Assembly (NCBI RefSeq): GCF_026210795.1
Contig: NC_089429.1
Span: 6,853,001 to 6,917,000, forward strand
Reading direction: 5' to 3'
Length of the DNA: 64,000 nucleotides
Source of the DNA: Rhizophagus irregularis
Taxonomy: Eukaryota; Glomeromycota; Glomeromycetes; Glomerales; Glomeraceae
The notes under the pieces were generated by a model, which ran no database searches, was not told where the DNA came from, and saw nothing but the letters and a program-made list of their open reading frames with translations. The number at the start of each line of letters is the position of its first letter. The first letter of the stretch is position 1. Of the stretch, positions 1 to 64,000 are shown in pieces. The position numbers and the translations under genes are program-made.

Positions 1-1150
1 TGTATCTTTCTTCCTTGTCTAATCATAACCAACATTTAAGTACTAAAAAAGACTCAATTTATAATGTTCTGAAATACAAGAACCAGTACTTGAGTTTTTC
101 TTTTAAAAAAGTAAAACCTAACATAGTTGAATCCTCTGAATTCTTTGAATTCTATGGCAGAATATAATACTTTTGCGAAGTAAAATAAAATTAACGTGTT
201 TTCTCTTGTGAATAAAATTTTTTCAAGTTCCATAGATTGATCAACGTGATCTACCAGTAATCAGGAATATCCGCGTCGGTAGTAGGATGATATTCTTGAT
301 TTTTATATATAGCATAGATAATTAGTTATAGAGATACATTGTCTTTAGGACGTGCGCTTCTAGGTATTTCTCGTTATGCTATTAGGTTTATACATGTATA
401 TAAATAAAGAAATGCGCTACTAAATTTTATTAGTTGTAACATATTTTATCATTTATATCTTAAAAAGTTTTCACGCGATATATTATTTACAAAATTATCA
501 TCATAAGTTTGGTTTCATCACACATTTATTTTAAAAAGAATTAATTAGACTTCAAAGTAGATCTCTCTCTTCTCCCTCTTTCTTTCCCTTTCTCCTTCCC
601 TCTCTCTTTTTGCCTAATTTTATAATAATATAATTATTGACCTATTGATAAATCTATTAAATTAATTAATATGATTCAATCATCTTTAACAATTTATCCT
701 TCCAATTTCTTCCTTTTCTACTTTTTCTATCCATTTTCCATCTGATCCTTTCCCGTCAATACATTTAATTTAAATTTCTTCGTTTTTTTTAACTAGCAAT
801 TTTACAATTATGATAAGCCAAATATAATTGGCAATAATAGCTGCGTTATTAAATCATGAAAAGAAACCTTGATGTAATACTGATAATCCGCTATACCTAG
901 TCTCCGGAGTTACCTTTGCGTAAATAATTATCAACCCAATTTTGCTTATCAAAATTTCTAAATGTAAAATCATAAGGTAAAGATAACAGACTTTCTACTT
1001 GTATTGATGAATAGACATTTTCCTGTAGATTCACATGCACAAGTATTTTATATATTGCTCCTGTGATTTTAATGTACGTTCGAGCGTCTCACATCTCTTC
1101 CGAAATTTTTATAGACCCAGCTTTTAACAACCAAATTGAGCGGAATTATA
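1..1150. other. Non-coding AT-rich flank
   Basis: I see no credible coding region here. The only marked structure is a pyrimidine-rich (CT) tract at about 555-612. From about 1160 the sequence enters the module shared with the RFC1-like copies described below. Confidence 0.5.
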
Positions 1151-1159
1151 ATCTCCAAA

Positions 1160-1640
1160 GAACTATTATCGACCAAAGGGATACTACAAAACTCTTGAAA
1201 AACTTTGGGCTAAAGGCACGGGCAGAATTTGACACCAAACACACTTTGATCTGTAACTTCATTAACTTCGTTTCTTTCCACATCACATGATCAAGAAATA
1301 GAGAACATCCTATTATACACTACCAAATAGCCCATATACTTTTCCGTCTCTTTTGACGAGGTAAAAAAAAATACATCAAATAATCGTTATGCGCCAAACA
1401 CTCTTGATATCAACTTCTTCAATAAAGAACTCTCCAACTGCTCCAGTTAACGAGTCTACTCTTCTCGAACATGAAGTTGCCCAACTTCACTTTTACAACA
1501 AACTATTGCTCCCGCTCCTACAGTACTACCACAGCTACTCCTGATATTTCTCTTACTGCGTCTATTCATGCACCTGCACAAGGTGAACTTAATATTCCTT
1601 TACAATAACCATGCAAGCATAATAGTATGAATTCTTTATC
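1160..1640 (-). repeat. 3'-flank module of RFC1-like copy a
   Basis: Read on the minus strand, this segment contains a unit running from a stretch like AAGTTGATATCAAGAGTG through a T-rich run and ending near AGATCAAAGTGTGTTTGG. The same unit recurs at about 4400-4830 in the same orientation and, on the plus strand, three times in tandem at 22890-23400. In each case it lies downstream of an RFC1-like remnant. It is therefore part of the duplicated unit (a 3' untranslated or downstream region) rather than an independent gene. Short ORFs here are incidental. Confidence 0.6.
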
Positions 1641-3120
1641 AACTATATCTTGCAATATCAGCTTATGCAAAAAATTTTTGATAGACTTGACAAACTTCAG
1701 ATTTTACTACTTTAATGAGTTCGTCCACATCCGTTGATTGAATTCGTAAATTCTCCATTGTTTGAAATTGTCATAATCTGACTTGTTCAATCGAGGTTCA
1801 TCTCATGACAATAAAGATTAACGCTTGGGTTTTAAGCATTGATATCATTGCAAATGCAAACAATGGGTACTATCGTTTTCTTGATCAATTGAATTGGTTT
1901 AGCGACGTGCAGACAAACGGACTTCGCCACGTGATCCAATATGTGATAAACATATATAGTCGTGTAAAACATTAGTTTTTCAGTAACAGTAACCCTTGTA
2001 GTTCAATCGTCCAACTGTCGCTAAAATGAATACCTTCCTCGCGTACAATCTAATTAACAATTATAAAAAAAAAATAGTTCGAGTTAATGCAAAATAAAAA
2101 AGATCGAACAAAATTACAACAGTACCTCTCTTTTTAATAATTCGTCCTCCAAACGCTCTACAATACGAAACTTTATGTTGCTGGGTGGTGTGAATTCCCT
2201 AAACCACTCAAATCCTGGTGGGTTAATTTCAACTTTTATAACGTTGGATCTCCATTGTGGGTAAGCTCCAAAATTACTAGTGTATTCCAAATTTTATTCT
2301 GCAGCTGGGAATATTCCGCGGTTCGGCTACACACACGATCTTTAGGTATCAGAAAAATGCCTAAAATAATTACAAGAGTAACTACTCTCGTAAGAAACAA
2401 AAGAATAGTTGATTCTAAAGTATTATTACTGGGGTCCCTGACACCTTCTCTTAGATCATGCCATCTCCTTGGTCTTCCAGTCTGTGCTGGAAATATCTCT
2501 CTCTTTACAAATCATCCTCGGAGTAATCATCGCACTCATTCCTAACTAGTTCATCCTTCTTTCGTATCTTCTATTATCTGTTTGGACAATCTCTTAAAAC
2601 CAGCAGGCATACCATTGATTTCGTCCGTAAATATGTGTTCAGCCATCTGATCATTTCTCTTAAATTTGAACCATCATCTCATTCGCTAAGCCATCTTTCC
2701 GAGATTCTGGTTTACCATGAAATAAATGAAATAACCAAGATTTTGGCGATATTTTTCTGTCCACAATTGTGCTGTATTAGATGAGGCAGGTGAAGCAAGG
2801 GCTTCACCTCTTAAAGTTTTTTAACAGTCGGTTAGTTTTCGGAGAATAATCGGATTCCGGCACGTGAGGAAGTTTTGCCGTCGGTTCGTTTTTGTAGCCT
2901 TTACAGTATAATTCTCTTCATCTAAGGAAGAGTGAGATTCTCACTAATACACTTGAAGAATCTTTTGTTGATCGAATTTTTGTTCTTCGTATGAATCAGA
3001 ATATAATACCACTTCGTTTGGGGCGACATTAAGGATCGTTGGTTTAGCTTGCTTACGCGTTTTGTAACTTTTACCAGATTAAGATGGAGGTTTTGCCTCG
3101 AATATAATTGAATCTGACAT
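1640..3120 (-). pseudogene. RFC1-like clamp-loader pseudogene, copy a
   Basis: This is a decayed minus-strand gene related to the large subunit of replication factor C, the AAA+ ATPase that loads the sliding clamp onto primed DNA. A plausible start at 3120 reads MSDSIIFEAKPPS, then runs through stops into an acidic linker containing VVLYSDSYEEQ, resembling an RFC1 N-terminus. Further along are LWTEKYRQNL at about 2755-2785, DEINGMPAG (Walker B position) at about 2600-2625, and QLIKKTIVPIVCICND at about 1852-1900, which is the RFC1-type segment after Walker B. A tail with DELIKVVKSEV follows near 1690-1735. Several stops and frameshifts interrupt it, and no Walker A is seen in this copy. Family identity comes from motif order; the inactivity is seen directly. 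Confidence 0.68.
1972..2560 (-). pseudogene. Unrecognised insert or exons within RFC1-like copy a
   Basis: Between the DEINGMPAG and QLIKKT motifs lies an extra minus-strand coding segment, also present at 5205-5777. Pieces include NFGAYPQWRSNVIKVE, NPPGFEWFREFTPP and FRIVERLEDELLKRE. After an intron-like gap (about 2040-2125) comes REEGIHFSDSWTIELQG. Just upstream is a hydrophobic stretch (LFLTRVVTLVIILGIFLIP) that could be a membrane segment in another frame. I do not recognise the family. It could be lineage-specific sequence within the RFC1-like gene or a second gene captured by it. Its conservation between copies suggests it was present before the duplication. Confidence 0.4.
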
Positions 3121-4400
3121 CTTTGTAATTTATATGTTTGATAATTGTCGTACATGGTTTGAAATTTTTTTTTTTTGTAAAGAAAAATACTGGTAGCAAC
3201 TAATGTGTAAAAAATCAGTATTTAATAAAATTTATAATTAGTAAATAAATAATACAAATACGAATAAAAAAATTAACCATTTGATTGATCTACATCGACA
3301 ACACATGTTAAATTAAAATGCATTAATATAATGGACTCATCGTCTTCATTATTTGATTTCATCATGCTCTCGTCAATGTATTTGTGATAACGTATGTTTA
3401 CTTACATCAAAAAATTTTGCTATATTTCTTTCTGGTTTGTCCGAAACATATAATCTGAATCTGAAGTATTTAGGAGAATCCCAATTAAATTGGGTATTTA
3501 ATTAAAAAAAAAAATTTAACAAAAAAGATAAAATAAAATTAAATAATATTTAATTACTTACTTTTGTAAGGAACATTTGATTCAAAAAAATTTATACATG
3601 GAGAAATCATTCAAACTAAAAAAAAAGTCATTTTTAATAAGATAATTGTTAATATAGAAATCTCATCCTACAAAATGCATACTCATATCGCCAACTTTCT
3701 TATCGTTGGAAAAGATGAATCATTTGTACAAGTACTGACCACGTTCTGCTTCCTCAAATACCTTTCCTGCATATAAACAAAAAAATATCGTCAGTATTAG
3801 ACAATATCAACTTTTTGACTTAATTAACAACTCCTCGAGAGGAATATTGTCGCCTACACTTATACTAATTTTCGAACTTTATTAATATTAAAAGACATAC
3901 CATAATCTAAGAAATTTCACGATCATAACTTCAGGTATTATTCAGTAAGTCCTGTCCGGCCGGTAATAGCCAATCAATGTTGGTATTTGGGCCAATTTAA
4001 ACTAAAATGACTCATGGAACTGGAAGACTGGGACGTATAGATCTAATTGACCGGCCCAACGCTTGGGCTGGTTTATATTAACCATTCTTGTTGTATATCT
4101 TTTTGCTTGTGATAAAGAGGTAAAAGAAGTAAAGATAATAAATTATCAGATAAGGGAAGGCATATTAAAGTTATCAATTCGTGCGTGGGCAATACGCTGT
4201 AAAAATGCAGCTAATCAAAGATCAATATCGAAGATCGTAATTGTTGTATTTTTGGTAAAGTTTCTTATAGTTAAGGGAAAAATGTAGTGTAGTGTATATT
4301 TGTGAGTGTGTAAGTATAAGAGAATAATAATATTGTTACATACCAAATACTCTTAATCTCAACTCATCAAAAATAATTTAACGTTCCTTCCGAGCTAAGA
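3121..4400. other. Intergenic, AT-rich
   Basis: No gene is supported. The stretch separates two copies of the RFC1-like unit. The 74-codon ORF at 4063-4287 has no recognisable features. Confidence 0.4.
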
Positions 4401-4830
4401 CATAAATACTACACACTCTTCTACTATACGATACTCATCAACTCCTTCCCTATCTCTTTTAGCTTCACAAAATAAAAAAGGAAACAATGCATCAAATAAA
4501 ATTCTCTTTACACAGTTCGCCCTCTTTTAATGATGTCGTTTTCAATGCATTAGTCTCCGTATAAATAATTTGAATTGTGAGACACGGGCAGAAGGCTACG
4601 ATTTTGACACCAAACACACTTGATCTGTAACTTCATTAGCTTCGTTTCTTTCCACAAAGAAATAGATCATATACCTTTCCATCTCTTTTGGCAAGATAAA
4701 AAAACGACATACAAATTTTTTTTTTAAAAAAAAAATACATCAAATAATAATACTCGTTATACGCCAAACACTCTTGATATCAACTTCTTCAATAATGAAC
4801 TTAACATTCCTTTACTATACCAGGCATAAT
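4400..4830 (-). repeat. 3'-flank module of RFC1-like copy b
   Basis: This corresponds to 1160-1640 in the same orientation, with shared blocks around TTGACACCAAACACACTTG, TCTGTAACTTCATTAGC and the ACTCTTGATATCAACTTC segment. Small indels separate the copies. Further related material at 4380-4560 suggests a tandem dimer of the unit, as at 22890-23400. Confidence 0.55.
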
Positions 4831-6524
4831 AGTATGAATTCTTTATGAACTATATCTTGCAATATCAGCTTATGCAAAAACTTTTTGATAGACTTGACAA
4901 ACTTCAGATTTTACTTCTTTAATGAGTTCGTCCACATCCGTTGATTGAATTCGTAAATTCTCCATTGTTTAAAATTGTCATAATTCTCGATCTGACTTGT
5001 TCAATCGAGGTTCATCTCATGATAGTAAAGTAACGCTTAGGTTTTAAGCATTGATATCATTGCAAATGCAAACAATGGGTACTATCGTTTTCTTGATCAA
5101 TTGAATTGGTTTAGCGACGTGCGGACAAACGGACTTCGCCACGTGATCCAATATGTGATAAACATATATAGTCGTGTAAAACATTAGTTTTTCAGTAACA
5201 GTAACCCTTGTAGAGTTTCCGCTTATTTCATCAAGTTCAATCGCCCAACTGTCGCTAAAATGAATACCTTCCTCGCGTACAATCTAATTAACAATTATAA
5301 AAAAAAAAATAGTTTGAGTTAATGCAAAATAAAAAAGATAGAACAAAATTACAACAGTACCTCTCTTTTTAATAATTCGTCTTCCCAAACAATACGAAAC
5401 TTTATGTTGCTGAGTGGTGCTAAACCACTCAAATCCTGGTGGGTTAATTTCAACTTTTATAACGTTGGATCTCCATTGTGGGTAAGCTCCAAATTTACTA
5501 GTGTATTCCAAATTTTATTCTGCAGCTGGGAATATTCCGCGGTTCGGCTACACACACGATCATTAGGTATCAGAAAAATGCCTAAAATAATTACAAGAGT
5601 AACTACTCTCGTAAGAAACAAAAGAATAGTTGGTTCTAAAGTATGTATTACTGGGCCCCTGACACCTTCTCTTAGATCATGCCATTTCCTTGGTCTTCCA
5701 CTCTGTGCTGGAAACATCTCTCTCTCTTTACAATCATCCTCGGAGTAATCATCGTACTCATTTCCTAACTTGTTCATCCTTCTTTCGTACCTTCTATTAT
5801 TACCTCTGTTTGGACAATCTCTTAAAACCAGCAGGCATTCGTCCGTAAGATATGTGTTTATCTAATTTGTACTTGAGACTTAACTAGCGTATTTTTTTGT
5901 TGTTAAGGCCCAAATTTTTTTGTTTCGAGTACCATTAAGCTCAATCACATTATCCCTTGTATTTGTAACAATTCTGGTAGAACCAGCAATTAATAATGCA
6001 GTCATCTGATCATTTCTCTTAAATTTGAACCATCATCTCATTCGCTAAGCCATCTTTCCACATCTTTCACGAGATTTTGATTTACCACGAAATAACCAAG
6101 ACTTTGGCGATATTTTTCTGTCCACAATTGTGCGGTATTAGATGAGGCAGGTGAAGCGACTGCAGAATTGCATGAGTTTCGTAATAGTAGCTTTTGATTT
6201 AGAGGATTTTGATTTTAAGTCTTGGAAGAAGTTCTAACAACTTTAACAGCTGATCCTCATTAGAATGGGTTTAAACTTGTCCGACCCTAATATGAAAGCT
6301 GTAATATAACAAGATCTTGTGGCGTTTTGGCGAGAAATCAATTTCTCCACCTCTGGAGTCGTTGGACCAGCTCTATTCAAATAAGACCAGGCCTACTATG
6401 ATATCAGGAGAGTCACTTTCTTCAACTTTTATAGGAGTAATGATAGCAGCTGAGCTATCTATTCTTTATTAGGAATAATACCCGTCCGTCCTTCCCCAAT
6501 ACCTTTTTTATCGTTATCATCCAT
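4830..6524 (-). pseudogene. RFC1-like clamp-loader pseudogene, copy b
   Basis: This is the second minus-strand RFC1-like remnant and the most informative of the minus copies. A plausible start at 6524 reads MDDNDKKGIGEGRTG before a stop. Then come LWTEKYRQSLGYF and DVERWLSE at about 6035-6140, matching the segment just before the RFC1 ATPase core. Next is TALLIAGSTRIVTNT at the Walker A position (about 5965-6005), followed by DNVIELNGTRNKK where RFC1 has its NASDTR box. An exon-like stretch at about 5040-5290 stays open for roughly 80 codons and contains WAIELDEISGNST and QLIKKTIVPIVCICND. The Walker A lysine-threonine pair is lost, and the gene has multiple stops. It closely resembles copy a, so a segmental duplication is likely. 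Confidence 0.72.
5205..5777 (-). pseudogene. Unrecognised insert within RFC1-like copy b
   Basis: This is the counterpart of 1972-2560. A 106-codon ORF begins MNKLGNEYDDYSEDDCKE and runs through a basic stretch (GRPRKWHDLREG) and a hydrophobic segment. An overlapping frame holds FGAYPQWRSNVIKVE and NPPGFEW. In this copy the last exon-like piece (REEGIHFSDSWAIELDE) runs in frame directly into the RFC1-like QLIKKT motif, whereas copy a is broken there. The join supports one ancestral transcript, but the family of this part is unknown to me. Confidence 0.4.
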
Positions 6525-7084
6525 ATTCTTTTCTTTTTTTTTTTTTTGATCGGGAGTTATAATGCCACAGGTTTATATATTATTTCCTTTTGTCCAAGTT
6601 TCGTTTTTATAATTATAATTCTGTTATTAATAAATTAGGGTAGGGGAGACCAAAAACAGAGTTTGAAAGAAGAACTTGCTATGCTTTATTTTGAAAAAAA
6701 ATCAAAAAAAAAAATATTTACCAAGTTAGATTAGATATCATTTTGTGTAACGAGATTTGCCAATCGTGATGAGACACTTGACACAAGACACAAGTATCAG
6801 TAAATGCACCCTCTGGTTCGGACCCAAACTTAAACTATTTGACACTTTGGTTTTCTATTCGTTTTTGGAAGTTTTTACGAACAATAGAAAAAATTGCTAT
6901 AGTAATACTTCTCCCAACATAACGTAAATATATATATTGGTCGAATTGATTGATTTGGAAGGAATATAATATTCAGAAGAAAAATTTTTTAATATACTGT
7001 AATTATAAATGATAAAGATATATTATATAGTTTTATATTAAAAAATAATGTAAAAAAAAATTTAATAAATATAACATTCAAAAA
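6525..7084. other. Intergenic, AT-rich
   Basis: No gene is supported. A T-run at about 6531-6547 precedes the minus-strand start of copy b, and the sequence becomes progressively richer in AT toward the following desert. Confidence 0.4.
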
Positions 7085-7231
7085 AGTTTTTTACTTCAAA
7101 TCACCGGGGGTGAGTATCACCGTTGGCCAGAATTATCAAATTTTACTGGCACTCTATTTTTTTAATGCTGGTCGATCGTCATAATTTCAGTCATCGGTGA
7201 TCATCACCCCCGGTGATAGTTAGAAAAATTC
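7085..7231. mobile_element. Palindromic MITE, family 1, copy 1
   Basis: The core is bounded by a perfect 13-bp inverted repeat, TCACCGGGGGTGA at 7101-7113 and its complement at 7204-7216. The similarity continues inward for about 15 more bases and outward through TTTTTACT-like ends. No ORF is present, so it is non-autonomous. A second full copy lies at 10568-10711, and shorter related pieces occur near 7975-8045 and 61685-61715. The superfamily is uncertain. Confidence 0.75.
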
Positions 7232-7689
7232 TTAAAAAAATATATTTACCAAAATTTTTTTCCTTATTTTTTTTCATTTGATCTGATTAGTAAAAATTTT
7301 ACTTTTTTGAAAAAACTATATACAAATAAAATTACCTATTATTTTATATACAATCAATTCTTAATATAACAAACTTACTTTACAATGAAATTTTCTTAAC
7401 ATATGACATTTAATCAATCAAATACATCAAATATTCCTTATTATAATAAATTAGCCAATTAAATTCTTTGAATTCTTATTTTATAGCAAATTTGAGATAA
7501 AAACTGAAAATTTTGTTACATTAAAAGCTAACTATGGGGGTACATATTAAGATTGAAAATTCTATATGAAATCTCAATCTCAATCTCAATCATGTTTTTT
7601 GTGAAGACCCCCTATATTTTTTTATTATAATATTATTATTAGTAAATTAAATTAAAATATTAATTAATATTTTAGGATTTTACTAAAAA

Positions 7690-8350
7690 TTACCAGTAAT
7701 AAATATCATTATATATAAAAATATTTTTTGAATTAATTATATATAAATTTAATGAGTAAAACAAGTTTTTTTTAGATATTATAAAACTGTTATTTAAATA
7801 GTTTATAAAGAAAACAGAAAAGTTTAATTTTATAAGTAAAATAATTTTTTGTTTTAAAAAAAATTTAATCAAATTTTCAAAATTTTAGTATAACGATTAG
7901 TATTTACTCAAATTTGTTTTATATATTTATTATTTAAATTGAAATTTTTGAAAAAAAAATTTATGATGTTTTTTAATTCTGGCCAAAATTATAATTTTTG
8001 GCTAGAATTAAGTGGTATGATAATAATCACCACTGGTAATTTTTAGAAATACCCAATATTTATAATATAAAAATATTAATCATTCTATTTTGTAAATTTA
8101 ATAAATTTAATTTAATTTATAAGAATAATAAAAATAGTAATATATATTAATTAATATTTTAATTTAAAAATGAAAAATATATATAATTAATATATACATT
8201 TGCTGATCAAATAAATAGTTACAAATTATTTAACAGTATTATTTTAATGTAATTAAAATAAATTATACTATATGTATATTAAAAAAACAAGAAAAATATA
8301 TAATAAATAATCTTAAATTATATAATTTATTAAATTATTTAAGTAAAATA
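7690..8350. other. AT desert with a MITE fragment
   Basis: There is no coding signal. About 7975-8045 carries a decayed piece of MITE family 1 (GGCCAAAATTATAATTTTTGGC, a hairpin stem given here as its arms GGCCAAAATT and AATTTTTGGC, followed by ATAATCACCACTGGT). Confidence 0.4.
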
Positions 8351-8352
8351 AA

Positions 8353-8582
8353 TAATTAGTTACAGGGTTGATCACCCTTGGCTCATTGATTAGTCCGTGA
8401 GTCTCCTCGTGAAGCCTGAGTATGGTGAGGTCGCAAGTTCAATTCTGCCGATTACGGAAATTAAAAGAATTTTACTGCAGACACTACTACCAATAGTGTG
8501 AAAGTACATGTAGCTCTGGTGAACCGGCTATAATGATGTCTCCTAAAACATAAAAAAAAAAAAAAAAAAATAATTAGTTACA
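8353..8582 (+). mobile_element. tRNA-derived SINE with perfect target-site duplication
   Basis: The body (8365-8570) starts GGGTTGATCACCC and holds RNA polymerase III promoter elements. Box A is TGGCTCATTGATTAG at 8379-8393 and box B is AGTTCAATTC near 8436-8445, the spacing expected of a tRNA gene. A tRNA-unrelated region of about 100 bp follows, ending in an 18-nt A tail at 8553-8570. Perfect 12-bp duplications TAATTAGTTACA flank it at 8353-8364 and 8571-8582, which shows insertion by target-primed reverse transcription. The perfect duplication suggests a fairly young insertion. It encodes no protein, and its partner LINE is not identified. Confidence 0.9.
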
Positions 8583-9993
8583 TATAATTACAAATATCAT
8601 TTAAAATTTATATATTAATAAAGAATTCTCTATATTTATAAAATAGATCATTATTTCAGATTTAAAGTAAAAATTATATATAAAATTTTTTGCAAATTTT
8701 ACTATAAAAGAAAATTCAATATTATTATAAAATTAATTGAATTAAAAATAACTATTTATTATACCAAAAATGATTATAAAGTTTTTTAATATACAATTAC
8801 TTTGCATAATCTTTATTAATTAAATTAAATAATTAAGTAGATATTTAAACTAAAAAAAAGTTAGCAGATACTATTTTATTCATTTAGATTTTACTAGAGA
8901 TTTATTTCCTTTTATAATAATTTGTACTATTCCGTCTTTTTTAAATTTAATAAAAAAATAAAAAAATAAATCAAAAAAAATAGTATAAATTTTTTTTAAA
9001 AAAAAAAATTTGTAATTTAATGCTTATTAATAATATTATAAAAAATAATTATCATAATTATGTATTTTATGATTTTAAAAAAAATGTAAATTCTTCTGCT
9101 AAATAATAAGATCAAATTAATTTTTTTACTAGAAGAAATAAATATGATTTTTTAATTTTTTTTCTTAATATTATTTATTTAAATAAAACAAAAGTATAAT
9201 TATAATTATTTTTTTTTTGTTAACACATAGTTATAAATAATTTTTTAATAATTTAAATAATTTAAAAAAATAGATTATTTTTTTTATTAAATATAATAAG
9301 GATTTTTTTTTAAAATTAATAATATATATATAAATAATTATTTAAGATTTTCTTTTATACTAAATAAAATAAAAGGCATAATTATAATTGTTTAAATCTT
9401 TTTTTTAAATTATTTACATAATTAATATTATTACCCTTTTCAAATTAGCGTATTCCTTAAAAGAATTTTGGTAATTTTTTCAATTCTTAGAGTAGTTTTA
9501 TTATAAGCAAATTTAAAAATCTTGTGTAATACAAAAGTTTTTTAATAAAAAAACTACTTTAAAAATTGAGAAAATTATTCAAATTCTTTCAAAATCACTA
9601 ATACTCAATTCTTTTTTACATAATAATACAATAAAATTGCCTATAATCGCAAATTTTTAGAAATAATTTTTTTTAGAAGTGATATTTAAGAAGTACACTA
9701 ATTGAAAAAGATAATAAATAAATTTTTTTTTATTAATTTTACTACTTAAATTAAGTAAAATTAAAATTATTTTTTATTTATTTGAATTATTTCAATATAA
9801 TTAGATCAAAAAAAGATTGAATTAATAAAATTAATAATCTATAATTGATATATAATTACTTTAATTATATAACTTATAATTATCAAAATTTCATTTTTTT
9901 ATTATTAGAAAAATTTTTTGCAAATATAAAAAATAGATATTTTTTAAATTTTTTTTATTATATAAAATAAGTATATAATTTTTTGAAATAATG
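8583..9993. other. AT desert
   Basis: This stretch is almost pure A/T, with many homopolymer runs and no ORF of note. I see no gene or structured element. Confidence 0.6.
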
Positions 9994-10148
9994 TATTTAC
10001 TGCACCCTGCGTTACAAATTTATATATATTTGTATGTTTATCATTTGCCATTTTAAGGGAGGTGCAGTGTATAAACTAAAGATCGACATAAACAATTTAC
10101 AAAAAAGGAAGGATGCGTTGTAACTTGTAACGCAGGGTGCGGTAAATA
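9994..10148. mobile_element. MITE, family 2 (TA-flanked)
   Basis: It has inverted ends of 24 bp that differ at one position (TATTTACTGCACCCTGCG on the left, TATTTACCGCACCCTGCG read inward from the right). The outermost TA at each side can be read as a TA target duplication, which would fit the Tc1/mariner superfamily. The interior of about 100 bp is unique and non-coding. Confidence 0.75.
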
Positions 10149-10567
10149 AATTCACTCTAATTTTTTTCTTATAATTTTATATGATAATCAAGATTTATTT
10201 TTGTTTAATATTAAAAAATATGTTTATTATTTAAAAAAAAAAAATTTTTTTGTTAATTTAGCCCCCTTTTTTAGTATTCACCTCAATTGGTTATATAAAA
10301 TTAATTTTTTGTTAGATTTTTTAATTTTGTACTTAATTATGATTATATAAAAACTGATAAAATAAGTTAATATTAGTGAAATATAATAAATTATATTATC
10401 ATTTGGATTTTAGTTTTATAAATTTAACATTTTTAATATAATAATTATTATTATAACAATAAATAAATATTATTTCAAGTTATTACCTTTATAGTTTAAA
10501 TATTTTGTAAAGGACTAAACTGACTTATTAATTTATAATTTTTCTTTAAAAATAATTATTTATTAAG
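10149..10567. other. AT desert
   Basis: Nothing is recognised in this stretch between two MITEs. Confidence 0.5.
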
Positions 10568-10711
10568 ATTTTTACTTCAAATCACTGGGGTTATCATCAC
10601 CGTTGGCCAGAATTATTAATTTTTACCAGCACTATATTTTTTTAATGCTGGTCAATCATTATAATTTCAGTTACCAGTGATCATCACTCCCGGCGATAGT
10701 TAGAAAAATTC
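10568..10711. mobile_element. Palindromic MITE, family 1, copy 2
   Basis: This matches 7085-7231 end to end, including the outer TTTTTACTTCAAATCAC and GATAGTTAGAAAAATTC edges and the internal CCGTTGGCCAGAATTAT. Its terminal repeats are more diverged (GGGGTTATCATC on the left against CTCCCGGCGATAG on the right). Agreement of the edges in both copies defines the family boundaries. Confidence 0.75.
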
Positions 10712-11689
10712 ATTTATAAATTATAAGTCATAAAAAATTAAAAAAAAAAGTCTATTATAATAAAATAAAAAAGATCAAAAATAATTTTATACCAATTTTT
10801 TTTTTATTTTAAATATAAATAAATTAAATTTATTATATATATAAAAATTAAAAATTATATACATATAATTTATATAATTACTTTAATTATATTATTAGTA
10901 TATTTAGCTAAGTTATTTCTATTCATATAATAATTATTTCACTTTATAATATTTAATTTTGCAGCCTATACTTTATATATATTTTTATAAATTTATTATT
11001 ATTTTTTTTTTACAATATTTGCAATATAAAAAAAAATAGTACTAATTAAATCTATAACTTGTTTAGTTTAAATTATAGTTTTCAAAAAAATATATACTAT
11101 AATATTCAGTTAAGTACTATATAATTTTTTAGTAAAGTATATAAAATATTTTATTTAATAAAAAATTAGTAATATAAAGTTTTATTAGTATAATAAAATA
11201 TTATAAATAATAATTGATTTATATAAGATTTTGTAAATATTATAAAATAAAAAAAAATCCAAGAAGTTAAATTGCATTCTTATTATATAATTCTTTGCTA
11301 ATTATATTTATAATTAAAATATTTTACAAATTTCAAATATAATTAATACTACTTTTAGCTATATTTTGAAAAGCATTTAATGAATAAAATGAAATTAAGC
11401 AAAGTAATTAATAAGTTAATATATTATTTTATCCTTTTTTATTTTTTTATTTTACAATTAATTCTTTATATTAAAGATCAACCATACATTCCTATATTCA
11501 AAAATTAATGTTTTTTTTATTAATAGCAATAATCTATTATTGCGACATCAGAATATAATGATTAATAACAAATGTACAATTATAAAAACTCATATATTTA
11601 TATAGAATCCCATTTCCTAAAACCTCTTATAAACTAATTTTTTTTTTCCTTAAATATCACCGCAATTTCAACAATAAAAATAGAGCTAA
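10712..11689. other. AT desert
   Basis: No gene is seen. Sequence is nearly all A/T up to the degraded exons that begin near 11690. Confidence 0.5.
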
Positions 11690-12130
11690 TGAACCTAAAG
11701 AATGAATGTCATTTTCTTAAATCTTTAAAGGGTTGTAAAGAGTCTTTTTTGATGTTCTAGAAACATCTTTCCATAAATCAGAGATCGAAGGGATTGACTC
11801 TTGTCCTGAAAAGACATTAAAAAACACGAAAAAGCCTTATAATAGTATTTTTACACCCGCTAAACAACCAATTTAACGCGTCAACTACAAAATTACAAAA
11901 TTACGAATTTACGATACAAAAATTATGCATTAGTTAAAAATACGTAAAAATAATTTTATTAGACTTTATAAATTTAAAATATAAACATACCTAATTTTAA
12001 AGAATCCTGTCCTCCAATCTTTTTGGAACAAAACAGTAGAAAAATCATGAAATTCAGTTATCAAAAAATTAGATTTTCAGATTGTACCTCATGAGACACA
12101 GTGTTCAGGGGTTGATCGATAGAGAATGCT
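11690..12130 (-). pseudogene. Degraded exon pair duplicated at 19950-20275
   Basis: Read on the minus strand, this segment has a first exon-like piece ending GGAGGACAGGATTC before a GTATGT splice donor at about 11985-11995. The intron resembles the one at 20020-20150. A TTTTCAG acceptor at about 11810 leads to an open stretch reading ESIPSISDLWKDVSRTSKK. The plus strand at 19950-20275 carries the same order of exon end, GTATGT donor, AT-rich intron and GACAAGAG-like acceptor exon, in inverted orientation and just upstream of an RFC1-like remnant. The product is not recognised. It may be a leader of the same family. Confidence 0.4.
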
Positions 12131-12539
12131 TTTTAAGTCAGGCTCTATGCCGGAAGCGTGAAGATTTTGCTTGCTTAATCTATTATTTATGTGTATAAAA
12201 ACAGAGTTTTGTTCCATTAGTTTTATATTTTATACTTTGAGGTCCCGTTATACCGTTGTCTATTTGCAAGTAAGTTAGATTTTTCAATAAATTTATTGTA
12301 TTATTTACAGTTCACTTTAATAAATTCTTCGCTAGTAGTAATTGTTCTGATTTTAAATTACACTTTAAATTTATTATAGAAATTGCTTGATCAAATAGTA
12401 TTACTGTTGAATTCAATATAGTAACAAATACTTTCAAGAATGACATCAAAGTATATTCATTTTTTTTATACTCAATTTTTGAACAAGTTTGCTTCAGTAG
12501 CACATTTTCAGGATCCTAAACATAAGAAGATAGAAAGAA

Positions 12540-12725
12540 ATGCTGTGACTGGTGCTCAAACTGATGGCCAAAATTGGGCCAGTCAGTTTTTCGCTTCAGA
12601 AGAAAAAGGACAATATAAAGACGTATACGCGAAGAACCGATGGCCAAAAATTGGGCCAACTAGTTTTTCGCTTCAAAAGTAAGATGCGAAAAACTGGTGG
12701 CCAAAAATCGGCATTTGGCACAACA
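12540..12725. repeat. GATGGCC-type interspersed repeat, copy 1
   Basis: Three repeats of a unit around GATGGCCAAAATTGGGCC followed by AGTTTTTCGCTTCA lie at about 12562, 12638 and 12695. The same sequences, inverted and diverged, recur at 24660-24842, including an AAAAAGGACAATATAAAG-like linker. The palindromic GGCCAAAATTGGGCC cores point to a MITE-like element. The two overlapping ORFs across it are by-products of the repeat. Confidence 0.5.
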
Positions 12726-12943
12726 TATTCAATATTCTAGCGCTAATGTTTAATAACGATAGATCGTTAGGATGATGGCGTAATTTTTTTCGTCCAAATT
12801 TAACGTTTAAATCATAAAAAATAACATCCAGGTATTTAAAAGGTCCCTTTTATAAAGGATAATTTATTTAATTACTTAAATAGATATATTATTTGGTTTA
12901 TTAACATTATTGTTTTTTACATTTATTTAATAAGTAAATTCAA

Positions 12944-13752
12944 TTGTTAATTAAGAACACAATCTACGAATTCCACATTAGCTACACACCTTTAACATTA
13001 CTACAACACAACGCGCAGGTTTATAGATTCATAGAAAATGGTAGGATTAACACTTGTACTGCTGACCACACAAATTACGAAATTACCAAATGGCATGACA
13101 GTTATACGACGACTGGTTTAATTATTTGGTATATCCATTGGGGACCGGAATCATTGCCAAATTTAACAACCACCATCAATAACACGACCGGCGACCATAA
13201 CACAGTAGAAGTTTCTATTACCCATGAGGCGTTTAATGGATGTATAGAGAGATGGATCGATAATCCACAATAAAAAGATGAGTTTCTTACGATAAGAAAT
13301 GAGATTAAACACAAATCAGAAGTCACGTTCTACACTGATGGGTCATTAGCATATAGAAATGTACAATCGCAGCTCGGTCTAGATACTCAATTATCGATTA
13401 GAGCTGCGTTACTAATCAGTTAGTAAAAGCGAGTTTGTCATTATGGCCCTCTTCTACTAAAGCTGAACTAGTGGCCATCTTCTTAGCACTCCTGGCTGCT
13501 CAATGCTCAGCAACAGTTTAAAATATATATACAGATAGTTAAGCGGCAATATATTCTGTTCATTAATAATATAAAATATTCAACTACGAGGAAATGGTTG
13601 AAACGAAACAACTTTTTTGGTGCTACTCAAAATTGCATGATTATGAGAGAAAACAAATAGTTTTGAAGTTGATTAAAATTAAAGGACACAGTGGTGGTAT
13701 AGAGTTAAATGAACGGGCAGATGAATTAGTGAAAGAAGCTGGAACATTTTGA
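12944..13752 (+). pseudogene. LINE ORF2 fragment with RNase H
   Basis: The first 109 codons (to 13273) are open and precede the RNase H domain. After a stop, FYTDGS at about 13328-13345 supplies the first catalytic aspartate. STKAELVAIFLAL (about 13456-13495) supplies the glutamate and IYTDS (about 13523-13537) the second aspartate. KIKGHSGGIELNERADELV (about 13675-13732) carries the conserved histidine and final aspartate. All active-site positions of an RNase H fold can therefore be located, but stops and frameshifts lie between them, so no active enzyme is made. Retroelement RNase H removes the RNA strand of the RNA/DNA hybrid; that role is family knowledge. Confidence 0.8.
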
Positions 13753-14901
13753 TAATTTATTTAATTATAGTTATTTTAATATGCGTTACTTTCCTCATTT
13801 TCAAAGATATCCGATCGAACAGAAATTTAGAAAATTTGTGAGAAAACTGTCTTTCAAACCCATGTGAATGCAGAGCACTCATTGCTGTCAGTCAATAATT
13901 AATATCAGCCGAACAACTTTATCATAGATCATATTGATTGGGGCATCACATGGACAATTTTCAAACATATTAAAGGGTTCAAATGCAACTCAATGGCGCA
14001 AAACACAAAATTTTTATTTTTATTTTATAATTTTCTCCCGACTACTTACATTATTCCCTATATTTGGCAATCAAGTTAACGTCGCAATTGGCAGAACCGG
14101 TTAATTTGGTACGCGCCGATATTTCGTCATTTGTCAACAACCTAATCGGATTGCATGTCTGTTCTGACACATTTGAAACATTTTGCCATCAAGCCATTAA
14201 ACTCAATCTCTAAGGAATACACAAGAAGAACAATGGACAAACTCCGCACATCGAAGGCTAAAGTAGTCACATTTTTAGGTCATTTAGTAACGTAACTTTT
14301 TAAAAACTTAATTTGAATCACTAGATGTAACGCCATGATTAAATGGGAAAAAGACCATAGCAAAGGTAAACGTTCAATGACTAGCAATCACCAAACGCAA
14401 CCACAATATAAAAAGAGGCGACAACGAAAGCGACATCATATGGATACGAATGATCCGGCTTCAGCTGACCACACTATTATCGTATTAGACAAACCTATCA
14501 ACTGACGTTTTTGCGGACCGTAGAGAGAGCAAGATCATCTAGATATGAACGAAAAGTGGCCGCTTTCACTAAACTATGGACACAAATGGATTTATATGTT
14601 ACCAAAAATATCCTTTATGAATGGGCCTACAATACAAATTCAGTTCTATTTATAATAGGTTGGGCGTTTGTTTTAGATACGATCCATTAAGTTTTGAGAT
14701 ATTTATTGTTAATTTTATTTTGGAATAGCTGGGCTATTATAGATAGATATATATTTTAGGTTAGATAAATTATTTATTTTATTTTATTTTAGGTTAATTT
14801 TTGTTCCTATATTTTAATTCTCGAATCTGTGCTTTAATTACGTTTTTGTAATTATACGAAATCTAATTAATAAATGGTCACGTGTGCATTAAAAAAAAAA
14901 A
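12944..14901 (+). mobile_element. Decayed LINE 3' half with RNase H domain
   Basis: This is the 3' part of a non-LTR retrotransposon on the plus strand. It contains a degraded protein-coding region, an RNase H domain (13322-13752), a further decayed C-terminal region, an AT-rich 3' untranslated region and a terminal run of 12 A at 14890-14901. No reverse transcriptase domain is visible, so the copy is probably 5'-truncated. I could not find a target-site duplication, and the left boundary is uncertain; it may begin within the GATGGCC repeat. Confidence 0.65.
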
Positions 14902-15044
14902 ATCAGTGCGTCATCTTTTAAGAAATAAATCACGTATTCAATTAAATTAAAAATTTTTATAACAAAATGTATAACATCAAAAGAATAAAATATAAACTTA
15001 AATATGATTTTCAAGAATTTTTATTTATAATAAGTAAAAAATAA

Positions 15045-15104
15045 ATTCTTATCCCCAGGAAAACTCAGACGTGTGATCAATTTCTAAAAAATTTTTTATA
15101 GGGG
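15045..15104. mobile_element. Fragment of MITE family 3 (GATCA hairpin)
   Basis: AAACTCAGACGTGTGATCA followed by an A-rich stretch and TTTTTTATAGGGG matches the end of related sequences at 54215-54256 and 57486-57600. It looks like one end of a short element whose ends read CCCTATAAAAAA. It abuts the minisatellite that follows. Confidence 0.5.
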
Positions 15105-15109
15105 TCCGC

Positions 15110-15800
15110 GTCATTTTAGATCCCTCAGCGATAGATCTAATTTCTCTTTATCTGCGAGAATTGACCATCATTTCTTCTCGTCGTATTATTTTTGATACTT
15201 CTGCGAGGGATCTAATTTTGTTTTTTTCCTTCTCGCCGTATTATTTTTGATGCTTCCGCGAGGGATCTAATCTGCATCGTTTTCTTTCTCGCCGTATTAT
15301 TTTTGATGCTTCCGCGAGGGATCTAATCTGCATCGTTTTCTTTCTCGCCGTATTATTTTTGATGCTTCCGCGAGGGATCTAATCTGCATCGTTTTCTTTC
15401 TCGCCGTATTATTTTTGATGCTTCCGCGAGGGATCTAATCTGCATCGTTTTCTTTCTCGCCGTATTATTTTTGATGCTTCCGCGAGGGATCTAATCTGCA
15501 TCGTTTTCTTTCTCGCCGTATTATTTTTGATGCTTCCGCGAGGGATCTAATCTGCATCGTTTTCTTTCTCGCCGTATTATTTTTGATGCTTCCGTGAGGG
15601 ATCTAATCTGCATCGTTTTCTTTCTCGCCGTATTATTTTTGATATTTCCGCGAGGGATCTTATTTCGCTTTATCTGTATCGTTTTCTTCTCGCCGTATAA
15701 TTTTTGATGCTTCCGCGAGGGATCTAATTTCGCTTTATCTGCGAGAATTGACCATCATTTTCTTCTCGCAGTATTATTTTAGATAACTTAGCGAGAGATG
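15110..15800. repeat. 56-bp minisatellite
   Basis: About seven near-identical 56-bp units cover roughly 15230-15650 (GCATCG starts at 15274, 15330, 15386, 15442, 15498, 15554 and 15610). Each unit contains CTTTCTCGCCGTATTATT, GATGCTTCCGCGAGG and GATCTAAT. CTCGC and GCGAG can pair within the unit. More diverged units flank both sides. The outermost left and right units share TTATCTGCGAGAATTGACC, so the array expanded from the middle of an older, longer-period arrangement. The units are richer in GC than their surroundings. No reading frame persists. Confidence 0.95.
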
Positions 15801-17680
15801 TAAAGATCGATAAGTTTGGGAGTATCTTTATAATAATTTGTATTTGGTATTAACCATATCTAAGGGTATTTTTTCACATTTCCAAATTCTCTCTCATCAT
15901 GGCATGTTTAAATACTGATAAAATGTTAGTCCCCATCAGGAGTTATAAACATAAACAATTGTTTCATATATTACAATACATTTGAAGAATCAACATAATC
16001 GTTAATTAGTAATTTTACCTAAAAAAGGATAAGCATAGCTAAATTAAATCAACGACTTTTCTATTAAAATTAACAATAGACACATGCATCAAAACAAAGT
16101 TCATTTTCTTTTAAAAAAAAAGTTACAAAACAATAAAATATTACTTTTGCGAACAATTATAAAAAAAAAGAATTATTTTTTTCTTTATAATAGGGCTTTT
16201 GATTTATTCGAATAATAAATTTAGAACAATTATAAATTTATAGTACTACTTTTTAAAGAACAATATCTTGCAGGTATTAATTATTATTATATTTTACAGA
16301 TTTAAATTTTTAGAAAATTTGTAGTTAATTTTTAAGAAAAAGGTAAAAAATTTTAGGATTGTTTTTACTGGAACAATGCCTCCAGTTTCAAAAATCTTTT
16401 TATAGTTGTAATATACCTATAAACAATAGGTTTGATTTCAAAAGTCATTATTAAAGATTTTATAAGTTAAGAACATTAATAATTGAAGAAAAAATTTTTA
16501 TTTTATATATGCAAATGAAATTTATTTATAAATATATGAGTTATCCAAATTCGAAATCAGTGGTGTTAGTAGCTAATTCCTATTATTATCGCTATACAAT
16601 GTTCTGATTCCTGAAGTAGAAATGTATCAATAGCGTAACTTTTGTAAAATATGCAGGACAAATAGATATCGTATGAGTCGATATTTTTACTCAATAATGT
16701 ATCAATAACGTAACTCTTTCACAATAATATATACTCCTCTGGTACACTTCGGACTAATAAAAGTACTATAAATATTACGTTTTTTGGCTAGTTGATCAAA
16801 ATTTACATCTTTTTTTAAAATCTATATAATTGGATCGTTCCCATATTGAGAAGAGATGTATAGATAAAATTTTGAGAACGGATAATCAGAAATTCAATCC
16901 TTTCTCTGGAGTTTTTCATTAGGCCAACAGGGCGAGGAGGTGAAATCACTTTTGCGAGAAAGTTGGAGTTGCCTGGTGTAGTGGAAAATATTTGTCCAAG
17001 ATAGGACGAGAGATTCCTCTTAAGACAAATTCAGCCGATAGATTTATTCTCATAACATGCGGTTATTTTTAAATAATATATATATATATACAGTATATAC
17101 TATATATAGTGATTGTCACCAGTAAGAAAATAAAATACTTGTACAAAGTGAAATCATGTAAAAATTTGTGAAATTTCACGCGCAAAAATGAAATTAAAAA
17201 TTTGTGAATAATTATGATATAGTACTATAATATATTTAGTACATTTTTTTGATGATTTTAAAACATTAATAAATTAAGAGTTTGTTTTTTAATTGTAACA
17301 ATTAATAATTTTATAAACTAAGAAAGGAAGTAAAAGTAATTATGGAATTTGCTTTTATAATAAAAATTGGCAAAAATTGAAAAATTTAATTATGAATTAG
17401 AATAATAAGTCTATATATATATGAAAGACGAATCTATAGAAGAGAAATGAAATAAATACGAATTATTATTATTGATTCATGCCCCGACACTTGTCAGGGA
17501 TGATAGCAAATCTTATGCATAAATATTTATTATGCATAATAAGTAATTTTGTTTGGTAAATAAGGAAAGGTGTTATAGGTGTCAAGGTGAATTGCAATAA
17601 TTGCAAAACATAAATTTTCTTATTAAATCTATAATGATTTCAAGTATTTATATGCGAATAAAATTGGAAGACTTGATTCA
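15801..17680. other. Gene-free stretch
   Basis: No coding region is supported. Short direct repeats around ATGTATCAATA.CGTAACT occur at about 16621 and 16698. A tRNA-like box at 16975-17040 is discussed among the rejected items. An (AT)n run lies at about 17077-17110. Confidence 0.45.
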
Positions 17681-17792
17681 CCAAGTTTTGAACCATATAA
17701 ATCATAAGATTCCCCAAGTTTTGAGCCATTTAAATCATATGATTTTGAACCATATAAATCATAAGGTTTTGAACCATATAAATCATATGATA
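17681..17792. repeat. 24-31 bp minisatellite with ATCATATGAT palindromes
   Basis: Four to five units of TTTTGAACCATATAAATCAT follow one another, the last ones with a 24-bp period. Joins create ATCATATGAT and similar palindromes. ORFs on both strands here are only translations of the repeat (for example YDLYGSK units on the minus strand). Confidence 0.85.
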
Positions 17793-18650
17793 TTAAGTTT
17801 TTAACAAAATGTGTTTTATGCATGAATTTGATAAAGGTTTACAATTTTATTAAATGTTTGTAAGATTTATAAAATTTTATTAATTAGATATACTAAATGA
17901 TAATTTCGCTCTGAAGATGACTTTTTTTTTGTCGTATATATACAAAAAAACTCAACTATACCGCTACATACATTACATACCATATATTCGTTGATCCCTT
18001 TCTAATTCGAAATACAAAAGATTTCCAATCAGGGTAAAAATAGCTGAAAAGTTATTTTTGGTTCATTCTAGTAAGAAATGAATAAAATTGTTTATATTTA
18101 AAGTTATTTATAAATTTTTTTTCTTTGTTTCCAATATTTTGCTTTTTTTTTATACGATGATCTAAGTATGATTGTCCTTGTATTAATTGTCATTGTGTCC
18201 AAAAACGTTAAAGATCATTTGATTCTTTGAAGTCGCGAATACCAAACATATAATCTAAATTATTTTTAGTAAAACATTAAATGCAGAGGCAATAAATAAA
18301 GGGCGTCACAAGTTTCATAATATATTTTATCTTTTCGGAGGTAGCGCATGAAACATTTATCCCGTAATTATTATTTATTACTTCTTTTTAAATGAACAGT
18401 AGGATTGATTTATTATTTGTGCATTAATTAACTGCATCATCTTTTCGAAAGAATTCTATCACGCTACCTAAATATTATGAACAATCATTTGGTTGAAGTC
18501 AGAATGTACTAGCGATAAAAATTATTTTAGTACCCTTATAATATACTATTTTTAAAAGGTCTATGATTAATATATAAAGCTCACGTAATACAGTATTACA
18601 GTATTTAAAATGTAAATACATAGAGTTTGGTATATACTGTATAACTATGC
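17793..18650. other. Gene-free stretch
   Basis: No feature is recognised. The sequence is AT-rich with scattered homopolymers. Confidence 0.4.
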
Positions 18651-19190
18651 AGACGTAAAGCATGAATTCTTCTATAATATTATATCTCCGTAGGATATTG
18701 CGCCAGCAGCTTTTGCAAAAGATCCTAGAGATGCGAATTTTTATATTAATATAAAATTTGATAAGTTCTAGACTTGACGAATTTCAGATTTGGCTTCTCA
18801 ATGCATCCAAATCTGACTTGTTCAATAGAAGTTCATCTCAGTTCATCTCTCATGACAATGAAGTCTAACACTTGGGTTTTTGAGCATTGATATTAATGTA
18901 GATACAAACGATGGGTACTATGATCAATTGAATTAGCTTAGCGATATTCTTATCGCTAGCAGTTATACCATCGATTTCTTCTATTAAGATATTTATTAAG
19001 TTTAATTTGTTGTGAAAAAAACACTCGAATGCACGTGATCCGGTGATCTGTAGTAATTGACGTATTTTTTGTTGCCACCTTGCCACCTTATAAAATTTTC
19101 TGACATGGTCAAAAAAGAAAGTTGATTATAGAAGTTAGTTGTACTGTACATACTGTACTGGACCAAATCAATTATCAGCCACACTAGAAA
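18650..19190 (-). pseudogene. RFC1-like clamp-loader pseudogene, copy c
   Basis: A 73-codon minus-strand ORF (19086-18865) contains EEIDGITASDKNIAKLIQLI, then IVPIVCIYININAQKPK. This matches RFC1 around Walker B (DEVDGM) and the following KKTKVPIICICND segment, with the KKTK part deleted. Downstream, 18660-18860 aligns with copies a and b (GACTTGTTCAATAGAAGTTC, GGTACTATGATCAATTGAA). This copy is shorter and more diverged than a or b and lacks the extra segment they share. Only the region around Walker B survives. Confidence 0.65.
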
Positions 19191-19880
19191 AATTTTGTCG
19201 CGTCTTTAATATTTATATAATTTTGACCAATAAAGTTAACAAATCAAATTAAATAAGACAAAATGAAAAATTTTATTTTATTAAGCATTATAGAATAATT
19301 ACAGTAATGAGAAAGTTGTAAGGTACGAAATTTTCTTTTTGATATTTTGTTACTAGAAAGGTGTAAAAGTCATGGTATTTGATTAGGAAGGAGTAAGAAA
19401 CATGATAAGTGAAATTTAATGTTTTTTAATATTTTATTACTAAGAAGGTATATAGATACGAAATTTTCTCCATAAATATAAAAGCTAAATTCAATAAAAA
19501 TTAGATATATATAAGAGTTCCATAGTCCATACCCACCAAGTATTTTATTTGGTCTCCATTTAGTTTTCAAGTTTTCAAAAAATAGTATACTTTGACCAAA
19601 GTATCAAAATTATGCTCTAAACTTTTGTAATAGTTATCAAACCAGTAATAAATAAACTTAATAATAATAATTTTCAACTACTTTTCGTTTGAAATTTTTT
19701 TAAAAAAAAGAATCATTACTGTTAAACAATTGATGCGCCGCCACAATTTTTTTTTTAAATAGTCAAAACCAATACAGCGTGTAATACAGTATGTACAGTA
19801 CAACAAACTTCTATAATAGATGCTACACGAAATGTGTGGCTGATGATAAGAATTTTGTTTTGTATTTTTTGAACCAATCA
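19100..19880. repeat. Inverted repeat pair with GTTGTACTGTACATACTGTA
   Basis: A block near 19126-19160 (TATAGAAGTTAGTTGTACTG, then TACATACTGTA) recurs inverted near 19787-19818, and CAGCCACAC also appears in both arms, about 650 bp apart. The spacer holds a duplicated AT-rich piece (ATTTTATTACTA.AA.GGT at about 19345 and 19430). It may be the ends of a decayed element or a consequence of inverted duplication of the RFC1-like unit. No ORF across it is convincing. Confidence 0.4.
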
Positions 19881-19949
19881 TAAGAGGAAACACGTGCTAA
19901 TCTGTGCTAATCTGATAAATGTTTTTCTCCACAGTTTTGTTTTATCATA

Positions 19950-20275
19950 AATATTTAGCAATTAGTCCTGAATCGGACCGTACTATTCTAAATCCAGAGG
20001 ACAGAATTCTTTAGGATAGGGTATGTTCAATTTTAAATTTGTAAATTTAAAATATAATAAATAAAAAATTTTTATGTATTTTAATACATAATTTTCGTAC
20101 CGTAATTTTGTAGTTGGCGCCTTTATTCAAGTCGAAATTGTTTGTTTAGCGGTGTGAAACCATTATTATGAGGTTTATTAATGTCTTTATGACAAGAGAT
20201 ATTCAAAATCATCAAAGAAACATCTTTACGATCTTTTAATTTAAAGATTTAAGAAAATGATGTATAGTATATAAA
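19950..20275 (+). pseudogene. Degraded exon pair upstream of RFC1-like copy d
   Basis: This is the inverted counterpart of 11690-12130. An exon-like piece ends in AGAGGACAGAATTC before a GTATGT donor at about 20021. The AT-rich intron shares ATTTTCGTACCGTAATTTTG-type sequence with the other locus. Beyond it lies ATGACAAGAGATATTC, corresponding to GACAAGAGTC at the other locus, shortened by a deletion. Its place directly before copy d suggests a 5' leader of that unit, although homology to RFC1 itself is not evident. Confidence 0.4.
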
Positions 20276-20329
20276 GTTTCTTGAATAATCATAAAATTAT
20301 CGTAATAAAGAATTCTTAATTCTTACCAT

Positions 20330-21640
20330 TAAATCAGGATTCAGACGATGATACAATGCCTCCAAAGTTAAGAATCCTCTGCTTCAATACCACGTCAATC
20401 AATACGGCTTAATCGAAAAGAACTAAGAAAGAACACAAGCGCTCTGTTGCCAATGTAAAATAAGGATGATGATTTATCCGATTGATTTATCCGATAAAAT
20501 TGATCTCCTCGAATCACTTAAGAAAACCCAAGGTATTTTTATCTTAAAACTCTTAGGTATTTGAATAAACTCCAGAAAAAACACTAAAAGCAATAACTAA
20601 TTAACGCTCATCAAAAGGTAATGATGACGATTCTGTATTAAAAGAAAAATCAAATCGGGGGTGAAAAAAAATCGAAAAAGAAAATCAAAAAAAGAAAATA
20701 ATTGTGGACGATGCGTTCGCCTAAGAAAGGGACGAAGTGACGTTGACGTACTGTATGTGAAATTGTCACTTTCACCTCCAAGAACATGAAATGTGAACAA
20801 AATGAAGTGTTATTACTCCTGAGAAAACTTATAAAAGTTGAGGAGATGACTTACTTGGTTCTTAGAAGCTCAAGACTTCGTCAAACGTCTCAAGGGTCGG
20901 GTCACTTTACAGTCTAGTTTTTAAACTTTGTCGGATAAGATCCAGGACCAAAGAAAATCAAAAAATTGAAACTCCTACTTCGGCTTTTTAGAGTTCTTCC
21001 GAGAAATCGGATGATGTTATAGATAAATCTTAAAATCAAAAACTCTAAGCTCCTATCAAGAGTACAATTATTGCAGTCGCTTAACCTACTTCGCCGAATC
21101 ATTCGCTTAATTGCGGACAGAAAAATATTATCAAAATCTCTCAGAAATTTTTTGGTAATCAAAATCTTGTGAAAAATATGGGGAAGATGGCTTTAGCGAG
21201 CAAGATAAAACTTAAGAGCAAGGAATGTATGTTTACATGTTAATTACTGGGTCTCCCAGAATCGGAAAGACATCAACTGTTCATCTTAGTTGTAAATACT
21301 CAAAGGCACAAAGTGGTGAGCTCTCGTGTTCGTTCAATTAGTGATAATTCTAAAGGATTCGCATGATCAATTCGTAAATCTCAAGAGCAACAAAATTCAG
21401 TATTGTCTCATATTCGTCTGTATATATCAATGCTAGTGATGCTCGAAGCGGAGTTTATCAAAGTAGCAACAAAAATACATCGATTACTATGCAAATATAG
21501 AGAAAAGAAACGCTTATATAATGGATGAAATTGGTGATATGTCTGCTGATGACAAGAGAAGTATCGCTGATTGATCAAGAAAACAAAAATTTTTATCGTT
21601 CATACCAACCATTCAGTATTTATTCCATATATTACGACTG
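20330..21640 (+). pseudogene. RFC1-like clamp-loader pseudogene, copy d
   Basis: This plus-strand remnant retains the best ATPase core. TEKYYQNLSEI at about 21115-21150 is the segment before the core. GSPRIGKTS at 21250-21276 is a Walker A match in the context LITGSPRIGKTSTVHLSC. YINASDARS, with NASDARS at 21429-21449, is the RFC1 NASDTR box. AYIMDEIGDMSADDKRSI (DEIGD at 21524-21538) is Walker B, and IKKTKIFIVHTNH follows. An earlier piece, MTYLVLRSSR at about 20850, may be a relic of the RFC1 BRCT domain, but this is weak. RFC1 uses ATP to open and load the sliding clamp in the nucleus. Many stops and frame changes make this copy non-functional. Confidence 0.75.
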
Positions 21641-21649
21641 GACGTCAAC

Positions 21650-22514
21650 ATCTTAGGAATCTTCAAGATCTAAAGGGACCCTCTAAATCCACTATTTCAC
21701 GAAACAAACAAAAAGGAAAGAACTAAGAAATCAAATTCTATTCCAAGTAGTAAAAGATCGATATGAAACTTTAGCTATAAGTGTTCACCACAACCGCCAT
21801 CAGGATCCTCAAGATCTAAAGGGGGGCCCTCTAAATCCACTATTTCACGAAACAAACAAAAAGAAAGAACTAAGCAATCAAATTCTATTCCAAGAAGTAA
21901 AAGATTGATATGAAACTTTAGCTATAAGTGTTCACCACAACCACCATCAGGATCCTCAAGATCTAAAGGGGCCATCTAAATCCACTATTTCACGAAACAA
22001 ACAAAGGAAAAGAAAGAACTAAGAAATCAAATTCTGTTCCAAGAAGTAAAAGATCGATATGAAACTTTAGCTGTAAGTGTTCACCACAACTGCCATCAGG
22101 ATCCTCAAGATCTATAGAGGTCCTCTAAATCCATTATTTCACGAAACAAACAAAAGGAAAGAAAGAACTAAGAAATCAAATTATATTCCAAGAAGTAAAA
22201 GATTGATATGAAACTTTAGCTATAAGTGTTCACCACAGCCGCCATCAGGATCCTCAAGATCTAAAGGGGCCCTCTAAATCCACTATTTCACGAAACAAAC
22301 AACAGGAAAGAAAGAACTAAGCAATCAAATTCTATTCCAAGAAGTAAAAGATCGATATGAAACTTTAGCTGTAAGTGTTCACCACAACCGCCATCAGGAT
22401 CCTCAAGATCTAAAGGGATCCTTTAAATCCACTATTTCACGAAACGAAAGAAAGAACTAGGCAATCAAATTCTACTCCAAGAAGTAAATGATCGATATGA
22501 AACTTTAGCTGTAA
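21650..22514 (+). repeat. 147-149 bp tandem array downstream of copy d
   Basis: About six units start with a CAGGATCCTCAAGATCTAAA-like sequence at roughly 21650, 21801, 21948, 22097, 22246 and 22395. Each contains ACTATTTCACGAAACAAAC, a purine-rich stretch and GATATGAAACTTTAGCT, and ends TGTTCACCACAACC. Spacings alternate between 147 and 149 bp, so a reading frame is kept over one junction but lost over the next. Each unit also holds an open stretch reading ILFQEVKDRYETLA. The array may derive from coding sequence that later expanded as a minisatellite. The last unit is shortened and leads into a CAC-rich region. Confidence 0.92.
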
Positions 22515-22829
22515 GTGTTCACCACAACCTCCACCACAACCACAATCACTACCACAACAACAACCGCAACCCCATTACCACAACCAGTACCACAAAAAAA
22601 GAAATTACCGTTACTATCTATTACTACGACCCCAACCCAACTACGTGTTTATTACCAATCATATGAATATTATCAAACACCATTATCACCACCACAATTG
22701 AATAACTGGACAATGCATCAACTGCCTTATTTATACCAACCACAACAACTATCACTACACTATGAACAATACGTACCAGCAGTAACACTTACCTTAACTA
22801 TTTGTAAATTACCATCTCATATCATGTGA
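22515..22829 (+). other. CCA/CAA-rich low-complexity ORF
   Basis: A 104-codon open frame starts with about 20 Thr-rich residues encoded by ACCACAA repeats and continues with Pro, Gln and Tyr-rich sequence. Alternative frames give His/Asn or Pro/Gln-rich peptides, as expected for an (ACC/ACA)n tract. It is continuous with the end of the tandem array. I see no domain, and coding is doubtful. It could be a decayed low-complexity tail of the copy d transcript. Confidence 0.25.
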
Positions 22830-22889
22830 AGATAACCATTATCACTATCACAATTGCTACGTGATAAAGTATACTTTACTCCTGCATAG

Positions 22890-23400
22890 TTGTAGTAAAA
22901 GAACTTTATTGATGAAGTTAAGCTCGAGAGTGTTTCGCGCGTAACGAGAATTATTATGTGATATATTTTTTTTTTTATCTTGTGTAATTAAAAGAGATGG
23001 GAAAGGTATATGAGTTGTTGAGTAGGGATGTAATCTATTTATTTCTTGGTCATTTGATGTGGGAAGAAAAAAAGTTAACGAAGTTGTAGATCAAGTGTGT
23101 TTGGTGTGTAACGTGAATTATTATTTGATGAATTTTTTTTATTTTGTGTAGTTAAGATGGGCAGGTACATGAATCGATGAGTAGTGCATAATAGAGGAGT
23201 GTTTAGAATGTGATCTATTTATTTTGTGTGATGAAACGAAGGCTAAATTTCTTATTTATGAAGCAAGATCAAGAGTGGCGAGCAATGAGGATTATTATTT
23301 TATGTATTTTTTTTCCTTATCTTGTTTAGTTAAAAGGAAGGGAAGGTATATTGATCATTGAAGTGTTAATGAAGAATGTGTAGACAATGTAAGATTTTTC
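22890..23400 (+). repeat. Three tandem copies of the RFC1-like 3'-flank module
   Basis: Three diverged units of about 165-180 bp begin near 22905, 23055 and 23230. Each has a GAGTGTTT..GCG.GTAACGAG-like start, an ATTATTATTTGATGTATTTT-like middle, a TTGTGTAGTTAA stretch, a GGGAAGGTATATGA-like part and an AGATCAAGTGTG-like end. They correspond in reverse orientation to 1160-1440 and 4560-4800, downstream of copies a and b. This ties copy d to the same duplicated unit, although RFC1 motifs themselves do not reach here. Confidence 0.6.
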
Positions 23401-24659
23401 TTCAGGGAACGATCTAAAACTAAATTACTCGTATTACCTTTTTTTTGTTCTGACATGAAATAATAAAAAGTTATTGAAAATGGAAGAGTATTAATTGGCA
23501 TAATTTGAGGTCGTTCATTCATATTATTGGCCGTATCAATTTCAAGCTTATGATTTTGTAAAGCATCGTTACCATTATCATTACTGTGAGAATTAATGTT
23601 TTTTGGGTTATTGAAAGAGTTTGAAAAGGAGTCGGAAAACGAGCGTTCGTTTTGATAGAGGATTTATGTACATTGAATTTAATAAATTGACCAAGATAAA
23701 ATATATAAATTTATAACAATCTTTTTAAATTAATTCATTTTTATTATATTACATAAAGTATTCACCTTATGCTTCTAAATTCATAATAGAGTTTGTATCT
23801 CAATGATCTTTAAAAAGTATAATCTCTTATATTTTGAAACTATTGTTTAATGATAAGCAACAAACAATTATTTATTTTTATGCTCATTTATTTTTTTTTA
23901 TGCTCAAAATGAAAATTATCAAACGTAAAATTTGTACTATCAGAGACCTAATGTTTAGGTTTTGTTTTACCATTCTCCACTATTGTTAAATAAAACCATT
24001 CTCCCACTGTAATTAGAAAATTATTAAGAAACGCCAATTTCCCGCAGCATTAGAAAAAAACCAAATAGACAAAAAGAAAACCAAAATCTCCTCATGGATC
24101 TATTTCCAGAGAGAATTGGCGATAACAAATTTCTACGAGCCTATAACAATTAGAAGTTCTTGTAATCAGAGATCCCGACAGATTTGATGTGACAAAATTC
24201 TACATAAATCAGAAATACAGTAATCTTGTCTTCATTTTCCGATCGTTTACCAGCGTTGCTCCACCAGTGATAATAACGAGTACTGATGCATGTCGGATCT
24301 GCTCCGTTTGTATATCCTTTGAAGTTAAAAAAAAAAATCAACTAAAATATTAAATATTAAGCCAATTAATGACTTGAAATAATAAGAATTTGCCGAGAAT
24401 CGCATATCATGTTAAAGGGGCAACATCATCAAATACATCAAATATTCTATATTTCTTCGATATCTCAGAATAAATACCAATTATAACTTTCTATATGAGA
24501 TTGTACATTTTTTCTAAATTAATTTAATAAATTAATATACAAAGACATACTTGTTATGCTACGCATGAATATTTTAGATCAATCAATTCCCTTTTTACTA
24601 ATTTCTTTCCGGATTTAAATTCCGGAGGGGTTGGTTCGTATTTTACTATACTGCTTTTA
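23401..24659. other. Gene-free stretch
   Basis: No convincing gene is visible. The 63-codon minus ORF at 24150-24341 is mentioned among the rejected items. Confidence 0.4.
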
Positions 24660-24842
24660 CGCCAAATTTTTCCATAAGAGCATTTATACTGCTCTTTTTC
24701 CTTCTTCAGCGAAAAACTGATGGCCATCGCTATTCTTTTGCTTTGAAGCGAGATTGGCCTGATTGACCTGATTTGGATTTGCCATCGGTATTTTTTCCGT
24801 AAGAGTCTTTATATCGTTATGATTGGCCATTAGTTTTTTAAC
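24660..24842. repeat. GATGGCC-type interspersed repeat, copy 2
   Basis: AAAAACTGATGGCCA near 24714 and TGGCCATTAGTTTTTT near 24824 form inverted ends. The adjoining CATAAGAGCATTTATACTGC stretch and its neighbours match 12590-12640 in reverse. The two loci therefore carry the same MITE-like family in opposite orientation. There is no coding capacity. Confidence 0.5.
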
Positions 24843-25875
24843 TTATATTAAAGAGTTAATAATTATTAGTATTAAGGAAAAAAATGAATAATAAGAATGT
24901 GGAATAAAATTTACATACTGTAGAATCCCATATGCTTATGAAATTTTATGGCGCATTATGTTGTTCATAAAACGATCCAACATACAACAGCAGTTGCCGC
25001 TGCTTGCTGTAAGTATTAATTATGCTGCGTGATCACTTCCATCAGATTTGATTAATTATATTTAATTTTCCACATTAATCCTTTCAATACACATTGAATG
25101 CTATTGACAACATGCGGTATTTGAAAAAACATGATCCAAATTAAGAATCTTCGTAACGAAATTCTCCACGGATTGGAACATGTAAAATATCTAAGAAAGC
25201 AAATAATATTAATAAAAAAGAATAAAAAAATAATTTACAATACCAAAGAATGTTAAAAGCAAATATTGTACGTACAATGCAATAAGACTCCGAAATCACA
25301 ATTTACAATTAGTGAAATCCAAAATTATTTTTCAATAAGGAACTCACGCACCATAACTAAATTCTACCACTTCGAAGCGATATTTAAAATTTTCATTGAA
25401 TGGATAAAATCTTTTCAATAAATAAATTTTCATTTTAAATATATTATTTAATTATCAATTTTGATCGAATTTTGTATTCTACAAATGCCATTTGTGAAAG
25501 AGATTTAAAAGAAGTAATTTCCTAACAAAGGAAATATCCATTTACATCTATATTCTTGTTGGACCCGTAGGAACTTGCATACGAGTTTTTTTTAGTATTC
25601 CAACAGAAATACTTTAATTATTACATTTACTAAAAATTAATTTGTAAATTCTTTCTTTCGATACTTTTCTTTTGCGCTTATAATCCTAAACTTCTCCTTC
25701 GATTGAAAGCTGTACCATATCTTTAATCCAAACTGGCGTGATATGAGTGAAAAATTCACATAGTTAAAAAATAAGTATTCTTGGAAATTTATGCGAAAAT
25801 AATATGAAAAGGTCTTCCGAATCATTTGGCAGAAAATGTGCTAATCACGTTGTAAGTTTTACATGTGATTCTAGA

Positions 25876-25990
25876 TTATGGCCAAAGGAGCATGTGAAAA
25901 TGTTCCCATAATATAGGTGTAGCTATGTAACACCAGATACTATTCATGAATGTAAAGCAAGATTGTTCTTCAATTCAGTAAATCAACAAC
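25876..25990 (-). pseudogene. F-box domain fragment
   Basis: On the minus strand this stretch reads ELKNNLALHS, a stop, then after a frame change WCYIATPILWEHFH. That is the second half of an F-box of the expanded fungal type (leucine-rich start, a hydrophobic CxxVxRxW-like block, then xxAxPILWxxP). F-box proteins recruit substrates to SCF ubiquitin ligases. Stops and a frameshift within 40 codons mark it as a relic. No LRR region follows on the minus strand, although a 62-codon ORF at 25637-25825 could be a derived tail. Confidence 0.5.
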
Positions 25991-26160
25991 GAGAACATCT
26001 ATGACAAGTTGAGCTGACTATAATCGTCATTTTTCCAATGAAACTTTCGTCCAGACAACTAGAGTTATCATAAAATGATTTTTAACAATTAAAAATTATT
26101 AAAATACTAATCCATTAAATATAACATACCTTACCATACAAGCTTTTTCTTCAGTCCTCA

Positions 26161-26415
26161 TTACACGTCAAAAGCTGGGTTTGTAAGTCCAGTCATTCCA
26201 AAAAAAGTGTTCAAGATTCTGCACCATGAAGCCAAGTATGTAAAGGTATATGGATAATATTCACAGGATTTCACTAATAATACCATCAACACTTCATATA
26301 AGAAAATTTCAGCGAATATCAGGATACTTTCATCTACTCGGGACTGCTGATCGCTAGTAATGTGTTGATATGATATCATCACAAATACAGAAAACAAGTA
26401 TCTAGTTATCATCAT
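26161..26415 (-). CDS. Hypothetical 84-residue hydrophobic protein or exon
   Basis: The ORF starts with two methionines and contains YLFSVFVMISYQHI, then an acidic patch near DQQSRVDES, then a second hydrophobic stretch IFAEIFLYEVLMVLLV. It ends with FFGMTGLTNPAFDV. The composition is less AT-driven than neighbouring random ORFs, with Cys, Trp and Gly present. The two hydrophobic segments suggest membrane association. Possible donor sites (GTAAGG) just beyond the stop would allow it to be an exon. I do not recognise a family, and a chance ORF cannot be excluded. Confidence 0.25.
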   Translation of the reverse strand: MMITRYLFSVFVMISYQHITSDQQSRVDESILIFAEIFLYEVLMVLLVKSCEYYPYTFTYLASWCRILNTFFGMTGLTNPAFDV

Positions 26416-26419
26416 GCGA

Positions 26420-29400
26420 TTTCGTCCAGTTGGGGAAATAGTTTATTAAGAAACCACGATTTTACCTATTAAAATAAATATAACACAAATAAATATTAAT
26501 TATTAAAATAATTACCCGTTATAAAAAAGATAAATAAAGAGTCCCTTCGATACCTGGCTGAATATATTTATTATTAATTAAGCATTGCTTTAAATGCGAT
26601 GAAAAAGCTCTATATGCTGCAACATCATTCATCATCATTCATCATTTTTAAACATTAGTGATCGATAAAGAAAACTAGGTATTGAACTGATGTTGCGACA
26701 AATGGGCACCAGCTATGGCAGCAGTTCCCTAGCATGTTTGGGATCCTGAACACGTACTATTGAACCGATTTGTCCAAAAGTTTGGTATAAAATAAATATT
26801 AAAATTATCATATATTGAAAGTCGTTCTATTTAGTATTTGTTACTGTAATTGAAATTTAACAGATAGAGGTTGTGGTCACAAACTGTGAAGAAATTTCGT
26901 CACATTCTAGCAAAGGATCCTGACTTAGAGTCGTTCATCCATTATTCAGCAAAAAATTGCTTCGCGTCATTATCCTTCCGTGATAGCAGTAAAAGATAAA
27001 AAGTGACATATTTTCCTGCTGATATATACTCTCTAGTCCCTAGTTCTAAAAATGGGTATAATATTAAACTATTTTATAATGTTGCCTTTGCGAAAGTTCT
27101 ACCAGACTCTTGTCCACAATCTTGTAGCTCGTTACCAAATAATCAATACCTTCCCTTTAAAATTATTTCATTGAAATTACACTGTAAGTTGACTATTAAG
27201 CAATTGATATGAACGAAATAAAATATACAGTCAACTTATAAATGCACCCTTCTTGGGACCATATACATAATTTTTGTAATAGTGCATTTAGAGAGGGTGT
27301 GCATTTGTAGAGAGTAAATAATGAGTAAATACAACTATAACAATAAGAGTTGCATTATTGAGACTTGTAAAATGGATATTCCCGAGTACTCGTTATAGTA
27401 AAGTAAGGGTACGGTGAAAAGAAGGTTGGGAATAATGAAAAAAAAAGAGCTTAAAAGGAACATTTAAAATTTATAAACAACATACTCTATGTCGGTTGTT
27501 AAAAGTGTAATTTCAAATAATGTGAAAAAAGACGACTTGGCCCTCCTTCCGGAGCTGCATATATAATAAAGGAGGGCCAAATAAAAAGGAAGAATTAAGA
27601 AAAAAATACCTGGAAACAAAAGCAAAGCGCCAAGAGAGAAATGCATAGAACATCATCGGTGAGTACAGTCACGTGAGTCGGCATAACAAAGATGCAAAAA
27701 TGATTTTTGATAACAATTTTGGGGTTTGAAAAAAAAATTGAAATTCTCATTATTTGAGCTTGTGTTTCCAGGCCTAACTTCATCATACTCTAGATCCATA
27801 TACCAAAGAACCGGTATACTAAGAACCAAGTATGGTCAACAAGAGTGGATTAATCGATATTCAAAAATTTCTGTTGTTTCCAGAAAAAGTATTATTTAAG
27901 ATTATTATTGGTAAATTATAAAATGATAACATGCTGCTACATTTGACATACCAAAAATCCAATTTATGTATTAAGCGGATGATCAATACGTTTATTGAAC
28001 TTTTGAAACAAACAATAAAAGCCTTATCAAAAATTCTTTTGTTTGTTATTTCCCGATTTGATCACCCGCAGTTCCTTGTATACATTATCACGTATTATTT
28101 GTTGATCAAAGTTCTTTTTGTTTTTTCTTTCCTAATTCGATTTGATTACCCATAATTCCTTGTACGCTATTAGTTGTTGAATAAAGTAATGATCATCCTA
28201 ATATGCCGGAGCGTTGCATGTGAATCGGGACATAGGTATTTAAATTATTGATTGAAATCTTTATTTTATGGGCCCCTCAATTTTGATAAATATAAATGTG
28301 TCGGCGTATTGTTTATGGCTAATTTGATTGTACTGGAATTATGTTATATTAAAGAATATTAGAGATTGTATTTGGTACAATTCAACGATATATATAATTT
28401 TATTTGTATTGTAAGTGGTTAATGTTTCGTGAATTATTGTTCCCTTTTTTTTATCTCTATAGAACATAATCAGAATTTATCATCTTATGAATCACGTTTT
28501 TGATTGTTGGATTACTTATAAAAAGGTACCTTTTTCGTCTTCAGTTATTTTCCAAAAAAAATTTTTTTTTTTTAATAATTATCATTAACACTTAAATAAA
28601 TTCATCGCTCTCATCATAAAATATATTAACAACTCTAAATTGATATTTAAATAAATTGAATAAAAGATTCCCTGTTAACATTTCTTGCTCCATTGATTTC
28701 GAAAATCACCAATCCATTTTCTAATATCACACGATTATACCAGGAGTCTATAAAACGACTCCGTTATTATTTCTATTATTGTATTCATTATAAGAATCAT
28801 CTATTTATCATCTTGCCTTAACTTCTGCAGTATCCTTCTGCAGTATCTTTTTGGAAACGTATGGTTTCCTTTCACACTCCTTTAAATTCTTTTCCATTGT
28901 TTGCTAGAGAGGAAATGTCTTTAAGGATACAACACTTCTCAGTTTGCATAATAAGCAGTCGATTGAAAGATTGATTACATTCAATTTTGCCAATTACCAT
29001 AATAATATCGTAAGGAAAGGAGATTAGGATGAGGGTTAGGAAGGAGAATTAGCGTGTGATTATAGTGTAAGGGAAGGATATTAGGATAAAAGAGCTCCAA
29101 ATGGAAATGAAATCGAGTTTAAACATTTCCATGCAAAAACATGAATAGTCAATAGATTTAATTGACACTAGTATTAGAGGAAATGGCGCTTAAGCTTCCT
29201 TCTTGTTAGGAGTTTTGGATGAGTCAAATTCATCAAATTACCCATTAAATTGCTAGAATTTGTAGTGTATTTTAATCCTTATTTTCATAAGATGAGTAAA
29301 TCGATTTTTGGTGTAGAGATGAGTTAATTGATTTTGGTGTAGAGCAGCAATTCCTTTACTCTACGAAAAAAGCATCTACTTGATATGATATCATTTCTAT

Positions 29401-29510
29401 TGAATCTTCCTTGACAAATAAGTTCAATTTAGTTCTTGATTATCATAAAAATTATCATATAAATTATTATAATATTGACGTAACTTTGTTACGGTCGGTA
29501 CCTCTAATGA
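26420..29510. other. Gene-free stretch
   Basis: Apart from the inverted repeat at 27228, this region shows only a small direct duplication (CGATTTGATCACCCGCAGTT at about 28056 against a diverged copy at about 28138). No gene is supported. Confidence 0.4.
27228..27318. repeat. Short inverted repeat (AAATGCACCC arms)
   Basis: AAATGCACCCTTCT at about 27240 and AGAGGGTGTGCATTT at about 27294-27308 form imperfect arms around a 40-bp loop that itself repeats GTGCATTTAGAG. It may be a small decayed MITE. I see no target duplication. Confidence 0.35.
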
Positions 29511-29514
29511 AAAA

Positions 29515-29572
29515 AATCTGATAAATGATCATTTTTCTAGTTTTTATTCTGAAAAAATAAAAAAAATTGAGA
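29515..29572. mobile_element. Fragment of MITE family 3
   Basis: ATAAATGATCATTTTTCTAG followed by TTTTTATTCTGAAAAA matches 54178-54225 and, inverted, 57515-57575. Only one arm of the GATCA hairpin is kept. Confidence 0.45.
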
Positions 29573-31599
29573 TTCAAATTTTCTTTAATAAATAATTAAT
29601 AAATTGTTTTTTCTAAATATTTCAAAATTCACGTTTGATATCTTGAATAACATTTGATCACGGTAAAGCACGTGATCCCAGGTGTAAACAATAAATATGG
29701 ATCCCTTGTTTGACTCAAAATGACGCGACTAAATAAATTATTCTGCGCCTTACCTGTCTTTGTTACCGAAATAAGAAATTATTTCTACATCAGATTTTTG
29801 ATAAGGTCGTGATACTAGAAAATAAATCTAAATATAGAATACCTTAACCATATTAATAAACTTTTTTAAAAATACTTTCATCCGAATGGTAAAAATCATC
29901 TGAAAGAATTAAAAAATTTTTACAAAAATTACAAAAATTGGGGACTTGAAGTACAACAAAAATTTACGCCAGGACACGGGAACCGGGGACATAGCTGAAA
30001 AAGTAAAGACTTATCCTTTTTGATTATGCACATGCGTGGTCATGAGAATCATTTGAAAATAATATGCATAGTATTAACTTGTTTTAATTCAAACAATTTT
30101 TTTTTATCAATCATAACCTTATTATCGGATAAAGATACGAATTTTACCTTATGCTACAAAGAATATTTTCAATTTTCATGGGGAGTTGGAAATAATAGGG
30201 GTTTTTTCCCGTTCACAGAATCATTTTTCTGGATTATCTGACCCTCTCCTACTAATTAGTATTCATTAGTATATATCATTCATATTGATAATTTTTTTTT
30301 TACTTATTTTAAAATCTTCTCTTAAATTTTCCAGTTTAGACTTGGCGATGAATATATTTTAAGAATCCTTTCTTTTGACATGTATTTTTATCTTTGCCTT
30401 GAATATTTTATTTCTTCTAAAATAGATTTTTAAATGTTACATTTTTTTAATGTTTTGGATTTTTTAAGTGTTAATAACTAAAATATTATTCATAAAACAT
30501 CAGTATAAAGTCTAAAACCGGTTTAGAATATATTAGTCTTCATAATTATATGTGAGATATGCATGTCAATTTAAATAGGGTTAGCATTAAAAGATTTTCG
30601 TTGCGCCAACACATACTGTATATATATATTGTGGACAAGTTGTACAAGTTGTAAAAAATATTTTCACACGGAATTTGAAATATGTAACATAATTTACATA
30701 AATAGTTAATTGAATAAAAAACATATCACATTTTAAGAAATTGGTTACATAACTTGATTTGAATATACTATTTTAATTTTTTTGTATATAAATGTACATA
30801 TATGTATTATATATGTACATATACAAAAAAAATTAAAAATTTTCATCTTTGCTTTTTTGCTTTTGATATCGTAATTTATACGTATAGAGCCTTAACTTTT
30901 ATAAATTTTTTAACCTTCATTATGCCATACATGAGTTTTAGTAATAAACTATTATTAAATTTTATTAAACCTTAAACACTAAATGACAAAACCGTTTATT
31001 ATTTAATTCCAGTTAAGTCGGTAGGCCTTTCTTCCTTTTTCCCCCTTCTTTTCTTTTTGTACGCACTCGCGCAAATGTGCAGGGTGTTGGTACCTAACTT
31101 CCTAATTATTGTGATAAAATACTATTAGGAGAGAACCAATATCCATATATATAAATAGTTCAAATTTAAATTTTATTTTTAAATGATTTTTTTTTTAACT
31201 TTATTTATAAATGAAATAAAGTTATAATTGATTAAAATTTAATTGAAATACCAAAAAGGTTATTTGTAATAACCAATAAGCCATATAACGCATTTATTAT
31301 ACACTTCATTACAATGCTCTATCCTACATGACTACAACCCTACAATCAATATTGATTAAATTATTAGAAGTGGGGTCACAAAACTATGAAAGAAAGGAGA
31401 AACAACACAACAAACGGCAGGAAATTTACTAATATCAGACATTTTAGACAAGTAAGTCATCTTATATGAAGGTTTCATAAGAATCTAGCGTAGAGAAAGT
31501 CATTTTTTTTTAATTTACATTCGTTTAATTTTTTTTTTCTTTTTTTTAAACGTCCACTTTATCACCAACAGCTAGTCTTATCGCTTCTTTACAAGCGAT
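29573..31599. other. Gene-free stretch apart from the 30.77-kb palindrome
   Basis: The 73-codon ORF at 30020-30241 lacks recognisable features. No RNA gene is apparent. Confidence 0.4.
30771..30838. repeat. 68-bp near-perfect palindrome
   Basis: The arms TTTTAATTTTTTTGTATAT and its near complement ATACAAAAAAAATTAAAA enclose a second palindromic core, ATGTACATATAT, GTAT, ATATATGTACAT. It could extrude as a cruciform or be transcribed into a long hairpin. No flanking duplication is seen. Confidence 0.8.
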
Positions 31600-32500
31600 C
31601 ACATGATGATTCTTGGTTTAATTTTTGGACGAAACGAAGAGTCAAATTTACACCAAGTGAAGTGAAGTAATTTCAATAATCGATTGTGATGAAGCAGGTA
31701 AATATTTTAGGTTAATCAGGAATCAGGTTAATCACATTTTATATTTTATACAAATATCTACTTTTATTTTTAGAAATTAATATATTGGGAGTGTTCTGTA
31801 TGTATCATATTACAGACTATTAATTCTTGGGATCATGTATTAAATCTGAGCTCACCGATAGTGGATCAGTATCGGTATAGCAGGTACTAAATAAATATCA
31901 CCTTTAATTTTATCTCAAATTAATCAAGACCATTTGCAATTTTATTAAATTAAACTTCTACCACTTCCTCAGAATTTAATGGTAAAAGTGTCCTTAGAAG
32001 TTGCGTCTTCTTGAAAGAAAACTTCATACTAGGCAATGACAAAAATTTTATATCATACCAATAAAGTTTCATTTGCAACTAAACAGGTAAATATTATAAT
32101 TCAAGGATGATTTGTTAATCGTACTTTATATTTACACAAGCGTATTTAAATATATTGACCTGTCTCTATCATATCCTCTAGTCAACCGTAGATTCTCACA
32201 TTCATGTTGAATGATTTAATCTACAGGTACGGTAAAGCACATGCTCTCTTTCATGCTATCAGGCTAGGGATACTTGCAAAAGAGCAATCATATCAAGATA
32301 TCTTGTACAACGTTTGATGATGCAAGATTGTTAGCATTATCATTCTTAGTAGCAATCGAGGCAATAAAAGTAGAAAAACTTATCTGAGCTAAGAACGACT
32401 GGAAAGGATATGGGAGATAATACGACATAACGAGTTTATATCTAAGCATCCAGCAATCCACGATAAACTTTCGTATCGAGTAAAAAAAAGGAATTCAAAA
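31600..32500 (+). pseudogene. Spliced-looking gene remnant, unknown family
   Basis: Several plausible GT-AG introns of 76-95 nt succeed one another: donor at 31698 with acceptor AG at 31772-31773, donor at 31884 with acceptor ending 31972, donor at 32087 with acceptor ending 32181. The donors read GTAAAT, GTACTA and GTAAAT, all after CAG. The exon at 31774-31883 is open and reads KLIYWECSVCIILQTINSW, then DHVLNLSSPIVDQ; with the upstream ATG it would begin MKQ. The next exon meets a stop in that frame. Later pieces include HAIRLGILAKEQSYQDILYN and DDARLLALSFLVAIEAIKVE in different frames. I do not recognise the protein; it is either decayed or non-coding. Confidence 0.35.
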
Positions 32501-33473
32501 CAAGTTTATATCATGTGATTTTTACATTACGTGAATTTTTTTGGAGAAACAAAAATTTGTCATTCTTCTATTTGTATTTTTACATTATTTTCATTTCATT
32601 TTATTTTATTTTTCATTAATTTTTTTTAATAAAAATTTAGCATTTGAAATCATTTTAGATAAAGGAAAAGTACCGTCAGTTTGATTAGTTTGATTATGGT
32701 CAAAAAAATTAAGAATCTTATAAGAAAATATTATTATGCTAAAATTAAGGTATTTAAGATAATTAAGAAACTTATAAGAAAATATTGTTATGTTAAAATT
32801 AAGATATATAAGATCATAAACTTCAATTAAGAATCTTATAAGAAAAATAAAACTATAGATATTTCACGTATTTCATTGTGGTAAAAATATATTTTTTTTA
32901 ATTGGGATAATTATTGTTACATGTACGCCCTGCCCTATTCATCAAATTTATCAAATTTTCTAGAAATTTTTCTTGTATAATTATCCTCAGTGGCTCAGTC
33001 CCAATAAATCAGAGGAGCCTTTTATTTTAATAATCTTAATACGTAATATAACATTTTATTATAATAAAGTTATAAATGGGAGTAGATGGACTTTTTAAAT
33101 AATAAAGTCTTTTATGATAAGAGGAGATCGGATAACATTATAGTAAATGAGCTTCTAAAAGTAAAAAGAATAATTCGGAGTTTACGAATCATGAATGTTT
33201 CATTAGATAAAAACATTCGTTAATCCAATTAATTAAAGATCAAATTTAAAATTAATATACGTAATATACTGTATTTACAAATATTTTAAATTAATGGCAC
33301 CTACTCTCATTTTTGTTGTTTCTCCATAAATTCATTCATTCATTCAAATATTTGAAATATTTGGCTATTATGATAGTCTCCAGCTCCGGAAGATGGTTTA
33401 TTAATTTTGTAGCCTTTTCTTTTAGGTATTTTATAAACTCGAAAATAAATCTGATGTTGTCGGTGATGTTATT
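32501..33473. other. Gene-free stretch
   Basis: A diverged direct repeat around AAGAATCTTATAAGAAAATA occurs three times at about 32709, 32767 and 32826. Nothing else is recognised. Confidence 0.4.
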
Positions 33474-33817
33474 CCCTATAAAAAAAAAATTCTTTAAAAT
33501 GTACTTAAAATATACTTATGTATTTTTTAAAATATACTTAAAATATACTTATATATTTTAAAATATACCTAAAATATACTCAACATTTTAAAATATACTT
33601 AAAATATACTTAAAATTGCAATTTTAAGTATATTTAAAGTATAAAATTTTGCACTTAAATTATACTTAAATTATATTTAAATTGCAATTAAGTATATTTT
33701 AAATGTAATTTAAGTATAAAATTTTATACTTTAAATATACTTAAAATTGCAATTTTAAGTATATTATAAGTACATTTACATTTTAAGTATATTTTAAAGA
33801 AATTTTTTTTCATAGGG
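33474..33817. mobile_element. CCCTAT-ended palindromic element, copy 1
   Basis: The ends read CCCTATAAAAA on the left and, in complement, CCCTATGAAAA on the right, followed in both by TTCTTTAAAAT.TACTTAAA. ATT flanks both sides (33471-33473 and 33818-33820), a possible 3-bp duplication. The interior is built from repeats of TACTTAAAATATA on one side and the complement on the other, with TTAAAATTGCAATTTTAA palindromes between. It is non-coding and could fold into a long hairpin. A second element of this design lies at 44317-44849. Confidence 0.75.
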
Positions 33818-35811
33818 ATTGCGAAGATGAAATATAAGGCGTTTTAAATGAGAAATGAATATAAGGCTGAGAAAACGAAATATCTAGATTTTCGTAACCG
33901 GCTCGCGTCAATTTTTGCGTCCGCATCATCTAAAATTTTATTTACCCGGTCTAAGGTAAGTGTTTTATTTATTTATTTACTTACTATTATCATTATTTTT
34001 TTTTAATAGAAGGTCTAAATAGGCCAAAAAATGTGGTATTAAATAACAAATTTTGTAAACTATAATTTGTAACATTACTAGCTAATTAATGTCAAAAATA
34101 GTATATTAGGTTACGAAATGTGAAACTACAATAATATGTAGTCAATAGTAAAGTTTTTCCAGAATGTTAAAATTCCACAGGCGCTTGAGTTCGCCACTTA
34201 CCATAATCTTTGACACGTAGATTGGAGAGCTGAATTTTCTTCTTTTTCTTAATGTTTTATTTTATCTTTATACAAATTGATACATCTTTTAATGAATCTG
34301 AAAACTGATCTAAAAAAAAAAATTCCGCTGGTACTTTATGAACCAGAAATTAACCTGCAAAACAATATAAAAAACTTCAAGTCTCACATTTTTTTTATTT
34401 TCCTCTCACTTTCAACTTTTTACTTCAAATTTAATGAAATTAGTCATGAACCAGAAGCAAGTTAGTTGTACAAATTTAATTCAAACAAAGATTTTTTTTA
34501 AAATTTTATTTAGATAATTTACCTAATGGGGTGGAGAAGCGGTAGATTATAAAATGATTAAACAACTTAGAAACCAAAAATAACTCCAATAACGATAAAT
34601 GGTTCTGAGTAGAGCAACAAGTTTACAAGTATAGTAAATACAACTGATAATTATTATAAAATTTAAAAGCTCCAATACGGTATCAATTGTGGAAACTAAC
34701 GAAGAATGAAATGTTTGCAGCTAGATATTATATTGAAGAAATTAAGGAGAATATTAGAGAAAGAGGCAAAGAGTGAGGTAGAGGAATGGGCCATAGTTGT
34801 ATTATGTATTCATATGATAAACTATCTTCGCCCATACCAGGATTATTTGCCATATCGCTTGCTTACCCATTTCTGAGCCCTTACTCAACCATCATATAAT
34901 ATACACATGACTTATGAGCTAGCTTTTGCCCCGTCATTAAGAATAATGCGTTCCATACTAGGCCAGAAGTTGAGTAGCACCAGAGGGGTTCGACTGTTTG
35001 AATGTTATGAGGTCGGTCATAATAAATTGGTAAATTAAGTTTTTCTAATTACATAATCTTCATCTGCACTTTCTTTCAATATTATACAACATCCTAAGCA
35101 CTTATATGAATTTACAATAAATTTATTATCAACTTAATTTATTAACGCCCTAGTCAATTTTTGGTCTTTTTTTTTTCTTTAGAGCAAATTAAATAATTGT
35201 TAACAGAGAAGGTTTGCATTTGGAAGATTTTAACATTAACAATAAAGAAATTTAAAAATTTTGCTGGAAACATTAATATATGCTGGTATTTTTTAATCGA
35301 TTTTCAAAATATATATTTAAAAAAAATGAACCATGTAATATGTCATTATAAACATTTGGAAAAATAGAGTATCTAAAGAAATGATGAGCTCCAAATTTTT
35401 GGTAAATTGCAGGCAAATTTTCCTGCGTTTAAGATTCAAAATAAACCATATTTACCATCTTAAAAGCATTGCGATATGATGACCTTTTTTTTGTCTCCCT
35501 TACTTTAAAATTGCACAAATGTAATATCCCTTATCTAATCTAATATCCTTTACCATAATTTTTTTTTTTTTTAAAAAAAAAATGAGTCATAGTAGTGAAA
35601 CAAGTATTTTTTTTAACAAATTAATTAATTATAAATCAGCCGTATCAAAAATTTTAATCCGAAGTCTTTTTTTATTCATAAATTTTAACAAAAGCAAGGA
35701 AAAAAAAGAACCGATCTAAATTTTAATGTTACATAAATGTCTGACTAATTAATTAATTATAGCTTTTCAAAAATCGATAAACAGATTAGGCAAAAACAGC
35801 CAGTAACAAAA

Positions 35812-36116
35812 GCAATGGCACCATTTATTTAACAATAACAAGTAAATGATAATATAATTTTCTTTTTTTCAAAAACAACAATAAATGAAGGTTTCTTAAT
35901 AATAACGCGTTTTATGACAAACCGCTTTTTTTATGTAATTGTCCCGTTTGTTCCATTTAAGCAAATTTATTTTTAGGAATACAGTAACAAAAGCAATGGT
36001 GTCATTTATTTAACAATAATTTCAAAACAACAACAATACGCGTTTGATGACAAAACTCTTTTTTTTATGTAATTGTTCCATTTGTTCCGTTTAAGCAAAT
36101 TTATTTTTAGGAATTC
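35812..36116 (+). repeat. Tandem duplication of about 130-170 bp
   Basis: CAGTAACAAAAGCAATGG starts at 35800 and 35982. Each copy continues with CATTTATTTAACAATAA, an ACGCGTTT.ATGACAAA segment, and GTTTAAGCAAATTTATTTTT at the end. The second copy is shorter by internal deletions. Confidence 0.8.
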
Positions 36117-37713
36117 GAAAAGAAAAATAATATCATTAATCTGTTAATAAAAATTTCTTATAAAAAAGACTGAAAATTCCTAGCGAAATAGAAAAAAATT
36201 TTATTTTATTTAAAAAAAAAGAAAAACAAAAAAAATAATCCAAAAATCAAAAATCAAACACGAACATTTATACAAAATTCACTCTCACTCCAAAATTCTA
36301 ATGTGAAGAAGAAAGTATGATACTAGTATGAATAAGCTCTTAGCTCATCATAAGAAAATGGAAATAATTACAATATATAAGAAATATATGTCTCTATTCT
36401 TTTAGTATAATAGTTTTATTTTTTGTATTATCTAAATTTGAGAATTCCAACTGCAGCAGCCATAACATATGGTGGTTTTAAAATTATTTATAATGTTTAA
36501 TAATGAGATAATATATGATCAACTTATAGCAATTGATGGAATTTCTACTAAATAAATCAATAGTAAAAGGGCTAGTTGAACTTTAGGCTAATATCCTGTT
36601 CTTGATTTCCACTGCATAAATTAATGGATCATAATAGATTTTCCGCAGTAAGTAAAGGTGGCAATTTCTATTCAATCTAATTCTGAATAGGGTCTGATAA
36701 AAATATTTATCCATAGTAAAACGTACATGAATGTAAGGATGCAATATCATCCCATAATTCAAGTATAATCAATAAAATTGAACCATTGCTATGATAAACT
36801 TGAGAATCAGTTTATATATGTTCCAGTTTGTATATGTTCCTGTTCCACATATTTTAAGGTGAAGTCACAGTAAGAGTGATGGTATCTAACATATTTATTC
36901 AGACAAACTTGTAAGAGTGTTTTGTAACTTACAAGGAACCAAATGTCTGAATTCAAATATGAGTGAAAATTTATACATTCGCTTATATTAGAGAAATAAG
37001 AATAAATTCCTTTACTATAGTTTTGTAATGCGCAAAATATGGTGTTTCATTTGCAGCTTCTTCTAAAGCTAAGTGTAACGATGTGCAACACAATGTATTG
37101 ATGTAATAAAATTATTAAGTTTTTTTGGTTGTAATTAAAATCTTAAATGAAGTCACTAGTCTTGGCTTGAGTCTTGGTGAAAAGATTTTCTCCTCAAAAG
37201 ACATGGTGTCATTAAATCAGACATTTGTTATAAAAAGTATATACCAATTATTCATATATATTTACTTTGCTTTTTTCTTAATGACTTAATTTGTAAAATC
37301 CTAATTTAACAAAATTCTGTAAATTATTACATTAAAGCCTATGAATTTACATGGCTAGTTTGTGCACATTTTTTACCAACAATTCAATTAATTTAGACAA
37401 GTGCTACTGATAGTACTATAATTACTCTAGGTTGTGGATAACAAATAGGGTGATCAATAATGTATCTAATAAGATGTCATACTAGTTAAATTTCTTGCAA
37501 TATTCTTCCTAAACTTTTGCTAGTGTATAGGAGGATAGTATATTAGCTCTTAAGATAAATACTGATGCAAAAAAACTATTTATTGATGATAATTAAATGG
37601 TTTGCTTTGTTCTTTAGAGATAAAATCATGTATATTATCAAGAATATGTAGTATTCCAAATATGATTAATAAAAGAGAACAAGGTCTGTTTTCAAATCTA
37701 AATTATTTTCTTC

Positions 37714-38075
37714 TTGACACTTCTCTTAATAAATTTTTAATACTAGTTATAACTAGTATATATGGTTTTTTCAAAAAAATAAAATCTTATTTAGAATTAA
37801 ACACTTTATTTGCTGTTTCCTTACTGTAATATCTTCTTTTAAATTTTTTATTTCCTCCATCAAATTTTTTATTTCGCAATCCTTTTCTACAGTATTTTCT
37901 CTCAAATTATTTATTTATTGACTTTTTTCTATGATATCGCCTTCAGTTGATTTTCTTGTTCATTAAAATTAAAGTACTTGACACTTCTCTTAATAAAATT
38001 TTAACACTAGTTATAACTAGTATATATGATTTTTTTTTAAAAAAATAAAATCTTATTTAGAAATTAAGATACTTT
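37714..38075 (+). repeat. Direct duplication of about 95 bp
   Basis: CTTGACACTTCTCTTAATAA at about 37715 and 37978 starts a shared segment with ACTAGTTATAACTAGT, itself a palindrome, and AATAAAATCTTATTTAGAA. The copies lie about 263 bp apart. Confidence 0.8.
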
Positions 38076-38786
38076 GTTAATATCTGTAAAATATTTTGAT
38101 ATTTTTGTGAAATTTGTAGTGTTTATTTCAATCTTATTGAATAGCCACTAAATCCATTTATTAATTTGGCTTTTAAGTAATATAATAAATATTTGCATGA
38201 TACATTATTAGTGTAATGCTTATATTACATGTGTATTATTACAAATATGGGTTTGTAAAATAAAAGGGTATATGTATAGAAGTGATTTCAAGTGTTGTTA
38301 AGAAAATTTCTTGCTAAATAAAGAATGTTTCTAAATGTAAACCAAATGAAAACTTTAATAATAATGAGTAAGAGAATTTCTTTTATATTACAATATACAA
38401 TAATATGTATGAAATAGTATTTGAAGGATGTTCATATTGAAAAAGTATTCATTTTTAAAATATTGTGTGAATTTATTTGATATTTACTAGTATTTTAATA
38501 GTATTTTAAGACTTGGAATTATATATTATTTATGGAATGTACGTTCCTTTTTTTTTAAAAAAAAAAAAAATCTAATCTAAAAGGGGGAGAAGGGAAAAGT
38601 CTGATCAGAAAAAAATTTCATGGTTGATTAAATACTTTCTAAATGAGGTCAAGATGAAATAATATGGCTTATGATGTTTATTTATTTGCATTTGTTGATG
38701 GCTTTGGTAATGGCTTTTGTAGTGGCTTTGTCTTCGGGCTTTGCATGATTTTGTAAAAAGAGAAAATTAATAAGGGCTATTATGTA

Positions 38787-39244
38787 CACAGTGAAATTCA
38801 ATAAACCGGATCTATCGGTTCCACTAAAAATATCCGGTTTATCGGGATTTCTGGTATAGCGAAAAATTTTGACATATTGAAAAAAAATTTTCATGTTAAT
38901 AAAACTAATATACACTATATTTTAATTTTTTCATCTTAGTTTAAGTCATAGAGATAGAGGTCATGAAAATGAATATAGAATATTTTAATTAAATATATAA
39001 ATAATATATAACTCCAGCCAGAATTAAGATTTTTATAATTCAGGCCAAAATTAAGTTTTACCGCATCACGTTACTTAAATTTTATTGGTTCATGATCACT
39101 TGATCCGGTTTATCGAATCATTTTTACCATAGCTGGTTAGAAAATTGATCCGTTATAGCGAATATCGAGCTTTTACTAGTAAACTCCGGTATGTCGAAAC
39201 TATTTTAATATAATCGAAGATCCGGCTTATCGAATTTCATTGTG
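38787..39244. mobile_element. Non-autonomous pogo-like (Tc1/mariner) element with TA duplication
   Basis: The 458-bp element begins CACAGTGAAATTC and ends with the complement of CACAATGAAATTC. The inverted ends match at 23 of 26 positions, and TA lies immediately outside each end (38785-38786 and 39245-39246). Repeated CCGGTTTATCG and CCGGATC motifs in both subterminal regions resemble the ends of pogo/Fot-type elements, where the CENP-B-like transposase domain binds; that role is family knowledge. It has no transposase ORF; the 77-codon minus ORF crossing the left end is incidental. Confidence 0.85.
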
Positions 39245-39246
39245 TA

Positions 39247-41111
39247 ATATCTATTTGTTATAAGTCTTAACCCTCACCCCAGATAATATATAAAATCTAT
39301 GTTACACTATATATATTAAGAACTTTAAAAAAATAAAAATAAATAATTTAAATATATTTTATTATTAATATTTTAGGGTGGGTAAAGTAACAAATATATG
39401 ATAAATAAAATAATACGCAACTTGGAATTAGAGGAAATTAGGATTAGAGGATATTAGGATTAGAGGATATTAGGAAAGGATAAATCTTTTCATTAAAAAA
39501 AAAAAATAATAAATTTTTTCACGTATCTCACATATCTCTAACATAAATCGAATTTTAATAATTATTTTAAAGATATAATAACGACTTTTGTATATCGATA
39601 TGTATAATATAAGTTGTGTATTTAAAAGATTTTTTCGCGCGAAATATAAAATATATGTCATTGATTTTTAGGGAAAAGAGAATTTAAGACGAATTTGGAG
39701 AGTATATTTTATGTTCTAAAGATTTAATATGAGTATATATAACTTATTATGCAAGTTTAATTATTTAATTGATCATTTGGAAAACAAAGATCGAGAATCA
39801 CAGTAATAATGTAGCGTTGCTATGTACACTATGTACACCACATAATGAACACCACATTGAGCTCTATTTTATTATTTAAGACGGTTAGTCGGCTCAAAAT
39901 CGGTTTCTACTCTAAACTTATTACCTGAACATTTATATAATAAAAAATATTCTTTCGTTCGTAAATATTTATATGATTCGCCTGACCACGAGAAATGAAT
40001 AATTTTATTTACTTGGTCTTATTATTCATTGTAGATATATTAAACAAGATCGTTTTCTAATAATATGAAATTTTTTGATGAACTTCCAAAATTAGGAAGA
40101 ATTTTATTATTTCATAAATAGATTACTGTCCATAATCTATGAAGCGAAGAGAAATAACTTAATTAGCTCGTGATCAGTTATCAGTCACGTTCACATAATA
40201 TGAGTTGGCGAATCTTTCGGGAAGTTTCATCTCAAACGAAATAATTCCAAATATATGTTATAAGACTGTAGGAGTGAATCAATGAAATTCTTTCAATTCA
40301 TATTATTTCATTCGAAACTTAGAACCAATCACGTATGGATATTAAAGTATCAATGCTGCTTTTGAACAGTTGTCCAATCGTACGTTCATCTAAATGGATG
40401 ATCTCTATAATGAGATCACAATTATAATTTTTTTATTTAAGAAAGTCAATAATATTCTTATCTCATTAAGTTATGGTAATCGAATCTCTTAAGATTATTG
40501 TTAATTGTTTCATTGTTCTTATTACAATTTGGCGCCTTTGATGAGTGTATGGATAAGGTTTATATAAACTTTATTGAAACAAGATATTTCTTTCATAAAG
40601 TTATAAATTGAGGTTTCCAGAATATTTGCTTTATATTCATTCAGTTGTGCTTCAAAAGACAAAAACACTTAATATTTAGATTATGTTATCAATAATATCC
40701 GCTCTCATTAATTAAATACATTATTATTATCTGATATTCATGATCTATCAGATAAAAATAACAAAAATTATTTAATTGTTCATATATTTTATTATTTATA
40801 ATGTTGAATTAAAAAAATTTTTTAAATAAAATGATTTAAGGCGTGCGAGAAGCACTTCTTTTATAAGTAATACAGTAATAACACTATTATTACTATTATT
40901 AGTCATATTATTCGTAAGTTTAAGACTCAAAACATAACAAGAAGGATATCTTCAAAGTATCGCTGGAAAAACTTTATTGAAATTAAAGTTATTTCATTGC
41001 AAACCAGATCATATATATGTGCAGTACGTGGCTAAACTGGTGAAAGTTCAGGAAAAAAAGTTCGGTATATCTGTAACTATGTCACGTGAATCAGTATAAT
41101 AATCAAATTTA
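39247..41111. other. Gene-free stretch
   Basis: No gene is recognised. GATTAGAGGATATTAGGA is repeated in tandem near 39430-39475. The rest is AT-rich. Confidence 0.4.
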
Positions 41112-41735
41112 CTAATTTATCAATGACTCCAGCGATAAAATTATGGTATCATCAATAAAAAAATCGTGCGGACGGTGACATGCTACAGTTACGTACATAT
41201 ATGATGGTAATGGTAGCAGGCCATAATTTATAGGAGTAAATCCATCTCGACTTCTTTTTAATAATAACTGAATGGAAAATTTATACGGTATATATAATTC
41301 TCTTAAATGAGTAAATTTATTATTATCTGCCATCTTGAATTAACTGAAACAATATTTAAATCGAATCAATATTCTAGTAATTTATAAGGACGGACTTTTT
41401 ATAGGAATTCTTATACAATAAACTAAAAAAATCTAATGTTGCAAATTATTTTCAATTGTTTAAATCATTATCTGACCAAGTATTAGAATCTAAAATAAGA
41501 GTTGGATTTGCAAAAAAATCTATTTTAATAAATATTCCCAAACTTCATCCCTTTTAATAAGTTGAACTAACTTAAATATTTTCTCTGGAGATTTGGCAAT
41601 TAAATATGTAAAATTGTTGGGTCGTAATAAATAATTTGATTGAAAAATGAAAACTTGTTTAAATAAAAAATACACATATGTATCTATTTTGATCCGATCA
41701 TCGATCCAACCTAAAAGGCGGCTAAAGGGCAAGAA
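41112..41735 (-). pseudogene. BTB-BACK-TLD type protein fragment
   Basis: Two minus-strand pieces fit one decayed gene. The first (41732-41520) ends SPEKIFKLVQLIKRDEVWEY, characteristic of the BACK region that follows BTB in the expanded BTB/Kelch/TLD proteins of these fungi. A frame-changed stretch FANPTLILDSNTWSDNDLNN follows at about 41460-41520. The second (41333-41112) contains LRELYIPYKFSIQLLLKRS, then RDGFTP, matching the start of a TLD domain (RGSRDGFTP). No BTB domain is visible upstream, and the TLD is cut short. BTB proteins commonly serve as CUL3 ubiquitin ligase adaptors. This copy cannot encode a full protein. Confidence 0.65.
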
Positions 41736-42216
41736 AAAAATTAAATTAATTGCCGATCGATGATGGAAATGAAATGATTAATAATAATAAAACTTAACTT
41801 TTTTGAGACTGGATTCACACGGATTGGTTACGGAACATGCACATCACCTCGATAGCCAATCAAACTATTCTAACCATAACCAACACTTAACAAACACGTT
41901 TCATATTACACAATTCACGCAATTTTTTTTTTACAGATGTGCAATTTATTTATTTTTTTTTAATTTTTTTTTATTAACGATTCCTTTATTAATAAAATAT
42001 ATGACAAATCTTAATTTATTTTTGATGCGTTTTATATATTCTGTATCACATACAATTCCATAAATTGAAAATATTTTCAAGGTTCTTTGTCTCGATGTTA
42101 CAAAATTATTCTTTTTTGATAAATACAAAATCAAGATTTTTTTTTTTTTAACAGATAAAGCAAGGTTTTAAATTTTAATTATTTCATTCAATTATTTTTT
42201 TCGCATGTAGTAAATC
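41736..42216. other. Intergenic, AT-rich
   Basis: Only incidental ORFs across T-runs are seen. Confidence 0.4.
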
Positions 42217-42446
42217 AGGACCCAGAAATATATATAAAAGGATCAGGTTTGAGTTTGCGTATTTTGAACTAAAACATTCATGAAAATCTTTCTTTTTTTA
42301 TATAATTTTTGATAATTCCAGTCAGAATTTTATTTCCTATTATAGTAACCGACTGACATTATCATAATTCCGGCCCTGAAAAAATGCGTGCAGCTCATAG
42401 TAAAAAAATTTTTTCATCACCTGACCACTATATATTTCTGGGTCCT
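42217..42446. mobile_element. hAT-like MITE with 8-bp target duplication
   Basis: Perfect 18-bp inverted ends AGGACCCAGAAATATATA bound a 230-bp non-coding element. Direct repeats AGTAAATC flank it at 42209-42216 and 42447-42454. An 8-bp duplication is the hallmark of hAT transposition. The perfect ends and duplication suggest a fairly recent insertion. A transposase of the same superfamily, broken, lies at 50831-52036, but I cannot show that it recognises these ends. Confidence 0.9.
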
Positions 42447-42846
42447 AGTAAATCATAAATATATTAACAATCTATATTTAGAGTTGACAATGATTGTTAA
42501 CAAATAATAAATTCGGTTAAGAATCTGAGCGCTAATACTTTTACATGAACTGCAAAATTCTTAAGATATGTAATCATAAGCATTGGTATATACAAGTTAT
42601 ACAAGTTTTGTCAATTTTGCCAATCTCTCATGCTTAGAAATAAGCATGTCTCACGTTTTAAGTTCAAGATGATTTTACGAATACTTTTCATTTTACGTTA
42701 ATTATCATTTGCAGATAAAACAAACAACATGGTTAATTTATTTATAGCACAAATAAAATGATCGTGGAGGATGTACATGTTTTCTGACAAACAAACAATC
42801 GGTATTAGGCTGTTGTTTATATTAATTAAATTAATTGATATGATCA
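42447..42846. other. Intergenic, AT-rich
   Basis: No feature is recognised. Confidence 0.4.
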
Positions 42847-43931
42847 ACAAAATGTCTTTACTTTTATTTTTATTTTTATTAATGGGTTCCAGTTAGAAAC
42901 CTAACATGGATGCGATTATAAGTAGAAAATTACATATAAGTCAAAATTGACAAAAATACTAACTAAACTACACGTGAAAATAATCTACTCAAACTGGTGG
43001 GCAATTAACAGGAAGAAGGTATAATGTGAGATACTAAAATTAGACCCCACGACACAAAAACCCAGATAACGCCACTGCTTCCCATACTCTCGCTTAGGTA
43101 AACCTAAGTTTTGGTAAGTTGAAGCCCGTACCCCGCAGATTATCAAACTGAACCGCCAGCTCCTGGTTGGAAAAATCCCCCCACACTGGTCGATAAAAAT
43201 AAATTCTCCAAGTGACTATATTACCAGAGTTAATAAACTACCTAAGAGTAAACTAAAGGGGAACTTTTTAGTGTCGTGCAATCCCCGAAAGGACACCCAC
43301 CTCATTTCGAACGATCCCTCCAATCTAAACTAAACCGCAGAAAAAAACCCATAATAGTCCAAACATGTGCCACCTTGACCTCACCTGACCAAAAACTGAT
43401 CACCAAGATCTGCACCCCCTTAAATTACACCCAACTCTCTCAAAAGAAAAGATCTACAAACCACCTGATGTCGATCAATTTTGGGATACCCCCCTACCCC
43501 CCAGAAAAACTCCAAAAAGCAGAAGGCAAAAAAGAAAGATGAGAAAAATTCACCAAAAAAATAAGAAAAATTCATAACCCTAGGAAAACCAACCCAAAGG
43601 AGTAAAAACCTAGGTAAAGAGGGAAATTTCACCAAACTATCACCAGGAACAACACCTTATTATTAAGAAAGCGAACTTTCACCACTGAGCGAAATGGAAA
43701 TTTCTTCCTTCCAGCTTGGAATCTTCAACCTTATAACCAAAGTCGTTCAAAACATATGAACAAGTGCCGCTGGACCCAATAGAGACAAGTAGCGGAAACC
43801 AAGTTGGTGTTTTAACCAGGTATTTAGGGCAACTTCTTTAAATACGAGTATTTTAAAATGAGTGAAATATTATTTCCATTAAGAAAAGTGAGAGAAAGGA
43901 GAGAGAGTTTTTCACAAAATGTCTTTACTTT
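42847..43931 (-). mobile_element. 1.05-kb retroposon with 18-bp target duplication
   Basis: An 18-bp duplication, ACAAAATGTCTTTACTTT, lies at 42847-42864 and 43914-43931. The insert (42865-43913) is on the minus strand. Its 3' tail appears on the plus strand as TTATTTTTATTTTTATT at 42865-42882, a (TAAAA)n-type tail. The body is markedly richer in GC than the surroundings and has no convincing protein. Its 3' region shares GGGCTTCAACTTACCAA, a TATGGGA stretch and GGTGG.GCAATTAA with 63330-63450, the untranslated end of the LINE at 63.2-64 kb. It is thus either a severely truncated LINE or a non-autonomous derivative using the LINE's 3' end. Confidence 0.85.
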
Positions 43932-44316
43932 AAAACAATAAAAAGATATTATTGGGCGTTTTTTATAAAACTAGTAACGATTTTGTTGATCATTTGTTGA
44001 TCATTTATTTTTAAATTTATTATAAATTTTATCACGAGATTTTCTATGGAAATCATTTCTCAATTTGTTATTAAAACACCTGCTGAATTGCCTTGAAATT
44101 GAAAATCATTTCCCTTTTTATAAAAAAATTTCCTTTTTGGTAAAAAACTCTCAGATTAATCTTATATAACTTTATGTCAATGTCAATGACAATGACAATG
44201 AAAAAAACTTCTAATGCCAACTTTTCGCAAAAACTCTTCCTGTGCCACTAAAATTCCCTGTTAAATTGTTGCATCATTCAATATTTGCATAATTTCATTT
44301 TTTTGTTGATCATTAA

Positions 44317-44849
44317 CCCTATAAAAAGTATTATACTTAAAATATATTTAAAATATATTTAAAATATACTTAATTTAAAAATTGCAAAATACTTAAAATA
44401 TATATTTAATATATCTAAAATATACTTAAAATTATCTTAAAACATATGTCTAATATATTTAATTTTTGCCCATATACTTAAAATATATTTAAATTATATT
44501 TAAATTAAAATTTAAGTATATTATAAGACTATTATAAGTATATTTTTTATGTATTTAAAATATACTTAAAATATATTATAAAATATATTATAAGTATATT
44601 TTAAGTATGTAAAAAATATATCTATAATATACTTAAATTTTGATTTAAGTATAATTTAAGTATATTTTAAGTATTTTGGCAAAAATTAAATATATTAAAT
44701 ATATTTTAAATATATTTTGTAATTTTAAATACATTTTAAGTATATTATAAGTATTTCGCAATTTTTAAATTAAATATATTTTAAGTATAATTTAAATATA
44801 TTTTAAAAAGTTTTTAATTATATTTTAAATATAAATACTTTTTATAGGG
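44317..44849. mobile_element. CCCTAT-ended palindromic element, copy 2
   Basis: The ends are CCCTATAAAAAGTATT and its complement, with TAA immediately outside both (44314-44316 and 44850-44852), a possible 3-bp duplication. The interior is again a long inverted array of TACTTAAAATATA-like repeats, about 530 bp in all. The shared design with 33474-33817 defines a family. It has no ORF. Confidence 0.75.
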
Positions 44850-44937
44850 TAAAATTTCATAAAATATTGCAAAAAAATAAAAAAAATTGTAGAAAAAATG
44901 TTTCAGCATTTTTTCATATAATTATTATTAAAAAAAA

Positions 44938-46004
44938 CGCCTAAACGGCATTTTTTCATATTATTTAATGGAAAAATGCCGTTTTGGCATTTTTTTTCAC
45001 TTCTTTTATGAAAAAAATCGCCAAAATGGCGTTTTTTCATATTATTTAATGGAAAAATGCCGTTTTGGCATTTTTTTTCATTTCTTTTATGAAAAAAATC
45101 GCCAAAGCGGCATTTTTTCATATTATCTTATGGAAAAATGCAGTTTTGGCATTTTCTTTCACTTCTTTTATGAAAAAAATCGCCAAAACGGCATTTTTTT
45201 CATATTATTTAATGAAAAAATGCTGTTTTGGCATTTTCTTTCACTTCTTTTATGAAAAAAATCGCCAAAACGGCGTTTTTTCATATTATTTAATGGAAAA
45301 ATGCCGAAACGGCATTTTTTTTCACTTCTTTTATGAAAAAAATCGCCAAAACGGCATTTTTTCATTTTATTTAATGGAAAAATGCCGAAACGGCATTTTT
45401 TTCACTTCTTTTATGAAAAAAATCGCCAAAGCGGCTTTTTTCATATTATCTTATGGAAAAATGCCGAAACGGCATTTTTTTTCATTTCTTTTATAAAAAA
45501 ATCGCCAAAGCGGCAATTTTTTCATATTATCTTATGGAAAAATGCCGTTTTAGCATTTTTTTTTACTTCTTTTATGAAAAAAATCGCCAAAATGGCGTTT
45601 TTTCATATTATTTTATGTAAAAATGCCAAAACGGGATTTTTTTTCACTTCTTTTATGAAAAAAATTGCCAAAGCGGCTTTTTTCATATTATCTTATGGAA
45701 AAATGCCGTTTTGGCATTTTTTTTCACTTCTTTTATGAAAAAAATCGCCAAAACGACATTTTTTTTCACTTCTTTTATGAAAAAAATCGCCAAAACGGCA
45801 TTTTTTTCATATTATTTAATGAAAAAATGCCAAAACGGCATTTTTTTTACTTCTTTTATGAAAAAAATCGCCAAATCGGCTTTTTTCATATTATCTTATG
45901 GAAAAATGCCAAAACGGCATTTTTTCCACTTCTTTTATGAAAAAATCTCCAAAACGGCATTTTTTCATATTATTTGATGGAAAAATGCCGAAACGGCATT
46001 TTTT
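44938..46004. repeat. 81-bp tandem array of GCCGTTTTGGC hairpins (array B)
   Basis: About 13 units with a period of about 81 bp (GAAAAATGCC-like starts at 44971, 45052, 45133, 45214 and 45296). Each unit contains two short hairpins: ATGCCGTTTTGGCAT or ATGCCGAAACGGCAT, and ATCGCCAAAACGGC. Conserved TCACTTCTTTTATGAAAAAA and TCATATTATTTAATG spacers join them. Several overlapping ORFs in both strands (up to 143 codons) are products of the periodicity; a period divisible by three keeps frames open. I do not regard them as genes. Confidence 0.95.
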
Positions 46005-46019
46005 AGCATTTTATTAAAT

Positions 46020-46095
46020 AAAAAAAAAACGTTGCAAAAACGTTTTTTAATATACAATTAATTTAAAAAGAACGTTTCTCAACGTTTTTTCTTTT
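46020..46095. repeat. AACGTT-type palindromic repeat, first block (array C)
   Basis: AACGTTGCAAAAACGTT and AACGTTTCTCAACGTT are short palindromic units belonging to the family that resumes at 46400. Confidence 0.7.
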
Positions 46096-46106
46096 TTTTT
46101 ATAAAT

Positions 46107-46386
46107 CAGGTTACCCGGTCACCTGAAATGACCCGAATATTTTCAGGTCAAAACGGGTTACCTGAAATGACCCGAATACTTTCAGGTCAAACGGGTCAGG
46201 TCAGGTCAGAGCAGGTTACCCGACCTGACCCGACCTGATAAAAATTTTTGGTTCAGGTCAGACAAATTACCTGACCCGACCCGACCCGTGCGGAGCTCTA
46301 GTCAGGTCAGGTCAGGTCAGGTTATATCAGATTATCTGTTTGACCTGACCTGACCTGAAACCTAAAAAATTTCAGGTTAACCCAAA
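46107..46386. repeat. (GGTCA/GACCC)n repeat (array D, first block)
   Basis: Repeats of CAGGT and complement GACCT/GACCC in both orientations, including GGTCAGGTCAGGTCAGG, form mutually complementary tracts. At 46287-46300 GTGCGGAGCTCTA follows three GACCC units. Such pentamer-rich tracts ending in an AGAGCTC sequence resemble termini of some hAT elements, but I cannot identify a matching second end or target duplication. Confidence 0.75.
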
Positions 46387-46399
46387 TGATTTTTATTAA

Positions 46400-47030
46400 A
46401 TTATTGAAAAAAAATGTTGCGCAATGTTTTTTTCTAATATAATGTTATATAAAAAATGTTTTCACAACGTTTTTCAATAAAATATAAAAAAAAAATGTTG
46501 CAAAACATTTTTTCCTAATATAATGTTATAGAAAAAACGTTTTCGCAATGTTTTTCAATAAAATATCAAAAAAAAAGTTGCGAAACATTTTTTCCTAATA
46601 TAATGTTATAGAAAAAACGTTTTCGCAACGTTTTTCAATAAAATATCAAGAAAAACGTTGCAAAACATTTTTTCCTAATATAATCTTATAGAAAAATCGA
46701 TTTCGCAATAAAATATCAAGAAAAATGTTGCAAACATTTTTTCCTAATATAATGATATAGAAATAACGTTTTCACAACGTTTTCCAATAAAATATCAAGA
46801 AAAATGTTGCGAAACATTTTTTCTATAACATTATATTAGGAAAAAACATTTCGCAACATTTTTCTTAATATTTTATTGGAAAACGTTGTGAAAACGTTTT
46901 TTTCTATATCATTATATTAGGAAAAAATATTTTGCAACGTTTTTCAATAAAATATCAAAAAAAAAACATTGCAAAATGTTTTTTTCTATAGAAAAAATGT
47001 CTTCGCAATATTTTTCAATAAAACAAGAGT
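46400..47030. repeat. AACGTT-type tandem array (array C, second block)
   Basis: Units of about 80-86 bp contain an AACGTTTTCGCAACGTT-like hairpin, CAATAAAATATCAA, GTTGCAAAACATT and CCTAATATAATGTTATAG. In the last units (from about 46800) the order is inverted, so the block is a large inverted repeat as well as a tandem array. Confidence 0.9.
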
Positions 47031-47149
47031 TCTGTTTAAAGGGGAGTTAGGACTATAAAATATAAAGTATATGAAATATGATTTATTTTGAACTTGTTCA
47101 TTTCAATAAAATCATGACATTCGAAAAAATCTATGTTACAACCTAATAG

Positions 47150-47655
47150 CTTAATTCTAATTAGCTAATTTAGTATTAGGTTTTAATTTAAAAAATTAAG
47201 CAGTATCAAGGAGAATTCTCGCAAATTTTTCTTAATACTGCTTAAATTATAATTTAGCTAATTTAGTATTAGGTTTTAACCTAAAAAATTAGGCAGTATT
47301 AAGGGAAATTCTCATGAATTTTTCTTAATACTGCTTAATTCTAATTTAGCTAATTTAGTATTAGGTTTAATTTAAAAAATTAAGCAGTATCAAGACAAAT
47401 ACTCGCGAATTTTTCTTAATACTGCTTAATTCTAATTTAGCTAATTTAGTATTAGGTTTTAATTTAAAAAATTAAGCAGTATCAAGAGAAATTCTCGCGA
47501 ATTTTTCTTAATACTGCTTAATTCTAATTTAGCTAATTTAGTATTAGGTTTTAATTTAAAAAATTAAGCAGTATCAAGGGAAATTCTCACGAATTTTTCT
47601 TAATACTGCTTAATTCTAATTTAGCTAATTTAGTATTAGTTTTAATTTAAAAATA
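47150..47655. repeat. 92-bp tandem array of long hairpins (array E)
   Basis: Five to six units with a period of 91-92 bp (AATTTAG starts at 47251, 47343, 47434, 47526 and 47618). Each unit is nearly a complete hairpin: AAGCAGTATCAAG..GAAATTC pairs with GAATTTTTCTTAATACTGCTT (arms of about 20 nt), and CTAATTTAGCTAATTTAG forms a second palindrome. Substitutions in one arm are sometimes matched in the other. Confidence 0.95.
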
Positions 47656-47885
47656 ATTTTAAAAACGTTTTTTTCTAATATAATCTTATAGAAAAAATGT
47701 TTTTGCAACATTTTTCAATAAAATATCAAAAAAAAAGTTGCAAAACATTTTTTTCTAATATAATCTTATAGAAAAAATGTTTTCGCAACATTTTTCAATA
47801 AAATATCAAAAAAAAAGTTGCGAAATGTTTTTTTCTAATATAATCTTATAGAAAAATCATTTTCCCAATGTTTTTTTTAATATAT
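47656..47885. repeat. AACGTT-type array resumes (array C, third block)
   Basis: The same units as 46400-47030 return after array E. Array E therefore interrupts array C, either as an insertion or as a local replacement. Confidence 0.85.
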
Positions 47886-47910
47886 CATTATAAAATAATA
47901 GTATTGTTAG

Positions 47911-48050
47911 TTTCAGGTCAACAGGTCATTCAGATTTTACTGATGTTACAACCTGAACTGATGCCAAATCGAAATTGCTAAACCTGACCTGATAAATTCA
48001 GGTCAACCTGTCAGGTTACCTGAATTTGGACAACCTGTTCAGAACTCTAA
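47911..48050. repeat. CAGGTC-type repeat (array D, second block)
   Basis: Complementary CAGGTCA/TGACCTG motifs recur, ending TGTTCAGAACTCTAA at 48036-48050. This end resembles GTGCGGAGCTCTA at 46287-46300, and an inverted match AGAGTTCTGTTTAAAGG lies at about 47027. These could be element termini at both sides of 47.03-48.05 kb; flanking duplications were not found. Confidence 0.65.
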
Positions 48051-48052
48051 TT

Positions 48053-48345
48053 TTTAACCACAGAAACGTCAAGTCTGACATTTTTTAACTAAAAAAATTC
48101 AGTTTTTGATTTTTTAATTACAAAAACGTCAAGTCTGACGTTTTTAATTAATAAAATCATTTTTTTTTGATTATTAATTACAAAAACACCAAGTCTTATG
48201 TTTTTAACCAAAAAAATCAATTTTTTTGATTTTTAATCAAATCTAACATAAAAATGATTTTTTAATCATAAAAACGTCAAGTCTGACGTTTTTAATAAAA
48301 AAAAATCAATTTTTTTTATATTTAATTATAAAAACGTTTGATGAC
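48053..48345. repeat. ACGTCAAGTCTGACGT hairpin array (array F)
   Basis: Four diverged units of about 60-80 bp contain AACGTCAAGTCTGACGTT, a 7-bp stem with a 4-nt loop, separated by AAAAATCAATTTTTTTGATT-like palindromic spacers. A short GACCCGACCC tract at about 48342 closes the cluster. Confidence 0.85.
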
Positions 48346-48594
48346 CCGACCCAAAATTTTCGAGTCAATCTGACAGTATAATGATTATAACTCACTAACA
48401 ATTACCAAGTTACTCTAGTTTTAGGGTAAATTTAATTTTTTTAATCTGTTTCCATACAAAAATTCTAAATGGCCATTTAGAATTTTTGTATCACATTAAG
48501 TACTATAAAATAGGAATTTGTACGTCAAATTCAAAATTTTACATATTCTTCCTCTCTTTCCCTATTTTTTTTTTTTTAAGTCATATCACAAGTC

Positions 48595-50105
48595 ATGTCA
48601 GTAATGTCTTTGCCAATATTGCCAATTGAATGTTTCGATAACATACTCTCTTTTCTTGATAATAAATCTTTATACAAATGTTTATTTGTTAATAGATATT
48701 ACTGTAAAGTTACTATTCCAATTATTTGGAGAAACCCTTTATCAAGCAATTTTCAATTTCTATTAGCCGTTCATTAATAAAAACATTACTTGCATGTCTT
48801 AATGAGGATGAAATTTCTTTATTAATCCCTTGTGCGATAAAATTTAATATTAAACCTCCTTTATTTGAATATGAAAGATTCATAAAAAAATTAAATCATG
48901 ATTGTTGTGTGGAACACATCGAACAATTTATCAAATCCTTACCTGAATTATTAAGTGGAAATGATTATTCTAATTGCAGAGAAAAGTTGATTTATTCTAT
49001 ATATAATATGATAATTCAAAAAAGCTCATTCTTAGAGGAGTTTGAAGTAAATGTAGCCCAGAAAGGTTATGTTGACTTACCAAAATCTTCCATTTTTACA
49101 AATTATGAACCTGGATTTAAAATTTAAGTACTTTAACTATATTTAATTTAGATTTAATAAGTAATGATACAAAACGTAAGAATACCACCAAATTTTTAAA
49201 TATGATTTCTACATTTTGTTAATATGGAACTATGGATTAAATCTCTCAATGGCATATATGTGAAGCAATATATGGATATTATCAAATTTCAACCTTTAAG
49301 AAGATTATTTATATATATCAATAATAGTGAAAAAATTTCATTTAACTTGGGATTGGAATTTCGATCTGAAACTTTGAAAGAACTAATACTTGATAGTGTT
49401 GATTTTAAATATATTAATTTATCATTTATATCAAAATTAAAATGTTTAGAACTACTTGAATTTTTATACTGTAAAGGTTTCAATCGTTGTAAGATTCAAT
49501 CTGGGAGTAAATTACATCTTAAAGAATTCAAACTTTGGTATTGTACTAGTACTGGGGCTTCCATAGAAGAAATTATTAGTTATCTTTGTAATGAATCATT
49601 ATTAAAGCTAGCTTTGAGTTATATCACTCCAAAAGCTGCTGAAACAGTAAAAGAATCTTGCCCAAATATTAGTTCTTTATGCATACAAATATGTTCTGAT
49701 TCAGTAATTCCATTTATCTGTGAATTACGTTCATTAAAAGTTCTAAACATTGGACCTGATTATGGAATTGATATGAGTTCATTGGTTAAAAGCTTAGGCA
49801 ATCATTTAACATCTGTTGAATATTTATTTTTTGATTTTAATGTTGATTTACTAAGTTTTATTTATTTTACTAATTACTGTAAGGCTAATTTAAAAAAATG
49901 GATTATTACCCTAGATAATAATTCTTTATGCAAGGAATATTTGATTTATGTATATAATTTTCAAAAGGTTCATAATTCTTTAAAAGAATTTGGAATTAAT
50001 AAGTATAGATATAATTGGACTAATGAAGAACTTGAAATTGTTGATATGTTAAAGAATCAAGGAATTAATATTGTTAAATCTGGTGAATTAGATTTATTTC
50101 ATTAA
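48595..50105 (+). pseudogene. F-box/LRR protein gene broken by frameshifts
   Basis: The start at 48595 opens with LPILPIECFDNILSFLDNKS, then CLFVNRYYCKVTIPIIWRNP, a clear N-terminal F-box. Around 48745-48775 the frame shifts and continues as ISRSLIKTLLACLNEDEISL to 49127. A third frame (about 49113-49218) reads DLISNDTKRKNTTKFLNMIS. The last frame, from about 49221 to 50105, holds about 290 residues with leucine-rich repeats (for example LKELILDSVDF, LKVLNIGPDYG). The order and total length of about 500 residues match the expanded fungal F-box family, which supplies substrates to SCF ligases. At least three frame breaks at AT-rich sites point to a young pseudogene, unless base-calling errors are responsible. 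Confidence 0.88.
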
Positions 50106-50456
50106 TATTAGATATGTTAAAAATAGTATATTATAAACATTAACTGTATATACGTGACATTTGACGTATGCAGTATATATATATATATAATGTAACTTTT
50201 TTTTCATTAAATGTTATTATATTTGAATACTTTTTATATAGAAAAGCGACTGAAAGAATAAAACATTTTGCATTTTGCCCATATTGTGTAATTTTTTAAA
50301 ATATTACATTTAAAAATGTAAGAAATTTAAGTGAGATTCTTTAAATCAGTTAATACAGTATCGCTTCTTGTTTAATGACAATCATAAAAAAATTTTTTTT
50401 TTTAATTTTTTTAATCTTATTAAAGATTTTGCTTAATAAACTTATTACCGTTGGCC

Positions 50457-50663
50457 ACTGCATATAGTACCCAGGGTCTTATTCAAGAACTCGATATTTT
50501 AAAATTGAATAGTACCTGCAAGGAACCGGATACTTTATTTGGATATAAATTATATGAAAAGTGATAAATTATTAGAGATTATACCCCAGGTATTATTCAA
50601 GAACTAGGTAGCATGGGTGGTGAATAATACCCGGGTCTGATACTACATGCAGTGGCCAACGGT
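50457..50663. mobile_element. Palindromic MITE with ACCGTTGGCC ends
   Basis: Inverted ends of 23 bp (ACCGTTGGCCACTGCAT, then A/G TAGTA) differ at one position. ATT or TA on both sides could be the target duplication. Inside, CCCAGG.TCTTATTCAAGAAC-like sequences occur twice in direct order, and the complement CCCGGGTATTATTC once. The element is non-coding. It sits between the F-box pseudogene and the hAT remnant. No transposase is linked to it with confidence. Confidence 0.8.
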
Positions 50664-50830
50664 ATTATTTTTATTTATAAAGTTAGTTTTCTTATTAACG
50701 ACTAAAAAATTATATTTTAGCCGGATTATTTAATGGTAATCGGGAAAATGTGAAAATTTAAATTAATTTATTTTTCCATAATTTAAATTTAAGATCGAAA
50801 TTCAATTCAAATATATACAGTATTAATTTA

Positions 50831-52036
50831 ATGGCAGACGATCTTGTAAAACTTGATAATATTAAAGATCTTATTTTTGGATCGTGGAAAAATTACAAGA
50901 TTTTTTAATAATTCACATCAAGCTTCTACAATTCTATTCCAAGATTTAAAAAATATGAAAATTAAGATTGAAGGATTACAAACATGGTATAAAACTAGAT
51001 AGGGCTCGTCATATACAACAACAGACTCAATTTTACGTAGTTATGTGTTTGACTGGGTAGGATTGTTTAATAGATATTATGATTATTATTTATATAATCA
51101 CAAACTAACTTGATTATTAATAGATATTATTAGAATATAATAATATTATTTCAAATTCTAAAGTTCATTATTTGATGCAGGATGAGAATAAATTGCCGTC
51201 AAATTCGTTCAATTTGAGCTTTAGGAATGCATTAATATTCTTGAAGCAAAATCAGCTGTTCTAGCTGATTGTTTGTTCAAATGATTAAATTGGAAGTTGC
51301 CATATTTCAACTTCAAAACTTTACAAGTATGAAGCAATTCAAGTTTTTAACCTTTTTATGTTATTGTCTTCATCCTTACTATAAAAGTAAAATATTTAAG
51401 TTTGATTATCATTTTTAAAAATTTATTAATATTAATGTTTTTAGCTTTAGGTGTTATTGATGATGGATTCTACAACTCTTTGGCAGAATTTAGGTTATCC
51501 TGAAGAATAATGAAATCTTCTCAGTCAATTTAGGTGGTTTGATCAAAAATTAAAAACCTTATGATTTGCCTTATGAAATGGGTATAGATACACTTGATCT
51601 TTGGTGGAGTTCTATAAGAAATAAAAAATGAGGACTATTTGGTATGACTCCTTCACAAGTTAGATTGTGAACGAAATTTTTCCATACCTAAATGGATGAT
51701 TGGAGATAAACGTACAAGTCCTGATGTTAAAAAACTTGAAGGTATGTCAAAATTCATTCTTATTTATTTGGCAAATATTAAGAATGAATCATTATATTAA
51801 AAATAAAAGAAATTGCAAGTATTTCTACTGTTGGTGAAAATAATCTCTTTAAATGATGAAGAGAAATAGAAATGCAAACACAACACATACTAATTCGGTA
51901 TTAGAAGATATCATTGATCTTGATTTGATAATGCAGAAGCTGTAAATCCAGAAAATAATGATACTGATAAAAGAAAATATGGATTTTTAATCCTATTGTT
52001 TTAGTTAATCAATTTTTAGAAACTAGTAAAATTTAA
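50831..52036 (+). pseudogene. hAT-family transposase remnant
   Basis: A plus-strand reading frame with many stops and frame changes contains FFNNSHQASTILFQDLKNM and EGLQTWYKTR (about 50905-51000). Downstream come pieces matching a hAT catalytic and C-terminal region: LPYEMGIDTLDLWWSSIRN (about 51560-51622), DCERNFS (51663-51683), KWMIGDKRTSPDVKKLEGM (about 51690-51750) and LANIKN. The CERNFS...K....RTSL..K.EGM order is the C-terminal hAT dimerisation block of the zinc-finger-BED transposases common in these fungi. A Ser/Asp/Glu-rich tail to about 52036 is also typical. It is inactive. Terminal repeats were not found. Confidence 0.75.
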
Positions 52037-52039
52037 ATA

Positions 52040-54170
52040 ATAAATCATATCTTAGAGTTGCGTCACTCATCTATAGGAGGATATTTAATGTTTACAGTGT
52101 TTGATTTGACAAATAATACTAAGAAATTGGCTTATTATTGTTTTGGAACTGTTTGTGAAAATTCTTGGTTATAACCTGTAGCATTACGGTTGATGAGTTT
52201 AACTTAATATAACAATTAAAAATATTTAGAGATAATAATAAAAAAAATTCAAAATAAAATATTTTTAAAAATTAAAACTTTTAGTTTAAAAAAAAACCAA
52301 TTAAAGAAATTTTTTCGGTTTAAAAAAAAAAAGATAAATAAAATTTTAAAATTTCAGAGAAATTTTGGTTTGTAAGAGCTGGAAAAAAATATTTTAGACG
52401 ATGCAATTATTGGGCGCAGCATATAACAGGGCTTTTTATTATTTTTTTTTTCATATTCTTTAAAAATTGAGAAATTTCTAACACCCCTGTCAAAAAAAAA
52501 AAATCTGGAATTGGATAAGCCACAAAATCTCATGATTTGAGCACATGATAATCATGACATTGATAGCCGACCAAATTAATTTAACTATAATAAATGTGGC
52601 ACAATATATATATATGTATGTATTTCATGTTGCATAATTGAATAATTGAGAACTATGAGGCATTAAAAAGGGGTTGAATCAATTTATCTTTCCAACTCAA
52701 CAGTTGTAAGAATTTTTTTATTGACTTCAGTTTACCAATAAAGTTTAACTTTTTCAAGAACTGAATAATAATGTTAAATAAAAATTATTAATGCTTAATT
52801 GAATTAATAAGAAAGATTTTTGTACTATAAATGATTCACATTACAAATTCAAGCTTCAGTTATAAAGTGTAATAATGGTCAAATTGTAATTTTAAATCTC
52901 AATTTTAGTATAAGATCTTTGGAGTATAATTCTATTGTCTCTTTAGTTAATTATTTTCAATGGTATGATTTATGAGAAATTTATTTTATTTTAAAGACAG
53001 TATATTAATTATCCAAAATATGGTTAGGTTTAGTCAATGAAAATAACTTACAAATTTATTATTGAGAAAATTGACTTGAAGCATTGTAATTAGATTGTAA
53101 TTTATTTATTGAATATATATCAAGAATGCAATATAGTAATTTGTCAATCTACTCATAATAAACATAGAAAATAAAATTTCTCACTATATATATATTTATA
53201 TATATATACTTTACAAGTTTGGTATAATTTAGAATTTAAAATACCCTACTAATAAAAGTTGTATTATTGATTATTAACATATTAATCGCTTGTCTTTTTC
53301 TATAATTCAACTATCTTTATACAAATTTTGACCAAATACTATGTAATGATAGGTACTTTAAAGTTAGTTAGTGTGGAATAGTCTGTTATCACAAATAATC
53401 ATGTATGCTGTGCATATATTGGATAAAATTCAGGATTAGCAATGTAAATATTAAGCCTATATTTTAAGCTTTAATTAACATGTTTATTTTGTGGCTGTGA
53501 TGGTAATTGGAGCTGATATCTTGCTTTAAACTTGAATTTTCATCCAGGTGTTACTTAAAAACAGATAAGCTTCATGTGTTAAAAATTAAATATAAATTGG
53601 TTAAGAATTTGTGATAAATCAAATGGTTTTTTCTTTTTCCCTTTTCCTTTTCCTTTCCCCTTTTCCTTTCCCTCTTTTTTGTTCTCTAAAAAGATATCAA
53701 ATATATCAAATAATCCTATAACCAGTCAAAATATCAAACAATCTAAAATAATATCAAAGCATCCTATGAGTCAATATATTACCAGTTCTTAAAATAATAT
53801 TACTATTATTAAATATGATTATCCTTAACCAAAGTTTATAATTACCATAGATTAGTATGCCTTAACAGAAGTAGAAGCATCAATGAGCTCATCAGCACGT
53901 GTAATAGCATTTAAAGTGAAACAAGTACCAGCTACAGAAGTAATAGTATCAATAAAATCATGGGTACAAACTTCAAGAAATGGAAACATTGGCAGAATCA
54001 GGCGTTGCAGTATCATGAGAGGCTGTATGGTAACAGAGCAGTAGAAAAGAATTACACATAGTAATTCCATAAATACCTTTACAATAATAACTACTAGTCA
54101 TTACCAGTATCACAATTACTTGAAATTAATTAAAAACATATTTTTGCATATTTTCTGGCTTTAATTTTAA
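52040..54170. other. Gene-free stretch
   Basis: No convincing gene is present. A CT/T-rich tract lies at about 53621-53690. The 72-codon minus ORF at 53852-54070 has less biased composition (HDFIDTITSVAGTCF), but I cannot identify it, and both strands are open there. Confidence 0.4.
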
Positions 54171-54174
54171 TTGG

Positions 54175-54256
54175 ATAAATGATCATTTTCCTAGTTTTTA
54201 TTCTGAAAAACTCAAACACATGATCATTTTCTGAAAAAATTTTTTATAGGAGGGCT
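54175..54256. mobile_element. MITE family 3, copy with GATCA hairpin
   Basis: ATAAATGATCATTTTCCTAG, TTTTTATTCTGAAAAACTC, ACATGATCATTTTCTG and TTTTTTATAGG form a hairpin-prone short element. Its parts recur at 15045-15104, 29515-29572, 57486-57600 and 57928-57980. The last few bases differ from the CCCTAT ends at 33474 and 44317, but the relationship is plausible. Confidence 0.55.
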
Positions 54257-54259
54257 TTA

Positions 54260-57200
54260 ACAACCACTCTTAAAATGAAAGCATTTATTATGGCTATAAT
54301 TTTTATTATATAAAATTTTAGTATACTTAAATCTTGGCTCTTGAAATAACTGGCTAATTACTTTTTATTTTGATACCTATTTGGAATTTTCTTTTGAAAA
54401 TAAACCAAAGAAACTTGCTGCTCATTATCAATCCCAATCTTATCATCGCAAGGTTTCATTCTAGAAAGTTACGAATATCTCTAGTTTTGAAGTACTAGTA
54501 TAAGCTATATTTCAATCTTCTGATCTTTATCAAACTATCAGGAAGTAATAGAAGTTGAAGAAAAAATAATTGAAAATTTATTCAGAGAATGAAATCATAT
54601 TTATTCATTTATAATATCAGGAATTTACAAAAAATGTCCTGGCATGACATGGAGAAAAATACAATACATATCATCCTTGATAGAGAGTTCAACTCTAATA
54701 TGTATATCAAATCATATTGGTTACATAAATCCATATCCTATTCTTGATCACAAAGTATTCTGGATATCTTAAAGAAAAAAACTTTTTAAAAAACACTAAA
54801 ATAAGAAACTTAGTTAATATATTACAAAATATAGCTTATCCATCATATCGAATGCCAATGCTAAAGTGGTGCCGCAAATATCGCAAATATATCATCTTTT
54901 ATTAGATTTATTTTATAACATCATTCATCATTACCTAAGGTACTATAATAAAGCATTCCCAATAAGAATTTATTGAAAAGAGAGTTATTAATTCTATGAT
55001 CCTTTTACATTAAACAACATACATATTTTCATATTATTGATCATTCCAAAATGTATGATGCATCATCAAATTCATCAACTGATTTATAATTATGTTTAAA
55101 GATAATTACGCATAATTAAGCTCAAAAACATGTTTATAAATAATACTTCTCATGCAAACTCTCATTAGTTTGACATTCAATGAACACAGAGTTTTACTAT
55201 CTTGCCATTTTGAAATAAGCTGAGAGATTTTTATTTTATTCTTGGAAATTGGAATAGAAATAATTTGAAGCATGCTTTGTACTCAAAATCAAAATTTCAT
55301 ATAACATTATTATTGTTGTTAGTTTATCACAAAATAGATTATCTGTTCAAAATATTTTATATTTATTATAAAGTTACTGATTATCAATATATAATATTTA
55401 TATGATTAGAGAAATAATCTTTTAAAATAATTCAACATTCAATGATTATATATCAAACAAATTCCCTTTATTCATAATTTCCAAATATTGTATTGGAAAG
55501 TGAGATATACAACCTTTATTTTACTTCTCATCAGGAAATTGAGTGATTTTAATTATTTTTAGAATCAACACAGGGTAACCAATGATAACCCTGACAAATC
55601 TAAATAATAGCATCAGCAGGACTAACTGGCCAGATAACCAGCATTCTGCCATTTTGAAAATAGACTAAGGAGATTATAATTTAATGGAAGTTTCACAGTC
55701 ATATAATGTGCCATCAACACAGAATAGTTTATAAAATATATTTTCAACTCTCATTAATCATTAATACAAATAATATAAGTTATTTTATACTTACTCATGT
55801 GTATTGTGTAAACAAATTGCATCTCCACATCTTCTATAACAAGAAATTAAGTATTCTTTGAAAGAATTTCTAGAAGCATTTGAAGAGCATACTATAAAGT
55901 CTCAAAATGCACGTACTATAAAGTTTCAAACTGCATCATCATGCTAAATACTGTAATAAAGTTTACCCAGACAATCCTTTTGGCATTACCAGATAAATAT
56001 GGACTGAAAGAATTGTATAATTCTAAGACCTGGGAAGTTTCACCAGTTATTTTAACAAGTAATTATACTTAAGCACAAAATAATTATGCTTAATTAAGTT
56101 CAATTTAAAAATAATTATGTTAATGACTTAATGTTTAAAACAAATACAAATTTTGTATAATTTTTATATATATATAAATTTTATAAAAAAAATTTTATTA
56201 TTAAATAATAATTCATATAAAATTTTAGATAAACTTCACAAACTCTCATTAATTTGAATCCCTTTACTCATTATTTACAAATGTTATATTGGCGAATTCA
56301 CAGTTTGCCATTTGAAATGGGCTGAGGAAGTTTTATTCATTTTTGGAATAATATAATAATAATAAGGGCTACTTCAGCGATGAACAGAGTGAAGTTAATG
56401 ATATAGCCCAAGTATTTTCACACTTTTCCTTAGAGGATTCAAATGAAAAAATTCATATTATTATATAAGATTTATAAGATTATTAAGGGAATAAGCTTCT
56501 AAATAATTTAACATTCAATGATTATATCAACTTTATTTAATTTAATCATATTATAATTAATTTATTGTTATTTTTTTTTTCAATATATACGAGGTAAATT
56601 ATAAACTTTACTTTTCAATTAAAAGTATAATTTACTTTTCTTACAAAATTTTAAAATATTATTTAATTAATGCAACATAATCTTTTTAGTTTTTATTTAA
56701 AAAAATTGACTTTTTTAATTACAAAGGATTTTTGAATATGACAAAAAAATTTCAGAGTTTCTCAATTAAAAAATCAACTGGACATAAAGAAAACTGGACA
56801 TATTTCTTATGTCTATCACAATTTGATGAAATATAGCTTAATAATTTCTTCAGAAAAAAGTTTTCTAACTATTTTATATATTTTAAAATAGTTTTATTAT
56901 TTATATCATTATTATTTTAAGTGACACAATTTAACTTCTCCTTTTTTGTCACTCCCAACTCCTGTAATTTTAAAAATTGAAAATTGAACCTACATTTTTT
57001 TGATAATATTAATATTAATATTTATGTGGTTCCATTTTTTTTAAAATAATTTATTATGAAAAAAGAATAAGGAATAATGATGAAACTGAACTTTTATTAT
57101 TCAAGTTTACCAATTGAACACATTCGCTTTCTTTCATGATGTTGAAGAAATGCGCGAAAGATTTTTGAAAATCAATGAAGAATTTTTAAAAATTATGGCA

Positions 57201-57485
57201 TTGTTTCAGAATTCGAGATAGAAGAATATGAAGTTTTCTGAGTTTATAACAACTTTCAACTTCTATTAATCAAATATACAAGTATTATGTGGTTCCTGCA
57301 TTTTATATAGGCAGGTAACAATAATATTTTTTACATAATTATTTTATTAAATAACTTCCCCTTTTTGTCACTCCTGACTCCTCATCATGCAGTAGTATTA
57401 CAAAACTATTTACATCATTTGAACATTGACGCCAATTGATGAATGTGAGACTACTGAATTTAAATAATAATTAATCATGGCTTAA
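54260..57485. repeat. Diverged kilobase-scale duplications, no gene
   Basis: Segments recur about 1 kb apart. CATTCAATGATTATAT appears at about 55437 and 56513. TAATTA.GC.TAATTAAG.TC appears at about 55107 and 56085. TTTGCCATTTGAAATGGGCT near 56307 has relatives at about 55204 and 55647. ACTCTCATTA occurs at 55158, 55747 and 56232. The region is probably an old tandem duplication that has decayed. I find no coding region with support. Confidence 0.45.
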
Positions 57486-57600
57486 CCCTATAAAAAATTT
57501 TTCAAAAAATGATCACTTGTTTGAGTTTCTTTGGAATGAAAACTAGAAAAATGATCATTTATAGAGTTTTTTCCAGAGTTTTTTTATAAAGTAATAGTAA
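57486..57600. mobile_element. MITE family 3, copy with CCCTAT end
   Basis: It starts CCCTATAAAAAATTTTTC and continues AAAATGATCACTTG, TTTGAGTTTCTTTGG and AAAACTAGAAAAATGATCA, in inverse orientation to 54175-54256. TAA precedes the start. A second shorter piece with TTGATCATATG lies at about 57928-57980. Confidence 0.55.
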
Positions 57601-58242
57601 ATTCCTTGCAATGGTCTATATTCTATATTAAGTGAATTTATTACTTGATCAGGGTAAATCTACTCTTAAAAAAATTTGTTAGTTTTTATTTTATGAAATG
57701 GGTAACAACAACATTAATAACTATGCATTAGAAAAATGATGGGAGAAATATAGTAGTAGCAATATGGGATTGTGAAGTAGATATCCCAGGATTAACTAAA
57801 TTTATTGAAAGCTGGTGCATTAAAAGAACTTAGTACTATACGGAATGTTTTTTCATGCCAGAATCCTTTCATTATTAAAAATTTAGAATACTTCAAATAT
57901 CTGATTTTCACAAAAACAATTAATAAAAAAATTTTTTAGAAATTGATCATATGTCAGCAGAGTTTTTCTGGAGTAAAAACTAGAGGTATTGACATGTCTG
58001 TTATCTATTGTCATGATACCTAGACACATTGATTGATCCCAGAGCTATATCATGGTGACTCAACTCTTTAGTCAATAAGAATTAAGAAATAACTAATAAA
58101 AAATAAATTAGTCTTTATAAATCAAAGATTTTCTTCAATACACTTATTATTTACAAATATAAAAGTATACTCCTTTACTAGTTTTTTAAAAAGGTGTTAC
58201 AACTTATTTTATATTTAATATATAGAAAATATAAAAAATAAT

Positions 58243-59630
58243 ATTATAGAAATAAATAGAAAATGACTTAATTGTGAATGAAGTTATGCTTTTAGCAAAA
58301 TACGAGTGTACTAACGAGAATGAATTTAAAATTTTATTGAGAAGTTTGATAATAGGATTAATAATAGTTAGCGAAAGAAGTGATTTAATTTTAGGAATTA
58401 ACGAAAAGATTAAAAATTGGTTATTTGATTTTATGACTAATTTAAGTAATAGGAAAAAAATTGACAGTGAATTTTATTTAGAGTTATTGTTTATAGAAAA
58501 ATTATTAGATAATAATAATATAGTTTTGAAAGAACACGAAGTTAAAGAATATAAAAAATTAGTAGAAAAAAAGAAAAAAGCAAGAGAAATATTAAAAGAT
58601 AAAAATATTATACAGATGATGAATTATAAAATAGATATAATAGATGAAGCGTTTGTTAACGAATATAATTTGATTTGGAACAAAAAAATAGTATTAGGAG
58701 GATATAGAAATTGGAGAAAAAAAGTGACAGATGTGATATGGAAAAACAAAATACTCAATAGTGAAAAATTGGATGATTTGTTTATGTATAATTTTAGAAA
58801 AGAATTCGATTGGGAAACAACTTTGAAGTTTATCAGTAATCGTTCTATTTTCACTTCTAGGCAATGTAATCAGAAAGATACATATGATAGATCTTATAGG
58901 ATAAAAAATATTTTAAAAGAACTGCCAACTTATGATACTCTTCTTAAAAGAAATACGAATAGAATAGACAATGATCTATGCAAGAGATGCAATAAAAATG
59001 AAAAAGAAACTTGGAAACATATTTGGATTTGCGAAGGTAACGAAGTAATGATCGACGAAGTTGCGCAAAAAGCAATTTATAGATTCAAAAAGATTTTAGA
59101 AACTAACGATCAACAAGATGAAATTAAAATTTCAATTTTGATTTCATGAGGATATTAGAACAACCTTCATTATACTTAGAGGAAAAATCTGAATATGGGA
59201 AATTTTAAGAAGAGTATACAATAATAATTTCAATAACTTAACGAAATGTAAAAAAGAAAAAGATGATGAGGTAAAAAATTTAACGAAAAAAATAAAAACA
59301 GAAAATAATCTATTAAAAAAACAACAAAAGAATTTTTATAAAAATCTTAGTCAGGTAATGCTAAACAGGTTAATAGGAGCGATAGCAGATGATCTAATAT
59401 TAATAATATTTGGGATCAAACGATTAAAAGTTATAGTTATTAAATTTGAATTTTATTTTTTACATAATTAGTTTTTAGTTAATTTTAGAATAGTATTTCT
59501 TTATTTTTGGTCTGATAACTTATATAGGGATTAGAGAATTTATTCTTTAAGCTCTAGGTGTTTTATAATTATTAATATTAATAAAATGCGTTACTATTTA
59601 AAAAAAAAAAAAAAAAATTATAGAAATAAA
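58243..59630 (+). mobile_element. 5'-truncated LINE with perfect 14-bp target duplication
   Basis: Direct repeats ATTATAGAAATAAA at 58243-58256 and 59617-59630 flank an insert that ends in a run of A at 59600-59617. The insert contains the C-terminal part of a LINE ORF and an AT-rich 3' untranslated region. The insertion is on the plus strand and starts abruptly, as expected for incomplete target-primed reverse transcription. The last A of the tail and first base of the duplication cannot be told apart. Confidence 0.92.
58274..59149 (+). CDS. LINE ORF C-terminal portion (truncated)
   Basis: An open stretch of 291 codons lacks the reverse transcriptase domain but has features of a LINE C-terminus. 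The Lys/Glu-rich helical N-terminal half contains LVEKKKKAREILKDK. Then come WRKKVTDVIWKNKI and LPTYDTLLKRN, and a zinc-knuckle-like LCKRCNKNEKETWKHIWIC (C-x2-C-x9-H-x3-C, about 58976-59030). After the stop, a second frame continues from about 59188 with IWEILRRVYNNN, a lysine-rich coiled-coil-like region and LIGAIADDLILIIFG, to about 59450. This suggests one frameshift and a stop after insertion or in the parent. The methionine at 58274 is not a native start, since the copy is truncated. Confidence 0.75.
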   Translation: MNEVMLLAKYECTNENEFKILLRSLIIGLIIVSERSDLILGINEKIKNWLFDFMTNLSNRKKIDSEFYLELLFIEKLLDNNNIVLKEHEVKEYKKLVEKKKKAREILKDKNIIQMMNYKIDIIDEAFVNEYNLIWNKKIVLGGYRNWRKKVTDVIWKNKILNSEKLDDLFMYNFRKEFDWETTLKFISNRSIFTSRQCNQKDTYDRSYRIKNILKELPTYDTLLKRNTNRIDNDLCKRCNKNEKETWKHIWICEGNEVMIDEVAQKAIYRFKKILETNDQQDEIKISILIS

Positions 59631-62600
59631 AATGCTAACTAGTACTAGAGAAATAGTAGAACAATCAACAATATAAAATATCAGAATTTTTAAATTATTA
59701 GTAAAATTTTTATAACTAATATTATATAGTCAAAATTATAGAAAAATTATTATAATTCATTACATTAATGGTTGAACAAATTCTAATAACTTTAATACAA
59801 TTAATAATGTTATACTAATAAAATTGATGTTCATTTGTAATAAAAATTGACAAACAGTGCAGTGTAGAAAGAATTTTTACTACTTATTAGTAAAGCTTTA
59901 CAACTAGCATGATATTATAAATACTATACTATATAACGACTATTAATACATATTGATAATTGAATAAATTCTAACAACCCTATGATATTATCTAGTACAA
60001 AATAAATTATTGTATATATAGAGCTACATAGTAAGAATTATTAATTATTTATTAATTGATTGTAAATGAATTATCTATTTTCAACAAATATTGAGAAGAT
60101 AGTAATTAGTAACCAAAAAGAAGTTTTATCATATGTCATAAAAGCAATCTAGAGTAAAATATAAATTTATAGCTTAATTACAGTATAATAATAATATATG
60201 ATTAATATTCTTTAATCATTAAACCAATATGGAGTAAAATCATGTATATCTCGGATATGTACGGTACCTCTAAATAAATTTTTGTGTAAATATCATTATT
60301 TAGATAAAAAAAAAAGGAGAGAAAATGAGTCTTACTTTATCGCGCATCCCTTTGCATAGACATTATTTTTTTATTTACATTTTTGGAATATTAATTAGCT
60401 AATGTGACCCCTTCCGTGACCCGCATTCGCAATTTTAATCCGAAATTCTTCGTTAACAACAAAAGCAAACTGACACATATTAAAAATAATTTTATTGTTA
60501 TGTTTCTAATCTAAATAAAAATTAATTATAAAGCAATGACGTATTTATTTAATAATATATTAAAAAGGAAAAAACATGATTTAAACTTCTTTCTTTCAAA
60601 TGCATTTTGATATACTAATATGCAATATACATTTTTTTCAAGACAATTACGCGTATGTTGTATTTGAAATCCCGAATTCTGATAAATATTAATAATGTCA
60701 TTCAATCTTATTAATAAAATTCTAAATCATTTTTTTCTTAAAAAAAGTGTCAGAAATTACTGGAGAAATAGCAAAAAAATTCACTTTTTTTTTACAAAAA
60801 GAAATTCAAAAAAATTAAATATGCGTATTCATGCAAAAATTCATTCTCATAATTATTCTTACTTGATTCATTCTTTAATACCTATTAGTATTTCTCACTT
60901 TAATCTTAACAAGTTCCCTCGACATCATAATATTGCCACAATTTATTTCATCTCTTACAAAAACAAACGAAAATTCAATTCCCATTTCTTTTTACTATAA
61001 TCTTAATAATGTCTCTAGCATAATGCTGAGGCATTTTTAAACGATGGATCATATAACATTAAATGAAAAACAAAAGGTGGAGATTATAGTCAAAATAAGT
61101 CAAAATAGTGAGCTCTTAATATAATTATATAATTGAAGCATATTACCACTATTTTCAAATTCTTATTGTAATCCCAACTTTACAAAATGAGAATCAAAAA
61201 TACATTCATTCCTTAAAATTATCTGATTATTAGTTATCTCATCACATATCCGTCACAGTACCCGCCATCCACGTCCAATAACACTTCACATTTGCCTCGA
61301 ATAATGTCTTTCCTTGCCTTAATTATGCCATTAATAATTGCCAGAAGACAAAATATAATATTAGCATAGTTCCCTATATCTTCTAAGAAATCAAGTTATC
61401 GACAAAAAATTATAAAAATTAAACTTAATTAATAAAAGAAAAAAATATTGATTTATTAATTAAATATTTCGTCTATTTTGAATTATTTTAAATATTTTGA
61501 ATTAAATAAAAATTTAATTTTTATTCATTCATAATATTATTATAATTTAATAGGTGAAAATTATTATGATGAATAGGATGATAAGAATTTATTCTAGTTT
61601 GAAATTTAATAAAATTTACCAATTTAAATTTTTTGCAAGTTGATAAATATTTTTTTATTCATTCAATGAAAATAATAAATTTGGCCTGTGATAATTATCG
61701 CCAGTGATATAATTTCACATCTATTGTATATTAATTAAGTAAATGAAATTTAAAATAAATTTCTAATAATAAATAAATATAATTCCAATTCTTTTTTTTG
61801 ATTCTGCTGGCTAAGATCATTAATGATGCAGGCCATTCAAAATGATAATTTCTTAATAATTTAAAAGAATAAATTAGTTAAACGAGATTTTTATTAATAA
61901 AAATATTACAGGGAAATGGCTTTCCTTTTTTGATAAAAAGATCAAAAAAAAAAATATAAAATGAAAAAGGAAACAGCTTTCCATCTAATCGCAGAAGAAG
62001 AGGAAGCAAGACGTTTAGAGGAGGAAGATCTACCTTTTCTCTTTCGTAAAAAAATTTAATATTGGAAATACTGAAATGGTCAATGTAGAACAAATTGTCT
62101 TTTGTAATTTAGAAGTTTTATCGATCTTTTAGAGCCACACTGATTGGTTACGTCACATAGATCAAGGACATCCTCTATTATTATGATAAATTAAGAGAAC
62201 ATTTTTTTTACTTCAAATTAAAATAATGTAGTAAAAATTATTTTTATTGTAGTTTTTTTTTATTATTAACGTGACCATTTGAAAAATGATGTTCCAAAAG
62301 TTTTAGTTATGAAATTTGTGTTCAAAAAGTCAAATTAAAGAAGAAAAAGACACCAAATAATATAAAGCAATACAACATAATTCGGTATTTTGAAAATATT
62401 GTTATTAAAAATACAAAATTACTTAAGGTTTTTTTCAAAAAAGTGAACATGCTGCATTTTACATACATATCAACTAAATAAAAGTTAAATAAATAACTCA
62501 GAGCATGAAAATTTTACTCAATCTAACTAGAACGAAAACTAAGTAATCAAAATACATAATCCCAATGAAGATAAAAGAAATGAAACATGATACATAAATA

Positions 62601-62734
62601 ACAAAAAATTGAAGTAATGATAAATAACCATACAGTTATGACATACCACTAGATTAAAAATGTCAAAATTACAAAGGAAAGATTGTAACGTTAATCTCAG
62701 AAAATAAATTATTAGCTGTAACTTTTATTATTGA
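59631..62734. other. Gene-free AT-rich stretch
   Basis: No gene is supported. The 101-codon ORF at 60695-61000 is Lys/Asn/His/Ile-rich with no domain. A short MITE family 1-like piece (GATAATTATCGCCAGTGATA) lies at about 61690-61710. Confidence 0.4.
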
Positions 62735-63079
62735 TTGATTGATGATTTAGAATTCTTTAAAATACGAAACAAATTTGTTTATTCACGAATAATAAACCTT
62801 CAAGCTTTTCTTTCAGCAGGAAGAAGGAATTCTCCAGTTTCAAATGAAATAGAACAAATTTTTAATGAAAGACATTATGATAGAGAACCATTTATCTCAT
62901 CATTTTCTAGGGCTTTTGTGTTAGCTTATGAAATGTGTGAAAAACATATATCTACTAATCATCCAACTTTACCACTATTTAGAGCAATACTACAATGCTT
63001 TGACCCAAGATTTATTCAATCCAATATCACAGCTCATCGTTGGGAGATTATAGAATTATTGAAGAATTTCAATTTCTGA
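62735..63079 (+). CDS. Hypothetical protein or terminal exon
   Basis: A 114-codon ORF has balanced composition unlike the surrounding noise: SAGRRNSPVSNEIEQIFNER, HYDREPFISSFSRAFVLAYE, PTLPLFRAILQCFDPRFIQ, and a C-terminal HRWEIIELLKNFNF. A good acceptor site (CTTTTCTTTCAG, ending 62816) precedes the AGRRN stretch, so the true exon may start at 62817 rather than at the first methionine. The LPLFRA..CFDPR pattern faintly recalls the helical part of hAT-type proteins, but I would not assign it. No partner exon upstream was found. Confidence 0.5.
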   Translation: MIDDLEFFKIRNKFVYSRIINLQAFLSAGRRNSPVSNEIEQIFNERHYDREPFISSFSRAFVLAYEMCEKHISTNHPTLPLFRAILQCFDPRFIQSNITAHRWEIIELLKNFNF

Positions 63080-63204
63080 CAGATACTTTAATACAAGAAT
63101 GGAGTATTTACTGTTGATTTGCCCTATAAGAAATATGTATACGGAAAGGAAACGTTTTGTATACATTTTATGTACGTTTCTATAGATTCCGTATACAAAT
63201 TCCG

Positions 63205-64000
63205 TATATTTTTATTTTTATTTTTATTTAACAGTAATAGTTAGCGGATACAAATTTTATAAACATATCAAAAATGAAAAAGTAAAATAAAAAAATGAAC
63301 TAAACTATCAGAAGAATCTACTTCGACGGTGGGGCAATTAAACACGAAACTATTAAAGATATAACCAACTACACCTAAAAACCATTTCTTTAATTAACCC
63401 ACTACCTCCCATACACTAGCCGAAACTTGGTAAGTTGAAGCCCGCCCTGCAGAAGAAAGTAAAATTGACCCTATAAAATTATATAAATCAACTACTAAAA
63501 TCTACGATGGCGCTACGAAGTAAGATTAGTATAAAATTCTATTATATTTTTGCCAAAATAAATGTAATTTCTAACACTATCTAAAGAATCATAATGAATA
63601 ATATTATTATTACTATTATTATTATTAGGTAATGAACGAACGCTTTTAAACTCTAATTTTTTCTTTTTAGTCAACCCTAAAGAACGTTCAAATTCCTTCA
63701 AATGCGAACACCTTGGAATCCAAACCTCTTCAAATATCTCATTAAAAATAAACTGCCTCATTTGAATTAAAACATCAGCAACGTTTTTCTTTGTAGTCCA
63801 AGAACTCAAAAAATCTGAAAGTGACATAGGTATAAGTCCTTTAATAAGATCAATGAAAGTAAACACGTTAGGATCATAAGATATATCCCATATATCAAGC
63901 GCCATAAGAGCATTAAAATCGTGTATATTATCGTTATATTCCAAAATCCAGGTCAAGAGATGATTAATAGTCTTATCTCTAATGTTGTGAATAATATCAT
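63205..64000 (-). mobile_element. LINE 3' end, runs out of the window
   Basis: On the minus strand this holds the end of a LINE reading frame, a 3' untranslated region (63230-63512) with GGGCTTCAACTTACCAA and GGTGGGGCAATTAA-like blocks (plus-strand form), and a tail seen on the plus strand as TTTTTATTTTTATTTTTATT at about 63210-63229. The 5' part lies beyond 64000, so the target duplication cannot be checked. The same 3' blocks occur in the retroposon at 42847-43931. Confidence 0.75.
63513..64000 (-). CDS. LINE ORF C-terminus, partial
   Basis: The frame is open from the window edge to the stop at 63513. The Met at 63956 is internal, because DKTINHLLTWILEYN continues upstream in frame. It contains WTTKKNVADVLIQMRQFIF, then FEEVWIPRCSHLKEFERSLG, resembling the C-terminal segment of glomeromycete LINE proteins (IW..RC....EFE.S.G). 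A lysine-rich and an asparagine-rich stretch (NNNNSNNN) follow. The resemblance is to a family pattern I recall, not to a search result. No frameshift is seen in the visible part, so the element could be intact upstream. Confidence 0.6.
   Translation of the reverse strand, partial: DIIHNIRDKTINHLLTWILEYNDNIHDFNALMALDIWDISYDPNVFTFIDLIKGLIPMSLSDFLSSWTTKKNVADVLIQMRQFIFNEIFEEVWIPRCSHLKEFERSLGLTKKKKLEFKSVRSLPNNNNSNNNIIHYDSLDSVRNYIYFGKNIIEFYTNLTS

What the first reader, a model, noticed from the sequence alone, without database searches (positions are those of the whole stretch)
44317..48345. Cluster of at least six distinct palindromic tandem-repeat families in 4 kb
Back to back lie the TACTTAAAATATA inverted array, 81-bp GCCGTTTTGGC hairpins, AACGTT hairpins, GGTCA/GACCC tracts, 92-bp long hairpins (AAGCAGTAT...ATACTGCTT) and ACGTCAAGTCTGACGT hairpins. 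They share no sequence, yet all are built from self-complementary units. Convergent architecture from unrelated sequence suggests a process that amplifies hairpins (replication slippage at cruciforms, or rolling-circle type copying), or a locus selected for structured RNA. No gene is inside. I know of no described element with this layout.
Basis: partly seen in the sequence, partly recalled or inferred. Interest (0 to 1): 0.88.

Follow-up and report, generated by a model that had tools for sequence, protein, structure and literature searches.

The report
Nested hairpin transposons inside a Helitron
The cluster of hairpin repeats is one mobile element of a soil fungus, a non-autonomous rolling-circle transposon (Helitron kind) that picked up other small transposons, each with its own hairpin array, and was then copied as a unit to about a dozen places in the genome.

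Summary
The repeats are real, but the cluster is neither an unknown element nor an in-situ hairpin amplification. Window 43930-48418 is one copy of a dispersed, non-autonomous rolling-circle (Helitron-superfamily) element of a Rhizophagus irregularis-like genome. Its ends (5'-TTAAAACAATAAAAAG...CTCTAG-3') recur at 81 left and 82 right ends, giving 79 one-to-one pairs. Seven paired elements carry a Helitron Rep domain; one was read: 14.8 kb, 1370-aa RepHel. One empty site shows insertion between A and T. The ends match proto-Helentron-Pi (PMC4067079). Six simple copies examined are left module, 60-bp hairpin array, right module. Twelve copies carry a hAT-type MITE with its own hairpin arrays, inserted in that array with 8-bp duplication ATTTTTAA. 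Seven of the twelve carry a GCC-hairpin array related to another hAT MITE. Only the window copy carries the 533-bp AT palindrome, an insertion with 3-bp TSD. Pieces of five of the six families fold better than 200 of 200 shuffles. Why unrelated elements carry hairpin arrays is unsolved; length changes, often near unit size, favour slippage or unequal exchange.

The parts
43930..48418 (+). whole element, 4489 bp including the 533-bp insertion; reading direction that of the RepHel gene in the full-length relative
   Evidence: ends shared with 81 left ends and 48+34 right ends, 79 one-to-one pairs; empty site of copy L027
43930..44316 (+). left module, first part; begins TTAAAACAATAAAAAGATATTATTGGGCG
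   Evidence: 72 of 81 left ends identical over 29 bp
43936..43954 (.). terminal hairpin CAATAA-7-TTATTG
   Evidence: six pairs; 26 of 200 shuffles of the 61-nt stretch fold as well, so weak
43969..43978 (+). subterminal inverted repeat AACTAGTAAC (partner at 48409-48420)
44174..44200 (+). ATGTCAATG microsatellite; in two composite copies (L026, L028) the left end lies 8-11 kb further away, so an insert sits at or near it (insert not read)
   Evidence: coordinates
44317..44849 (.). 533-bp AT-rich palindromic MITE (CCCTATAAAAAGTATT...AATACTTTTTATAGGG), TSD TAA; only in this one of 12 composite copies
   Evidence: 11 of 11 other copies give the empty site; probe absent in those 11; 35 or more other places; 3-bp TSDs CAA, ATG, TCA, ATA, TGG at L003-L007, none seen at L002, L008 not matched
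44850..44924 (+). left module, second part
44925..46024 (.). GCC hairpin array (81-bp units, about 13), from hAT MITE #1 and/or the left-module hairpin
46025..46100 (.). pair of AACGTT hairpins
46110..46300 (.). GGTCA/GACCC subterminal tract and right end of hAT MITE #1; TIR CCCGTGCGGAGCTCTA at 46285-46300
46301..48049 (.). hAT MITE #2 without its left TIR; right TIR CCTGTTCAGAACTCTA at 48034-48049
   Evidence: left TIR (TAGAGTTCTGAATGGGTCAGG) present in L025, L027, L029, L030, L031 and absent inside the element in the other 7
46390..46988 (.). AACGTT/AATGTT hairpin array (80-bp units) in MITE #2
47024..47150 (.). non-repetitive spacer, present in 12 of 12 composite copies
47149..47653 (.). 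92-bp hairpin array
47649..47900 (.). second AACGTT hairpin block
47912..48049 (.). GGTCA subterminal tract of MITE #2
48050..48057 (.). right copy of the 8-bp target duplication ATTTTTAA of MITE #2
   Evidence: left copy before TAGAGTTCTG in 5 of 5 intermediate copies; right copy in 11 of 12 copies, L029 one T shorter
48058..48345 (.). remaining 60-bp ACGTCAAGTCTGACGT hairpins, the original central array
48346..48418 (+). right module ending GTTACTCTAG (inverted repeat 48409-48420)

Best explanation
Window 43930-48418 is a non-autonomous rolling-circle transposon (Helitron superfamily, closest in its ends to the 'proto-Helentron' of Phytophthora) of a Rhizophagus irregularis-like genome. It is probably moved in trans by full-length relatives that share its ends and encode a RepHel protein (Rep nuclease plus PIF1 helicase): one strand copied from end to end and inserted between A and T. 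The ancestral short element was left module + array of 60-bp hairpins + right module. A hAT-type MITE carrying its own hairpin arrays inserted into that array (8-bp TSD). In one branch a second hAT MITE with GCC hairpins was added and then lost its left end, probably by deletion between similar hairpins. The composite was copied to at least 12 places; last, a 533-bp AT-rich MITE entered the window copy. Shown: shared ends, RepHel relatives, dispersed copies, empty sites, TSDs, order of layers. Inferred: present mobility, trans-mobilisation, the strand-copying step, the deletion step, and that arrays lengthen and shorten by slippage or unequal exchange between hairpin units.
For: Ends: 81 left ends (72 exact), 48 right ends of this type and 34 of the full-length type; 79 of 81 left ends have their own right end in the same orientation within 60 kb. 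Rep: all 90 Rep-domain matches were held against the 24 paired elements longer than 7.2 kb (the 55 shorter pairs were not checked): 8 lie inside, 7 of them in the same orientation and 2757-2938 bp from the right end. The one read in full (C14, 14.8 kb) has an unbroken 1370-aa ORF with Helitron_like_N E 4e-16 and PIF1 E 2e-26. Four others were fetched at the predicted right end and 4 of 4 have it. Composite: window plus 11 loci, same order, different flanks. Layers: 5 of 12 copies have MITE #2 with its left TIR and TSD and no GCC array, 7 of 12 have the GCC array, 1 of 12 the AT MITE. Six short copies examined (1.3-2.5 kb) lack GCC, 92-bp, spacer and hAT probes and have the 60-bp array. Empty site for copy L027: CATA/TTTCTTATAGGG against CATA-TTAAAAC...CTAG-TTTCTTATAGGG. 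Shared modules are on average 98.7-99.8% identical between composite copies (four modules, 10-12 copies each). Base before the left TT is A in 10 of 13 copies and 3 of 5 more (L057 left out, its end is altered).
Against: No canonical 3' hairpin stands near CTAG (z +0.9), and the left hairpin is weak (26 of 200 shuffles as good). P0001 has RGAIHTH where the paper gives RG(S/L)(P/L)HxH for Rep motif 2, so the exact subgroup is open. Which end is 5' is not settled: RepHel sense and CTAG say left, the hairpin and inverted-repeat spacing say right. Only one empty site was found, and a 2-bp TT duplication would also fit it. One of the 8 Rep matches inside pairs has the opposite orientation (in the 26-kb element). 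The origin of the 92-bp array is not traced. For MITE #1 neither the left TIR nor the left TSD survives, and L026 and L028 also lack its right end. No expression or transposition data.
Confidence: 0.92

Rival explanations
1. A hairpin-amplifying process (cruciform slippage or rolling-circle copying) built the cluster in place, turning unrelated sequence into palindromic arrays.
For: Pieces of several unrelated families fold far better than shuffles; array length differs between copies, e.g. the 60-bp array left of MITE #2 has 10, 7, 5, 4 and 2 detected units in L025, L031, L027, L029, L030, and the GCC array spans 13-25 unit lengths in 7 copies.
Against: The families are separable transposons with their own TIRs and TSDs; the same set in the same order lies at 12 places; GCC arrays exist in hAT MITEs outside the carrier. 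Irregular unit spacings are shared between simple copies L053 and L055 (98.9% identical, one 31-bp and one 59-bp gap), so most of the array is inherited with the copy. Not all gaps between copies are unit multiples.
Confidence: 0.15
2. The locus is kept for structured RNA (precursor of small RNAs).
For: Strong hairpins in the folded strand. PMC8647823 (one passage seen) reports that all TE superfamilies of R. irregularis, Helitrons included, yield small RNA.
Against: None of 74 weak Rfam matches reaches its gathering score; most are generic miRNA-like hairpins. Array presence and length vary among copies. No covariation test was made and no RNA data were at hand.
Confidence: 0.05
3. A chance nest of independent insertions at this locus only, or an assembly artefact.
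For: Each layer does look like an insertion of a known transposon type. No independent assembly could be compared.
Against: Eleven other dispersed copies with the same order and different flanks; only the last layer is private to the window.
Confidence: 0.02
4. The carrier is a Crypton (tyrosine-recombinase transposon).
For: A Phage_integrase-like fragment (E 3e-05, below cut-off) lies near a diverged relative of the left end in L044.
Against: Seven elements bounded by these ends carry a Rep domain. In C14 the four ORFs of 120 codons or more were scanned: RepHel, one with a Myb/SANT-like domain (E 5.5e-09), two without a match over cut-off; no recombinase.
Confidence: 0.01

Closest known systems
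proto-Helentron-Pi of Phytophthora infestans (PMC4067079, section 11 read, passages seen)
   Same: 5'TT and 3'CTAG ends, about 14 kb, RepHel without C-terminal endonuclease, no target duplication, insertion between A and T
   Different: Rep motif 2 reads RGAIHTH here; the extra ORFs differ; here copies without a detected Rep outnumber the coding ones
HINE / DINE-1 non-autonomous Helentrons, incl. oyster Cg_HINE (PMC4067079 and PMC7492417, passages and abstract seen)
   Same: two conserved modules around central tandem repeats, subterminal inverted repeats, autonomous partner in the first paper; Cg_HINE central repeats come from one, exceptionally two, clusters
   Different: central repeats here are strong hairpins, and the composite includes nested hAT MITEs with their own hairpin arrays
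FoHeli, non-canonical Helitrons of Fusarium oxysporum (PMC5148889, abstract and sections 6 and 13 read)
   Same: asymmetric inverted repeats, hairpin at one end in one group, RepHel orientation that can be inverted
   Different: other terminal sequences (TCAG/ATTTT or TGCCT/CTCCTGT) and other target
hAT-type MITEs (family features recalled)
   Same: 8-bp TSD; short TIR TAGAGCTCCGCACGGGT; subterminal GGTCA motifs (role as transposase sites recalled from hAT elements, not tested)
   Different: interior is a long hairpin array; no transposase-coding partner with this TIR was found

Membership tests
Helitron superfamily | partner encoding Rep (HUH) plus PIF1-type helicase between the same ends | tested here: met
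   one element read; Rep domain in 7; IHTH and YMTKYVTK motifs visible in P0001 and, with changes, in five homologues (motif meaning recalled)
Helitron superfamily | no target site duplication | tested here: met
   one empty site; a TT duplication cannot be told apart
canonical Helitron (Helitron1) | 5'TC | tested here: not met
   left end TTAAAAC in 80 of 81 matches, the other TCTCAAC (up to 3 mismatches allowed)
canonical Helitron (Helitron1) | 16-20-nt palindrome about 11 bp before 3' CTRR | tested here: not met
   no hairpin at 48380-48420, z +0.9
proto-Helentron | 5'TT and 3'CTAG | tested here: met
proto-Helentron | insertion between A and T | tested here: met
   empty site; A in 13 of 18 left flanks, so not strict; T after CTAG in 82 of 82 right ends matched (T is in the pattern, 3 and 2 mismatches were allowed)
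proto-Helentron | Helentron-type Rep motif 2 (S after RG) | tested here: not met
   RGAIHTH in P0001; paper gives RG(S/L)(P/L)HxH
Helentron / HINE | subterminal inverted repeats | tested here: inconclusive
   AACTAGTAAC 43969-43978 against GTTACTCTAGTT 48409-48420, ten bases with a 2-bp gap; no chance control
Helentron / HINE | short palindrome near one terminus | tested here: inconclusive
   six-bp stem 43936-43954; 26 of 200 shuffles fold as well
Helentron | C-terminal endonuclease domain | tested here: not met
   no such Pfam domain in P0001 at E 0.01
Helentron / HINE | central tandem repeats between two modules | tested here: met
   six simple copies
hAT superfamily (MITEs #1 and #2) | 8-bp target site duplication | tested here: met
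   L034, L035, L036, L037, L038 exact, L032 (damaged TIR) and L033 7 of 8 bases (7 loci, read by eye); MITE #2 ATTTTTAA
hAT superfamily (MITEs #1 and #2) | transposase-encoding partner with the same TIR | tested here: inconclusive
   20 TIR places, 150 of 835 transposase candidates scored; comparison by eye showed none nearby

The most novel reading that the evidence does not exclude
In this fungus a host-level process (for example fork stalling and template switching at hairpins) turns the interiors of unrelated non-autonomous transposons into palindromic tandem arrays, and a rolling-circle element then collects these arrays and spreads them as composite units, so that hairpin arrays behave as a heritable, mobile kind of satellite.
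Probability: 0.25. Interest if true: 0.6.

Novelty: new member of a known kind. Interest (0 to 1): 0.36.

Why it matters
It replaces a puzzling cluster by a stack of transposons in readable order and gives exact ends, partners and copy numbers for a rolling-circle family in a Glomeromycotan genome in which, according to the abstract of PMC11075540 (seen), two thirds of TEs are unclassified. The layered copies are natural time points: they show a Helitron acquiring other transposons' arrays and spreading them. They also make the question why these elements carry hairpin arrays testable by comparing strains.

Tried and rejected
Crypton reading: suggested by an integrase-like fragment in L044; dropped once RepHel was found between the ends.

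TA target duplication for the GGTCA elements: my first reading in the notes; replaced by the 8-bp duplication seen.

PIF/Harbinger for the AT-rich MITE (TAA duplication): dropped because duplications at L003-L007 are CAA, ATG, TCA, ATA, TGG (L002 shows none, L008 was not matched). CACTA/CMC-like is possible, not tested.

Structured RNA: no Rfam family above gathering score.

Autonomous hAT partner: not found, with only 150 of 835 candidates scored.

Literature: the listings (titles and abstract starts) showed no paper on this element or on palindromic arrays in Rhizophagus; only the passages or sections named elsewhere were read, and subscription journals are mostly not held.

The fuzzy unit counts are lower bounds, used for presence or absence only; the AACGTT probe there hits every sequence, the simple copies too, and says nothing. 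The window-L022 alignment is broken up and was not used.
Full report
What is there. The window lies in a 146.7-Mb genome of 32 contigs. A RepHel protein from it is 99-100% identical, over 56-81% of the searched region, to four proteins named Rhizophagus irregularis DAOM 181602=DAOM 197198. I take it to be that species or a close strain. One piece of each family was folded as DNA: GCC z -7.2, AACGTT -4.75, 92-bp -3.4, 60-bp -4.6, GGTCA tract -4.4, each with 0 of 200 shuffles as good; the AT-rich piece was only -1.07. Of seven pieces from other tandem arrays in the window, five did not fold better than chance and two did (z -2.79 and -3.13). So hairpin units are not simply what any tandem array here looks like, but they are not confined to this element either.

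It is one dispersed element. Searching the genome with 44834-48600 gave near-full-length copies elsewhere (40 of 1430 candidates scored). Fetched with flanks, 11 loci (L021-L031) share the order of arrays and differ in flanks. Pattern searches found 81 left ends (72 exact over 29 bp), 48 right ends (12 exact, 35 with one mismatch, 1 with two) and 34 right ends of the full-length type (33 exact). Paired by order and orientation within 60 kb, 79 of 81 left ends have their own right end; 2 left and 3 right ends are unpaired. The 12 exact right ends are precisely the window and the 11 composite loci.

Its partner. All 90 Helitron Rep-domain matches were held against the 24 paired elements longer than 7.2 kb; the 55 shorter ones were not checked. 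Eight matches lie inside: one in opposite orientation (in the 26-kb element) and seven in the same orientation, 2757-2938 bp from the right end, in seven different elements. Five of the seven elements are 14.5-15.2 kb long and two are longer (26 and 45 kb). All seven have the full-length type right end. One (C14) was read: an unbroken 1370-aa ORF with Helitron_like_N (4e-16) and PIF1 (2e-26), with the right end 14.83 kb from the left. Its three other ORFs of 120 codons or more gave one Myb/SANT-like domain (5.5e-09) and nothing else over cut-off. Four further Rep elements were checked at the predicted place and 4 of 4 have the same right end. The window element has no gene that I could find.

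Insertion. The left flank of copy L027 is a repeat that also occurs in the window near 63134. There the uninterrupted sequence reads CATA/TTTCTTATAGGG, while L027 reads CATA-[TTAAAAC...CTAG]-TTTCTTATAGGG. This is insertion between A and T without duplication; a 2-bp TT duplication fits as well. The base before TT is A in 10 of 13 copies and 3 of 5 further ones (L057 left out). The ends 5'TT and 3'CTAG and the A/T target are those described for proto-Helentron-Pi (PMC4067079, section 11). Against a plain assignment: Rep motif 2 reads RGAIHTH, not the Helentron form; no hairpin stands near CTAG; the left terminal hairpin is weak (26 of 200 shuffles as good). The inverted repeat AACTAGTAAC / GTTACTCTAGTT has no chance control. 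Which end is 5' stays open. An inverted RepHel orientation is known in Helitron2-like elements (PMC5148889, section 6), so the reverse reading is not excluded.

Layers. (1) Six short copies examined (L053-L058, 1.3-2.5 kb) consist of left module, 60-bp ACGTCAAGTCTGACGT hairpins and right module. (2) In five copies (L025, L027, L029, L030, L031) that array is split by a unit starting TAGAGTTCTGAATGGGTCAGG and ending GTTCAGAACTCTA, with ATTTTTAA before it in 5 of 5; ATTTTTAA follows it in 11 of 12 composite copies, L029 being one T shorter. This is an 8-bp duplication, as in hAT elements. The unit holds the AACGTT arrays, a spacer and the 92-bp array; its right end and the spacer are found in 12 of 12 composite copies. 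(3) In the other seven copies (window, L021-L024, L026, L028) the left TIR of this unit is absent from the element and the GCC array stands in its place; in five of the seven the array runs into a hAT right end (...GTGCGGAGCTCTA or one base off), which L026 and L028 lack. Elsewhere GCC arrays sit inside MITEs with TIR TAGAGCTCCGCACGGGT and 8-bp duplications: five of seven loci exact, two with one mismatch, one of these with a damaged TIR. The left half of this MITE is missing in the composite; deletion between its hairpins and the similar hairpin of the left module is my inference. (4) The 533-bp AT palindrome has TIRs CCCTATAAAAAGTATT, a TAA duplication, at least 35 other copies of 92-98% identity, and occurs in 1 of 12 composite copies.

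Age and array dynamics. Shared modules are on average 98.7-99.8% identical among composite copies (four modules, 10-12 copies each), so the spread is recent. Detected 60-bp units left of MITE #2 number 10, 7, 5, 4 and 2 in five copies, while those to its right keep one spacing pattern in four of the five and have one more unit in L025. GCC arrays span 13 to 25 unit lengths in seven copies. Between simple copies L053 and L055, irregular spacings are shared and identity is 98.9% with one 31-bp and one 59-bp gap. Arrays are thus inherited with the copy and then gain or lose pieces, often near one or two units but not always: window against L023 shows gaps of 83, 161 and 164 bp, but also 39, 42 and 54 bp. 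Slippage or unequal exchange explains this; a review of satellite origins from transposons (PMC12628747, section 6 part 1 read) lists such mechanisms and rolling-circle errors.

Verdict. Ordinary in kind, well resolved in detail: a non-autonomous, proto-Helentron-like Helitron with hairpin central repeats that has become a carrier of nested hAT MITEs. What stays open is why these unrelated small elements have palindromic interiors.

Noticed in passing
window 42847-43930: A retroelement of about 1.05 kb, SINE-like, on the minus strand (A-rich AATAAAAAT tail, 17-bp duplication ACAAAATGTCTTTACTT) abuts the left end of the element. By eye at least 6 of 81 left ends have such a copy next to them, which suggests a hot spot at the TT/AAAA of the end.
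   Followed up: partly
L045/L046 (C19:3560180-3570470): A 10.2-kb copy with the same ends holds two near-identical 518-codon open frames; the one scanned has no Pfam match. It also has large 60-bp arrays and a 180-bp array.
   Followed up: partly
L042 (C20:1661010 region): A copy with the full-length type right end carries a hAT-type MITE with yet another hairpin array (AAAAGTGAGTTGC...GCGATTCACTTTT) beside AACGTT hairpins (read by eye).
   Followed up: partly
L039, L040: 92-bp hairpin arrays occur at 10 or more other places; in the two examined they share a right flank, so they belong to a further repeat not identified here.
   Followed up: no
L044 1-255: Fragment resembling a tyrosine recombinase (Phage_integrase E 3e-05, below cut-off) beside a diverged relative of the element's left end.
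   Followed up: partly
L047/L048 (C14:1836765-1851591): The full-length element also has a 122-codon frame on the opposite strand with a Myb/SANT-like DNA-binding domain (E 5.5e-09).
   Followed up: no
window 48597-50105: F-box-like start and a 293-codon open frame right of the element, probably one of the genome's F-box genes.
   Followed up: no
window 33493-33805: Another AT-rich array made of TTAAAATATAC units that resembles the 533-bp MITE; one piece folds better than shuffles (z -3.13).
   Followed up: no
C1:6918811-6920981 (L053): A simple copy of the same element (2.17 kb) lies about 17 kb beyond the window copy, just past the end of the window.
   Followed up: yes
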